From: Bacteroidota bacterium
Lineage (GTDB): Bacteria; Bacteroidota; Bacteroidia; UKL13-3
Direction of reading: 5' to 3'
Length of the DNA: 52,026 bases
NCBI GenBank assembly: GCA_947456185.1
Contig: CANGPW010000012.1
Location: 1-52,026, forward strand
Under the pieces are notes generated by a model that worked only from the letters and a program-made list of their open reading frames with translations, was not told the origin of the DNA and did not search any database. Shown here piece by piece: positions 1-52,026 of the stretch. Position 1 is the stretch's first letter. Each line of letters starts with the position of its first letter. The position numbers were made by a program, and so were the translations under genes.

Positions 1-146
1 TCCTCAAAATTTCCTTCACGAATTAATCGCAAGAACATTTTTGAACCCGTTACATTGGTTCGCTCACCCACATTTACAAAATTGGTTTCTTTTGTAATCA
101 CTAATGGCTCTAAGCCCGAAAGGCGTAATGTATAATCTTTATTCAT
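1..146 (-). CDS. metH: methionine synthase, pterin/cobalamin half (5' part only)
   Basis: The first 48 codons of a minus-strand gene are present; the rest lies beyond position 1. The product starts [15 protein letters not shown] and continues with [13 protein letters not shown], the hallmark entry into the methyltetrahydrofolate (pterin)-binding domain of cobalamin-dependent methionine synthase. In single-chain MetH this LSGLEPL segment directly follows the linker after the homocysteine domain. Here it starts its own gene, so MetH is split, as is known in some Bacteroidota. The pterin, B12 and reactivation domains should follow off-window. The homocysteine half is encoded upstream at 747-1751 and the two would be co-transcribed, but an inverted-repeat unit with a GxxExxY gene lies between them. 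Identity is confident; total length cannot be seen. Confidence 0.9.
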
Positions 147-160
147 TTTTTTGTTTTTTG

Positions 161-196
161 TTTAACCACAGAGGCCACTGAGATTTTTTCACAGAG
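161..196 (+). repeat. left arm (L1) of 36-bp perfect inverted repeat
   Basis: Begins TTTAACCACAGAGGCC and ends TTTTTTCACAGAG. It is the exact reverse complement of 716-751 over all 36 positions. Beyond the arm the similarity fades quickly (about four of the next seven bases match). Confidence 0.9.
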
Positions 197-214
197 AACA
201 CGGAGGAGTTTTTG

Positions 215-250
215 TTTAACCAAAGTGTTCACTGAGTTTTTTACACGGAG
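215..250 (+). repeat. degenerate second left-arm copy (L2)
   Basis: Same orientation as the copy at 161-196 and offset by 54 bp. It starts TTTAACCA, keeps CACTGAG and ends in GGAG. It matches L1 at 29 of 36 positions. The left end of the unit therefore has two tandem arm copies and the right end only one. Confidence 0.75.
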
Positions 251-281
251 AACTTGATGGTTAAATTATATAATTCTTTAT

Positions 282-656
282 CTAATTTGCTAATCTAACA
301 ATTCCGTCTTTTAAATATTTAACATTAAAGTTTATCAAAAGTCCAATTTTATAGTTGCCTAATTTTTGATAAGTTAATAATTGAGCCTTATGAACATCAT
401 TCAACGCCTCAACAGATTTTATTTCAATTACCACTTTATTTTCAACCAATAAATCAATTCTGTAACCTATGTCTAGCTTTACTTCTTCATAAATTAGTGG
501 CATAGGTTTTTCTTTTTCCACAAATAATCCTTCATATTTTGTTAAACGATAAAACAAGCATTCTTTGTAGGCTGATTCCAATAAACCAGGACCCAAAGCT
601 TTGTGAACTTCAATGGAAGCTCCAATTATTTTACTTGTAATTTCATTTATCTCCAT
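282..656 (-). CDS. GxxExxY family protein, PD-(D/E)xK nuclease-like
   Basis: 124 residues from the ATG at 656; an in-frame TTG at 677 would add seven, but the ATG gives the usual family length of about 125. The family signature is visible as GLLESAY (residues 24-30). A nuclease-type core follows: an acidic residue in GYRIDLLV (D68), then VVIEIKSVE with E78-I-K80, and a downstream QLLTY (Q92). This fits the PDDEXK_3/GxxExxY family (PF13366/TIGR04256), whose biological role is not established. There is no signal peptide or membrane segment, so it is probably cytosolic. It sits between the two halves of metH on the same strand, inside a pair of 36-bp inverted repeats, so it would be transcribed from the SAM-riboswitch-controlled metH promoter. 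Nuclease activity is inferred from the motif only. Confidence 0.9.
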   Translation of the reverse strand: MEINEITSKIIGASIEVHKALGPGLLESAYKECLFYRLTKYEGLFVEKEKPMPLIYEEVKLDIGYRIDLLVENKVVIEIKSVEALNDVHKAQLLTYQKLGNYKIGLLINFNVKYLKDGIVRLAN

Positions 657-715
657 GTTCTCAGTTAATTCGTTCAAAAAAATCTTAACGTCCTTTATTT
701 AAATTTCTCGGTGAC

Positions 716-751
716 CTCTGTGAAAAAATCTCAGTGGCCTCTGTGGTTAAA
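716..751 (-). repeat. right arm of 36-bp perfect inverted repeat
   Basis: Exact reverse complement of 161-196. Its outer end overlaps the 3' end of the metH homocysteine-domain gene: the TAA stop at 749-747 is part of the repeat. Confidence 0.9.
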
Positions 752-1751
752 TACCCGAAACAGAATGTAACTCTCTAGGACTGTAATTGGAAGCCATATT
801 AGCAATTGCCTTAATATGATCAGGTGTTGTTCCGCAACAGCCACCTAAAATATTTACCAATCCTTCTTTACAAAACTCTTCTACTTGCTTAGCCATTGCC
901 GCAGGGCTTTCATCATATTGACCAAATTCATTGGGCAATCCTGCATTTGGATATGCACTAACAAAAAATGGTGAATGTGTAGCCATTACTTGCAAATACG
1001 GACGCAAAGCACTTGCTCCCAATGCACAGTTTAAACCGATACTCATTAAAGGTGCATGTTGCATACTTATTAAAAATGCTTCTGTTGTTTGTCCTGATAA
1101 TGTTCTGCCAGAGGCATCTGTAATTGTTCCCGAAATCATAACAGGTAAATGTTTTCCAATTTCTTCAAAAACTTCATCTACTGCATATAATGCTGCCTTG
1201 GCATTTAACGTATCAAATATGGTTTCAATCAATAAAATATCAACGCCACCTTCAATTAATTTGATGGCTTGTTGCTTGTATGCTTTTACTAATTCATCAA
1301 AAGTAGTAGCTCTATAACCAGGATCGTTCACATCAGGACTGATAGACAATGTTCTATTAGTTGGACCCATTGCGCCAGCAACAAACCTAGGTTTATGCGG
1401 TTCTTTTGCTGTCATTTCATCGGCTACCTCACGCGCTATTTTTGCAGAATAATAGTTAATATCATCTACCAAATGTTCCAAATGATAATCAGCTTGTGCA
1501 ATGGTTGTTCCACTAAAAGTATTGGTTTCAACAATATCGGCACCCGCTTCATAATATAAACGATGAATGCCTTTAATAATTTCAGGGTGAGTTATAGAAA
1601 GTAAATCGTTATTCCCTTTTAACGGATATGCGTGGCTAGCCAAAGCTTCATTTCTGAAATCCGCTTCTTCTAATTGATGACGTTGAATCATGGTACCCAT
1701 TGCACCATCTAAAATCACAATTCTTTGTTTTAATATATCGTATATGTTCAT
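747..1751 (-). CDS. metH: methionine synthase, homocysteine-binding half
   Basis: 334 residues, the size of the homocysteine methyltransferase domain alone. It begins [19 protein letters not shown], followed by [12 protein letters not shown] and [12 protein letters not shown]. The zinc-binding cysteines that activate homocysteine are visible as GLNCALGA (C242) and [10 protein letters not shown] (C305, C306). The protein ends shortly after [11 protein letters not shown], exactly where single-chain MetH has the linker to the pterin domain. That domain starts a separate gene at 146. The stop codon lies within the right arm of the 36-bp inverted repeat, so the unit at 161-751 abuts or truncated this gene. 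Upstream at 1900-2000 is a SAM-I riboswitch, so the operon should be shut when S-adenosylmethionine is plentiful. The product acts in the cytosol with the pterin/B12 half to methylate homocysteine. Confidence 0.95.
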
Positions 1752-1783
1752 TTTTTTTCAATGTTCATAGTCTATAGTCGATT

Positions 1784-1823
1784 GACCATAGGTTTATAAA
1801 TTCAAAAGCCATGGACTATGGTC
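1784..1823 (-). other. leader hairpin between SAM riboswitch and metH
   Basis: GACCATAG (1784-1791) and CTATGGTC (1816-1823) form a perfect 8-bp stem with a 24-nt loop, ending about 30 nt before the metH start codon. The surrounding 1767-1830 is made of short CATAGTC/ATAGACTATGG motifs in both orientations. There is no T-tract after the stem in the transcript direction, so it does not look like a standard intrinsic terminator. A role in the expression platform is possible but unproven. Confidence 0.4.
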
Positions 1824-1899
1824 TATTAGCTATTGACTTTTCCAGTAAATTTTTCCGATTGTGTGTTTGACAGCAACGCAATTGCAAAGCATTCATTCA

Positions 1900-2000
1900 C
1901 TTATCAGTTCTCTCATATTGAGATAGGTGTTGGCACTCCGCTACAAAGTAGTTTTTGCCAAGACATCATAGGGCCTATTCCCTCCGTCTTTCTGGATAAG
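1900..2000 (-). promoter_or_regulatory. SAM-I (S-box) riboswitch upstream of metH
   Basis: Read on the minus strand, the P1 strands are CTTATC (2000-1995) and GATAAG (1905-1900). Between them are the conserved SAM-I segments in order: AGAAAGACGGAGGGA, GGCCC, TGATG, GGCAA, then GTGCCAA with CC, and finally GAACTGATAAG. This is the S-box aptamer that binds S-adenosylmethionine. It starts six nucleotides after a TATATTTG promoter box and lies about 150 nt before the metH start codon. No obvious intrinsic terminator follows; the leader instead has a hairpin at 1784-1823. Confidence 0.95.
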
Positions 2001-2005
2001 TGGGG

Positions 2006-2013
2006 CAAATATA
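2006..2013 (-). promoter_or_regulatory. -7 promoter box of the metH operon
   Basis: TATATTTG followed by C on the minus strand matches the Bacteroidota consensus TAnnTTTG. It lies six bases before the 5' strand of riboswitch P1, the spacing expected if transcription starts at the aptamer. No clear TTG -33 element is seen at the usual 19-bp spacing. Confidence 0.55.
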
Positions 2014-2117
2014 AAAAAGTATGTGATTTAAAAAAATTCTTTTATAGTTGATAGGTTAATTGAGTTATAAGTTGATTGCGTAAAAATATCAAACTAAAAT
2101 GACAACTATCAACTACC

Positions 2118-3062
2118 CTAAATCCAACCTTTTTTCTTGAAAGTAAGCATTACAGCTCCCGAAGAAATAATCATTGCTAAAATGCAAAGAAAGAAACCAA
2201 AGGGTTGGTTAGCGCCAGGAATATTGGTAAAGTTCATTCCAAACATTCCCGAAATTAATGTAGGTGGTAAAAACGCAATTGAAAAAACAGTGAAGCGCTT
2301 TAATACTTTATTTTGATCTAAATTAATTAAACCTGTTAAAGTATTTTGTAAAAATTCTAATCGTTCAAAGTTAAATACGCTGTATTCAATAAGTGATTGT
2401 ATATCTTTAATGATTATACGTAACCTAACTTTTCTATCTTCAGGAAATAAACTGCTTTTTAATAAATTTGAAAGTACTCGTTGCTTATCAATCATGCTTT
2501 CACGCAACATCATGGTGCTTTCTTGTAAGTCGGTAATATCTAATAAAAACTCACTATTTGGATTTCTGTCTGTACTTAAAGTACGGCTAAAAACAGTGAT
2601 TTCATTAGAAACTCTTTCAATTAAATCTGCTTCTAAATCAATGCGTGTTTCTTGTAAACTCATCAATACGTCAAAGCCAGAATTAAACATTTCGCTATTG
2701 GCTTTCATTTTTCTTACTACATCAGCAAAAGTAGAAAGATCAGCCTGGCGAAAAGTATATAGTATACTGTCTTTTATAATAAATGAAACTGCATGTTTTT
2801 CGTATTGTCCATTTTCTAAACGAAGAAAATTACTATTGGCTGTTATTTCATTATTTCTTTCAAAATAACGTGAACTGCTTTCAATTTCAGTAATTTCCTG
2901 GGGAGTTTGAATGCTAATTTTAGATTTACTTTCAATCCATTCTTCCTCCTCAATTGTGGGTGCCTGCATATCTACCCACATAATATTTGTGAGTAAATCC
3001 AAACGTTTTACATCGTTATCTTTAAGTATTTTATCGCCTTGCCTATAAAATATACGAATCAT
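2118..3062 (-). CDS. corA: CorA-family magnesium/cobalt transporter
   Basis: 314 residues from the ATG at 3062 (a TTG nine bases upstream is less likely). The family signature GMFGMN is present near residue 275, after the first C-terminal membrane segment (FTVFSIAFLPPTLISGMFG). A second membrane helix (FGFFLCILAMIISSGAVML) follows, and the protein ends in a short basic tail. The long N-terminal part is the soluble alpha/beta funnel, with a charged helix. Length and two-helix topology match CorA, which forms a pentameric inner-membrane channel for Mg2+ (also Co2+ or Ni2+). It is a single gene downstream of, and on the same strand as, the next gene; nothing regulatory is visible. Confidence 0.93.
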   Translation of the reverse strand: MIRIFYRQGDKILKDNDVKRLDLLTNIMWVDMQAPTIEEEEWIESKSKISIQTPQEITEIESSSRYFERNNEITANSNFLRLENGQYEKHAVSFIIKDSILYTFRQADLSTFADVVRKMKANSEMFNSGFDVLMSLQETRIDLEADLIERVSNEITVFSRTLSTDRNPNSEFLLDITDLQESTMMLRESMIDKQRVLSNLLKSSLFPEDRKVRLRIIIKDIQSLIEYSVFNFERLEFLQNTLTGLINLDQNKVLKRFTVFSIAFLPPTLISGMFGMNFTNIPGANQPFGFFLCILAMIISSGAVMLTFKKKGWI

Positions 3063-3149
3063 GGGCTGCAAGATAAACCTTTTTTTTTAGTATGAAATAT
3101 GAAATTATTATGAATAAATAATTCAATGTATAAAAACGCCAATTGATAT

Positions 3150-6100
3150 TTACCTAATTACAGTAAAATTTCCGTTTTTAGTGTATGCAGCATCATCAAA
3201 TCCAGTGTAGTTTAATATGTAAAAATATACATCGTTTTGAACTGAATTATTATTTAAAACACCTTTCCAATATTCTTTTTTATTATTGGTTTCAAAAATC
3301 ATTTCTCCCCAACGATTGAATATTTTTAGGTGATACGTTTTAACAAATGAATTTTTCATTTCTAATAATTCATTTAATCCATCTCCATTTATGGAAATAG
3401 CATTTGGAGGATAAACATTTGGCTGTTGGAACAAAAATATTTCATTTGACTTACTTTGAGCCAAGGATCTGTCTAAAGTTCCATCTGGTAAAGCCTCTAG
3501 GGCATTAATATAGTAAAAATAGGCACCTTCATCGTTTTCAAATTTACTATCAACGAATTGGTTTGTTTTAATTCTAACTAATGATTCATATGAACCTACA
3601 ACATATCTTCTTAAAATTTGGTAATTATCAACTCCATTATTCCAACCAATATAATTATTCCAATCTAAATTATGTTTTAAATATTCCGACTTTCCTTTTA
3701 AAAATATAGAACAGGCAATTTTTCCTTGTGGGCCAATATTATCGCAGGTGTCATACATTATTAAATGATAGCAATATGACTGTTTATTAATGTCAACATC
3801 TTTGTCATTGTATAAAGTATCAGTTACCAATTCAAAAGTATCGAGCATGTTAAAACTTACGCCATTATTTGTTGATTTATATAAATAATATTTAGCAAAA
3901 TCTTTTTCTTTACTTGGCAGCCAACTTACTCTAATATTATTATTTGTATCAACAGTAACTGTAAATAATTTTTGTTGTTGTGGAATATATGCTATTTGTT
4001 CAAACGTACTAATAGTATCACTTGGCTGACCCATTAACAAACATTTATTTACACCAACCATAAAATAAGTATAATTAATACCTTTGTTATTTGGACTATT
4101 TTTATCTATAAAATAACGCGCCACTTTAGTTCTTATCGTGTCTACAACTTGGTAATTTTTATAATCAATTCCTCTAAATACTAAAAAATAATTGAACCTT
4201 TCTATAATAGAAGTGTCACCATAATAAACATAAGTTTGGTTATCATTTATTAATGACATGCATAGCATATCAGTTGATTCTACTGGTGGCATGGCAATAA
4301 TTTTTAGCCAAATAGTTTTATTACTAATATTTGCAATAGAGCAACTTAAATTCTGAACCTCTACATTAATTGGAATATATCTTAAGGCAAAAGCATCGCA
4401 GTTAGGAGTCCAACATAATTTACTTTCAATGCTATCATTGCCATAAACTAAAGTATCCAGTTTAGGTAATTCACCTATCGTTTTATTACTAAAAACACTA
4501 GAAGAAATTCTCATAATTAAAGAATCTCCAATATCCTTTGTTTTTATTGTAAAACAAAGATTTTTATATGCATAAAAATCAATGGTATCTTGATCAATTT
4601 TAACTTGTAAACTATCATTTTGATATATAACTGGTAAACTTTCAGTTGTACTTACATACTTTGATGCAACACCTTCCGAATCACAATCATTCACACTTGT
4701 AATTTTATAAGTGTAGTTGACTGTTCTATTATTTGGTGAATTATTATCAGTAAATTGATTGCTAATTTTACCAACTTCAGTTAATAATTGGTAGCCAGTA
4801 TCATTTATTCCTCTGTATATTCTATAACTTTTCAGTAAAACAGAAGTATTTGTATCAGTCCAATTTAATTGTGTTTTATTAGATAAAAGACCCAAACATT
4901 TAAAAAATGGTGGAGGCATTACTTTCATTGGTTTAATTCTAATTACTATTTCTCTTTTACTTGTTCTTGGCAGCGGACAACCATTGTCTTTTACCTCCGA
5001 AGTAAACGTAACCGATCCAATATTTGAAAGTTCACACGTTGTTTGCCAACAAAATCTATTGGTTATTGTTTTATAACCAGCCGCTAATTTTTTAACAGTT
5101 GGTTGGCTTGTATATGTAGATGTAAAATGTGGTGAAGAAACAACCATATAAAGTGAATCACCCGGTGTACTTAAATCACTTGCATTAATATCAAAACAAA
5201 TATTATTGGGAATTTCAACGTCATAAAATGTTCTTTGAATAATTGAAGCGGTATCACTATAATTAATATCAGGAGGAGGATTTGGTGCACATAAAACAAC
5301 ATTAAATTGTAACTCTAAACGTACTTCACCTATTTTTATTCCATTTCTATATTCTTCTACTCTTATGGCTGCCACATAAGTTCCAACAGTGTTTGGTGTT
5401 ACATTTATTTCACCTGTTCTTCTGTCAATATAAAGTGAAGGCGTTCCATTAATTGCATTTGTTGCACTATATCCTGTTAACCAAGAAATAGATGAATATG
5501 GGCCTGAAGAATTTAGATAATTTGGAGGTCCATTAGGATTATTTTTATCTAAAGTTCCATTTAATGGATTTACCAAAGTATAAACCAATGAATCGTTATC
5601 AATATCAGTATATTTAAAATTATAGTTAAAAGGAACTCCAACGCACATCAATGTAACTGGATTATTGGTGTATTTTGGCGTAGAATTATTGTAAATTTTA
5701 GAAGGTATTTCTGCATAAAAAGCGGTACTTGCATCTCCTGGTAAATTTATATTTCCTATTATACTATTTCTACAACAGCGTTCCCAACTTATGTAATATC
5801 CGCCTGCATAATTTAAACTAGCAAAACTAACTGTAGCTGTATAATAGCCTTCTTCTGTACATTCTATGGTGCTTCCACCACATTTAGGATTTATAAATTG
5901 TAGTTCCTGAGAGCTAATAAATGGCAATGTAAAATAAGTAGCAAGGCTATTATTATTTTTTTGGTAAACACCAATTCTAATATTGGGCTTGTTAAAATCA
6001 GCAGCTCCATTCCTACAATCACGTAATACCTTTAATGAAATTTTGTAATTATTTCCTCCTTGCCATTGCACATCAAAGGCACCTCCAACTATATGTGTAG

Positions 6101-6155
6101 CATAATTAGCATAACTAATAAATAGAAAAAATAATATGTATAAAATTCTCTTCAA
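3150..6155 (-). CDS. large exported protein with CHU_C / type-B gliding C-terminal domain
   Basis: About 1001 residues. No ATG lies near the 5' end; the TTG at 6155 gives a typical signal peptide (MKRILYILFFLFISYANYA), and an earlier TTG at 6167 is the alternative. The mature protein starts THIVGGAFDVQW, an N-terminus common in large Bacteroidota surface proteins. Two internal segments resemble each other (SPNNRTVNYTYKI and SPNNKGINYTYFM) and look like duplicated fibronectin-type modules. The last 90 residues form a gliding-motility-associated C-terminal domain: VYPPNAISINGDGLNE, then LKIFNRWGEMIFET, then YFYILNYTG. That is the type-B sorting signal for type IX secretion, so the product is predicted to be cell-surface or secreted. 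Its binding partner or enzymatic role, if any, cannot be told. The secretion core genes are at 8717-14397. Confidence 0.9.
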   Translation of the reverse strand: MKRILYILFFLFISYANYATHIVGGAFDVQWQGGNNYKISLKVLRDCRNGAADFNKPNIRIGVYQKNNNSLATYFTLPFISSQELQFINPKCGGSTIECTEEGYYTATVSFASLNYAGGYYISWERCCRNSIIGNINLPGDASTAFYAEIPSKIYNNSTPKYTNNPVTLMCVGVPFNYNFKYTDIDNDSLVYTLVNPLNGTLDKNNPNGPPNYLNSSGPYSSISWLTGYSATNAINGTPSLYIDRRTGEINVTPNTVGTYVAAIRVEEYRNGIKIGEVRLELQFNVVLCAPNPPPDINYSDTASIIQRTFYDVEIPNNICFDINASDLSTPGDSLYMVVSSPHFTSTYTSQPTVKKLAAGYKTITNRFCWQTTCELSNIGSVTFTSEVKDNGCPLPRTSKREIVIRIKPMKVMPPPFFKCLGLLSNKTQLNWTDTNTSVLLKSYRIYRGINDTGYQLLTEVGKISNQFTDNNSPNNRTVNYTYKITSVNDCDSEGVASKYVSTTESLPVIYQNDSLQVKIDQDTIDFYAYKNLCFTIKTKDIGDSLIMRISSSVFSNKTIGELPKLDTLVYGNDSIESKLCWTPNCDAFALRYIPINVEVQNLSCSIANISNKTIWLKIIAMPPVESTDMLCMSLINDNQTYVYYGDTSIIERFNYFLVFRGIDYKNYQVVDTIRTKVARYFIDKNSPNNKGINYTYFMVGVNKCLLMGQPSDTISTFEQIAYIPQQQKLFTVTVDTNNNIRVSWLPSKEKDFAKYYLYKSTNNGVSFNMLDTFELVTDTLYNDKDVDINKQSYCYHLIMYDTCDNIGPQGKIACSIFLKGKSEYLKHNLDWNNYIGWNNGVDNYQILRRYVVGSYESLVRIKTNQFVDSKFENDEGAYFYYINALEALPDGTLDRSLAQSKSNEIFLFQQPNVYPPNAISINGDGLNELLEMKNSFVKTYHLKIFNRWGEMIFETNNKKEYWKGVLNNNSVQNDVYFYILNYTGFDDAAYTKNGNFTVIR

Positions 6156-6235
6156 ATAGAATGGCAATATAAATTTAATTTAATAAAATTTTCCCTTTTT
6201 AAAATGTCCAATTCAATTTTACAATTAGCAGATAT

Positions 6236-6952
6236 TTAAACCAATAATTTAAAATAATTACCCTCCAAAATAGGCAATACAGGTGCTGTATTCATTTGTA
6301 AACAATACTTTACGTCATCGGTTTGAAAGCTTTGCAACTTAAATCTTTTGGCATGCGAAGAATCTCTTACCAAGTTTTCTAAATTATCTATATTACTTAC
6401 GTATAATAATTTTGAAGCTAACGCGCTATCACATTCAATATGAAAATTTGATTCAATTTTATTTACCACTGCACCTGCAAACAAAGTATCTTCTAAATTG
6501 AATTTATTTTTCCAACCTGCACATAATAATATAACATCATTATTTTGTTCATTTAACCAATTACAAAGCACATCAATATTCAAAAACGAGCCAATAACAA
6601 TTGATGAAGCTCCATTTTCATTGGCATATTTAATTGCTTTTGTTCCATTTGTAGTTGCTAAAGCAATATTTTTTCCGGCTAATAATGGATTTTCAAATTC
6701 AAATGGTGAATTACCTAAATCAAATCCTGTTACTTTTATTGAATCTTTTTCAGCGGCAATAATAAAATCAAATTCTTTGAATAACTTACATTCTTCAGCA
6801 TTTTCCAATGTCAATATTTTTTCAACACCTACTTTAAATGCCACACACATACTACTTGTAGCTCTTAAAATATCAATAACAACTACAGTTTTGTTTTTTA
6901 CATCATAATAGGGTAAAAGTGCAGGGCTAATAATAACTTCTAAGTTTTTCAT
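6236..6952 (-). CDS. ComB-family 2-phosphosulfolactate phosphatase-like protein
   Basis: 238 residues, the typical family length. The conserved N-terminal block VVIDILRATSSM (Asp and Arg of the active site), the middle AAEKDSIKVTGFDLGNSP and the ALATTNGTKAI segment match ComB. In methanogens ComB dephosphorylates 2-phosphosulfolactate during coenzyme M synthesis. Many bacteria without coenzyme M carry homologues, where the product may be free sulfolactate or a sulfonate precursor. The true substrate here is unknown. It is divergent from metK with 226 bp between them; no other sulfonate genes are nearby. Confidence 0.85.
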   Translation of the reverse strand: MKNLEVIISPALLPYYDVKNKTVVVIDILRATSSMCVAFKVGVEKILTLENAEECKLFKEFDFIIAAEKDSIKVTGFDLGNSPFEFENPLLAGKNIALATTNGTKAIKYANENGASSIVIGSFLNIDVLCNWLNEQNNDVILLCAGWKNKFNLEDTLFAGAVVNKIESNFHIECDSALASKLLYVSNIDNLENLVRDSSHAKRFKLQSFQTDDVKYCLQMNTAPVLPILEGNYFKLLV

Positions 6953-7060
6953 TTTTTAATATTTTATGCAATGATACATAACATGTTTAGAAATTTAATT
7001 ATGTACAATACATTCCTTTCAATATTTATGTAAAGTGTTAAATACTAATAAAATTTTGTT

Positions 7061-7090
7061 TTGAAATAAGAAAAAAAGGCATAAAATTGC
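7061..7090 (+). promoter_or_regulatory. possible metK promoter
   Basis: TTG at 7061-7063 and TAAAATTGC at 7082-7090 are 18 bp apart and resemble the Bacteroidota -33/-7 pair, with one mismatch in the -7 box. The leader from there to the metK ATG is about 85 nt and shows no SAM riboswitch. The rest of 6953-7178 is AT-rich and featureless. Confidence 0.3.
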
Positions 7091-7178
7091 ACCACTTAAA
7101 AAAAGTAATAGTTTAAAGTATTTATATTGTACATTTACAATAGATACCAAAAACTAAAAACATTATATAAATAAAAAA

Positions 7179-8432
7179 ATGGCATATCTTTTCACATCAG
7201 AGTCTGTATCAGAAGGACACCCAGACAAAGTAGCAGATCAAATATCTGACGCACTTATCGACAATTTTTTAGCTTTTGATCCTCAATCAAAAGTAGCTTG
7301 CGAAACATTAGTAACTACAGGACAAGTTATTTTAGCAGGTGAAGTAAAATCAAAAGCATATTTAGATGTGCAAGAAATAGCACGTGGAGTAATTCGTAAA
7401 ATTGGTTATACCAAATCGGAATACATGTTTGAAGCTAATTCTTGTGGTATTTTATCAGCTATTCATGAACAATCTGCAGACATTAATCAAGGTGTAGATA
7501 AAAAGAAAAAAGAAGAACAAGGCGCTGGCGACCAAGGAATGATGTTTGGTTATGCAACCAACGAAACTGACAACTACATGCCATTAGCTTTAGACTTAGC
7601 TCATGCTATTTTAATAGAATTAGCGGCTTTACGCAGAGAAAACAAAGCTATTAAATATTTACGTCCTGATGCAAAAAGTCAAGTTACTTTAGAGTATAAC
7701 GATAAAAATCAACCTGTTCGTATTGATGCAATTGTTGTTTCAACACAACATGATGATTTCGATTTAGAAGCTAAAATGTTGGCTAAAATCAAAAAAGATA
7801 TCGTTGATATTTTAATTCCTAGAGTAAAAAAGAATTATCCAAAATACGCTCATTTATTTAACAATAAAATCAGTTACCACATTAACCCAACAGGTAAATT
7901 TGTAATTGGTGGACCACATGGTGATACTGGTTTAACTGGTCGTAAAATCATTGTTGATACTTATGGTGGAAAAGGTGCACATGGTGGTGGAGCATTTTCT
8001 GGTAAAGATCCAAGTAAAGTAGATAGAAGTGCTGCCTACGCAACTCGTCACATAGCTAAAAACTTAGTTGCAGCTGGACTTTGTAATGAAGTTTTAGTAC
8101 AAGTATCATATGCTATAGGCGTTGCTCAACCAATGGGTATTTTTATTGATACTTATCGTTCTGCAAAAGTTAAAATGACTGATGGCCAAATTGCTAAAAT
8201 AGTTGAGAAAACTTTTGACATGACTCCATATGGCATTGAAACTCGTTTAAAGTTACGTAATCCTATTTATAGCGAAACTGCTGCTTATGGTCACATGGGT
8301 AGAAAAAATGAAGTAGTTACTAAAGTATTTAGTAGCCCTGATGGTAAAAAAGTAACTAAGAAAGTAGAACTATTTACTTGGGAAAAATTAGATTATGTAG
8401 AAAAAGTAAAGAAAGCTTTTAAACTAAAATAA
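7179..8432 (+). CDS. metK: S-adenosylmethionine synthetase
   Basis: 417 residues. All three signature regions are clear: the N-terminal [30 protein letters not shown] in the middle, and [16 protein letters not shown] in the nucleotide/phosphate-binding loop. The enzyme makes S-adenosylmethionine from methionine and ATP in the cytosol, normally as a tetramer. It is slightly longer than E. coli MetK, with a lysine-rich insert around residues 108-113 (DKKKKEEQ). Start at the ATG is unambiguous. It is followed at once by an intrinsic terminator, so it is probably a single-gene transcript. Its product feeds the SAM that should repress metH through the riboswitch at 1900-2000. Confidence 0.97.
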
Positions 8433-8445
8433 GCTTCTATATACC

Positions 8446-8480
8446 AAAAAAAGCCGTTCAATATTGAATGGCTTTTTTTT
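8446..8480 (+). terminator. intrinsic terminator after metK
   Basis: AAAAAAGCC(G)TTCA pairs with TGAA(T)GGCTTTTTTT, giving a GCC/GGC-anchored hairpin with a run of eight T after it, 14 bp past the metK stop. Confidence 0.85.
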
Positions 8481-8663
8481 GTGTCCTAATGTTAAAAATA
8501 ACCCATAAAACTTACAATAATTTATTCTCTTTCATCATTCAATAATAATTTCGAAATTAAGTTAACTAGTCATTGAATATTCAATAAAACAATGAATTTG
8601 TATGTTTAATTGAGTTAACAACACAAGTTAAATAATGATATAAATACCTATGAATTTGAAACA

Positions 8664-8697
8664 AAAAAGGCTTCTACAAAGATGTAAAAGCCTTTTT
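8664..8697 (-). terminator. intrinsic terminator after gldN
   Basis: AAAAAGGCTTCTACA and TGTAAAAGCCTTTTT pair with one mismatch around a 4-nt loop. On the minus strand it ends in a T-tract about 20 bp past the gldN stop, closing the gld operon. The 180 bp between this and the metK terminator hold no gene, only short AT palindromes such as ATTGAATATTCAAT. Confidence 0.8.
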
Positions 8698-8716
8698 ATA
8701 TATTGAAAAATTAATT

Positions 8717-9577
8717 TTAGTATTCCCACATATCATGTTCCTTTTCGAACAAATCTTGTTTAATTCTTTCACCTTCTAAAATTGCAGCTACACCATTATC
8801 TTTAAATTCAGCTCTGTCTTTAATATACAAATCTTGATCATTAGATTGTTTAATGATGTAACTAGAAAATTGTCTTGATTCAAACCAATCATCAAATGTT
8901 ACTCTAGCGGCATCATTTTGGCGATTAAATACTTCGTAATTGATAAATAAATGTCTTAAATCCATTTCAGTAACAGGATTCATAGGATCAGCTTCTCTTG
9001 CATGGTATTTTAAAACACATAAATCTTGCTCATTTAACTCCACACCACCAATAATTGGTTTAAACTGAGGTGCAATTGCGATGATTCTTACAAAATAAGT
9101 ACTTAGTTTTTTATCAAAAATCCAATCCTCTATTACACGATAACGCTTAATTCTATCAATTGGTTTAAACACATTAATAATTGTATCTTGAATTTCTTGT
9201 TCTGGATCATTGGGATCTGGATTTACAACAATTGCAGTATCAATAGTCATGGTTATTATTTCCTCTTGAGTATATGTACCACTCAATGAATCGTCTCTGT
9301 ATGGAACCATTTTACCATTTTTAATGGCTTCATATACAATTACAGATAAAGGATTTTTAGGCCATGCCATTACCTGATTTTGCTTTTCCCTTACATCAAC
9401 CATTCTAATTACTCTTTTGGAGCTATTTACATCTGCTTCACGTAAGTATGGCCAAGCTACTACTTTACGTTCTTTTACTGCCTGACGATTATAAATAAAA
9501 TCATCATAAACTCCTTGTGCTTTTATATTTAAAAACAAAGCAAGTAATAAACAAATTGATACTATTTTCTTTTTCAT
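8717..9577 (-). CDS. gldN: gliding motility / type IX secretion protein GldN (PorN)
   Basis: 286 residues from the ATG at 9577, which starts MKKKIVSICLLLALFLN and ends its signal peptide at IKAQG. A more distal in-frame start at 9601 would overlap the end of gldM and lengthen the signal peptide unnaturally. The mature protein has the GldN landmarks VYDDFIYNRQAV, KVVAWPYLREADVNSSKR and VIRMVDVREKQN near its start, and a conserved RHLFINYEVFNRQND later. GldN is periplasmic and associates with the GldK lipoprotein to form the ring under the outer membrane of the type IX translocon. It is the last gene of gldKLMN, 7 bp after gldM, and is followed by a terminator. Confidence 0.95.
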   Translation of the reverse strand: MKKKIVSICLLLALFLNIKAQGVYDDFIYNRQAVKERKVVAWPYLREADVNSSKRVIRMVDVREKQNQVMAWPKNPLSVIVYEAIKNGKMVPYRDDSLSGTYTQEEIITMTIDTAIVVNPDPNDPEQEIQDTIINVFKPIDRIKRYRVIEDWIFDKKLSTYFVRIIAIAPQFKPIIGGVELNEQDLCVLKYHAREADPMNPVTEMDLRHLFINYEVFNRQNDAARVTFDDWFESRQFSSYIIKQSNDQDLYIKDRAEFKDNGVAAILEGERIKQDLFEKEHDMWEY

Positions 9578-9584
9578 AATTATT

Positions 9585-11165
9585 TTATTTGCAAATTGCA
9601 ATTACACCTTTAGGTATAGGTACTAAACCTTGAGGACCTTGAGCTTTAATATTTACTACTAAAACTTTATCGCCAGTTCTCACATTTTGTAAAATACCTC
9701 TCATTCTTGCTGGAACTAAATTACTACCATTTACAATCTCAAAAACTGAATTACCGGTTCTAGGTTGATAAATAATTGTAAAGTTTTTTACATCATACTT
9801 AATACCTTCAAATGCAAAATCTTTTAAAATTGTAAATACTGCATTTCCACCTTTAATTTTAGCGGCTTCAACATCGCCATCTGCATCTATGCTACCTAAT
9901 TGAGGAGTTGGCTTAGGAATATTTTTTAAACGGAACATCATATCTCCCATTTTCTTAGTAGTTCCATCAGCTTTTACTGAAACTGAGATTGTTAATTCTT
10001 TATTAACATCAGTAGGTTGAACTATGATGTTATACATCCCATTCTGACCCGCAGGAGATAATGAACCAACAGTTGAAGAAACCATAACTTGACTAGCATC
10101 AAAACCTGGGACAGAAACTGAAATTGGGTTAGGAATTGCTCTGTATATTACATTCATTTTAGTTGCAGAAACTACAGCTAAAGGTTGTGTTACAAAATAC
10201 TCACTTTCAAATTCATATTTTTTATCAGTACCATCAATTTGTTTTTGAGTAATTACACCTTTGTATTTTTTCAATCCTTGACCACTTGCAGATACTGAAT
10301 ATTTACCAATACCACTTTCTACATTTACATTATTTCCATTAACAGATAAGTCAAAGGTAGAACGTGAACTAGATGCAGCTAAAAATATATCAGCCTCATA
10401 TTTTCCACCAGCTATAATATAAGTTCCTCTGTTAGGAATTACTTTAGCTTCAAATTGGTCAACTACTATATTTACTTTTGTTAAATCTTTTTTCAACTCA
10501 TCTAAAACTTGTGCTTCCGTATTTTTTACATCATTTTCTGTTTTTGTTAATAAAGTAATTACTGCAGCTAATGGTGAATGTTCAAATAATTCTGATTCCC
10601 AAGTTTGCGTACTTTCTTTACTTACATCAGTATTTAAATCACTTTTAATAAACTTTTGTAAATCTGGAGACAATACAGAAATCATATCAGTTCTCCATTT
10701 ATTTATGTTATTTTTTAATTCAGCACCTTTTCCTTGAATAATTAATAAATTGGCATGCTTTTCCATATTAGAAGCATCTTCAATTTCTTCATCTTGCTTA
10801 CCTTCTTTTCTTCCTGAATGTTTAGCATTTGGCTTACCATCTTTATCAACGCCATCTATTAACAAAGTTTTCAAATCACCTAAATATTTTAAAGCTTCTT
10901 TTGCTGTTTTATCACATTTAACTGCTTGAACTTGGGCATTCTTACCTTTCTCATCAGAAGGATTATTGGTTACATAAGAATCTATTGATTTTAAAATATC
11001 TGCATTTTTTTTATCAATATTTGCTCCTGCTTTTTCCATACTTACTTCCACTAAGTGAAAGGCTCTTAAAATTTCGGCAGATACATTCAATGCAAGTAAT
11101 GCTGTAAGCACTAAATACATCATGTTTATCATCTTCTGCCTTGGTGATACATTTCCTCCTGACAT
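9585..11165 (-). CDS. gldM: gliding motility / type IX secretion protein GldM (PorM)
   Basis: 526 residues, the family's usual length. It begins MSGGNVSPRQKMINMMYLVL, running into the single N-terminal membrane helix (LTALLALNVSAEILRAF). A long helical and beta-rich periplasmic part follows. GldM and GldL form the inner-membrane motor that uses the proton gradient to drive type IX secretion and gliding; the GldM periplasmic arm reaches the GldK/GldN ring. Gene order and the 62-bp gap from gldL are canonical. No Shine-Dalgarno sequence is evident, as usual in this phylum. Confidence 0.95.
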   Translation of the reverse strand: MSGGNVSPRQKMINMMYLVLTALLALNVSAEILRAFHLVEVSMEKAGANIDKKNADILKSIDSYVTNNPSDEKGKNAQVQAVKCDKTAKEALKYLGDLKTLLIDGVDKDGKPNAKHSGRKEGKQDEEIEDASNMEKHANLLIIQGKGAELKNNINKWRTDMISVLSPDLQKFIKSDLNTDVSKESTQTWESELFEHSPLAAVITLLTKTENDVKNTEAQVLDELKKDLTKVNIVVDQFEAKVIPNRGTYIIAGGKYEADIFLAASSSRSTFDLSVNGNNVNVESGIGKYSVSASGQGLKKYKGVITQKQIDGTDKKYEFESEYFVTQPLAVVSATKMNVIYRAIPNPISVSVPGFDASQVMVSSTVGSLSPAGQNGMYNIIVQPTDVNKELTISVSVKADGTTKKMGDMMFRLKNIPKPTPQLGSIDADGDVEAAKIKGGNAVFTILKDFAFEGIKYDVKNFTIIYQPRTGNSVFEIVNGSNLVPARMRGILQNVRTGDKVLVVNIKAQGPQGLVPIPKGVIAICK

Positions 11166-11227
11166 TATTTTTTATTTATTTTAAAAATGAATATTTATTT
11201 ATTGAACTATTTATATTGTAAAAGAAA

Positions 11228-11902
11228 TTATCCTTTTACAGTCATAGCTGATAACATGTTACCATAAACTCCATTTAATGAAGTTAAGTTTTTCGATAAC
11301 TTATCCATTTCCAATTTAAATGTTTCAGCTTGTTTAGTAGAATCATTTAAGGTACTAACTGTTCTATTTAAACCACCAACAAACTCGTTGATTGATTTTA
11401 AATGATTATTAGATTCAGTAATTTCTAATTCATAAACTGAATTTAAAGAAGCCAAATTTTTTGTCATTCTTTCTATTTGACCAGCATATTCTTTTGAACC
11501 AGCACTTGACAAATCTTTTAATCCTGCAACATTTTCATTTAAAGAACGGAAACCATTACCTAAGCTATTGATTAAATCTGGACCAATTTTAGCTTCTTCC
11601 ATCATTTTGTCCAACTGTTGGGTTAAACCTAATCCTGATTTTGCTTTTTTAGGTTCTTTAGAATCTAATCCTGATAATTCAGGATATACTAAAGTCCAAT
11701 CTGGTTCTTGGTGTGGTTTTTCAAAAGCTGAAACCGTAAAAATAGCTGCTTCAGTTAATAATCCAATTGTTAACATTGTATCAGCACCTTTCCAATGCGT
11801 AATTTTAAATAATGCTCCAACGATTACTACTGCCGCGCCTAAACCATAGGCTTTACCCATGAACGATTTAAATCCTTTGCTTTCTAAGAAACTGTTTGCC
11901 AT
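11228..11902 (-). CDS. gldL: gliding motility / type IX secretion protein GldL (PorL)
   Basis: 224 residues. Two close membrane helices occupy about residues 16-31 (AYGLGAAVVIVGALFK) and 40-60 (ADTMLTIGLLTEAAIFTVSA). The segment THWKGAD between them and EPDWTLVYPEL after the second are GldL landmarks. The rest is a long cytoplasmic coiled-coil tail. The acidic residue in the second helix (LLTEAA) is the one known in the family to matter for proton-driven motor action. It is the second gene of gldKLMN, 44 bp after gldK. Confidence 0.95.
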   Translation of the reverse strand: MANSFLESKGFKSFMGKAYGLGAAVVIVGALFKITHWKGADTMLTIGLLTEAAIFTVSAFEKPHQEPDWTLVYPELSGLDSKEPKKAKSGLGLTQQLDKMMEEAKIGPDLINSLGNGFRSLNENVAGLKDLSSAGSKEYAGQIERMTKNLASLNSVYELEITESNNHLKSINEFVGGLNRTVSTLNDSTKQAETFKLEMDKLSKNLTSLNGVYGNMLSAMTVKG

Positions 11903-11946
11903 GTCTTTTTTAATTTTTTTGTTAATTGTTAGTTAGTTTAATTGTT

Positions 11947-13224
11947 TTATTTTTTGTCTTTGTTAGAGCGTCCTATATAACTCATTACACAACGGAAACC
12001 GGTATAAGAATTGCAACTATCTTGATATTCATATGTTCTTGTACCACATTGTAAATAATATGCTACATCTTTCCATGAACCTCCTCTAATAACTTTACGT
12101 TTTAATGTTTCAGCTACATCTGGATCATCTTCAACAACTTCAAATTGATAATCAGGATTATTATCATGTGAAAATAAATTTGTATTAGTTTCATAAGCAG
12201 ATGCTGTCCATTCCGCAACATTTCCACTCATGTCATATAAACCAAAATCGTTAGGAAAATAAGAACTAACTCTGATTGGATAATGACCACCATCTGAAAC
12301 ATATTCGCCTCTACCTGGTTTATAATTGGCCAACGAACAACCTTTAGCGTTTCTTACATAATAGTTACCCCATGGATAATGATTTTGATCTCTACCACCA
12401 CGAGCAGCATATTCCCACTCATATTCTGTTGGTAATCTAAATTCTGTAACTGTTGGCTCATCTACTTCTGTATAAAAACTATTCAAATGATTTGTTCTCC
12501 AATAACAAAATGCACGAGCTTGATGCCAACTTACACCAACGGCAGGATAATCATCATATTTTGGATGCCAAAAATAAACTTGAGATAATGGCTCATTGTA
12601 CGAATAAGTAAAATCGCGGATAAAAACTAAAGTATCAGGATAAATTTTAACAATTTTTTCTTTTTTGAAATCAGCTTTTGATCTTTTATATGCATCTTGA
12701 CGTTTCAATGCTGATGCAGCTTTTAAGTCAATATAATTGTATTTATATTCTAACTTACGAACATCTAATTGCTTTTGACGATAATAACTTTCAGCTTCGT
12801 TATAATACATGTCCTGCAATGAAGAAATGTCAGTATTTTTATCAATTCTTTTATTATAATCTAAAGCTACATAATTATTTCCAAATCCATCATCAACTTC
12901 TTGTGTAAATTCAAGTTTAGTTCTCATGAATGAGTCAACAACTGCATATACAAATTGACGATATTCATTATTTGTTATTTCAGTTTCGTCCATGTAAAAT
13001 GCTGAAACAGAAATTTGTTTATTTGGAGCTAACATTGCCATAGGCACATCTTGCTCTGTGGCACCAATATGAATTGAACCTGTAGGTACATAAACTGTTC
13101 CTTGAGGTTGTGGGTGAAACCACTGTCTGCGTCCAGGAACGCCAGTAAGTTCGCCATTATTGGAGCTGCAACCTGCCAATGTAGCAGCTACAATGATTAA
13201 CAATATTGAGTTTATTTTATTCAT
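11947..13224 (-). CDS. gldK: gliding motility / type IX secretion lipoprotein GldK (PorK)
   Basis: 425 residues. A lipoprotein signal ends ATLAGC with Cys19. The body is an FGE-sulfatase-like fold: MDETEITNNEYRQFVY, then FRLPTEYEWEYAARGG, then YDMSGNVAEWTAS and VIRGGSWKD near the C-terminus. GldK is an outer-membrane lipoprotein that rings the type IX translocon with GldN and has no known enzymatic activity. It is the first gene of gldKLMN and lies behind an excellent promoter at 13257-13286. An internal stretch of about 90 residues rich in Lys, Asp and Tyr (around residues 100-200) is family-typical. Confidence 0.96.
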   Translation of the reverse strand: MNKINSILLIIVAATLAGCSSNNGELTGVPGRRQWFHPQPQGTVYVPTGSIHIGATEQDVPMAMLAPNKQISVSAFYMDETEITNNEYRQFVYAVVDSFMRTKLEFTQEVDDGFGNNYVALDYNKRIDKNTDISSLQDMYYNEAESYYRQKQLDVRKLEYKYNYIDLKAASALKRQDAYKRSKADFKKEKIVKIYPDTLVFIRDFTYSYNEPLSQVYFWHPKYDDYPAVGVSWHQARAFCYWRTNHLNSFYTEVDEPTVTEFRLPTEYEWEYAARGGRDQNHYPWGNYYVRNAKGCSLANYKPGRGEYVSDGGHYPIRVSSYFPNDFGLYDMSGNVAEWTASAYETNTNLFSHDNNPDYQFEVVEDDPDVAETLKRKVIRGGSWKDVAYYLQCGTRTYEYQDSCNSYTGFRCVMSYIGRSNKDKK

Positions 13225-13256
13225 TTTTTTATCAAAAATATTTAAATATAGAAAGG

Positions 13257-13286
13257 CAAAAATATAAATTCTATTGAAAAATACAA
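13257..13286 (-). promoter_or_regulatory. promoter of gldKLMN
   Basis: On the minus strand TTG (13286-13284) is followed after exactly 19 bp by TATTTTTG (13264-13257) and C. That is a full match to the Bacteroidota TTG-N19-TAnnTTTG promoter. It ends 32 bp before the gldK start codon. Confidence 0.65.
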
Positions 13287-13344
13287 GTTTATAAACAATT
13301 TTATGTAAAATGTATGTTATGTAAACGTAAACAATTTATTTTTA

Positions 13345-14397
13345 TTATAACATTCTTGGTGTTTTAATCGGAAAAAATGGTTTTGGTGGCTTAGGATCAA
13401 ATTTAAATCCAAAACAATATCTTAAAGTTATTTCATGAGATCCTTGACTGTATGAAATAATATCACTAGTTATTAAATCGTAACTATACATCAAATTTAA
13501 AGAATTTGTACCTAATGGGAAATTATATCCAGCTAATACACAAAATTCTTGTGGTGTTCTGTAAGTTAAACCTCCAATAATTTTTTGGTCATAAACTGCT
13601 AAACAATTAAAATCAAAATTATGTTTTGTTCCATCTGTTTTATAAATAATATTAGGGTTCAAATCTAAGTTTGAAATAACCTGTTGGTAAGTTGCACCAG
13701 CCATTGCATAATAATGTCTTTGCGATTGCAAATCAAATTGAGCTTTAGTAGCATCATCAACTAATTTAACTAAGGGACTATTCAAATGTAAGCTTGAAAC
13801 ACCAAAATAAAAATCGTTAAAAATACTCAATTGAGGTAAAGTGTAATATAAACCAAAATCTACATTTAACGAATTTCCTGTAACAGTACCCTTTGGTACT
13901 TTGGGATCAGAAGGGTCATTAGCAATTAATTGTTTACCATCAATTGAATTTTGTATTGCTCCAATACCAATACCTCCAGCTAATTTTGAACCATTATCAA
14001 AAGGATGAATATATGCCAAACTAATTGTTGGAGCTAATGTAGTGGTGAATCCTAATTGGTCTTGCCAAATATTTAGACCTATTCCAAAACGACCAATATT
14101 ACCATGAATTCCAAAATTTTGAGTAGAAGGAGCGCTTCCTCTTCCAACTGGTGAAGCGTTTATTCCTGTTGCATCGTTTACAAAAGCATTTCCATTACCG
14201 TATCCAACCCACTGTGTTCTAAATGTTCCATTCACACAAATTTTACCAGCTGTAGAGCCCGCAAAACCAGGATTATAAAACAATTTATTATTCATAAATT
14301 GGGTAAATTGAGGATCTTGTTGTGCTTTAATTTGATTGGTTATAAAACCAAAAATTAATATCAATATAGTAAATTTTATTTTCATCAAGCGATACAT
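13345..14397 (-). CDS. PorP/SprF family type IX secretion outer-membrane protein
   Basis: 350 residues from the first ATG; a second ATG at 14385 (MKIKFTILILIF) is equally good for the signal peptide. The mature start QQDPQFTQFMNNKLFYNPG is the classic PorP/SprF opening, followed by FAGSTAGKICVNGTFRTQW. The rest alternates short beta strands, as in an outer-membrane barrel, and ends in an aromatic-rich strand (ITLRYCFGFKFD). PorP-type proteins partner with the translocon or with particular exported surface proteins. It sits 120 bp upstream of gldK on the same strand, the arrangement known from porP-porK-porL-porM-porN. Confidence 0.92.
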   Translation of the reverse strand: MYRLMKIKFTILILIFGFITNQIKAQQDPQFTQFMNNKLFYNPGFAGSTAGKICVNGTFRTQWVGYGNGNAFVNDATGINASPVGRGSAPSTQNFGIHGNIGRFGIGLNIWQDQLGFTTTLAPTISLAYIHPFDNGSKLAGGIGIGAIQNSIDGKQLIANDPSDPKVPKGTVTGNSLNVDFGLYYTLPQLSIFNDFYFGVSSLHLNSPLVKLVDDATKAQFDLQSQRHYYAMAGATYQQVISNLDLNPNIIYKTDGTKHNFDFNCLAVYDQKIIGGLTYRTPQEFCVLAGYNFPLGTNSLNLMYSYDLITSDIISYSQGSHEITLRYCFGFKFDPKPPKPFFPIKTPRML

Positions 14398-14573
14398 ATT
14401 TAAATATTACAGTTTTCAATAATAATAAATAAAATTAAATAAACAAAAGAATTGATTGATAGTAAAATGAAATTTATTTGACTAGTGTATAATAAAAAAA
14501 ACAAAAAAATAATAAATGCCTAATAATTAAAAAGTTTCATTTTAAATTATAAGTATAAAAAGACAAATATTTT

Positions 14574-15332
14574 TTACTTTTCTTTATTAATTTCAACAAT
14601 AAATTTATCAATTGCACCAACCATGGATGGTGTTTCAGGAATTGGAGCTTGAATATTTGCTGTTAAATTTTCGTCTTTTATAGCTTTTATAGTTGTAGCA
14701 CCCCATGCTGCAATCACAGTTTTATTTTGCGTAAAATCAGGAAAGTTTTCAAATAATGAGCGAATATCTGCTGGACTAAAAAAAGCAATGATATCGTAAT
14801 TAACATTACTTAAATCTTGTAAATTAGCGGAGGCAATTCTATAAAAATAAGCTTCTTTAAAAACAATTTTGTTTTTTTTCATGTACTTCTCAATGTCTTG
14901 TTTACGCCAATCACTACAAGCAAATAAATATTTATCTTTTGAATGAGTTTTAAAAAGTGGAAATAATTGTATTTCTGTTCCTTTTCCAATAAAAACTTTA
15001 CGCTTGCGTACTTGAATATATTTAGAAAGATAATTAGCAATACTTTCATTTACACAAAAATATTTCATTTCTATTGGCATTTCCATTTTTAAATCAGCAC
15101 ATACTCTAAAAAAATTGTCAACAGCATTTCTAGAATTTAAAATGATTGCGGTATAATCTAAAATATTTATTTTTTGTGCTCTAAACTCTTTTGGACTTAA
15201 AGGATGTACTTCAATAAATGGTCTAAAATCAATTTTTAAATTGTATTTTTTAGCAAGATCAAAATAGGGAGATCGCTCCGTTTCTGGATTTGGCTGACAT
15301 ACAAGTACACTTTTTACTTTTGTGTTTTTCAA
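14574..15332 (-). CDS. hemD: uroporphyrinogen-III synthase-family protein
   Basis: 252 residues. It starts with TTG (MKNTKVKSVLVCQP), whose last bases form the TGA stop of the upstream gene, so the two are translationally coupled. The HemD pattern is seen as two alternating alpha/beta halves: IILNSRNAVDNFF in the first, then IIAFFSPADIRSLFENF and VIAAWGATTIKAI in the second. HemD cyclises hydroxymethylbilane to uroporphyrinogen III in haem, sirohaem and B12 synthesis. No other tetrapyrrole gene is nearby. It sits between a membrane protein and the type IX cluster, so a second role is possible but speculative. The family is poorly conserved, so the assignment rests on fold-like pattern and a familiar neighbourhood. 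Confidence 0.75.
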   Translation of the reverse strand: MKNTKVKSVLVCQPNPETERSPYFDLAKKYNLKIDFRPFIEVHPLSPKEFRAQKINILDYTAIILNSRNAVDNFFRVCADLKMEMPIEMKYFCVNESIANYLSKYIQVRKRKVFIGKGTEIQLFPLFKTHSKDKYLFACSDWRKQDIEKYMKKNKIVFKEAYFYRIASANLQDLSNVNYDIIAFFSPADIRSLFENFPDFTQNKTVIAAWGATTIKAIKDENLTANIQAPIPETPSMVGAIDKFIVEINKEK

Positions 15333-16291
15333 CTTAAATAGCTATTTAAAATTTTTATAAAAATTAACCACGGACTTATTTCCAAAGCGCAAATATAAAT
15401 AAATAAGTAAAAAAATGGCAATGAGTTATTACTAATTTGATTTAATAAGTATCTTATGATGCGGTAAATGATGGCGGAAAAAAATATTGCAAGCATGGCA
15501 AAAAAGATGGTTTGCGTTAATTGTAAACTACTTAGATAAATATAAAATATTGAAAACAATAATAAAATAAAGCTTAAAAAATTTGAAATTTGAATGGTAT
15601 TAATTATCATTTTAGTAGACGAAATCATGTCATTTAATAAAAATCCAACTAAAAAATATATCAAAAACTTAATAGAGTATATAATTATGATTGAAAATGA
15701 AATTATCCAAACTAATTGATAATATTCAAATTCATTGAAAATTTGATTGTATTCAAAAAAGTGATTTAAAATGAGTGAAAAACTTAAAATGTAAATAATG
15801 AATAAATGAACAGAAATCCATGAAAATTTAGCATCATTTAAACCTTTTATGGATGATAGAAAAAAGAAATCGAATACTGAGAAAGCAGACTCCTCAAATT
15901 TACGTGGACTAGCTAATCTGATTAATGCTAAGTATAAAATTAAGCTCAATATAAACCAAATTTTCCAATGATTATTATTTACATAAATTGGTTTTATTTG
16001 TTTTAAATACGGCAGTTCTCTTTGGCTCGAAAGTTCAGATAACCCTATTGTATTGCTTATTCCAGATAGTTTTATTGTTGGATTAAAAATAGAAAGTAAA
16101 ATACGTTCATTTTTTAACGAATCAAGCAATGAAAAGGTTTTTGAAATTGTTAAAGTAGAATCTATAATTGAATTACTAATGGAATCATTTATTGAATCAT
16201 TTGGTAAATCATTTACAGCATTATTTTGTGCATTTAAATTGATTAAAGCACAAAAAATAAACATGCAAAAAAATATTCTATTAAAATTCAT
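15329..16291 (-). CDS. DUF4271-type membrane protein
   Basis: 320 residues. A signal-like N-terminal helix is followed by a Ser/Asp/Asn-rich stretch of about 70 residues. Then come several membrane helices, starting IWFILSLILYLALIRLASP and including FIIYILSFSLILNHFF and FSFIIIYSIKFLIYF-like segments. The motif RLASPRKFEES after the first helix and the layout match the DUF4271 family of Bacteroidota, which has no assigned function. It overlaps hemD by 4 bp and follows the BamA-like gene after 3 bp, so the three form a tight operon just upstream of porP-gldKLMN. A role in envelope assembly is inferred from this position only. Confidence 0.7.
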   Translation of the reverse strand: MNFNRIFFCMFIFCALINLNAQNNAVNDLPNDSINDSISNSIIDSTLTISKTFSLLDSLKNERILLSIFNPTIKLSGISNTIGLSELSSQRELPYLKQIKPIYVNNNHWKIWFILSLILYLALIRLASPRKFEESAFSVFDFFFLSSIKGLNDAKFSWISVHLFIIYILSFSLILNHFFEYNQIFNEFEYYQLVWIISFSIIIIYSIKFLIYFLVGFLLNDMISSTKMIINTIQISNFLSFILLLFSIFYIYLSSLQLTQTIFFAMLAIFFSAIIYRIIRYLLNQISNNSLPFFYLFIYICALEISPWLIFIKILNSYLS

Positions 16292-16294
16292 TTT

Positions 16295-18076
16295 TTAAAA
16301 ATAATTGATATAACCAAAATGTATTTTAGCACTATTAAATTCAATTGGATTTTGATATTGTTTTCCAACAGCATATATTAAAGTAAAAAGTCCAGCACCG
16401 CTTTCAAAAACTATACCCGCGCCCAATCCAAATGGATTATCGTATTGATTAATTTTTCTTGTTTCATTTAAATACCAAGCTTGGTTATAAAAAGCAAAAA
16501 CATTAGAGTTTTTACCTAATAAATACCTGAGCTCAGCATTTGCAATTGCAAACTTATTTGCAAATATACTTTGTTCATCGAACCCTCGAAGTGTTTTTAA
16601 TCCACCAATGCGAAAAAGTTCATTCAAAAATAGACTTTCCGTTTGAAACCAAGCGGAATTCACATCAGTTTTTACAATAAAATTGTTGGTAATTTTAAAA
16701 TATTTTTCTGCTTTAAATGTAATTCTATATTGCGTATAGCTTAATTTTATAGAATCATATATTTTATATAAAATACCGCTTCCATTGTCTAATTGAATCG
16801 TATTAATTGTTGAATTTTTTAATATATTTTTTGTACCAATGGCAAAATCAATTTCAAAAACATATCCTTTTGAAGGATTGGGTAAATAGTTAATTTTTGT
16901 TTTCTTAAAACCAATTCCATACAAATCTTTTTTTACATCATTTATATTTGGTAAACTTCTATTATTCTTAATAAAATTTGTATCTATTGTAATTAAAGAA
17001 GTAGATTGTGTGGCATAAAAAACTTTAAAATAATCAGTACCAATAAAGCGATATTGAAATGAAAAATCGTTTTGTAAATCAAAAAAGGAAGTATCGTAAA
17101 GCAATAAATTTAAGCCATAATCAAAAGCAATTTTCGAATTGAAAATATATGGATAATTTAATTTAAACTTTAATTCTTGTGAGTTATTTAAAAAACTTCT
17201 GTAGTTTAAATCCAACGATTTTCCGCTACCTAAAATATTCTGTAATTTTAAATTGATATCACCAGTAATAATTAATTTGTTGGCTTGACTACTGTTTGGC
17301 GCAAAGCCAATAATTCCATCAAAACTACTTGCTTTTCTATTATTGATATAGGAAATCAATTTTGCTTTATTTCCATAAAAATATATTACCGATGACTGTG
17401 TTAAACTTAAATATGGAAGTTCCGAAATTCTACTATCGGTTTGCTTTAAAATACTTTCATTATAAAATTTACCTGCTTTTATATTGGTATAATTTGCTAA
17501 AAACCGCGGACTAATATTAATATTCCCAATTACTTTTATAGAATCAAAAAATATTTGTGGACCTTTATTAAATAATATTTTTGCCGTAATAGTAGAACTA
17601 TCAATTTGAACAGCATCCAAACCAATAGCTGCAAATGGATAAGAATTGTTTTGAAGCCAAACCAATGCATTTGAAATTTTTTGAGCAAATACATTTGGAC
17701 TAAAAACTTGATTTGAAAAATCACTCGTTGTAAATCCTGCAGCATTTAATAAATAAAAATCTGTTCCAACATTTTTAATTTTTAACCACTTAAATGATTG
17801 ATTTAAATTGATAGTTATTTCAGCTGAATCTGATTTAAAATATTGTGTATTTATGGCAGTTAAAATATATGATTTTTGAGTACAAAAAATCAATATTTCA
17901 TTCACAGTTTGGTGTAATTGTAAACTATCGCTTAACTGATTTGGAAGTTTTATTTCTGCTTCAATTTTTTGAGCATTATTTCCAATAAAGCGATAATTTA
18001 CTTTGATTGGATTTTGTGCCAATGCTGCAAAATTTGATACCAAAAGGCACCAAAAAAAAATATTGCTTACTTGCAT
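16295..18076 (-). CDS. BamA/TamA-like outer-membrane barrel protein
   Basis: 593 residues from the ATG at 18076 (MQVSNIFFWCLLVSNFAAL, cleaved near AQNP); an upstream GTG at 18091 adds five residues. The N-terminal half has POTRA-like alternation, with GPQIFFDSIKVIGNINISP a clear POTRA strand. The C-terminal half is a surface-antigen (D15) barrel with the diagnostic GGLKTLRGFDEQS (the RGF loop of the Omp85 family) and ends in an aromatic residue (HFGYINYF). The length suggests TamA- or patatin-barrel-type proteins rather than BamA itself, which usually has five POTRA domains. It is the first gene of the tight operon with the DUF4271 gene and hemD. Confidence 0.85.
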   Translation of the reverse strand: MQVSNIFFWCLLVSNFAALAQNPIKVNYRFIGNNAQKIEAEIKLPNQLSDSLQLHQTVNEILIFCTQKSYILTAINTQYFKSDSAEITINLNQSFKWLKIKNVGTDFYLLNAAGFTTSDFSNQVFSPNVFAQKISNALVWLQNNSYPFAAIGLDAVQIDSSTITAKILFNKGPQIFFDSIKVIGNINISPRFLANYTNIKAGKFYNESILKQTDSRISELPYLSLTQSSVIYFYGNKAKLISYINNRKASSFDGIIGFAPNSSQANKLIITGDINLKLQNILGSGKSLDLNYRSFLNNSQELKFKLNYPYIFNSKIAFDYGLNLLLYDTSFFDLQNDFSFQYRFIGTDYFKVFYATQSTSLITIDTNFIKNNRSLPNINDVKKDLYGIGFKKTKINYLPNPSKGYVFEIDFAIGTKNILKNSTINTIQLDNGSGILYKIYDSIKLSYTQYRITFKAEKYFKITNNFIVKTDVNSAWFQTESLFLNELFRIGGLKTLRGFDEQSIFANKFAIANAELRYLLGKNSNVFAFYNQAWYLNETRKINQYDNPFGLGAGIVFESGAGLFTLIYAVGKQYQNPIEFNSAKIHFGYINYF

Positions 18077-18199
18077 CGTATTTTTAAACACAATTGCGAA
18101 GTAAACAATATTTTTTATAGTTTAAAAATTAAGGTCTGAAATAGAATATTCTTTTGAAACTAAAAATAAAAAACTACTAAAATTATTAACTGTCTTTAA

Positions 18200-18742
18200 C
18201 TAATTGTCTTCCGCTTCTTTAATGGCTTTATCTATCATATCGCTAACAGCAGCTTTATCGGATGGAGTTAAGTTTTTACGCATTAAACTTATTTCTTTTA
18301 GTTTTTCGTAAACAACTTTTTTCTTTGCTTCTAACGCAATATAACTAATATAATTTCCGTTTTTATTGGTGTAAGTTTTATCACCAATAATTGAAATATC
18401 AACAATGGTTTGACTTAAAACTTCACGAGTAATTTGCTGAAAGCGAGTACTAAAATCTCCCAAATTATCTGCTATTTGACGTTCTGCACTGTAATTTTCG
18501 GCTACCTGGTTTATTTGAGTTTGAACAAAAGATGCCATCCTTTGTTTAGCCATTAAAAGCGCTTTGCTTTTTGCTGTTTCTGCATCTCTGCTTTCAGCAC
18601 TTCCAGTAGCCCTAAAAAATCTGCTGCTACCTTCGTAACTACTTCCGGAAAAAGGACCTTTTACTTCAGTTAATCCTTTGGGAGCGGCACAACTTGCTAA
18701 TAGAAATAATGAAATAGCGGTTAGTTTAATTAGTTTTTTCAT
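18200..18742 (-). CDS. LPP20-like lipoprotein
   Basis: 180 residues from the ATG at 18742; an upstream in-frame start at 18784 would put 14 extra residues before the signal peptide and is rejected. The lipoprotein signal MKKLIKLTAISLFLLASC has its lipid-accepting Cys at position 18. The mature part has FFRATGSAESRDAETAKSKA, followed by a helical section and FNGNYISYIALE-type strand content (here NKNGNYISYIALEAKK). This is the pattern of the LPP20/FlgT-N-like fold. It is probably an outer-membrane lipoprotein of unknown role. It ends 108 bp upstream of the BamA-like gene and follows the exported protein at 18793-21531 on the same strand. Confidence 0.75.
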   Translation of the reverse strand: MKKLIKLTAISLFLLASCAAPKGLTEVKGPFSGSSYEGSSRFFRATGSAESRDAETAKSKALLMAKQRMASFVQTQINQVAENYSAERQIADNLGDFSTRFQQITREVLSQTIVDISIIGDKTYTNKNGNYISYIALEAKKKVVYEKLKEISLMRKNLTPSDKAAVSDMIDKAIKEAEDN

Positions 18743-18792
18743 GATATTATATATTTTGTTGTTGCATAGAAAATACTGTGCCAATAAATATC

Positions 18793-21531
18793 TTAAATTT
18801 TAACTATTTTTTTAGTTATGATTTTATTGTCAATATTTAAACGGATAAAATAAATTCCATACTCTAAATTTTCAGTTGAAATATAATTTTCCAAAATACC
18901 TTCAGCTATTAATTTTCCTTTCAAATCGTATAACTTATAACTTGCATCTTTTGCTTGATGCTTATATAAATCAATGAATAATTTGTCGTTCACTGGATTT
19001 GGATATAATGAAATATGATCAACCCAAACTTGCTTCACCAAGGTTTTATCTTTAGTTGAATTGATAATACTTGTAAACACGCCAGCACCATAAGTAGCAA
19101 CGGCTATCAAGCCATCTGTATTTCTAAAATCCATCATGGTAACTATATTACTTCCAATTTTATCGGGCGATTGACGCACCCATATAGTTTGCATTCCATT
19201 CAAACTATCGGTAGCAAATAAACCTGCTGAAGTTCCAACATAATAAATCAAACTATCGGCAACAGAAACAACGGTTAGCCAACGCAAGGAAGGACCATTG
19301 CCAGCACCACTAGCTAATTCTTCTAAATTACCCGAAACGGCTTGCCAAGTTTGTCCCGCATTGATACTTTGAAACAAACTTAAAATACCATAATTGGTAA
19401 ACGTGGCGAACAAAATATTGGGATTATTGGGGTGAGTGGTAATGCAATTAATATAGGCAGTTGGGAAATTTGTTCCAGTAATGTTTTCAACTGTTGGTTG
19501 CCCTATTGATGCATTTTTTATTCTGTATAATTTCCCTTTTTGTGTTCCGTAATAAACTACATCATTGTCTATTTTGGAACTTGTAATTGCTGTAATTTCA
19601 TCTGTTGAATCACTTAATTTGGTTGTTAATAATTCGTCCCAATTTGTAAGCACCGCATTGCTATCTAATTTGTCTAATAATGGAATTTGTTTTACGTCAT
19701 TATTACGCCAAATTCTATCACCATTGGGAATATAAATTCTATAAAAATTATTTGCATCGGGAATAAAAGGATTGATAAATTGGTATTTTGATCTCGGTAA
19801 ATTTTTAGGATCAATGCGCGCAAATTTATTTCCTAAACCATCGGCTCCAACTTGTATTCTAAATACTCTTCCTTCTTGAATTGACATGTAATAATCTGTA
19901 GCATTTGGCGACACAAAACAAAAAGAACCATCGTAACTTAAAGGTTGAGTCCAAGGTTTACGGTAATCGCCAGCGTTAGTATATAAAGTACCGTTGTCTT
20001 GTAAACCACCCAAAACTATATCACTTGTAGTAGTTTTATCAATGGCCACTGTATAAAACTGAGTGGTATTATATCCATTATTTAAAGATTTCCAAGTAAC
20101 ATTTGCAGCTAAATTATTATCAGTTAATGAAATTCCTCCATCGTGAACGGAGATACATTTTGAAGGATTAGATTTATAAAAAACCATACTGTGATTATCG
20201 GGATGATGGTTTTGATAAATTTTAAAATCAGGACGAGTAGTTCCTACTTCATAACCACCAATCCAAGCGGTGTTATTAGCAGTTTTAAAACCATCGGTTG
20301 AACGGTATAAATTTGCTCCACCAATATAAACCACATCTGCATTATCAGGTTTAACTTTTACATATAAACAGTAACCAGACTGTGAAATAAACGGACCAAA
20401 TTCACCTTGCATTTGAGGTAAACTTACACTTCTATCTTCCCAAACACCACCTGCTAAAGTACCGTCACCACTCACATAATTGTATTTCCATAAACTATTC
20501 CATTCTTCTGTTCCATTGAATTGAACTGACTTTTTTCCAATACCAGGAGTATGTGCAATAAAGTAAACTTGTTTTTCATCGCTAGGCGAAATTCCAATAG
20601 AAATTCGGCCACAATTAGCGGGGAAAAATGTTGGATTTATTTTACTCCAATTTGTACCATTATTGGTACTTCGCCAAATACCAGCAAAAGTACTTCCGCT
20701 TGATAAAGTTGCATATATTACACCTGTAGAAGTAATGGCCACATCAGTATATGGAGTAGATGAAGATGTAGAACCTCGATTTAATTGCCAAGTGGCACCT
20801 CCATTTAAACTGCGCCAAATTCCACCATAAGTAGCGGCAAATACTGCATCTATAGTATCTAATGTTGGATTAACAACAACATTATTGGTAAAATCCCACA
20901 AATTATCGAATTGAATGCTACTAGAAACAGTGGTTTTTAAACGGTTCCAAGTTTTACCCGAATCAGTTGATTTTAACATACCATTTCCAGTAAAAAAAGC
21001 ACCTGGAACATAGCCACCAAAATACTCGCCAGTGCCGGCATACCAAATATTTTCTTTACCTTTTCTTGTATCTTGCGTAATGCAAGTTACATTTACATTT
21101 GAATCTATATTGGTACAAATATACCAACTAGCACCTGCATCATAACTGCGCCAAATTCCACCACTAGCTCCTCCAGCTAAAAGAACGTTTTCATTGGTTT
21201 TATCAATGGCAATGGCACGTGTTCTGCCACCTATATTATAAGGTCCACGCTGGCTCCAAAATCCCATATTATTGGTTTTATTCAAAGCTACATCACATTG
21301 AGGTAATTGATTGGCAAATGTCAATTCCATGTTCCTAATTCCTTTTGGAATTTCACCAGTAGTAGGATTTGCCAACATGTTTTTTATCCATTCATCTCTA
21401 CCTTTAAGGTCTTCTTCCATTCCATCGCTGTTATATTCTTTCTCCTCATTGCTTGCAATTGCAATATTTGATGGAGCATTGTTACAACTGATATAAAATA
21501 AAGAAATGGCTATTAAAATTTTGAAATTCAT
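18793..21531 (-). CDS. BNR/sortilin-like repeat protein with type IX sorting domain
   Basis: 912 residues from the ATG at 21531 (MNFKILIAISLFYISCNN); an ATG five codons earlier is also possible. The body is full of beta-propeller (BNR/VPS10-type) repeats: GGIWRSYDAGASW, GMLKSTDSGKTW, GIWRSLNGGATW and GIWRSTNNGTNW. The last 85 residues form a type-A type IX sorting domain: ISLYPNPVNDKLFIDL, then YKLYDLKGKLIAEG, then GIYFIRLNIDNKIITKKIVK. It is predicted to be exported through the GldKLMN translocon. The signal ends ISCNN and looks like a lipobox (Y-I-S-C), although a lipid anchor plus a type IX sorting domain is unusual. It resembles the protein at 44348-46867. Whether it binds, degrades or adheres is unknown. 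Confidence 0.88.
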   Translation of the reverse strand: MNFKILIAISLFYISCNNAPSNIAIASNEEKEYNSDGMEEDLKGRDEWIKNMLANPTTGEIPKGIRNMELTFANQLPQCDVALNKTNNMGFWSQRGPYNIGGRTRAIAIDKTNENVLLAGGASGGIWRSYDAGASWYICTNIDSNVNVTCITQDTRKGKENIWYAGTGEYFGGYVPGAFFTGNGMLKSTDSGKTWNRLKTTVSSSIQFDNLWDFTNNVVVNPTLDTIDAVFAATYGGIWRSLNGGATWQLNRGSTSSSTPYTDVAITSTGVIYATLSSGSTFAGIWRSTNNGTNWSKINPTFFPANCGRISIGISPSDEKQVYFIAHTPGIGKKSVQFNGTEEWNSLWKYNYVSGDGTLAGGVWEDRSVSLPQMQGEFGPFISQSGYCLYVKVKPDNADVVYIGGANLYRSTDGFKTANNTAWIGGYEVGTTRPDFKIYQNHHPDNHSMVFYKSNPSKCISVHDGGISLTDNNLAANVTWKSLNNGYNTTQFYTVAIDKTTTSDIVLGGLQDNGTLYTNAGDYRKPWTQPLSYDGSFCFVSPNATDYYMSIQEGRVFRIQVGADGLGNKFARIDPKNLPRSKYQFINPFIPDANNFYRIYIPNGDRIWRNNDVKQIPLLDKLDSNAVLTNWDELLTTKLSDSTDEITAITSSKIDNDVVYYGTQKGKLYRIKNASIGQPTVENITGTNFPTAYINCITTHPNNPNILFATFTNYGILSLFQSINAGQTWQAVSGNLEELASGAGNGPSLRWLTVVSVADSLIYYVGTSAGLFATDSLNGMQTIWVRQSPDKIGSNIVTMMDFRNTDGLIAVATYGAGVFTSIINSTKDKTLVKQVWVDHISLYPNPVNDKLFIDLYKHQAKDASYKLYDLKGKLIAEGILENYISTENLEYGIYFIRLNIDNKIITKKIVKI

Positions 21532-21780
21532 CTGTTTTGTTCTCATTTAAAAATCGAATATAGTTTTTTGGATTATAAAAGAAAGAAATCGAATAATAAA
21601 TAATGAAATCAGAAGCACGAAATTCATAAGTCGAAAGTAAAAAATTAATTTTTAATGATTAATTTCGAATGATAGAATTCGATGTAATTGTCCTTTCAAG
21701 GCTTTAGATATGAACAGCGCATTTTTTCGAATTTAGAATTTATTATTTAGAATTTGTTAGTTAGAATTTCTAATTTTCCA

Positions 21781-23031
21781 CTAATCTTCCAAGTCGTATT
21801 GTTTAATTTTTCGGTATAAAGTGCGTTCAGAAATGCCCAATTCATTGGCGGCTTTTTTTCTACGTCCACGGTATTTATCCAATGCTTTTTTTATCAATTC
21901 AATTTCTTTGTGTTCTATAGATAAACTTTCAGGTTCTGGATTTTGAATAACTGGAATATCTATGATATTGGTTTTTGAAAATCCTTGATGATTTGGATTT
22001 AAATTAATAGATTGATTGCTACTATTTTGATACATGCCCGGACTAAAAATACTGTTCATGTTTTCATTTTGTTTCATGCCAAAATCTTCAGCACTCATGC
22101 TCGATTTTCCGTTTTGCATCATTTCAAAAACCACGCCTTTTAAATCGCTTAAATCTTTGCGCAGCTCAAACAATACTTTATAAAAAATATCGCGTTCACT
22201 CATGTGGTTTGCATCGGCAGTGTTACCCAATAATGCCGGTAAACGTGGTTTGTCGGCTGGTAAAACTTGTGTTAGCTCAAATGCATTTACATTTTTATCT
22301 TCATCTAAAACCGATAATTGCTCCGCAATATTTTTAAGCTGACGAATATTTCCTGGCCACCTATATGCTGCTAATATATTTTGCGCTTCCGTGTCTAATA
22401 TGACTGGTTTTGATTTGTATTTTTCCGAAAAATCGGCACTGAATTTACGGAACAATAAATTAATATCTTCTTTGCGCTCACGCAATGGAGGAACACGAAT
22501 AGGAACAGTTGATAAACGATAATATAAATCTTCTCTGAACTTACCTTGCGATGAATAATCCAACAAATCTCGGTTAGTAGCTGCTATAACTCTAACATCG
22601 GTTTTTTGAGTTTTTGAAGAACCTACTTTTATAAATTCACCACTTTCTAAAATTCGTAATAAACGTGATTGAGTTTCCAAAGGCAACTCCCCTACTTCAT
22701 CCAAAAATATAGTTCCACCACTTACTGTTTCAAAATAACCTTTGCGGGTATCGAGTGCGCCAGTAAACGAACCTTTTTCATGTCCGAATAATTCCGAATC
22801 AATGGTTCCTTCAGGAATGGCCCCACAGTTTACCGCTATAAATGGCCCATGTTTTCGTGAACTTAATGAATGTATTACTTTTGAAAAAGCTTCTTTTCCC
22901 ACTCCACTTTCACCATTTATTAAAACAGTAATATCGGTTGGAGCTACTTTGGTAGCGGTTTGCAAAGCATAATTTAACAATGGTGAATTACCAATTATTT
23001 CAAATCGTTGTTTAATATCTTGTACGTTCAT
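21781..23031 (-). CDS. sigma-54-dependent transcriptional activator without receiver domain
   Basis: 416 residues. The AAA+ activator domain starts almost at the N-terminus: Walker A GESGVGKE (residues 40-47), the sigma-54 contact loop GSFTGA (87-92), Walker B GGTIFLDEVGEL (D111, E112), then VRVIAATNRDL and the WPGNIRQL motif. The C-terminus is a Fis-type helix-turn-helix (KKAANELGISERTLYRKIKQ). There is no receiver or PAS domain, so its activity must be set by level, oligomerisation or a partner. The contact loop has Ser where most family members have Ala (GAFTGA), a known tolerated variation. It is 14 bp after miaB and clearly co-transcribed, an association common in this phylum. Target promoters cannot be read from the window. 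Confidence 0.93.
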   Translation of the reverse strand: MNVQDIKQRFEIIGNSPLLNYALQTATKVAPTDITVLINGESGVGKEAFSKVIHSLSSRKHGPFIAVNCGAIPEGTIDSELFGHEKGSFTGALDTRKGYFETVSGGTIFLDEVGELPLETQSRLLRILESGEFIKVGSSKTQKTDVRVIAATNRDLLDYSSQGKFREDLYYRLSTVPIRVPPLRERKEDINLLFRKFSADFSEKYKSKPVILDTEAQNILAAYRWPGNIRQLKNIAEQLSVLDEDKNVNAFELTQVLPADKPRLPALLGNTADANHMSERDIFYKVLFELRKDLSDLKGVVFEMMQNGKSSMSAEDFGMKQNENMNSIFSPGMYQNSSNQSINLNPNHQGFSKTNIIDIPVIQNPEPESLSIEHKEIELIKKALDKYRGRRKKAANELGISERTLYRKIKQYDLED

Positions 23032-23045
23032 TTTTTTAATGGCTC

Positions 23046-24425
23046 TTAAAATTTTACTTCCTCTACTATTTTACCAATTAAACTTGTAATGGTTACACGT
23101 TCAATTAAAACTTTTACATATTGCCCTTTTTTATAATTTTCTATTGGGAAGATCACAATTTTATTTTGGTCATTACGTCCTTTAGCATCTAAATCCGATT
23201 TTTTTGATTCTCCTTCTATTAATACAATATGGGTTTTACCAATTTCACTGGTATTTTTAATAATGCTATTTCTATGTTGTAAATCTATAATTTCAGTTAA
23301 TCTACGTCCTTTTACTTCTTCTGGAATATCATCTGCATACCTTCGAGCAGCCAATGTTCCTGGCCTTTCGCTGTATTTGTACATAAATGCAAAATCAAAT
23401 TTACCATAATCAAACATGCTCAATGTATCTTGGTGTTCTTCTTCGGTTTCAGTACAAAAACCAGTAATAATATCGGTAGAAATACCACAATCAGGTATTA
23501 CCTCCCTAATTTTATCTAAGCGCATTTTAAACCATTCTCGGTCGTAAGTTCTATTCATCATATTTAATACACGGGTATTTCCCGACTGCATAGGATAGTG
23601 AATATAATTACAAATATTATCGTATTTTTTAATGGTATAAAGCACCTCATCGGTAATGTCTTTTGGATGAGATGAAGTAAAACGAACCCTTAAATCTGGT
23701 GCTATTTGAGCTACTTTTTCGAGCAATTGAGCAAAAGTAAAAACTACTTCATTTTGCGCATTTTCCATTTTATATGAATCTACATTTTGACCTAAAAGTG
23801 TTACTTCTTTGTACCCTTGATTGTATAATTCTTGCGCTTCCTTAATAATTGATTCAGGCTCACGACTACGTTCGCGTCCGCGAGTAAAAGGAACTACACA
23901 AAATGAACACATATTATCGCAACCGCGCATAATGCTAATATAAGCCGAAACACCATTGCTACTTAACCTAACGGGAACTATTTCAGCATAAGTTTCTTCT
24001 CTGCTCAAAAGCACATTCATTGCTTTTTGCCCATCTTCCACTTGTTCTATTAAACGAGGAATATCGCGGTAAGCATCAGGGCCAACTACAATATCTATAA
24101 TTTGTTCTTTTTCCAAAAACTGCGTTTTCAATCTTTCAGCCATGCAACCCAAAACACCTACAATCATTCCCGGATTGGTTTTCTTTTGATGTTTTATTTC
24201 ACGTAATCTTCCCCAAACATGTGCTTCCGCATTATCGCGGATGGAACAGGTATTTACAAAAACTACATCTGCTTCTTGAATATCGGTGGTGGTTTTAAAA
24301 CCTTTAGTTGCCATAATAGAAGCAACCACTTCGCTGTCAGCTAAATTCATAGCACAGCCATAGGTTTCAATATATAAGTTTCTTGTAGCACTTTCGTGTG
24401 CTGTATCTGCAATTACGCCTTTCAT
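23046..24425 (-). CDS. miaB: tRNA-2-methylthio-N6-dimethylallyladenosine synthase
   Basis: 459 residues, as expected. The N-terminal iron-sulfur domain has Cys24 (ETYGCAMN), Cys60 (VNTCSIRD) and Cys94 (LGCMAERL). The radical-SAM motif is [14 protein letters not shown] (Cys169, 173, 176), and a C-terminal TRAM domain is present. MiaB adds the methylthio group to i6A37 of tRNAs reading UNN codons, using two [4Fe-4S] clusters and two SAM molecules. The conserved [12 protein letters not shown] follows the cluster. It is the first gene of a two-gene operon with the sigma-54 activator, with a promoter box about 30 bp upstream. Confidence 0.97.
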
Positions 24426-24455
24426 TTTTTATAATAATATGCTAAATTAAAGCTG

Positions 24456-24463
24456 CAAATATA
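24456..24463 (-). promoter_or_regulatory. -7 promoter box of miaB
   Basis: TATATTTG followed by CAGC on the minus strand, a perfect TAnnTTTG box, about 30 bp before the miaB ATG. No TTG at the -33 position is seen. Confidence 0.45.
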
Positions 24464-24633
24464 TAAAATTTATGTCAGTATGGCAGCCTATTTTTGATTG
24501 AAAGATTGAAAAATTACAAGGTTGGAAAAATTAGAAGATTATAAGATTGATTCTTGCATATTGCCAATTCCTCAATGCCAGAAGTAAGTTGCCAGTTGCA
24601 AATTAAAAATAATCCAAAATTCAAAATTTATCT

Positions 24634-24641
24634 TAATTTTG
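24634..24641 (+). promoter_or_regulatory. -7 promoter box just before the Nif3-family gene
   Basis: TAATTTTG followed by C is a perfect TAnnTTTG box, only six bases before the ATG at 24648. Transcription from it would start at or next to the start codon and give a leaderless mRNA. The upstream part (24480-24610) consists of short repeats (GCATATTGCCAATT-type) and shows no -33 TTG at the right spacing. Confidence 0.4.
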
Positions 24642-24647
24642 CCAACA

Positions 24648-25742
24648 ATGATAGTAAATGATATTATAAATATATTTGAAAACTATGCACCTAGTCAGTT
24701 ACAGGAAAGTTATGATAACAGTGGCTTAATTACTGGAAATAAGGACTTAGAAATTTCAAATATACTTATCACTTTAGATTGTACCGAAGATGTGGTGGAG
24801 GAAGCAATTGCAAATAATTGCAATATAATTATAGCACATCACCCAATAGTTTTTAGCGGTTTAAAAAAAATAAACGGTAAAAATTTTGTAGAACGTGTAA
24901 TTATAAAAGCCATTAAAAACGATATTGCTATCTATGCCGTTCATACTAATTTGGACAATGTGAGCAATGGTGTAAATGGTAAAATTGCAGAGAAATTAGG
25001 TCTGAAAAACACCAAAGTTCTTGCGCCTAAAAATTCAATTTTCAAAAAATTAATTACATATGTACCTACATCACATTTTGAAAATGTTCAAAATGCATTA
25101 TTTGAAGCTGGAGCTGGACATATAGGAAATTATTCGGATTGTGGATTTAGTCAAGCTGGAAATGGAACTTTTAAAGCCAATGAATTTGCAAAACCTTTTA
25201 TTGGCGAAAAAGACAAAAGACATACTGAAAATGAAATCAGGTTTGAAACAATCATTCCCATTTATTTACAAAATAAAATTATTGAAGCATTGCACCAAGT
25301 GCATCCATATGAAGAAGTAGCTTTTGAGTTAATAGCCACTGAAAATACTTATGATATCATTGGAAGTGGTTTGATTGGAGAATTAGAAAATGAAGTTTCG
25401 CCAACTCATTTTTTGAAAATGCTGAAAGAAAAAATGGAATTAAATGTCATAAAATTTACTGCTTTTTCAAAAAATATAAAAAAAGTAGCACTTTGCGGTG
25501 GAGCAGGACAATTTTTGCTAAAAAATGCAATTAATCAAGGAGCAGACGCATTTATAAGCTCAGATTTTAAATATCATGAATTTTTTGATGCCGAGAAAAG
25601 CCTTATGATTGCTGACATTGGACACTTTGAAAGCGAAAAATTCACAAAAGAGCTTATGTTTGATTTAATTATGAAAAAAAATCCTACATTTGCCGTCCTT
25701 TTAAGTAAAACAAATACCAACCCAGTAAATTATTATTATTAA
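24648..25742 (+). CDS. Nif3-like dinuclear metal-centre protein with inserted PII-like domain
   Basis: 364 residues from the ATG at 24648; a TTG three codons earlier overlaps the probable promoter. The N-terminal metal-binding half is clear: SYDNSGLITG, then the His pair in IIAHHPIVFSG (H64, H65), then AVHTNLDNV. The C-terminal half returns with VALCGGAGQFLL and the last ligand motif ADIGHFESE. Between them is an insert of about 120 residues with VHPYEEVAFEL, the CutA/PII-like domain of the long form of the family. The product is a hexameric two-metal protein, often annotated as GTP cyclohydrolase I type 2, with unsettled function. The next gene begins 6 bp after, so they form an operon. Confidence 0.9.
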   Translation: MIVNDIINIFENYAPSQLQESYDNSGLITGNKDLEISNILITLDCTEDVVEEAIANNCNIIIAHHPIVFSGLKKINGKNFVERVIIKAIKNDIAIYAVHTNLDNVSNGVNGKIAEKLGLKNTKVLAPKNSIFKKLITYVPTSHFENVQNALFEAGAGHIGNYSDCGFSQAGNGTFKANEFAKPFIGEKDKRHTENEIRFETIIPIYLQNKIIEALHQVHPYEEVAFELIATENTYDIIGSGLIGELENEVSPTHFLKMLKEKMELNVIKFTAFSKNIKKVALCGGAGQFLLKNAINQGADAFISSDFKYHEFFDAEKSLMIADIGHFESEKFTKELMFDLIMKKNPTFAVLLSKTNTNPVNYYY

Positions 25743-25747
25743 ACTAT

Positions 25748-26500
25748 ATGCCATTAGCTAAAGAAGTAAGCATTGAACAAAAATTGAAAGCATTATATAA
25801 GCTTCAAATTATTGACACACAAATAAGCAAATTACAAGCAATTAGAGGTGAATTGCCTAACGAAGTTGCAGATTTAGAAGACGATATAGCTGGAATGGAA
25901 ACTCGTTTGGCTAATATGGCCAACGACATAAAAGCCATTGAAGACAGTATTAGTCAAAATAAAACTCGCATTATTGATGCGAAAGCATTAGCAAAAAAAT
26001 ACGAAAAACAATTAGAAGGTGTTAAAAATAACCGTGAATACGATGCTTTGAACAAAGAAATTGAAATTCAAGGCTTGGAACAACAAGCTGCTGACAAACG
26101 AATTAAGAATGCTAACATGGATGCTGAGCAAAAGAAAAACAGTATTTCTGCTTTAGATTTAGAATTAGTTGGCCGTAAACAAGATTTGAAAAACAAAAAA
26201 GGCGAATTAGAAAGTATCATTGCTGATACTGAGAAAGAAGAAGCTTTATTAAACAAAGACCGTGATAAAGCAGTAGTTGTAGCTGATGATCGTTTGGTAA
26301 CTTCATACAATAGAATTAGAACAAGTATGAAAAATGGAATGGGTGTAGCTGTAATTATGCGTGAAAGTTGTGGTGGTTGTTTTGCTGGAATTCCTCCTCA
26401 GCGCCAAGCCGATATTAAATTACGTAAGAAAATTATAGTTTGCGAAAATTGTGGCCGCGTTTTAGTTGACCCTGAGTTAGCTGAAGAAGTTGCTAAATAA
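25748..26500 (+). CDS. coiled-coil protein with C-terminal C4 zinc ribbon
   Basis: 250 residues. After a short start (MPLAKEVSIEQKLKALYKLQ) the protein is one long Glu/Lys/Asn-rich coiled coil to about residue 195. The end is a four-cysteine zinc ribbon, ESCGGCFAGIPPQ and VCENCGRVLVD (pattern C-x2-C ... C-x2-C). This layout matches the C4-type zinc ribbon family (PF02591; CdsZ/HP0958-like), which includes proteins thought to bind RNA or act as chaperones. It is directly downstream of the Nif3-family gene, a pairing seen in many bacteria, and is followed by a terminator. Confidence 0.88.
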   Translation: MPLAKEVSIEQKLKALYKLQIIDTQISKLQAIRGELPNEVADLEDDIAGMETRLANMANDIKAIEDSISQNKTRIIDAKALAKKYEKQLEGVKNNREYDALNKEIEIQGLEQQAADKRIKNANMDAEQKKNSISALDLELVGRKQDLKNKKGELESIIADTEKEEALLNKDRDKAVVVADDRLVTSYNRIRTSMKNGMGVAVIMRESCGGCFAGIPPQRQADIKLRKKIIVCENCGRVLVDPELAEEVAK

Positions 26501-26521
26501 TATTTAAAATAAATAATTATA

Positions 26522-26556
26522 GAAAAAGCCATTCGAAATTCGGATGGCTTTTTTTG
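26522..26556 (+). terminator. intrinsic terminator after the zinc-ribbon gene
   Basis: AAAAAGCCATTCGAA and TTCGGATGGCTTTTTTT form a hairpin (one mismatch) followed by seven T, 22 bp after the stop. Confidence 0.85.
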
Positions 26557-26569
26557 TATTTAAGAATAA

Positions 26570-26830
26570 TTAATAGGTAAGCAGAAAGTGAGTTTGACTA
26601 CCCACTTTATTCAATGGTTTTAAATTGGGTTTTTGGTAATAAATAAAATAAGGAATACCAACTGCGTTTCCTATAACAAAAATAGTAGTTGCGGCCACTT
26701 TAGGAGCATCAAATCCAAAACCACTAAAATCTGATAATATTGCACCAATTAAATTTAATTCTGTCTAGTTTATATGCAAATGAATGAGTGCTATTACAAA
26801 GTAAAATTCCAATGATTAAAAATCTTGAAA
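26570..26830 (-). pseudogene. remnant of a small membrane or exported protein gene
   Basis: On the minus strand 26761-26570 reads 63 codons to a TAA with protein-like composition: GAILSDFSGFGFDAPKVAA, TTIFVIGNAVGIPYFIYY, then a polar tail ending THFLLTY. It has no start codon and is preceded by an in-frame TAG at 26767-26765. In a different frame, just upstream, a signal-peptide-like stretch (FLIIGILLCNSTHSFAYK) runs toward it. Together they look like one gene broken by a frameshift, now decayed. No family is recognised. The rest of 26557-27008 (about 450 bp without an intact gene) is AT-rich, and its right end has the short CTATCAACTATCAAC repeat. Confidence 0.35.
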
Positions 26831-27008
26831 AGCACAAGGCGTGTGAGTTGTCATTACTTAGCCTCGATTTGTGGGATTAATGAATAGCTAATGGAAAATA
26901 ATTACATATAGCTAAGAAGATGCTTACAGCATGACTGATTTTATAATTAGTATTAAGCTTTATACTATTCATTTAATATTTTTTTTTCTATCAACTATCA
27001 ACCGACAA

Positions 27009-28547
27009 CTACCTAACTTTTTCAAAGTCATAGCTCAAGTAATCAATAAAATCGGCTACTTTAACGGTAATTCCTTTTACTTGATTGTTCTCCATTTTTA
27101 TTGGTAATACTTGAACGCCACAAGTTAAATCGCTGTAAGTACATAAAAACTGATCGTTTCCTAAATACTCCAATTTACCAATATTATTTGGATGGTGACT
27201 AAAATGCAAAGTCATTTTACCTTTTAATAAACGAATTTCTACTTCACCATAAAAACTATTAGTGTATGTTCCAACATAGTTTTGCAATTCCAATGTTGGT
27301 TTGTTTTTCAGTAAAACTACTTGACTCAAGCTGTCTAATTCTTTTTGCTCTGTAATTCGTCCGTTATTAGTTGGCACAAAATATTTTTCACTTAAATTAC
27401 GGTAAGGAACATTCAAATAAGCTTCTAATACTTGCTTTACCAAAGCATCGTAAAGTGAGTTTGCATCGGTATTGGTGTAAACCAAAACACCTAAGTTTTC
27501 TTCTGGAATAAATTCTGTTTTGGTAACAAATCCGTTAGCTCCACCGCTATGTTCCCAAACCCTGCGGCCTTCGTAATCGTAACTTTGCCAGCCAAGGCCA
27601 TAATTACAAAAATGCTTGGTTTTAAATATTTTTGAATTTACATCATTGCTAATCATATTCGATTTGCGAGTTTCTGCCAATACAGAAAAAGGAACTATTC
27701 TTTTACCCTCAAATCTTCCGCTGTCTAACTGAAATAACAACCAATTTGCCATATCTTTAGCACATGAATTGATACTGGCCGAAGGACCCATATTGTCAAT
27801 ATTGGTATAAGGTAATTTAGCAATTTTACCATTTACCAAAGTATGAGGAATGCAGGCGTTTTCATCAGTCATCAATTCGTTATATGTGCTGCTGGTATGT
27901 TTCATTGCCAAAGGCTCAAAAAAGTGATATTTAATAAAATCATCCCAACTTGTATCGGTAACATTTTTTATTAATTCGCCAGCGGTAATAAATGCTGCGT
28001 TGCAATAACCATATTTGTATCTAAAAGGGTGAACAGGTTTGGTTAAAGCCAAGTGTTCAATAATTTCTTTGCGGGATAAATTACTTCCCCAATTTAAAAA
28101 ATCGCCTTGAAAAGTTTGCAAGCCAATTCTATGGCAAAGCAAATCGCGAACGGTACATAATGAAGTAGAAGTTTCCTCATATAACTTAAAATCGGGCATG
28201 TATTTGGTTACTTTTTCATCGAGCAATAATCGTTTTTGATTATTTAATAATGCGATAGAAGTTCCTGTAAATGCTTTGCTATTGGAGGCAATTTGGAACA
28301 AAGTATTTTCATCAACTTTAGCTGATTTTCCATCTTGCTTAACGCCAAAACCTTTACAAACTATCACTTTTCCATCTTTAACAATGGCAATGGCTAAACC
28401 AGGAACTTGCCATCTTTCCATTTCGCGTTTTACATAACTATCGAGCGAGTCTTTTACAAAAGTGGGCTGAGCAAATAAAGCAGTATTAATTATTAATAAC
28501 AGTAAAAAAAATTTGAAATGATGTTTGGCAATAGTAATTTTATTCAT
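27009..28547 (-). CDS. serine hydrolase, class C beta-lactamase/PBP-like
   Basis: 512 residues with a signal peptide (FFLLLLIINTALFAQ). The catalytic motifs of the beta-lactamase-related family are present: FQIASNSKAFTG with the S-x-x-K pair S88/K91, YGYCNAAF (Y181-x-N183), and WEHSGGANG late in the domain. The C-terminal ~100 residues (LQNYVGTYTNSFYGEVEIR onward) form a lipocalin-like DUF3471-type domain often fused to these enzymes. It is expected in the periplasm. Substrates in this family are mostly unknown peptides or esters, so a true beta-lactamase role should not be assumed. It is a single gene with no neighbour that defines its pathway. Confidence 0.88.
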   Translation of the reverse strand: MNKITIAKHHFKFFLLLLIINTALFAQPTFVKDSLDSYVKREMERWQVPGLAIAIVKDGKVIVCKGFGVKQDGKSAKVDENTLFQIASNSKAFTGTSIALLNNQKRLLLDEKVTKYMPDFKLYEETSTSLCTVRDLLCHRIGLQTFQGDFLNWGSNLSRKEIIEHLALTKPVHPFRYKYGYCNAAFITAGELIKNVTDTSWDDFIKYHFFEPLAMKHTSSTYNELMTDENACIPHTLVNGKIAKLPYTNIDNMGPSASINSCAKDMANWLLFQLDSGRFEGKRIVPFSVLAETRKSNMISNDVNSKIFKTKHFCNYGLGWQSYDYEGRRVWEHSGGANGFVTKTEFIPEENLGVLVYTNTDANSLYDALVKQVLEAYLNVPYRNLSEKYFVPTNNGRITEQKELDSLSQVVLLKNKPTLELQNYVGTYTNSFYGEVEIRLLKGKMTLHFSHHPNNIGKLEYLGNDQFLCTYSDLTCGVQVLPIKMENNQVKGITVKVADFIDYLSYDFEKVR

Positions 28548-28648
28548 GTAAGTTATGTAATTGTATTTTTAAAAACGAGTTTGTAAATATAATAAAATTG
28601 CAGTTCAAATTTTAAGTAATGAAAACTAAATGGCAATGATTTAAAAGC

Positions 28649-28685
28649 AAAAAACCTTGTTGAAAATTCACCAACAAGGTTTTAA
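28649..28685 (-). terminator. intrinsic terminator after the coiled-coil gene
   Basis: AAAACCTTGTTG and CAACAAGGTTTT pair around a short loop, 26-60 bp past the stop of the gene at 28711. There are A/T tails on both sides, so it might work in both directions. Confidence 0.7.
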
Positions 28686-28710
28686 TTAGAATCTTTTAAC
28701 TTAATTAACG

Positions 28711-29094
28711 CTATAACCATTTAGATAAAAAGCTCAATAAATCTTTTCTAAGTTCAGCAAATAATTCTTCAAAACGAATCATTTTTTGGCGTTCTTCAGC
28801 ATGATCATCCATTTTTCTATGATTACTAGCAATGGGATTATTAATAATAGAATCTTCAATTTTATTCACATGCTGTTTAATATCGTGTTTCAATATATCT
28901 ATTTGCTCGTTCTGGATTTTAAATTGATTTTCAAATCTTTCAACAAAAACCAATACTTCTTGATGATTATTTTTTGATGCAATTTCATCCAAACGACTTT
29001 GCATAATTTTCAAATCATCTTTATAAAAAAGTAGTTTATTTAACCATTCTTTATGTTCTACATGTAGTTCTACTAATGCTATTTGATTATTCAT
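28711..29094 (-). CDS. small coiled-coil protein, unknown
   Basis: 127 residues, almost all helical and charged (Glu, Lys, Asn, Gln). There is no signal peptide or membrane segment and no cysteine. Heptad-like spacing of Leu, Ile and Phe runs from residue 10 to 90, and the C-terminus (LFAELRKDLLSFLSKWL) is amphipathic. A His/Asp/Glu-rich patch (NHRKMDDHAEERQKM) precedes it. The gene has its own terminator and a 195-bp AT-rich upstream region, so it is probably expressed alone. No family is recognised; it is most likely a cytosolic oligomer or binding partner. Confidence 0.6.
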   Translation of the reverse strand: MNNQIALVELHVEHKEWLNKLLFYKDDLKIMQSRLDEIASKNNHQEVLVFVERFENQFKIQNEQIDILKHDIKQHVNKIEDSIINNPIASNHRKMDDHAEERQKMIRFEELFAELRKDLLSFLSKWL

Positions 29095-29289
29095 AATTTT
29101 ATTTAATTTTACAGTACAAAATAAAAGTATTAATCAAACTAAAATAATGACCAACTTCATGCTATTTATTGATTAGAAAATCAATTTCCATTGTTTCACT
29201 ATCATTTTATTAAAAACTAAAAAAGTTAAATAACTAAATTTATTTAACAATGTATATTAAAAATAGCAATTATATTCGTTAAAATTTTT

Positions 29290-31137
29290 ATGAAAAATCT
29301 GCTTCTTATTTTTTCTCTTTTAATTGCTTTGCAAAGCAATGCACAAAATTACAAACCTTTAGAAAGAGTTGATCCACCTTTTTGGTGGAATAATATAAAC
29401 AATAAAGTACTTCAATTGATGCTTTTTGGCAAAAACATTGCGGCAAGCTCCATAAAAATAAATACCCTTGGCGTAAAACTTTTACGAGTTGAAAAGGTAG
29501 AAAATGTAGATTTTTTATTTGCTTATATCAATCTTCAAAATTTTAAGGGAAATACCATCAATATTCAATTTAGTAAAGGAACTGAAACCTATAAATACAA
29601 TTACAAATTAGAAAAATTAACCAAAGACATTGACAACATTACACAGGCCGATTTAATATATATGGCCATGCCCGACAGGTTTGCAAATGGCGATACCGCG
29701 AACGATATAATAAATGGTTTACGTGAAAGTGTTTGTGATAGAAATGATTTAAATGGCAGACATGGTGGCGATTTAAAAGGCGTCATAGATCATTTGGATT
29801 ATTTAAAAGATTTAGGAATTACCACACTTTGGTTGAATCCAACTTTAATTAACGACCAACCAAAATACAGTTATCATGGTTATGCATTAACGGATCATTA
29901 TTTAACCGATCCAAGATTTGGAACCAATGATGATTACAAAAAATTAGGCTCCGAACTCAAAAAACGCAATATGAAATTGGTAATGGATTTAGTTCCAAAT
30001 CATATTGGCGATAAGCATTGGATGTTTTTAAACATGCCTGAAAAAAACTTGGTTAATCAATGGCCAGAATTTACTAGAACCAATTACCGCGCCCCTATTC
30101 ATTACGATCCTTATGCCAGCAAAGCTGAAAAAAAATTGATGACAGATGGTTGGTTCGATATTCAAATGCCCGATGTAAATGAAACCAATCCAAGAATTGC
30201 TACTTACTTAATGCAAAGTTATTTGTGGTGGATAAACTTTGCGGGAATTGATGGATTTAGAATTGATACATACAGTTATAACGATGTAGATTTTATGAAT
30301 AATTGCATGGGTTATATCAAAAAAGTATATCCAAATTTTTGGAGCAGTGGAGAAATTTGGGAACGTGGCGTTTTGAGCAATGCCTATTTTGTGAACAAAA
30401 GTAATTTTGCCAAAGCACCTGAAAGTAATTTAACAAGCGCCATTGATTTTAACTTGCATTGGGCCATTCACGAAGCTTTATTAGACACACCAGAATGGGA
30501 TAAAGGATTAGCTAAAATTTATCAAACGCTATCACAAGATGGATTATATAATGACCCTAATTTAAACCTAACATTTTTAGATAACCACGATTTGAATCGT
30601 TTTTATTCTGTTATGAAAAACGATAGGAAGAAATTCAAAATGGGAATTGGCTTATTGTTAACACTTCGTGGTGTGCCAAGCATTTATTACGGAACAGAAA
30701 TATTAGTAAAAAACAAACAAATACCACGAAAAAGTGATGGAGAAGTTCGCATGGATTTTGAAGGCGCTTGGCCAACTGACAAAACGAATAAATTTATTGC
30801 CGAAGGCAGAACAGATGAAGAAAATGAAGCTTTTAATTATGTAAAAAAATTAGCCAATTGGCGAAAAAACAATGAAGCAATTACCAATGGAAAAACTACT
30901 CATTTTGCAGTAGAAAATGGTGTGTATACTTACTTTAGATACACTGATAAAAAAGCAGTGATGGTAATCATAAACAGGAATGCAAAATCACAAACTATTC
31001 AATTTAAAAAGTATGATGAAATACTTAACAAATTTACCAAAGCTAAGGATATCATGAATGAAAACACTTTGAATTTATCGGATAAAACGATGCAAATAGA
31101 AGCAGATGTAATAAGGATTTTTGAATTGGAGGAGTAG
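29290..31137 (+). CDS. GH13 alpha-amylase family enzyme (neopullulanase/cyclomaltodextrinase-like)
   Basis: 615 residues with a signal peptide (LLLIFSLLIALQSNAQ). An N-terminal beta domain (about residues 20-115) precedes the TIM barrel, which begins ADLIYMAMPDRFANGD. The GH13 catalytic set is intact: nucleophile D326 (GFRIDTYS), acid/base E355 (SSGEIWE) and transition-state stabiliser D434 (FLDNHD). LVPNHIGDKHW is the conserved region I. A small C-terminal beta domain ends the protein. The layout is that of SusA-type neopullulanases and cyclomaltodextrinases, which hydrolyse alpha-1,4-glucans in the periplasm. There are no susC/susD homologues in the window, so it is not in a classic polysaccharide-utilisation locus here. 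Confidence 0.92.
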   Translation: MKNLLLIFSLLIALQSNAQNYKPLERVDPPFWWNNINNKVLQLMLFGKNIAASSIKINTLGVKLLRVEKVENVDFLFAYINLQNFKGNTINIQFSKGTETYKYNYKLEKLTKDIDNITQADLIYMAMPDRFANGDTANDIINGLRESVCDRNDLNGRHGGDLKGVIDHLDYLKDLGITTLWLNPTLINDQPKYSYHGYALTDHYLTDPRFGTNDDYKKLGSELKKRNMKLVMDLVPNHIGDKHWMFLNMPEKNLVNQWPEFTRTNYRAPIHYDPYASKAEKKLMTDGWFDIQMPDVNETNPRIATYLMQSYLWWINFAGIDGFRIDTYSYNDVDFMNNCMGYIKKVYPNFWSSGEIWERGVLSNAYFVNKSNFAKAPESNLTSAIDFNLHWAIHEALLDTPEWDKGLAKIYQTLSQDGLYNDPNLNLTFLDNHDLNRFYSVMKNDRKKFKMGIGLLLTLRGVPSIYYGTEILVKNKQIPRKSDGEVRMDFEGAWPTDKTNKFIAEGRTDEENEAFNYVKKLANWRKNNEAITNGKTTHFAVENGVYTYFRYTDKKAVMVIINRNAKSQTIQFKKYDEILNKFTKAKDIMNENTLNLSDKTMQIEADVIRIFELEE

Positions 31138-31180
31138 TTGATAGTTGTCAGTTGATAGTTGATAGTTGTTGGTTGATAGA
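31138..31180 (+). repeat. tandem TTGATAGTTG micro-repeat
   Basis: Four to five imperfect units of TTGATAGTTG(TC) in a row right after the amylase stop. Related copies occur near 2045-2115 and, inverted, at 26990-27012. The remaining 31181-31402 holds a hairpin repeat (31271-31289) and GAATGTTGAA-type short motifs, with no gene. Confidence 0.6.
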
Positions 31181-31270
31181 TAAAATTTATTGTTGATTAT
31201 TGAACTAAATTCTAATAGAAAAATATCGAATGTTGAATGTTGAGGGAATTTATGAATAGCCGTTCTTGGT

Positions 31271-31289
31271 CACTGAGCTTGTCGAAGTT
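31271..31289 (+). repeat. CACTGAGC-type hairpin repeat, copy 1
   Basis: Matches the 19-bp unit at 49671-49689 (read in reverse) at 18 of 19 positions; only the last stem base differs. It is an isolated copy. Confidence 0.7.
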
Positions 31290-31402
31290 TAGCCAACGGG
31301 AAAAAAATTCGAAATCCGAATATCAAAATTCGAAAAGAAAAAAATTAAATAAAGAATAAGGAATTTAGAATGTTGAAGGAAATTTAAAACGGCTAATTCC
31401 TT

Positions 31403-32656
31403 TTACTTTCTAAACAAAATTGAACTATCGCCATAGCTTAAAAAACGAAAGTTATTGTTTAAAGCAAAATAGTAAACATCGCTCCAATCTTCACCAATGA
31501 ATGCAGAAACTAGTAGTATTAAGGTGCTTTCTGGTTGGTGAAAATTTGTAATTAATGCATCTACCAATTTAAATTGATAAGGCGGAGCAATCATAATTTG
31601 CGTAGTGCCATGAATTTGATCTGTTTTTTTCATATCCATCCACTCTAAAATAGCTTTTAAAACTTGTAAAGCATTTAATTGATTGTTTTCATTTTCATAA
31701 GGCTGCCATTGACTTACTTGCATTTTATGAATATTTTTCCAATCTTGTCTGTTAGCAATTAGGAACATGCCAAACCAATAAAGACTTTCAATGGTTCTAA
31801 GCGAAGTAGTTCCAACGGTAATAATCCTATTCTTTTTCTCTAAGCAATTGCAAATATTTTGCACCAATATTTTGTCAATAATTACATGTTCTTCATGCAT
31901 TTCATGACCACTCATATTTTCGGCTTTTACTGGTTTAAAAGTTCCAGCGCCAACATGTAGTGTAACAAATTCAGTGGTAATTTTTTTCTGATGTAATTTT
32001 TCGAAAACTTGTTTTGTAAAATGCAATCCTGCAGTTGGTGCGGCTACCGAACCTTCAAATTCAGCATAAACAGTTTGATACCTCACTTCATCGTCAGCAT
32101 CAGCATCGCGGTTCATATAAGGAGGCAATGGCAATAAACCAGCATGATAAATAACGTCAGCAAAAGCAAATCCTCCATTCCATTTGAATTGAATAATATA
32201 AGAATCCAAATGCTGTTTTATTCTTTCGGCTACCAGTGAAATTTCAGTTCCATTTATTGCAAAATTCTTTGTTAAAATTCCTTCTTTCCATTTTTTATTA
32301 TTTCCCACCAAAGCTACCCATTGGCAAGTTTCGGTTTCCTTAAAACAAATAGCTGCATCGTTGGGAATATTGGGTTCTAAGCACATGATTTCAATTCTAG
32401 CACCAGTTTCTTTTTGGAACAAAATTCGTGCATGAACTACTTTAGTATTATTAAATATTAAGCAATCATTTTCATTTAAAATAGCTGGTAGCTTATTGAA
32501 AACAGATGCTGTTATTTCACCATTTTTATATACCAATAATTTACTTTTATCTCTATCTTTTAAAGGATGCTGTGCAATTTTTTCATCGGGTAAATGGTAG
32601 GTAAAATCTGCTATTTTAAGTTCTTGTGCTTGCATATATTTTCCAAAATTGTTCAT
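31403..32656 (-). CDS. queA: S-adenosylmethionine:tRNA ribosyltransferase-isomerase
   Basis: 417 residues. QueA landmarks are visible: FTYHLPDEKIAQHPL near the start, CLIFNNTKVVHARI, then YQTVYAEFEGSVAAPTAGLH (the conserved active-site segment), FVTLHVGAGTF and, late, ITNFHQPESTLILLVSAF. The enzyme transfers and isomerises the ribosyl part of S-adenosylmethionine to preQ1-tRNA to give epoxyqueuosine. It is longer than E. coli QueA (about 356), as in a Bacteroidota subgroup. The start ATG shares one base with the stop of the Mpo1-like gene (TAATG), so the two are translationally coupled. A later in-frame Met (MQAQELK) is possible. Confidence 0.93.
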   Translation of the reverse strand: MNNFGKYMQAQELKIADFTYHLPDEKIAQHPLKDRDKSKLLVYKNGEITASVFNKLPAILNENDCLIFNNTKVVHARILFQKETGARIEIMCLEPNIPNDAAICFKETETCQWVALVGNNKKWKEGILTKNFAINGTEISLVAERIKQHLDSYIIQFKWNGGFAFADVIYHAGLLPLPPYMNRDADADDEVRYQTVYAEFEGSVAAPTAGLHFTKQVFEKLHQKKITTEFVTLHVGAGTFKPVKAENMSGHEMHEEHVIIDKILVQNICNCLEKKNRIITVGTTSLRTIESLYWFGMFLIANRQDWKNIHKMQVSQWQPYENENNQLNALQVLKAILEWMDMKKTDQIHGTTQIMIAPPYQFKLVDALITNFHQPESTLILLVSAFIGEDWSDVYYFALNNNFRFLSYGDSSILFRK

Positions 32657-33102
32657 TAATATTTGACGTTAAGTTTCTTGAAAATAAAACCCAATAACCA
32701 TGCTGGGCCAATCATTAAAAATTGAATATCATGTAAAAAAGATGGTTTTTTACCTTCAATTTTATGACCAATAAATTGCCCTATCCATGCTAAAACAAAT
32801 AATATTAAACAAATTTTGTATAACGCAATAGAACTATGTTGTTCAAATAAATGGCAAATAAACAAACAAATAAAAGCAAATAAAATAATGCCAATGGCCA
32901 TTTTCCATCTTAATCGAACATAAAATACTATAACAAAAAACAATGCTAAATGAGCCAAAGTAATTGTACCCAATTTTACACAATAAAGCAAACCAACAAT
33001 ATTTAAAAAAATAGTTGGAACACAAATCCAATGAATCAATTTATTGGTTGAATTTTGATGGCTGACAGCATATTCGTCAAACCATTGATCAATTGTTTTC
33101 AT
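32656..33102 (-). CDS. Mpo1-like (DUF962/YGL010w) membrane protein
   Basis: 148 residues from the ATG at 33102. A more distal start at 33156 would read through the ssb terminator and is rejected. It begins MKTIDQWFDEYAVSHQ, with the family pattern HQNSTNKLIHWICVP (His-x5-Asn-x3-His) and, near the end, IGQFIGHKIEGKKPSF. Four hydrophobic helices lie between and after these motifs. In yeast, Mpo1 is an Fe(II)-dependent dioxygenase in the alpha-oxidation of 2-hydroxy fatty acids; bacterial members are mostly untested. It is coupled to queA by a one-base overlap. Confidence 0.85.
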   Translation of the reverse strand: MKTIDQWFDEYAVSHQNSTNKLIHWICVPTIFLNIVGLLYCVKLGTITLAHLALFFVIVFYVRLRWKMAIGIILFAFICLFICHLFEQHSSIALYKICLILFVLAWIGQFIGHKIEGKKPSFLHDIQFLMIGPAWLLGFIFKKLNVKY

Positions 33103-33111
33103 AACAAGTAT

Positions 33112-33147
33112 AAAATAAAAAAAGCAGTGTAATGATTCACTGCTTTT
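33112..33147 (-). terminator. intrinsic terminator after ssb
   Basis: AAAAGCAGTG (33120-33129) and CACTGCTTTT (33138-33147) form a perfect 10-bp stem with an 8-nt loop. On the minus strand it is followed by a long T-tract. It lies between the ssb stop and the Mpo1-like start. Confidence 0.85.
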
Positions 33148-33171
33148 GGTTATCAAAGGTATGGTAATTTT

Positions 33172-33624
33172 TTAAAAAGGTAAATCATCACTCAAACTTT
33201 CATTGTTCGATTGACCATTTGTTTGCGTATTGGTCTCATTAACTGTGTTAGCATTTTGAGTATTCGAATTATTTGTTCCATCATTGTTTTTATTAGGATT
33301 TCCACCTAACAAAGTAAAGTTTTGAACTCTTACTTTTAACCTTGACTTTTCTATACCTTCTTTGTCTTTCCAAGTTTCTGTTTTAAGTTTACCTTCAATA
33401 TAAACTTGACTTCCTTTTTTTAAATATTTTTCAGCAATTTTTGCTTGATTGTCCCACATTTCTATGTTAAACCATTCAGTTTCTGTTCTTCTTTCACCGT
33501 TTTTATCGGTAGTGGTTTCGTTAGTAGCTAATGAAAAGCTAGCTACTACTTTTTGATTTTCTAAGTGTCTTAACTCGGGGTCTCTTCCTAAGTTTCCAAT
33601 TAAAATAATTTTGTTGTACGACAT
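33172..33624 (-). CDS. ssb: single-stranded DNA-binding protein
   Basis: 150 residues. The OB fold is clear: NKIILIGNLGRDPELRHLEN, then FSLATNETT, TEWFNIEMWDNQAKIAEKYL and GSQVYIEGKLKTETW. A low-complexity Asn/Thr linker of about 35 residues follows. The C-terminal acidic tip is DDLPF, the interaction peptide that recruits repair and replication partners. Replicative tetrameric SSB is expected. It is 17 bp downstream of mutY, so it may be co-transcribed with that repair gene, and it has its own terminator. Confidence 0.95.
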   Translation of the reverse strand: MSYNKIILIGNLGRDPELRHLENQKVVASFSLATNETTTDKNGERRTETEWFNIEMWDNQAKIAEKYLKKGSQVYIEGKLKTETWKDKEGIEKSRLKVRVQNFTLLGGNPNKNNDGTNNSNTQNANTVNETNTQTNGQSNNESLSDDLPF

Positions 33625-33641
33625 ATTTTTAGGTTTAAATG

Positions 33642-34706
33642 TTAATTTAAAAAAATTTGATGTGGCAATTTAACATTTGAAATCAATTTTTCAAGCAATT
33701 TTGGAACCGCATAATTATTTATTTCATCAATTTTTATTTCTATAAAATTATTAGACAGATTAGGTTTGGTTTTACTTGTTATTTTCCAAAACCCAGCCCG
33801 TAAAATTTGATGTGTTAAAATATGTTTGTAGTTTTCCATAAAAACAATTTTCAAATCAGATATATCATTAAAATATTTATTTTCAATCAATTCATTTAAA
33901 ACTTCCATTTCATTGGTAAAAAGTAGTTTTTCAATTAATGGAAATTCAAAAAGGCCTTGCCAAATATCGTTTGCACCTCTTTGGTTCAAGTAAGTATTTC
34001 CATTGTTTTCAAATATAAAATAATTAAAATACCTAGTTTTTACTTTAACTTTTTTTATTTTAACTGGTAAATTCTTTTGTTCACTATTTGAAAAAGCAAA
34101 ACAACTATTATTTATTGGACAATTAATACAATCGGGATTTTGTGGTTTACAAACCATTGCTCCCAATTCCATCATGGCTTGATTATGAATAGCTGGATTA
34201 TTCTTGTCGAGTAATTCATTGGCAATTTTAGCAAATTCGTACTTACCATTTGTTGAATTTATATCAGTATAAATACCAGCATAACGAGCAATTACTCTAT
34301 ATACATTTCCGTCAACAACAGCTTTATTTTCATTAAAAGCAAAAGAAGCAATTGCAGCAGCAGTATAAGGACCAATTCCTTGAAGTTTAACTAATTCATT
34401 GTAATTATTGGGGAATTTACCATTATTATTATCTCTTATAAATTGAGCGGTAATATACATGTTTCTTGCTCTGCTGTAATATCCCAAACCTTGCCAAAGT
34501 TTTAGAATATCATTTAAATCTGCATTTGCAAAATCTGACACAGTTTTATAATTATCAGTAAATTTTAAATAATATGGTAAACCTTGCTCTACCCTAGTTT
34601 GTTGTAAAATAATTTCACTTAGCCATATATTATAGGGGTTTAAAGTATGTCGCCAAGGTAAATTTCGTTTATTATTATGATACCAAAATTGTAATTGTTT
34701 TTGCAT
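33642..34706 (-). CDS. mutY: A/G-specific adenine glycosylase
   Basis: 354 residues. The catalytic Glu is in WLSEIILQQTRVEQG (E31), the helix-hairpin-helix is LQGIGPYTAAAIASFAF, and the catalytic Asp is in VVDGNVYRVIARY (D132). The iron-sulfur cluster has the canonical C-x6-C-x2-C-x5-C spacing (C186, C193, C196, C202). A NUDIX-like domain that recognises 8-oxoG makes the C-terminal 130 residues. MutY removes adenine paired with 8-oxoguanine. The start at 34706 (MQKQLQFWYHNNKRNLPWRH) fits the family. It lies just upstream of ssb and is divergent from the HU gene. Confidence 0.95.
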   Translation of the reverse strand: MQKQLQFWYHNNKRNLPWRHTLNPYNIWLSEIILQQTRVEQGLPYYLKFTDNYKTVSDFANADLNDILKLWQGLGYYSRARNMYITAQFIRDNNNGKFPNNYNELVKLQGIGPYTAAAIASFAFNENKAVVDGNVYRVIARYAGIYTDINSTNGKYEFAKIANELLDKNNPAIHNQAMMELGAMVCKPQNPDCINCPINNSCFAFSNSEQKNLPVKIKKVKVKTRYFNYFIFENNGNTYLNQRGANDIWQGLFEFPLIEKLLFTNEMEVLNELIENKYFNDISDLKIVFMENYKHILTHQILRAGFWKITSKTKPNLSNNFIEIKIDEINNYAVPKLLEKLISNVKLPHQIFLN

Positions 34707-34907
34707 AAAAAAATATTGCTATAAAAAAGTAAAAATGTACTTTGCAATTAACATTTTTAAATTGCAAAAAGTTTAAAAAAATGTTTTATTTGCACAAAAT
34801 TGAAAAATAAATTTGTTATAACATGATTATTTTCAAATAAATAGCTTGTTTAATTAAGGTATTGAAAAAATATTTTATTTTTTTCAATAAATTAATAATC
34901 AATTTTA

Positions 34908-34915
34908 TACATTTG
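34908..34915 (+). promoter_or_regulatory. -7 promoter box of the HU-family gene
   Basis: TACATTTG followed by CAGCC is a perfect TAnnTTTG box. It leaves a leader of about 45 nt before the ATG at 34964. No -33 TTG is apparent in the AT-rich region upstream. Confidence 0.5.
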
Positions 34916-34963
34916 CAGCCCTCGTTAAAATAAATAAATCATAAAAATCAATAAATCAACAAC

Positions 34964-35305
34964 ATGACAAAAGCAGAAATTATCACAGAGATTTCAACAA
35001 AGACAGGAATTGACAAACTTCAAGTTCAAGAGTCAGTAGAGTCGTTTTTTAAAGTAGTTCGTAATAACATGATTGAAGGTAAAAACGTGTATTTCCGCGG
35101 TTTTGGTTCTTTCATTTTGAAAAAGCGTGCTAAGAAAATTGCTCGTAATATTTCAAAAAACACTGCAATGGTAATTGATGAGCATTATATTCCTGCTTTC
35201 AAACCAGCTAAGAGTTTTACTGAAAAAATTAAGAAAAGCGATGCAGTAAAAGCAAACGCTACAAAGCGTGAAAGAGAAGCAAAATTAGCATTGAAAGAAG
35301 ACTAG
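34964..35305 (+). CDS. HU-family DNA-binding protein
   Basis: 113 residues, about 20 longer than standard HU. The HU fold is plain: MTKAEIITEISTKTGIDKLQ, then VQESVESFFKVVRNNM and the core NVYFRGFGSFILKKRAKK. The DNA-contacting arm region follows (ARNISKNTAMVIDEHYIPAF, with Pro where HU normally has its intercalating Pro). The extra C-terminus is Lys/Ala/Glu-rich and probably helical. It belongs to the IHF/HU nucleoid-protein family. It starts a plus-strand group with a TPR gene, a tiny basic protein and RNase E/G. Confidence 0.93.
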   Translation: MTKAEIITEISTKTGIDKLQVQESVESFFKVVRNNMIEGKNVYFRGFGSFILKKRAKKIARNISKNTAMVIDEHYIPAFKPAKSFTEKIKKSDAVKANATKREREAKLALKED

Positions 35306-35327
35306 TTTGTGACTTTTCATTTAAATT

Positions 35328-36170
35328 ATGCAAACCAATAAATCATTTATTATAATTGTTATATCGCTAGTACTTTTAGCTAGTGGGCTTGCTTATTTAA
35401 ATTTTAGTTCAGCTGGAAACGATACTCCAATTGAAACAACTGATTCAAATGCTCCATTGGCAAAACCATTTAGCTATGATGATTATTTTATTTCAGTTAG
35501 AGATACAATTTCTCCAATTCTAAAGCTTAAAATTGATAGTTTAGAGCGTTTAATAAAAACAGACACTGGAAATTATCAAGCTAATGTAATGTTGGCACGA
35601 TTGTATGACGAAGCCCATTTAAGCTTAATTGCTGCAAGTTATGTTTTTGATATAGCTACAAAATTAAACGATGAAAGATCATGGTTTAATGCAGGTTTTA
35701 AGTTTTATGACTTTGCTGCAAATACATCTGATACTGGTGTGCAAATTTATGCATCCAAAATGGCAATTACTTCTTTTGAGAAAGTAGTGGCAATTAATGA
35801 ACAAAACTTAGAAGCCAAGAATGCAATGGCAATTTGTTATGTGCAAAATGATTTGGATATTATGAAAGGTGTGCAAATTTTGAAAGATGTGGTTAAACGT
35901 GATTCAAATAATGTGCAAGCAAATTACACATTAGGAATGTTAAGCAGAAGAAGTGGCCAATGGGATAAAGCAAGAATACGTTTCGAGAAATTAGCCAAAC
36001 TTGATCCGTTAAACAGCGAAGCATATTTTTACTTAGGTGAAACATATAGTAGCTTAAATATGAAAAAAGAAGCTATTATTGCCTATGAAACATGTATGAA
36101 CTTAATTCCAAATAAAGAATCGAAAAACGAAATAAAAAAATTAATTGATAATCTTAAACAAACAAAATAA
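35328..36170 (+). CDS. membrane-anchored TPR protein
   Basis: 280 residues. One N-terminal membrane helix (SFIIIVISLVLLASGLAYL) anchors it, with the rest predicted outside the cytosol. From about residue 75 it is tandem tetratricopeptide helices: NYQANVMLARLYDEAHL, then EQNLEAKNAMAICYVQND, VQANYTLGMLSRRSGQWDKA and SEAYFYLGETYSSLNMKKEA. TPRs are protein-binding scaffolds and no enzyme domain is present. It begins 22 bp after the HU gene, and the 29-residue basic gene starts 5 bp after it, so the three look co-transcribed. Confidence 0.85.
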   Translation: MQTNKSFIIIVISLVLLASGLAYLNFSSAGNDTPIETTDSNAPLAKPFSYDDYFISVRDTISPILKLKIDSLERLIKTDTGNYQANVMLARLYDEAHLSLIAASYVFDIATKLNDERSWFNAGFKFYDFAANTSDTGVQIYASKMAITSFEKVVAINEQNLEAKNAMAICYVQNDLDIMKGVQILKDVVKRDSNNVQANYTLGMLSRRSGQWDKARIRFEKLAKLDPLNSEAYFYLGETYSSLNMKKEAIIAYETCMNLIPNKESKNEIKKLIDNLKQTK

Positions 36171-36175
36171 AAACT

Positions 36176-36265
36176 ATGCCAAGCGGTAAAAAAAGAAAAA
36201 GACATAAGATAGCCACGCATAAGCGTAAAAAACAGCTTCGTAAAAACAGACATAAGAAAAAATAA
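36176..36265 (+). CDS. 29-residue AURKAIP1/COX24-domain protein (bS22/mS38-type)
   Basis: A complete tiny gene from the ATG at 36176 to the TAA at 36263-36265. The product begins MPSGKKRKRHKIATHKRK, ends KNRHKKK, and is almost half Lys and Arg. It matches the AURKAIP1/COX24 C-terminal pattern, known from the mitochondrial ribosomal protein mS38 and the small mycobacterial bS22. These sit in the small ribosomal subunit near the decoding centre. It follows the TPR gene by 5 bp and is followed by two strong hairpins. The assignment is from pattern memory. The composition and precise spacing make chance unlikely. Confidence 0.8.
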   Translation: MPSGKKRKRHKIATHKRKKQLRKNRHKKK

Positions 36266-36292
36266 TTTAGCAATTGCTAAATTGTGTTTTTA
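36266..36292 (+). terminator. hairpin terminator directly after the 29-codon gene
   Basis: TTTAGCAATTGCTAAA (36266-36281) is a perfect 16-bp palindrome that begins at the base after the stop codon and is followed by TTGTGTTTTT. Confidence 0.55.
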
Positions 36293-36343
36293 TAATCTTA
36301 TCAGTCAGTAGTTTTAATACATAACGGCTCTGACTCAAAACAT

Positions 36344-36391
36344 AAAAACTTAACCAATTGGACCTTTAACACCATTGGTTAAGTTTTTATT
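36344..36391 (+). terminator. strong intrinsic terminator of the HU-TPR-bS22 group
   Basis: AAAAACTTAACCAAT (36344-36358) pairs perfectly with ATTGGTTAAGTTTTT (36374-36388), 15 bp with a 15-nt loop, and T-rich sequence follows. It separates the group from the rne-type gene. The remaining 36392-36563 is AT-rich leader. Confidence 0.8.
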
Positions 36392-36433
36392 GTTTTAACA
36401 AACACGAAAAACAAACGCATTTTTAGAAAATCT

Positions 36434-36441
36434 TACATTTG
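36434..36441 (+). promoter_or_regulatory. -7 promoter box of the RNase E/G gene
   Basis: TACATTTG is a perfect TAnnTTTG box. It implies a leader of about 115 nt before the GTG start, which would be unusual in length and might allow autoregulation, as known for RNase E elsewhere. Confidence 0.45.
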
Positions 36442-36563
36442 AAAACTTGGCTTTCGCCAATTTTTTTTAGGATACACTCATCCCAATCAATTGCAATTTA
36501 ACTAACGAAAAAACCTCAACCTTGCGTAATTGATAACAAATAAAAAAAGGGAAACTTTAAATA

Positions 36564-38117
36564 GTGAGTAACGAAATTATAATAAACGCAGATCAAACGG
36601 GCAATGTACATATTGCCATGATGCGTGACAAAAAACTAGTAGAACTCCATCATGAAAAAGCAGATAATGCATTTTTGGTTGGAGATATTTACTTTGGAAC
36701 TGTAAACAAAATAATGACTGGGTTAAACTCAGCATTTATTGACGTTGGGCATGAAAAAGATGCTTTTCTACATTATCACGACTTAGGACCACAAGTTCAA
36801 TCATTACAAAAATGGATTAAGTTGGTTAGAAACGGAAAAAATACATCGGGAATTGAAAACGATGTAATGGAAACAGACATAGAAAAACATGGTAAAATTG
36901 GAACTTTATTAAGCCGCTTTCAACAAGTAATTGTTCAAGTTGTAAAAGAACCAATATCAAATAAAGGACCTCGTTTATCGAGTGAAATAAGTTTACCAGG
37001 CCGTTTTATTGTTTTAATACCGTTTGATAATGCAATTGCTATTTCTAAAAAAATAGTAAAACACGATGAACGCAATAGACTTAAAAAGCTAATGCAAACC
37101 ATCAAACAGCCTAACTTTGGAGTTATTATTAGAACCAATGCTGAAGGTATTAGCGTAGAAGAGTTAGAAAAAGATTTAACAGAACTAATGGCTAAATGGG
37201 AAATTGTTTACACACAGTTAAAATCAGCAGTACCACCACAAAAACTATTAGGCGAAAGCGAAAGAACGCTTACTTTAATTAGGGATTTAGTGAATGAAGA
37301 CTTTACAGGAATTCATGTAAACGACACGTATTTATATAATGAAATTAAGAATTATGTAAAATCGAAAAGCCCAGTTTTAGAAAAAATTGTTAAACTTTAC
37401 ACTGGTAAAGTTTCCATTTTTGAACATTTTGACATTGAAAAACAAATAAAAACTAGCTTTGGAAAAGAAGCGAATTTTTTAGGTGGATGTTATTTAATTA
37501 TTGAGCATACAGAAGCGATGCACGTAATAGATGTAAACAGTGGAAATACAAGTGCAAAAAACGAAGCGCAAGAAGACAATGCTTTAAGAATTAACTTAGA
37601 AGCAGCAACTGAAGTGGCTCGTCAATTAAGATTACGCGATTTAGGTGGAATTGTAGTTGTAGATTTTATAGATCAAAAAACTGCTGGTAACCGCAAATTA
37701 GTTTACGAAAAACTAAAAGAGGAAATGAAAAGCGATAGGGCAAGACACAAAATTCTGCCTATGAGTCCTTTTGGTTTGGTTGAAATTACTCGCCAAAGAG
37801 TAAGACCAGAAATGAATATTATTACAACCGAAAAATGCCCTACTTGCAACGGAACTGGGGAAATTCAAAACAGTGTGGTATTACTTGACGAGATTGAAAA
37901 TCAAGTGAAATATTTGATTGAAAATGTGCGTCATAAAGGATTTAGTTTGGAGTTAAATCCATACTTAGCTGCTTATTTTATGCATGGAGGTTTAAAATCG
38001 CCACGTATGAAATGGTTCATTAAATACAAACGTTGGATAAAAATAAACAAAGTAAACACCCTTTCAATGGTTGATTACCGATTTATAGATAAAGACGGTG
38101 AGGCAGTAGTGTTTTAA
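36564..38117 (+). CDS. ribonuclease E/G
   Basis: 517 residues, starting with GTG after an AAAAAAAGGGAAAC purine stretch (a rare clear ribosome-binding site here). An S1-type RNA-binding domain occupies about residues 38-120, interrupted by an insert after LHYHDLGPQ. Catalytic acidic motifs are HVIDVNSGN (Asp about 322) and GIVVVDFID (Asp about 367). The zinc-link motif is CPTCNGTGEI. It lacks the long C-terminal degradosome scaffold of E. coli RNase E, so it resembles RNase G. It should process rRNA and decay mRNA in the cytosol. It is followed by a perfect-stem terminator. Confidence 0.93.
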   Translation: MSNEIIINADQTGNVHIAMMRDKKLVELHHEKADNAFLVGDIYFGTVNKIMTGLNSAFIDVGHEKDAFLHYHDLGPQVQSLQKWIKLVRNGKNTSGIENDVMETDIEKHGKIGTLLSRFQQVIVQVVKEPISNKGPRLSSEISLPGRFIVLIPFDNAIAISKKIVKHDERNRLKKLMQTIKQPNFGVIIRTNAEGISVEELEKDLTELMAKWEIVYTQLKSAVPPQKLLGESERTLTLIRDLVNEDFTGIHVNDTYLYNEIKNYVKSKSPVLEKIVKLYTGKVSIFEHFDIEKQIKTSFGKEANFLGGCYLIIEHTEAMHVIDVNSGNTSAKNEAQEDNALRINLEAATEVARQLRLRDLGGIVVVDFIDQKTAGNRKLVYEKLKEEMKSDRARHKILPMSPFGLVEITRQRVRPEMNIITTEKCPTCNGTGEIQNSVVLLDEIENQVKYLIENVRHKGFSLELNPYLAAYFMHGGLKSPRMKWFIKYKRWIKINKVNTLSMVDYRFIDKDGEAVVF

Positions 38118-38130
38118 AAAACTATTCTTA

Positions 38131-38164
38131 ATTGTTGGTGCCGCTGCGCTTAAACACCAACAAT
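38131..38164 (+). other. hairpin after the RNase E/G gene
   Basis: ATTGTTGGTG (38131-38140) and CACCAACAAT (38155-38164) form a perfect 10-bp stem with a CCGCTGCGCTTAAA loop. No T-tract follows, so it is not a terminator by itself. It lies 14 bp after the stop, before the true terminator. Confidence 0.5.
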
Positions 38165-38177
38165 GGCATCATTAAAT

Positions 38178-38213
38178 AAAAAATCCGTAAAGTTTAGTCT
38201 TTACGGATTTTTT
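38178..38213 (+). terminator. intrinsic terminator after the RNase E/G gene
   Basis: AAAAAATCCGTAAAG (38178-38192) and CTTTACGGATTTTTT (38199-38213) are perfect 15-bp complements around a 6-nt loop, ending in six T. The A-tract on the other side could also serve the minus strand. Confidence 0.88.
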
Positions 38214-38230
38214 GTTGAATACCAATAATA

Positions 38231-38316
38231 GTCATTCCTTAGGAATCTCCTTCATTTGGCAACCAACATTGATAACTCCGAGTTGGTTACCACAGAAAGG
38301 AGATGCGCTGCATGAC
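38231..38316. repeat. 86-bp nested-hairpin (REP/MITE-like) element
   Basis: Ends GTCAT (38231-38235) and ATGAC (38312-38316) are inverted repeats. Inside, ATCTCCTT (38245-38252) pairs with AAGGAGAT (38297-38304), and AACCAAC (38261-38267) pairs with GTTGGTT (38282-38288). A small palindrome TTCCTTAGGAA lies in the left shoulder. The GTCATTCCTTAGGAATCTCC edge resembles dispersed repeats I associate with Bacteroidota genomes. It lies in the gap between two convergent genes (RNase E/G and the helicase-nuclease). There is no coding content. Confidence 0.6.
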
Positions 38317-38349
38317 AGGAGGTTTCATTTAAAATCAATTGAAAAAAGT

Positions 38350-41300
38350 TTATTCTTCCTCCTCTCCTACTCTGTCTATTTCTATCTTAAAATCAGTACT
38401 AGTGTAGTAATTTTTAGTAAACTCACACCAATGGCAATCGGCTTTTCCACAGCCATTGCTAAATTCTTTGGCTTTTATTTTAGTAAAAGCAAAATCTATT
38501 TGTCCTAAAACTGTTTGAATGTCTAAAGGTGTAATTGGAATCCTAATTTTATTGAAATTATTTGTTTTTTTATCAGGTTCTACAAAGTCAAATTCACAGG
38601 TTTGCATATCCCAATTTTGGGTTTTGGGGTCTTTATCGTAATCCATTAGAATTTTATAAAACACTGCTTGTCGCCAATAATCTCCACCAAATTTATCCTC
38701 AAACTTGGGTTCTTTTTTATCAGCTTCATCTTTTATTACATTTTCATGATTGGGCGTTTTAAACTTTTCTCGCGCATTGTCAATATTGCCTGTTTTATAA
38801 TCCACTACATTTACCACATTACCTGCAAATTCTAGTTTATCTAACTTTCCGTTTAATGGAACATTATTTACCACTACATTTTTCAAACTCCTTTCTACAC
38901 TGGTAATTTTATTCCATTCATTGATGTATTTAGCATAATATTTTGGCAAAAACTGATCGCCATATTCCATGCGTAATTTAAATTCTTGAGGGGTAAAATT
39001 TTGTTCATTTCTGCGCATAAACCAAGCAAAATCCTTTAACATTTCTTCATCAGTAGCAAAGATTTTCTCGTCATTGCTATTCATGTTTTTGAACAATTTT
39101 TCTAAGGCATAATGAACAGCGCTACCAAAAGTCATGCTAGCACTTAATGGCGCTGGCACCTTAATTAAACTGTTAAAGTAAAACGCAGTTGGACATTTTA
39201 AATATGAACTTAAGTGAGTTACACTCAAGGTATATTTTTCCAATAATTCATTTACAAAATCATTGTTAAATAATTGGTCGGCAGCTAAGTGTTTTTGGTT
39301 TTGCCAAACTATTAATTCAAAGTTTGTTAAATCGGCATCACTTACAGCATAATCGCTATTTTTTATTCCTGAAAACTCTTCTAATTCAGCTAAGAACTGA
39401 CTTTTTTCTAACTCTTTGCTATTATTATCATGTGTTAAATAACTTAAGTTCAATTGTTTTTTTGCACGAGTCATTCCTACATAAAACAACCTGCGTTTTT
39501 CCTCTAAATCATTTTCTTTATTAATTTCAAATAAAGTATCTGGTAGGGAATAACTGCTGTGTTTACGTGATTTTTCCCAAACATTTGCATTGATACCAAT
39601 GATAAAAACATGCTCAAATTCTAATCCTTTTGATGAATGTGTGGTAATAAAATTTACACCATCCAAATTATAAATCAAGCGCTGTGATGGCAATTGAATT
39701 TTTTCTTTTTCCATGGTATCTATTGTATTTACCAATTGCTTTAATGCAGTTTTGGTATTGCGAACACATTCACTTTTCACAAAATCAAAAAAGGTATGAA
39801 GTAACTGCATATTATAAGTTCGCTCATCACTTTGCAAAGCTTCAAAAAGCAAACCGCTATCGTTTATTATTTCTTTTATTAAATGTTGTAAAGTTAAATT
39901 TGCAGCGCTGCTGATCCATTTTTCAATCAATGTAGATGCTTTTACAAATAGTTCATTTACATTTTTATCTTCAATAAAAATATTTGGTTTTGGGTCAATA
40001 AAATTTTGTTTCAAACCTTGTCGCCAACCTGTTTTCTCCCACGTTACATCTTTTTGATTGTTCAAATCGTTCATTTTATTGGCAAATCTTGCCAATTCAA
40101 TGCTTGGTAAACGAAAGAAATTATAATGCAAAATTTCAAACAACAAATATTCGCCACTGTGCGGTTTTGTTAACTCTGCATTGATATAACGTAAAATGGC
40201 AACCAGTTTTTTGATGAGCATTTCATCAAAAGCATTGGCTCTTTTTCGTGTATTAATTTGAATATTGTGATGCTGTAACCACGCAATTAAATCATCGGCT
40301 TGCTTATGGTTATGAAACAAAATAGCAATTTCATTTAATGGAACACCTTGTTCTTTCAAAGCCATTATTTGCATAGCAATATGCGTGCTTTGATGTGCTT
40401 CATTTTGATAAGCAAATATGTTTGGAGGATTGGTTAAAGCAGCAAACTTTTCGTTGCTAGCCAGCAATGATTTATCAGGATTTATCCTGGTATTGTTCTG
40501 ACTAATTAACGCTTTACTGGTATCTAAAATTACTTGACTACTGCGGTAATTTTGTACCAACGAAATGGTTTTTAAATCCTGCGCTGCATATTTATTGATA
40601 TAAAAATTAATATTCTCCACGTTAGCTCCTTGAAACCTGTAAATAGATTGGTCATCATCGCCAACGGCAAATACATTGGGCTTTTCGTTGTTCTTTAATA
40701 GTTGAAACAACAAATCATTTTGCGCACCACTGGTATCTTGGTATTCATCTACCAAAAAGTACAAATACTTTTCTTGGTATTGCGCTAGCATCTCCGGTTT
40801 TTGAGTGAATGCATCAATCACCCATAAAATCATGTCGGCAAAATCGTAGCGATTGTGTTGTTTTAACTTAGCTTGATAAGTTTCAAAAGTGGCAGAAGCA
40901 GCTCTTAAAACTTGCATTTTTTGCACTTCTTTATCGTAAGCGGCTTGTTTTAAATCGCCAGCGTTAAATTCTTTGTATTTGCGTTTGTAAACAAATTCAT
41001 CGCGGGTTTTGATGTCTTCTAAATAAGTATCTATTTTGCTATTAATTAAAGCTGCGCTCCAGTTTTCGCGCTTCATGGCTTGATACAAATTTAATAATCG
41101 ATCGGTTTCATAATATATATCGCCAGTATAACGTTTCAGTGGATTTTCAGCATCAAACTTATCAATGATTTCATGCACCAAGTTTATTTGTTCTAACTCG
41201 CTAATGGCATCCAAACTTCTTATTCCAAAATAATCTAAGTTTTCTTGAATAACGGCATTGCTAAAAGCATGAAAAGTAAAAATATCAATTCTATACGCAT

Positions 41301-41556
41301 CAGTACCAATGATTTCAATGAGGCGCTTGCGCATGGCAATGGTTCCTGCATCGGTATAAGTTAGGCATAAAATACTTTCGGCTGTGGTATCGGTTTTGGT
41401 TAAAATATTGGCAATTCTACTTGCTAATATTTGAGTTTTTCCTGTTCCTGGCCCAGCTATCACTAGCATAGGACCATCAATTTGGTCTACTGCATTGCGT
41501 TGCTCTGCATTTAATTGATATAATAAATCGGTAAAAGGAATTTTTGATTGTGGCAT
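38350..41556 (-). CDS. UvrD/Rep-type helicase with C-terminal PD-(D/E)xK nuclease
   Basis: 1068 residues from the ATG at 41556. It is a superfamily 1A helicase: Walker A VIAGPGTGKT (residues 32-41), LVDEYQDTSGAQ (Walker B), VGDDDQSIYRFQGAN, NYRSS, and late VNFITTHSSKGLEFEHVF and RRLFYVGMTRAKKQL. The C-terminal 280 residues form a RecB/AddB-type nuclease, with LKCPTAFYF opening it, GKLDKLEF and VVDYKTGN as the metal-binding core, and CGKADCHWC closing it. The first Cys and the last three fit the iron-sulfur staple of AddB- and Cas4-like nucleases. It probably resects or repairs double-strand breaks. No addA/addB partner is adjacent. Divergent from hrpB. Confidence 0.92.
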   Translation of the reverse strand: MPQSKIPFTDLLYQLNAEQRNAVDQIDGPMLVIAGPGTGKTQILASRIANILTKTDTTAESILCLTYTDAGTIAMRKRLIEIIGTDAYRIDIFTFHAFSNAVIQENLDYFGIRSLDAISELEQINLVHEIIDKFDAENPLKRYTGDIYYETDRLLNLYQAMKRENWSAALINSKIDTYLEDIKTRDEFVYKRKYKEFNAGDLKQAAYDKEVQKMQVLRAASATFETYQAKLKQHNRYDFADMILWVIDAFTQKPEMLAQYQEKYLYFLVDEYQDTSGAQNDLLFQLLKNNEKPNVFAVGDDDQSIYRFQGANVENINFYINKYAAQDLKTISLVQNYRSSQVILDTSKALISQNNTRINPDKSLLASNEKFAALTNPPNIFAYQNEAHQSTHIAMQIMALKEQGVPLNEIAILFHNHKQADDLIAWLQHHNIQINTRKRANAFDEMLIKKLVAILRYINAELTKPHSGEYLLFEILHYNFFRLPSIELARFANKMNDLNNQKDVTWEKTGWRQGLKQNFIDPKPNIFIEDKNVNELFVKASTLIEKWISSAANLTLQHLIKEIINDSGLLFEALQSDERTYNMQLLHTFFDFVKSECVRNTKTALKQLVNTIDTMEKEKIQLPSQRLIYNLDGVNFITTHSSKGLEFEHVFIIGINANVWEKSRKHSSYSLPDTLFEINKENDLEEKRRLFYVGMTRAKKQLNLSYLTHDNNSKELEKSQFLAELEEFSGIKNSDYAVSDADLTNFELIVWQNQKHLAADQLFNNDFVNELLEKYTLSVTHLSSYLKCPTAFYFNSLIKVPAPLSASMTFGSAVHYALEKLFKNMNSNDEKIFATDEEMLKDFAWFMRRNEQNFTPQEFKLRMEYGDQFLPKYYAKYINEWNKITSVERSLKNVVVNNVPLNGKLDKLEFAGNVVNVVDYKTGNIDNAREKFKTPNHENVIKDEADKKEPKFEDKFGGDYWRQAVFYKILMDYDKDPKTQNWDMQTCEFDFVEPDKKTNNFNKIRIPITPLDIQTVLGQIDFAFTKIKAKEFSNGCGKADCHWCEFTKNYYTSTDFKIEIDRVGEEEE

Positions 41557-41570
41557 TTTCAAAAGTAATA

Positions 41571-41775
41571 ATAAAGTATGAAGTATGAAAGATGAAGTAT
41601 GAATTTTGGATGTTGAATTTTAAATGATGAAGTATGAAAGAAAAAGTATATAGTGTAAAGTTTTAAGTCCAGACACATCGGGAAAGTATTAAAAAATTAA
41701 ATTCGAAAATAAAAAATACTATCAGCTAGAAGCTAGAAATCAGTTACCAATTGCATATTGCCAATTGCCAATTAA
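41571..41775. repeat. short intergenic micro-repeats between helicase genes
   Basis: AAGTATGAA units recur at 41574-41640. AATTGCATATTGCCAATTGC is at 41749-41768 and is shared in large part with 49740-49756 and 24555-24570. No gene is present. The hrpB start region abuts this repeat. Confidence 0.45.
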
Positions 41776-41816
41776 TTTTCCTTAAACTTGCACTCATTTT
41801 ATTCCTAAAACAAGCA

Positions 41817-44306
41817 TTGCAGTTCAATCCATTCCAATATCATTTACCCGTTGCAGATATTATAGACGAGGTGAAAAATCATTTAGCCAATCACAATACT
41901 TTAATTGTAAATGCGCCTCCGGGAGCAGGAAAAAGTACGCTTTTGCCTTTGACTTTATTGGATGAAAATTGGTTAGTTGGCAAAAAAATTATTATGTTGG
42001 AACCACGAAGGTTAGCTGCTAAAACTATCGCCACCCGCATGGCAGAACTTTGGGGCGATAAAGTGGGCGAAACCATTGGTTACAGAATACGTTTTGAAAA
42101 CAGAGTAAGCACACAAACCAAAATAGAAGTAGTAACCGAAGGTATTTTAACCCGCATGTTACATACCGATAATGCTTTGGAAAATGTGGGCTTGGTGATT
42201 TTTGACGAGTTCCACGAACGCAGTTTATTTGCCGATGTAGCCATGGCTTTATGCCGAGAAGCACAACAAATATTAAGACCTGATTTGCGCATGATGGTCA
42301 TGTCGGCTACGCTGAACATGCCTCAATTAACTGCTTTATTAAACTGCCCTGTGGCAGTAAGTGAAGGAAAACAATATCCAGTAGAAATTAAATATGTAGG
42401 TGAAGGAGATGCTTTTTTATTGCCCGAAACTACTGCTCAAGTAATTGTAAAAGCAGTCAAAGAAAATGAAGGCGATGTATTGGTATTTTTACCTGGCGAA
42501 GGTGAAATACGCAAATGTGCTGAACTATTGAAAGGTAAATTGTTGGAATATGCCATTCATCCGTTATACGGACAATTACCTCAACGGGAACAATTTGCCG
42601 CCATTATGCCAAATAAAAATGGCAAACGAAAAGTAGTTTTAGCAACTTCCATAGCCGAAACAAGTTTAACTATTGAAGGAGTAAAAATAGTAATAGATTC
42701 AGGATTTGCGCGTGTTTCGAAGTTTGATCCCAAGTCAGGATTATCGCGATTAGAAACCGTTCAAATTACCAAAGATTCAGCTGACCAACGGGCAGGACGT
42801 GCGGGAAGGTTAAGTGCTGGCGTATGTTATAGAATATGGACCAAAGCCAATCAGGAACGAATGATTGAACACCGAATTCCTGAAATAATGGAAGCTGATT
42901 TAGCTGCTTTGGTATTAGACATGGCCAAATGGGGAATTAGTAATTTGTACCAATTGACTTGGTTAAGTCCACCTCCAAAAGCTGCCGTGATGCAAGCCCT
43001 AGATGTACTTACCAATTTGAATGCTTTGGACACTAACAAACGCATTACAGAACATGGAAAAGAAATTCATCAGCTGCCTTGTCACCCCAGAATAGCGCAT
43101 ATGCTTTTAAAGGCAAAGCAAGACAATGCCATTGCATTAGCAACCGATATAGCAGCCATTTTAGAAGAGCGAGATCCATTGCCAAAAGACAGTGGCATAG
43201 ATATCAATTTACGCATAGAAGCATTGAGGCGAAGCCGCCAAAATAATAGTGCGGGCAATAGATTTGGAAGAATAGAAAAGGTAGCAGAATCGTACCGCAA
43301 AATGCTGAACCAAGAAGCAGAAAACGGCCCTGTTGATGACCACGAAACAGGTTTGTTATTGGCTTATACTTATCCGGAACGAATAGCATTTGCAAGGCCA
43401 GGAAATAACGCACAGTTTCAATTAGCCAATGGAAAAATAGCAGCCATTGGACATAGAGATAATTTGGCCAATGAACCTTGGCTTGCCGTGGCGCATATAG
43501 ATACCCGAGATGGTTTAGGGAAAATATTTATGGCATCGCCATTGAATCCAAAAGATTTATTGCCATTGGTAAAAGAGCGTGAAGTAATTACTTGGGATAC
43601 CCGAAAAGGGGGTTTAATAGCTACCAAAGATTTAAGAATTGGCAGTATTGTATTGCAATCTAAACCATTGGCAGCGCCAAACGAGGAAAATTTAGTAGCG
43701 GCTATTTCAACAGCAATAAAAAATGAAGGCGAAGCATTATTGAATTTTGATGAAACATTTACCCAATTACAAAAAAGAATATTGAGTTTATGCAAATGGA
43801 ATCAATACAAAGATTGGCCAGATGTAAGTACCGATGAGTTATTGCTAAATAATATGGATTGGTTAGGGTTTTATTTACCCAAAGTAAAACGACCTGATGA
43901 TTTAAAAAAAATAAATTTAAGTGAAGCCTTACTTCAATATTTAAGTTGGGAACAGCAGCAAACTTTAAACTCCTTAGCTCCAGCAAAAATAAATGTGCCC
44001 AGTGGTTCTAATATTGGAATAGAATATTTGGCAAATGGCGAAACCCCAATCCTTTCGGTTCGCTTGCAAGAAGTATTTGGCATGGCTGATACGCCAACGA
44101 TAAATAATGGAAAAATACCTTTGGTGTTGCACTTACTTTCTCCTGGATTTAAACCCGTTCAAGTAACTTCCGACTTAAGAAGTTTTTGGAACAATACTTA
44201 TTTTGAGGTAAAAAAAGAGCTAAAACGCAGGTATCCAAAACACGCTTGGCCCGATGATCCGTGGACAGAAAAAGCAGTGGCCAAAGTTGGACCTAGGAGA
44301 AACTAA
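41817..44306 (+). CDS. hrpB: ATP-dependent helicase HrpB
   Basis: 829 residues from a TTG at 41817 (MQFNPFQYHLPVADIIDEV), which matches where HrpB proteins start. No ATG exists upstream in frame, and the sequence before the TTG is intergenic repeat. The DEAH-box helicase core is intact: Walker A NAPPGAGKST, EPRRLAAKTIATRMAE, the DEFH box VIFDEFHERSLFADVAM, MSATLN, VLVFLPGEGEI, ATSIAETSLTIEGV and QRAGRAGR. The C-terminal HrpB-specific part ends KRRYPKHAWPDDPW, a family hallmark. Its role is uncertain: RNA or DNA remodelling, not essential in E. coli. Next to the UvrD-nuclease, in divergent orientation. Confidence 0.92.
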   Translation: MQFNPFQYHLPVADIIDEVKNHLANHNTLIVNAPPGAGKSTLLPLTLLDENWLVGKKIIMLEPRRLAAKTIATRMAELWGDKVGETIGYRIRFENRVSTQTKIEVVTEGILTRMLHTDNALENVGLVIFDEFHERSLFADVAMALCREAQQILRPDLRMMVMSATLNMPQLTALLNCPVAVSEGKQYPVEIKYVGEGDAFLLPETTAQVIVKAVKENEGDVLVFLPGEGEIRKCAELLKGKLLEYAIHPLYGQLPQREQFAAIMPNKNGKRKVVLATSIAETSLTIEGVKIVIDSGFARVSKFDPKSGLSRLETVQITKDSADQRAGRAGRLSAGVCYRIWTKANQERMIEHRIPEIMEADLAALVLDMAKWGISNLYQLTWLSPPPKAAVMQALDVLTNLNALDTNKRITEHGKEIHQLPCHPRIAHMLLKAKQDNAIALATDIAAILEERDPLPKDSGIDINLRIEALRRSRQNNSAGNRFGRIEKVAESYRKMLNQEAENGPVDDHETGLLLAYTYPERIAFARPGNNAQFQLANGKIAAIGHRDNLANEPWLAVAHIDTRDGLGKIFMASPLNPKDLLPLVKEREVITWDTRKGGLIATKDLRIGSIVLQSKPLAAPNEENLVAAISTAIKNEGEALLNFDETFTQLQKRILSLCKWNQYKDWPDVSTDELLLNNMDWLGFYLPKVKRPDDLKKINLSEALLQYLSWEQQQTLNSLAPAKINVPSGSNIGIEYLANGETPILSVRLQEVFGMADTPTINNGKIPLVLHLLSPGFKPVQVTSDLRSFWNNTYFEVKKELKRRYPKHAWPDDPWTEKAVAKVGPRRN

Positions 44307-44347
44307 ATTTTAAATGTTGGATATTGAATTTTTGATTAAAGTAAATT

Positions 44348-46867
44348 CTAATTTTTTATAAATTTTTTAGCAATTAAATGCTTTTCAGAAACAATATTTA
44401 ACATGTAAATTCCTGTAGGTAATTGGGTAAAATCAAAAACAGTTTCTTTGTTTATTTTAGCATAATTTAAATTCATCATTAATTGTCCAGAAGTATTGTA
44501 AACACAAAGCTTTACTGGTTCATCTATTATTGTATTAATACTTGCAAATCCGTTAGTAGGATTTGGAAATAACAATAAATTATTTGGGGAGATTTCTGAA
44601 ATATTTGTACGGTCAATCATTAAGCTTGAAGGAGTAACTGGCGAACGCCAAATTCCACGTCCATAAGTTGAAATAACCACATGATTTTCTATGTTATTAA
44701 TTTCAATGTCATTGATGGTGGTATTTGGTAAATTATTACTGAACAACTTCCATTCATTTAGTGAGTCGTTTGTGTAATAAACTGCTTTATTCATGGCCAA
44801 ATAAATGGTATTATTAAAACTACTAGCTTGGTGAATAATACTATTTTTGGCTCCACTAGGAAGATTATAAGTTATGTTTTTCCATGTAGTTCCACTATCT
44901 AATGATTTATAAATAATATTATCGGTTACTACATATATAATAGATGGATCATTTCTGTTGAAATCAAAATTCTTAATTGACGAAGTCAAATTATTGAATT
45001 TAGTAATATCAAAAGCAGTTGTTCCATCCGACTGAAAAAGCCCAGCTGTAGTACTTACCAAAACTTTTAAATCATTGGTTGGATGCACCCTAATTTGATT
45101 GATATTACTTACAAAATCGTAAGAAGAAGCAATATTAAATGCACCAGAATTATACATGTATAATTTTTTAAAACCCGCATATAAAATTCCATTATTACCA
45201 AATTCTAAAGGTGTAATCCAATTTCCTTTTTCACCATCAGGTGAACTCGTAGTAAAAAATCCTTCACTTGATGTATCAGAAATATCTAATTGATACATAG
45301 ATCCACCAAATTGTATGAATCCATAATGCGAATTTAAATTGGTTGGGTCAATGGCCGCATCCATTCCATCGGCTCCATGAAAATTAATCCATGCATTATT
45401 AGCAAACGAATAACCACCGTTGTCTTGTAAACCTCCAACTGCTTGCACTTCGGATGATTGTGCCACATCAATTCTATAAAACTGGCTAATGTTTAAACCA
45501 TTTTTTGTTTTATCAGAAAAGTTTGTCCCCAAATCTGGTGAAATATAAATTCCACCATCGGAACTAACATAAAATTTTCCATTATAAAATTTTAAATCAT
45601 GAATATCGGCATGTGTATATGATTCCCCACTTGGATTACTCCAGCTATTTAATTTATTGAAATTTGTACCACCATTTGTCGATTTCCAAACATTTAAACA
45701 ACCTGTAAAAACTACTTCTGGATTTACATCAGAAACTGTAATAGCTAAATCATAATCAGCTTGTGTTGCTCCATCGTATACATCGGAAGTGGTATTTTGT
45801 GTTGTAAAAGTTTCACCACTATTTATTGATTTATAAACTCCTTTAAAACTTTTATCATTATCAGAAACTAATACATATAAGTATTCAGCATTTGCAGGTG
45901 TAACTGCAATGGCTGTTCTACCCGCATTGGTGTATGTTTGAATTGAAGTAAAAGTTTCACCACCATCTGTCGATTTAACAATATCTCTTGTGGTTCCAGA
46001 ACCTGACACAGCATATAAAACAGAAGTATCGTTAGGTTTAATTCTAATTTCTTTGCATAAAGTTGTGTAATTTCTTGTCCAAGTTAAACCAGCATCGGTT
46101 GTTTTATATACACCACTGCTACCCACTACCCAAAGTGAATTTGAGTTCAATGGATTGATTAATATTTCACCTAATTTAGAAGATGCGGTGTAAGGATATG
46201 AAGTTTGATTCCAAGTATTTCCACCATTAATGGTTTTCCAAACACCTGTAGTAGCTGAGTTTCCTCCATCTTCATCACCAGTAGAAACATAAATAATGTT
46301 TGAATCTTTATAATCAATGGCAATTCCTGAAACACCCGAAAAGCTAGCTGCTTCATTTAATAAAACCCAAGAATTTCCATTGTTTTTACTTCTCCAAATT
46401 CCTCCATTTGGAGAACCAATATAGATGGTGTTTGGATTTTGAGGATCAACAGCAGAAATATTAATTCTGCCTTGCCCTGAACTCCACGAACCTTTGTTCA
46501 CATGCGTAAACGGACCCATTGGAATCCAATTACTCATATCAATACTATCTGCTTTTTTACTTAAATTAATGTTCTTTTTTCTTGAATTTAAATATTCATT
46601 GGTTATTTGGTCGCCACTCATTAAAGTACCATCCGCATTTAAATAATATTTCCAATGTTCTTTCCATCTTTGATATACTTTAAAGCCAGAACCTTTATTA
46701 TATTTATTAGGTTGGGTTTCCCAAAAACTATCTAATTGTGCAGTTATTTCATTATAATTATTGGTGGTAAATTGCTGTCCAAGTATTTCAATTGGCTGTT
46801 TACTTTTTTGTGAATAAGCTACATGAAGAGATAAACTTAAGAGTATATATAAGAAGATTTTTTTCAT
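44348..46867 (-). CDS. BNR/sortilin-like repeat protein with type IX sorting domain
   Basis: 839 residues with a standard signal peptide (FLYILLSLSLHVAYSQ). The body is made of beta-propeller repeats: GGIWRSKNNGNSW, GVWKTINGGNTW, GVYKTTDAGLTW and YKSLDSGTTW. Asp-box-like turns recur, with a GGLQDNGGYSF segment that is also present in the protein at 18793 (GGLQDNGTLY). The last 80 residues are a type-A type IX sorting domain: LLLFPNPTNGFASIN, VCVYNTSGQLMMNL-like (KLCVYNTSGQLMMNL) and TGIYMLNIVSEKHLIAKKFIK. It is predicted to be secreted or surface-bound by the GldKLMN system. Function beyond export is unknown. Convergent with hrpB; the 41-bp gap has no terminator. Confidence 0.9.
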   Translation of the reverse strand: MKKIFLYILLSLSLHVAYSQKSKQPIEILGQQFTTNNYNEITAQLDSFWETQPNKYNKGSGFKVYQRWKEHWKYYLNADGTLMSGDQITNEYLNSRKKNINLSKKADSIDMSNWIPMGPFTHVNKGSWSSGQGRINISAVDPQNPNTIYIGSPNGGIWRSKNNGNSWVLLNEAASFSGVSGIAIDYKDSNIIYVSTGDEDGGNSATTGVWKTINGGNTWNQTSYPYTASSKLGEILINPLNSNSLWVVGSSGVYKTTDAGLTWTRNYTTLCKEIRIKPNDTSVLYAVSGSGTTRDIVKSTDGGETFTSIQTYTNAGRTAIAVTPANAEYLYVLVSDNDKSFKGVYKSINSGETFTTQNTTSDVYDGATQADYDLAITVSDVNPEVVFTGCLNVWKSTNGGTNFNKLNSWSNPSGESYTHADIHDLKFYNGKFYVSSDGGIYISPDLGTNFSDKTKNGLNISQFYRIDVAQSSEVQAVGGLQDNGGYSFANNAWINFHGADGMDAAIDPTNLNSHYGFIQFGGSMYQLDISDTSSEGFFTTSSPDGEKGNWITPLEFGNNGILYAGFKKLYMYNSGAFNIASSYDFVSNINQIRVHPTNDLKVLVSTTAGLFQSDGTTAFDITKFNNLTSSIKNFDFNRNDPSIIYVVTDNIIYKSLDSGTTWKNITYNLPSGAKNSIIHQASSFNNTIYLAMNKAVYYTNDSLNEWKLFSNNLPNTTINDIEINNIENHVVISTYGRGIWRSPVTPSSLMIDRTNISEISPNNLLLFPNPTNGFASINTIIDEPVKLCVYNTSGQLMMNLNYAKINKETVFDFTQLPTGIYMLNIVSEKHLIAKKFIKN

Positions 46868-47000
46868 TTTTTAAAATTTTACTGTTTAACTATAAAGCTA
46901 ATTACTAATTACAAATAAAGAGCATAAAAGTTTCAAAACAAACGCTGTAACGCAAATCAACAAAAAGACGACAATGGTTTTATTTGGATTTTATATCAGT

Positions 47001-49556
47001 TTATAAACTTAATATATTCGCAAATAAACGGTATGAACCGGGAACGCCTGCCGGCAATTCTCTGAAGAAAGCTAAGCCTGTATAAACATAATTTCCTTTA
47101 CCATATTTGGCAATAATCAGGCTTCCTTTATTGGGTTTTTCACCTGGATCGTTCATGCTTAAGGGACATTGAAAACTGCTATCCATGTCAGTTCCAAAAT
47201 ATATTCCACGCTCTTGAATCCATCCATCAAAATCGGCATTGGTGATTTTATTAGGAAAGTTTAAAACAGGGTGCTCAGGCAATAAAAACGTAACAGGTAC
47301 TTCTTCAATGGTAACTCTATCACGACTTAGTTTAAATGGAACTGGTGAAATTTGATCTTTCAATGGTCCAAAAAAACTATTGGTATTGTATTGAACAACT
47401 AAGTTTCCACCCTCTTTTACATAATCAAATACACGTTGTTTGTATTGTTGTAATTTTTCGTTGGTGTTAAACGCACGAACCCCTAAAACAATGGCAGGAA
47501 ATTCATTTAAGTTTCCATTTTGCAATTGTTCATCGGTAATCATTACCACTTTATAACCCATTTGCTCCAAGCTTGCAGGCACTGCATCGCCAGCACCTTG
47601 AATATAACCAACGGTGTTAAAAGTTTTCTTTACATCAACTTTTACCAATTTAGCATCAGCTTCTGGAAACCAAGTTTGCACAGGAATATGGTCGTACTTA
47701 ATTTCTTTGATTCCTTTGGTGTATGAAATGCCATCTACTTCTGCTGTGAAGTTGATGGTTGTAGACCCTTCGACTTCGCTCAGGGTGACATTGGAAGTGA
47801 CAGGTGCTCGGAACTGAAAAGTAAATATTTTTTCATCCCCTTTTTTTGCTAATTCAAAATTATATGAAATAGGCGAATAATTAAAGGTGGTTAATGCTGC
47901 AAGTGCTACTTTAGGATAATTTTTATCCTCTGAAATTATTTTATATTCATTTAATTTACTATCAGATTTTAAACTTAAAACACCTTTTACATTGTCTTTT
48001 CCAGCTTTAACAATTACTTGAATTTCTTTTGGTTTTAAATCGGTAAATACAAAACTTTTTTGAGTTAAATTAAGCATTACTGGTGGCGTAATTACCAACG
48101 GACGATACAATTCACCTTTTTCTGGATCAACCCATTTGTATTGCAATTGGTTATCGTCTTCGATTTCTAGTTGATTTAAAAAATAGCCTTTAAAATTTTG
48201 AGAAGTATAAGGTTCAGTTAAATTATTCTCTAACAAATCAAATTGTCTTCTTAACACAAACATATTATTCTTTAAAGGATTAGTTAACCAATATAATGGT
48301 GTTATACTTTCTCTAATATAATAACTTGTATCTTTATATAAAAAATTTGTTTTAAACCCTTTTTCATTGTCTTGTTTAGCCCTTGCAATTGTATAGTTTG
48401 TGATTGCTATTTTTTCATTGTTGCTATAATTTGGTTTGTCAGCTAAGGATTCACTATAATGACCAATACAGTTTAAAATTAGTTTATTTAAAATTTGTCT
48501 ATGAAAAAAAACAAAACATATTCCATCTAAACTTGGAACATTATTATTTTTTAATTCATAATTGATGAAACTACATTTAAGTTGTTTCTTTAGAATTAAT
48601 AGTTTCGATATTGACTTTTCAGGATTTTCAACCTTGTAATTTTTAAAAATTTTCGCAATCTGTTTCCCAATTTTCTCTCCACCTTTTATTCGTTTCCAAG
48701 TAAAATCAATTCCTTCAAAAATATCTTTTATTCCAGTGGTATCGCCTTTTAAAGGTTTAAAAAATTCTAAGCTTTCACCTCGTTGTTTGGCACTTCCAAA
48801 ACCTTGGCTTTTGTGCATGCTGCGGCTTTCGGCTGCTATTTCGCCATAACTTTTGCCCAATAAAGGATTGTATCCGCCTACATCTACTTTTATGAAAGGA
48901 CTCATATCGGCATTTGGGTTGGCAAAACGAGTGCTTACATTCCAAAACATCCTGCGTGTTTTCCAAACCGAAACATATTGCAATTGCTCCGGAAAACGAG
49001 TTGGATCAGCTGCTGCATCAAAAGCTTGTTCAGCTAAAATAGCCGATGCTGTATGGTGTCCATGTCCGCCACTTCCATCGGTAGCAAAACGCGTAATGAT
49101 AATATCAGGTCTGAAATTACGGATTACCCAAACCATATCGCTTAAAATAGAATCGTGGCTCCATTTGGTAAAAGTTTCTTCTGGATTTTTACTAAAACCA
49201 AAATCGTAAGCACGGGTAAAAAACTGCTCGCCACCATCAATTCTGCGTGCTGCCAATAACTCTTGCGTGCGAATCATTCCTAACTCAATGCCTTGTTCAT
49301 AGCCAATTAAATTTTGTCCACCATCGCCACGTGTTAAACTTAAATAGCCAGTACGTAAACATTTTTCGTTAGCCAGATAAGCTATCAAACGCGTGTTTTC
49401 ATCATCGGGATGCGCTGCAATGTATAGAACCGAACCAACAGTGTTTAACTTTTTAAGTTGTAAAAGTATTTCAGATGAGGTGTATGATTTGGGTGCTTGC
49501 GCAATTGCCAAAACAGTTACACTGAATGATAAAATGAAGGTTATAATTTTTTTCAT
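47001..49556 (-). CDS. PIG-L family deacetylase, long form
   Basis: 851 residues with a signal peptide (FILSFSVTVLAIAQ). The LmbE/PIG-L catalytic domain is N-terminal: LYIAAHPDDENTRLIAY (H49, D51, D52), then GDGGQNLIGYEQG and GSGGHGHHTASAILAE with the metal-binding histidines. The family hydrolyses N-acetyl groups from amino sugars. The C-terminal 550 residues are beta-rich and end in a class I glutamine amidotransferase-like section (FPAIVLGVRAFNTNE, GGNLVVQYNT, GNYVYTGLAFFRELPAG). At about residues 589-597 is VTLSEVEGS, encoded by a hairpin repeat that also occurs outside genes (see 47766-47785). Periplasmic; substrate unknown. Confidence 0.88.
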   Translation of the reverse strand: MKKIITFILSFSVTVLAIAQAPKSYTSSEILLQLKKLNTVGSVLYIAAHPDDENTRLIAYLANEKCLRTGYLSLTRGDGGQNLIGYEQGIELGMIRTQELLAARRIDGGEQFFTRAYDFGFSKNPEETFTKWSHDSILSDMVWVIRNFRPDIIITRFATDGSGGHGHHTASAILAEQAFDAAADPTRFPEQLQYVSVWKTRRMFWNVSTRFANPNADMSPFIKVDVGGYNPLLGKSYGEIAAESRSMHKSQGFGSAKQRGESLEFFKPLKGDTTGIKDIFEGIDFTWKRIKGGEKIGKQIAKIFKNYKVENPEKSISKLLILKKQLKCSFINYELKNNNVPSLDGICFVFFHRQILNKLILNCIGHYSESLADKPNYSNNEKIAITNYTIARAKQDNEKGFKTNFLYKDTSYYIRESITPLYWLTNPLKNNMFVLRRQFDLLENNLTEPYTSQNFKGYFLNQLEIEDDNQLQYKWVDPEKGELYRPLVITPPVMLNLTQKSFVFTDLKPKEIQVIVKAGKDNVKGVLSLKSDSKLNEYKIISEDKNYPKVALAALTTFNYSPISYNFELAKKGDEKIFTFQFRAPVTSNVTLSEVEGSTTINFTAEVDGISYTKGIKEIKYDHIPVQTWFPEADAKLVKVDVKKTFNTVGYIQGAGDAVPASLEQMGYKVVMITDEQLQNGNLNEFPAIVLGVRAFNTNEKLQQYKQRVFDYVKEGGNLVVQYNTNSFFGPLKDQISPVPFKLSRDRVTIEEVPVTFLLPEHPVLNFPNKITNADFDGWIQERGIYFGTDMDSSFQCPLSMNDPGEKPNKGSLIIAKYGKGNYVYTGLAFFRELPAGVPGSYRLFANILSL
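47766..47785 (-). repeat. hairpin repeat read in frame inside the PIG-L gene
   Basis: CCCTGAGCGAAGTCGAAGGG on the minus strand. It has the same layout as the 19-bp intergenic units (nnnTGAGC-loop-TCGAAnnn) but with CCCT/AGGG as outer stem. It codes for TLSEVEG within an intact reading frame. Confidence 0.75.
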
Positions 49557-49607
49557 ATTGATTTTTAAGTTCTTAGTTTGAAGTACTTAGTTTCTTAGTT
49601 TTATGGC

Positions 49608-49626
49608 CACTGAGCCTGTCGAAGTG
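49608..49626 (+). repeat. CACTGAGC-type hairpin repeat, copy 2
   Basis: CACTGAGCCTGTCGAAGTG, with outer stem CACT/AGTG and a single loop change relative to copy 3. It lies 52 bp upstream of the PIG-L gene. Confidence 0.8.
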
Positions 49627-49670
49627 TTGCCACAGATTCACAGATTTTTTGATTTTGTTACCGTTGACTG

Positions 49671-49689
49671 CACTTCGACAAGCTCAGTG
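49671..49689 (-). repeat. CACTGAGC-type hairpin repeat, copy 3 (inverted)
   Basis: CACTTCGACAAGCTCAGTG on the plus strand, the reverse complement of the consensus unit. Between copies 2 and 3 is CCACAGATTCACAGATTTTTT, weakly similar to the metH-unit arms. Confidence 0.8.
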
Positions 49690-49706
49690 ACCGTTGGAGT
49701 ATAGGT

Positions 49707-49725
49707 CGCTGAGCTTGTCGAAGCG
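49707..49725 (+). repeat. CGCTGAGC-type hairpin repeat, copy 4
   Basis: CGCTGAGCTTGTCGAAGCG: both outer-stem positions changed together (A to G and T to C), preserving pairing. It is followed by TTGCCAATTGCCAATTGC micro-repeats up to the end of cysS. Confidence 0.8.
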
Positions 49726-49760
49726 CATTTTGCCAATTGCCAATTGCATATTGCCAAAGG

Positions 49761-51227
49761 CTAATTAATCACACTATAACTCGTGCCATCTTTGCCATCT
49801 TTTATTTCAAAACCAATGTCTTTTAGTTTATTTCTGATGGCATCGCTGGTAGCAAAATCTTTGTTCAATTTTGCATGATTTCTTTGTTCTATAATCATAT
49901 TCATTAAGCCATCAACTTTGCTGGTATCACTAGTAATTTCCTCTTGTAAACCCAATACATTAAAAACTATTTCAGTCATTAGTTTTTGCAAAGTAGCTTT
50001 ATCATTTTCAGTAATGGTTTCTTTGCCATCGCTAATAGAATTAATCATTCTCACTGCTTCAAAAATACTTGCTATGGCAATGGGCGTATTGAAATCATCG
50101 TTTAAAGCTGTATATATTTCTGTTTTTATAGCATCAATATTTACAGAACTATTTGCGCTTACTTTTAAACCATCCATCAATTTCATGGTATTCATTAACC
50201 TATTAAAACCTTTTTCAGCAGCTTGTAATGCTTCGTTGCTAAAATCTAAGGTACTGCGGTAATGTGCTTGTAACATAAAAAATCGCACAGTCATTGGGCT
50301 ATAGCCTTTGTCTAATAGTTTATGATTTCCTGAAAATAACTCATTTGGTAAAAAAGAATTACCTAAACTTTTGCTCATTTTTTGGCCATTAACTGTCAAC
50401 ATATTGGTATGAATCCAATAACGCGCAGGTTGCGTTTTGTGGCAAGCCAAATTCTGCGCAATTTCATTGGTATGATGGGTAGGAACTAAATCCATTCCAC
50501 CACCATGAATATCAAATTCATTTCCCAAATATTTACTACTCATGGCCGAACATTCTAGGTGCCATCCAGGAAAACCAACTCCCCATGGACTTGGCCATTT
50601 CATAATATGTTCCGATTTTGCTTTTATCCAAAGTGCAAAATCTAAGCGGCCACGTTTATCACCTTGCCCATCTAAATCGCGGGTATTGTTTAATAAATCG
50701 TCTAAATTTCTGTTAGATAAAATGGTGTAATTATATTCTTTGGTAAACTTTTCTACATCAAAATATATAGAACCATTTACCTCGTATGCGTATCCATTTT
50801 CAATGATCTGTTTGGTCATTTCAATTTGTTCAATAATGTGACCCGTAGCAGTAGGTTCAATGCTTGGCGGCAAGGTATTGAACATACGCATGGTTTCTCT
50901 AAAATCAATGGTGTAACGTTGTACAATTTCCATTGGTTCTAGCTGTTCTAATTTTGCTTTTTTAGCAATTTTGTCTTCACCTTCATCGGCATCACTTTCC
51001 AAATGGCCGGCATCGGTAATATTGCGCACGTATCGCACCTTATAACCCAAATGCAAAAAATAACGAAATATTACATCGAACGAAATAAATGTACGTGCAT
51101 TGCCCAAATGCGCATTGCTATATACTGTTGGCCCACAAACGTACATGCCTATATGGCCTTCGTGAATGGGTTTAAAATCTTCGGTAGTTCGAGATAAAGT
51201 ATTGTATATTTTTAAAGTAGATTCCAT
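49761..51227 (-). CDS. cysS: cysteinyl-tRNA synthetase
   Basis: 488 residues. The HIGH-like motif is NAHLGNARTF (residues 40-43), and the zinc ligand Cys31 is in MYVCGPTVYSNAH. A central GWHLECSAMSSKYLG and IHGGGMDLVPTHHTNE provide the other zinc ligands and Cys-recognition residues. The KMSKS loop is GQKMSKSLGNS. The C-terminal helical anticodon domain ends IKDGKDGTSYSVIN. It is a class I synthetase that charges tRNA-Cys. It is a single gene; the 537-bp region beyond its start holds the structured element described at 51389-51550. Confidence 0.96.
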   Translation of the reverse strand: MESTLKIYNTLSRTTEDFKPIHEGHIGMYVCGPTVYSNAHLGNARTFISFDVIFRYFLHLGYKVRYVRNITDAGHLESDADEGEDKIAKKAKLEQLEPMEIVQRYTIDFRETMRMFNTLPPSIEPTATGHIIEQIEMTKQIIENGYAYEVNGSIYFDVEKFTKEYNYTILSNRNLDDLLNNTRDLDGQGDKRGRLDFALWIKAKSEHIMKWPSPWGVGFPGWHLECSAMSSKYLGNEFDIHGGGMDLVPTHHTNEIAQNLACHKTQPARYWIHTNMLTVNGQKMSKSLGNSFLPNELFSGNHKLLDKGYSPMTVRFFMLQAHYRSTLDFSNEALQAAEKGFNRLMNTMKLMDGLKVSANSSVNIDAIKTEIYTALNDDFNTPIAIASIFEAVRMINSISDGKETITENDKATLQKLMTEIVFNVLGLQEEITSDTSKVDGLMNMIIEQRNHAKLNKDFATSDAIRNKLKDIGFEIKDGKDGTSYSVIN

Positions 51228-51263
51228 GATAAAAAATGAACTGCGAATATAGTTGAATAAATT

Positions 51264-51307
51264 TTGAATTTTGAATGCTAGATTATGAATGATTTAATAT
51301 TTATAAA
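51264..51307 (+). repeat. direct repeat, left copy
   Basis: TTGAATTTTGAATGCTAGAT at the left edge. About 41 of 45 aligned positions match 51555-51599. It lies outside the multi-helix element, 81 bp before it. Confidence 0.75.
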
Positions 51308-51388
51308 AAGCAGCAGTTTTAACAGACTTTTAAAGTTTAGAATTTTTCATTGGTATGTAAAAATTTTTATTGTACATTTATAAGCAAG

Positions 51389-51550
51389 ACTATCCGTAGA
51401 GTTAGCGCAGCGCTCTAAGGATTCTAAATGAATTGTAGTGTCTCCGACACGGGCTTTACAAACGAGTTTAAAACTCTCTATTCATTTTAAATCCGTAGTC
51501 CGATAGCTATCGGACCCTCTGCTATGGCTTGGCTTCAGACTCTGGATAGT
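51389..51550. other. compact multi-helix element (structured RNA or non-autonomous mobile element)
   Basis: A 162-bp block, visibly richer in G and C than its flanks, with nested helices. Closing stem: ACTATCC (51389-51395) plus AGAGT (51398-51402) against ACTCTGGATAGT (51539-51550), 12 bp with a 2-nt bulge. Inside are AGCGCAGCGCT (51404-51414); a 15-nt arm GGATTCTAAATGAAT (51419-51433) against 51480-51494, with two mismatches; within that arm GTGTC/GACAC (51438-51450) and GAGTTTAAAACTC (51464-51476). Then comes the perfect palindrome GTCCGATAGCTATCGGAC (51498-51515). There is no reading frame of note. It lies between divergent cysS and the adaptor gene. Which strand is used, if transcribed, cannot be told. 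Confidence 0.6.
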
Positions 51551-51554
51551 TGGG

Positions 51555-51599
51555 TTGAATTTTGAATGCTGGATTATGAATGATTTTATATTTATGAAA
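51555..51599 (+). repeat. direct repeat, right copy
   Basis: TTGAATTTTGAATGCTGGAT at the left edge, four bases after the element's closing stem. It nearly repeats 51264-51307. Confidence 0.75.
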
Positions 51600-51751
51600 T
51601 TTTAAACTTGAAATGTATTTAAAAAGTAATAAAAAATCTAGCAGATTCAAACAACAAGATACTTTTTAATATTTTAATCTTTTTGATTTTTTTAAATTTT
51701 TCAATTCAAAATAACATGACAGACATCATGCAACTAAACTGTTCAAATTAA

Positions 51752-51759
51752 TACATTTG
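51752..51759 (+). promoter_or_regulatory. -7 promoter box just before the adaptor gene
   Basis: TACATTTG is a perfect TAnnTTTG box, four bases before the ATG at 51764. As at 24634, the transcript would be leaderless or nearly so. Confidence 0.4.
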
Positions 51760-51763
51760 AAGT

Positions 51764-52026
51764 ATGAATAAAATATTCTTTTTTCTAATTATTTCTTCCT
51801 TTTTTATTGCTTGTAAAAGAAAGGTAGAAAAAGTAAAAGCTACGCAACAAGACATTACTGAATCGGTTTACGCTTCAGGAATTATAAAGGCAGAAAACCA
51901 ATATCAAGTATTCTCAAATGTGAATGGTATTATTCAACAATATTTGGTAACAGAAGGCGATATGATAAAAGTGGGAACACCAATAATTGCTATACAAAAC
52001 GAAACATCTAAGTTAAATTCCGATAA
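51764..52026 (+). CDS. RND-type periplasmic adaptor (membrane fusion protein), 5' part
   Basis: The first 87 codons are present and the gene runs off the window. A lipoprotein signal (MNKIFFFLIISSFFIACKRK) ends at a probable lipid-accepting Cys17. The mature start is typical of HlyD/AcrA-type adaptors: ITESVYASGIIKAENQYQV, then VFSNVNGIIQQYLVTEGD and MIKVGTPIIAIQN, the first half of the biotinyl-lipoyl-like domain. Such adaptors link an inner-membrane RND or ABC pump to an outer-membrane channel; the pump is presumably off-window. The 5' flank carries the multi-helix element and a TAnnTTTG box 4 bp before the ATG. Confidence 0.88.
   Translation, partial: MNKIFFFLIISSFFIACKRKVEKVKATQQDITESVYASGIIKAENQYQVFSNVNGIIQQYLVTEGDMIKVGTPIIAIQNETSKLNSD

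Follow-up and report, generated by a model that had tools for sequence, protein, structure and literature searches.

The window, the whole 52,026-nucleotide stretch of Bacteroidota DNA that was analysed, begins with the two halves of metH. Between metH1 (upstream) and metH2 (downstream), on the same strand and under a SAM riboswitch, lies a gene for a GxxExxY protein, as the original prediction had described (Table 1). The gene is enclosed by inverted arms of 51 nt (161-211 and 701-751) that are 90% complementary, and the perfect 36-bp inverted repeats first noticed at 161-196 and 716-751 were confirmed as the outer part of these arms. From base composition alone, about 3e-11 perfect 36-nt inverted pairs would be expected in 52 kb. 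The arms are not unique sequence: each consists of a repeated ~9-nt unit, CACnGAGnn (written out, TTAACCACAGAGgcCACTGAGattttttCACAGAGaaCACGGAG). Because a second copy of the array extends the left side, the unit spans ~155-751. The stop codon of metH1 sits within the outer end of the arm, and in the transcript the arm duplex is predicted to have a perfect closing stem and a free energy of -74.2 kcal/mol. Two contigs overlap by 50 bases at the start of metH2 (C7 1-50, window 100-149), which places the assembly break directly beside the unit. A pattern search found the arm repeat nowhere else in the host assembly, which is 94% complete (four matches, all at the unit; control 0).

Table 1 Features at the metH locus at the start of the window
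Feature	Position	Strand	Remarks
metH2, 5' end	1..146	-	rest on contig C7 of the same assembly (G000)
Left array, outer copy	155..208	.	arm 3' of the nuclease gene; built of CACnGAG units; GGTTAA end on the gene's strand
Left array, second degenerate copy	209..253	.	period 54 nt, 84% alike
GxxExxY / PDDEXK_3 protein	282..656	-	124 aa, ATG at 656; predicted minimal PD-(D/E)xK nuclease
Right array	701..751	.	arm 5' of the nuclease gene; TAA stop of metH1 supplied by its TTAA
metH1, homocysteine S-methyltransferase half	747..1751	-	last ~50 bp co-inherited with the unit
Gene-less inverted array, GACCATAG type	1763..1837	.	between riboswitch and metH1
SAM riboswitch RF00162	1898..2002	-	

Two gene-less arrays lie nearby. 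The array in the metH1 leader has a counterpart in all ten congeneric genomes (G000, the host, to G009), of the CTAGC/CTGGC type in G001, G002 and G009. A further inverted array at 2045-2114 of the window (GTTGATAG / CTATCAAC) is, by eye, of a type that flanks some four-helix-bundle genes (L155, L156).

The enclosed ORF matches PF13366 PDDEXK_3 (E 1e-38, 132.8 bits, cut-off 22) and TIGR04256 GxxExxY (E 1.3e-40, 138.3 bits, cut-off 35). These are its only Pfam and NCBIfam matches, and the HuH/Y1 transposase gene that marks REPIN/RAYT systems is absent. The nuclease core proposed originally (D68, E78-I-K80) was borne out by an alignment of 78 sequences, drawn from 80 loci with L070, L072 and L103 (internal stops) excluded: G22, E27, Y30, D68, K80, Q92 and Y96 are invariant, and E78 is kept in at least 90% of the sequences. 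Cas4/RecB-type nucleases have their motifs in this same order, E, D, ExK, QxxxY. An AlphaFold2 model of the protein (mean pLDDT 96.1) matched SSO0001 (4ic1), which we take to be a Cas4, best among PDB folds (E 8e-4), followed by lambda exonuclease and a Cas4-like protein. Sequence searches yielded no convincing solved relative (one ribosomal chain at E 0.059). By its modelled fold and its conserved D and (D/E)xK, the protein is a member of the PD-(D/E)xK superfamily and a predicted nuclease.

The likeness to Cas4/RecB nucleases thus comprises the fold, the residues D68 and E78-x-K80, the invariant Q92xxxY96 and weak PADLOC Cas4 matches (best E 5e-4). According to PMC5704561, the module that defines Cas4 is an Fe-S module with four conserved cysteines. 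The window protein is unlike Cas4 in its 124 aa and single cysteine, and the unit contains no CRISPR genes; with one cysteine there is no four-Cys Fe-S module, so the protein is not Cas4.

Purifying selection acts on the ORF at metH: the three pairs of orthologues that include G002 have dN/dS of 0.03-0.04, and the remaining three pairs, with too few changes, give 0.00-0.52. GxxExxY scored above cut-off in 183 of 395 genomes sampled from the phylum, about half, with 1-11 matches per matching genome. In open-licence PMC papers, we found no function for GxxExxY or PF13366/PDDEXK_3 and no description of the repeat heptamers or of such repeat-bounded units; a description elsewhere is possible.

We collected GxxExxY loci by the protein alone, not by the arms. 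The motif patterns were written after viewing these loci, and counts at displaced positions and in the opposite orientation therefore serve as the control. The pattern CAC[N][GA][AG]G gave 130 (+) matches in the 100 nt upstream and 132 (-) matches in the 100 nt downstream of the genes (78-80 loci), against a background of a few per 100-nt bin further out. Of the 122 distinct loci for which full flanks were available, 93 had two or more inward-facing units on each side. The corresponding counts were 9 of 122 for outward-facing units and 0 of 111 for positions 1 kb away; the both-sides test failed in the remaining 29 of 122 loci. Eight duplicate loci had been removed for this count (99/130 and 0/118 before removal). 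The check proposed with the original prediction, a search for the arms beside other GxxExxY genes, was therefore positive. The same arms flank these genes across the phylum and sometimes beyond it, which supports the claim that repeats and nuclease form one unit.

The counts rest on slightly different sets of loci. L070, L081 and L103 (stop misplaced or missing) were kept in a 77-locus test of flank similarity and left out of the 122-locus and neighbour counts. Twenty-two loci of the genus were over the cut-off, and the decayed L026 and L032 were left out of the both-sides arm counts. Four of the 30 phylum-sample loci scored under 11 (L213, L217, L219 and L228), and L219 was dropped from later counts (of 36 loci including the phylum sample).

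In the flank-similarity test, 52 of 77 GxxExxY loci had flanks whose inverted similarity was above the highest value of the control, which was displaced by 600 nt; the other 25 did not. By similarity alone, a locus's own partner was the best arm in just 10 of the 77. The arm class was the same on both sides in 63 of 68 classable loci (shuffled mean 19.5), an agreement inflated by relatedness and host composition. On the protein tree the arm class changes 25 times, against a shuffled mean of 51.2. Within the genus, GxxExxY clades differ by eye in their arms, which include CACAGAG, CGCAAAG, C(A/G)CAGATT, ACATAG and other classes. The same kind of arm lies beside copies in Gemmatirosa (Gemmatimonadota), Bernardetia and Bacteroides; none was found beside the Sphingomonas and Fusobacteria copies, and the Treponema copy had an 11-nt match only. 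The Gemmatirosa kalamazoonensis locus (L198) has long paired CGCAGAG arrays with an alignment score of 53.5, each side holding inverted copies; its gene match is in two pieces, making the reading frame doubtful, and its arms are clear.

The units have a characteristic position. A co-directional ORF ends at most 400 nt upstream in 75 of 85 loci with both arms, and in 53 of these 85 the stop of the upstream ORF lies 1-26 nt before the first repeat unit. Co-directional genes lie on both sides in 60 of 80 loci.

Comparison of the metH slot in the ten congeneric genomes revealed that the GxxExxY unit lies there in four (G000, G002, G005 and G007). In the other six, inverted arrays of other repeats enclose an ORF for a four-helix-bundle protein that scores above the TIGR02436 cut-off; one of these ORFs has an internal stop. 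In the proposed search for empty sites among relatives, the unit proved not to be fixed at metH; the congeners that lack it have a four-helix unit in the slot, and no clean empty site was seen. Different units occupy the slot even in the sisters G005 and G008, whose metH1 genes are 97% identical. We viewed the metH slot in 30 of 53 genomes with a metH1 match; outside the genus, GxxExxY is also found there in two genomes of another genus. In a member of a third genus (L124, G040), the space between the two metH halves holds a hairpin of ACAAAGAAACAAAG repeats with no gene.

The G000, G005 and G007 units share 99.2-99.5% identity, with dS of 0.013-0.027, and the adjoining metH1 genes have dS of 0.32-0.39. 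Identity among the three rises sharply ~50 bp before the metH1 stop, stays at 99-100% over most of the unit and drops again in metH2. A near-identical unit beside a diverged metH1 indicates a recent transfer of the whole cassette between species, which agrees with the original view of a transferable unit. Since ~50 bp of metH1 was carried along, homologous recombination at metH is indicated rather than a fresh insertion, and judging from these sequence comparisons, interspecies transfer at metH very likely proceeded through recombination between homologous flanks. Of the four carriers, G000 alone has the perfect outer arms; G005, G007 and G002 have a different sequence in the outer portion of the upstream arm. 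The arms show patchwork changes across these four genomes, and G005 has an additional 54-nt array copy. Neither of the outcomes set beforehand as evidence against the proposal, arms absent beside other GxxExxY genes or a unit universal at metH, was observed.

Two further slots were compared. At rsmI (TIGR00096, after a DedA-family gene), the unit is found in four of ten genomes (G007, G009 and, in decayed form, G004 and G005) and is missing between the same flanks in five (G000, G001, G002, G006 and G008); in G003 the flanks are 4.6 kb apart. By eye, the rsmI slots of G000 and G008, which lack the gene, retain an arm-like remnant. The layout between sufD and sufS was resolved in eight of the ten genomes (all but G000 and G003). 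G004, G005 and G008 have a C(A/G)CAGATT-class unit there, G001, G002, G006 and G007 a CGCAAAG-class gene after a GCCACAGATT-like array, and G009 an unrelated gene-less hairpin. In at least G001 and G006, the outer GCCACAGATT-like repeat is also found on the far side of the gene, and in these two loci (L017 and L019) the CGCAAAG-class GxxExxY gene is nested within GCCACAGATT-class outer repeats. At the rsmI (L030) and sufS (L253) slots, the arm apparently swaps the ATG start of the next gene for GTG and provides the stop of the preceding gene.

No target-site duplication was seen at rsmI or sufD-sufS, where the boundaries are too diverged to exclude one, and no excision product or clean empty site was seen among the loci compared. 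At fixed slots, most of them between co-directional genes, the cassette is found in some genomes, missing from others or exchanged. We rejected a DNA transposon or IS, as the unit has no transposase ORF and no duplication was seen at the (diverged) boundaries of these two slots.

A search seeded with a locus of the ACATAG class unexpectedly gave dozens of short arm matches. With one mismatch allowed, the 16-mer CCACATAGAAACATAG occurred 41 times in G005, 19 in G004, 15 in G006, 11 in G001, 8 in G000, 7 in G008, twice each in G007 and G009 and not at all in G002 and G003; these counts include the arms of the gene itself, and the reversed control gave 0 in the ten genomes. We viewed 24 of the places, and many had an inverted partner within ~90 nt. 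Ten matches in the collected loci, at least one place being counted twice, run CCACATAG...CTATGTGG, and six measured 55-57 nt. Gene-less CCACATAG hairpins occur in G000, G004 and G008, which lack the cognate gene at the orthologous slot; G009 has the cognate gene with only its own two arms and no extra copies. Hairpins without the gene and a gene without extra copies both argue against a simple helper relation. No empty sites for the gene-less hairpins were present among the collected loci. Dispersal was observed for this one arm class in one genus. The window's own CACAGAG class forms no gene-less inverted doublets in the host, and in relatives it forms only a few one-sided gene-less arrays (G004, G005 and G006).

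Array-bounded units are not confined to GxxExxY. Among four-helix-bundle loci of the genus, of which we viewed 30, a subset of those found, the inverted similarity of the flanks exceeded the displaced-control maximum in 27 of 29 (L158, with an internal stop, was left out). The locus's own partner was the best of 29 in 19 loci and in the best three in all 29, with orthologous loci sharing ranks. Visual inspection showed many sequence types among their arms, and CRCNRAG arms on both sides occurred in 0 of 30. Arms and cargo families are not mixed in this sample. Since arrays also surround four-helix-bundle genes, single-gene units bounded by arrays form a guild that extends beyond GxxExxY. The proposal of a new class of selfish element accordingly holds in part: the array-bounded nuclease unit is general, but it is not unique in kind, as the same slot also takes four-helix-bundle units.

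On balance, we lean towards reading the unit as a small chromosomal mobile cassette, with inward arrays of a 7-9-nt unit as its ends and the gene for a minimal Cas4/RecB-type PD-(D/E)xK nuclease between them. It seemingly moves without a transposase and belongs to a widespread and seemingly undescribed kind. In its working, the arrays would adopt hairpin or cruciform folds, either in DNA or in mRNA, their cognate nuclease would recognise and process the folded arrays, and the ends may be copied or recombined into slots just past a stop codon. At slots already colonised, such as metH, the cassette would spread between species by homologous replacement. The logic would be that of a REPIN/RAYT pair, with a nuclease substituting for the HuH transposase. 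The co-inherited tail of metH1 is explained equally well by ordinary recombination, which counts against the mobile-cassette reading. The original idea of an element that uses a nuclease instead of a transposase found no support as a mechanism: no excision product or target-site duplication was seen, and the co-transfer of ~50 bp of metH1 points to homologous recombination at that site.

The cassette is best described as REPIN/RAYT-like in logic and IVS-like in neighbourhood, a member of neither. In PMC3116915, REPINs beside RAYTs are described as a gene flanked by its own inverted short repeats, with the same repeats dispersed as gene-less hairpin doublets. The CCACATAG class is likewise dispersed as gene-less inverted hairpins, and in the cassettes, too, repeat class is linked to protein clade. 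The cassette differs in that its enzyme has a PD-(D/E)xK fold in place of the HuH/Y1 transposase of RAYTs, its arms are tandem 7-9-nt arrays in place of a REP palindrome, several copies occur per genome, and dispersal is seen in one arm class and one genus. It resembles MITEs in that gene-less elements with inverted ends are dispersed in intergenic DNA; unlike MITEs, it has array ends, no target-site duplication that we could see and no transposase-bearing parent.

It is unlikely that the unit is an IVS-like RNA element, in which the two arms pair into a long stem within the metH mRNA, RNase III excises it, the gene is a passenger in the loop and any mobility proceeds via RNA. The strong sense-strand bias, the placement after stop codons and the perfect closing stem predicted for the transcript would fit such an element. 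So would the TIGR02436 protein of the alternative unit at the same slot, as we take this to be the family of the IVS-encoded S23 protein. But one-sided gene-less arrays exist that are unable to form a stem, selection against blocking the operon would equally yield the sense bias, and the unit is without rRNA context. According to PMC4990558, 23S rRNA IVSs hold a small ORF within complementary ends, are cut by RNase III and have a patchy, apparently horizontal distribution. The cassette shares the small ORF within complementary ends and the patchy, apparently horizontal occurrence, and its alternative at metH encodes a four-helix-bundle protein (TIGR02436); unlike a 23S IVS with an S23p ORF, it lies between protein genes, encodes a nuclease and ends in tandem short-repeat arrays. 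Membership of the 23S rRNA IVSs was rejected on location, as the unit lies between metH1 and metH2.

Quite improbable, in our view, is an ordinary host or defence nuclease gene whose arrays would serve as stability or terminator hairpins, kept alike by slippage and conversion and swapped through normal recombination. The 54-nt duplication and patchwork changes that distinguish the arms of G000, G007, G005 and G002, the gene-less arrays in the metH1 leader of all ten congeners and the purifying selection on the ORF are compatible with this explanation. It does not readily account for an arm motif that is conserved in distant hosts and associated with this single gene family, and presence or absence at slots, decayed copies and 1-11 matches per matching genome would be atypical of a host gene.

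A homing-type nuclease, with GxxExxY cutting alleles that lack the unit or hold another one and donor repair copying the unit with a short flank, would suit the block shared by G000, G005 and G007, with its ~50 bp of metH1 and lower identity outside, and the different units of G005 and G008, but we consider it very unlikely, as differing arm classes at many unrelated sites misfit one long recognition site, no cut site was identified and searches of phages and IMG/VR were empty. Carriage by phages was rejected (tblastn matches in 0 of 50,697 phage records; 42 pattern stretches in IMG/VR, none confirmed), as was carriage by plasmids (matches in 8 of 72,556 plasmid records, all below 60% identity; 6 of the 8 retrieved).

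More tentatively, we propose a broader reading in which GxxExxY genes with CACAGAG, CGCAAAG, CACAGATT or ACATAG arrays could constitute a new class of transposase-free mobile element across Bacteroidota and beyond. The minimal Cas4-like nuclease would work in cis on its own arrays and in trans on gene-less hairpins. Such elements would be part of a larger guild of array-bounded single-gene units, including the four-helix-bundle units, that compete for operon slots.

The link to a specific terminal repeat gives GxxExxY proteins a first testable role and candidate substrate. The metH slot that they have in common with four-helix-bundle units connects these two orphan families through a single kind of element, which may account for many of the intergenic short-repeat hairpins in these bacteria.
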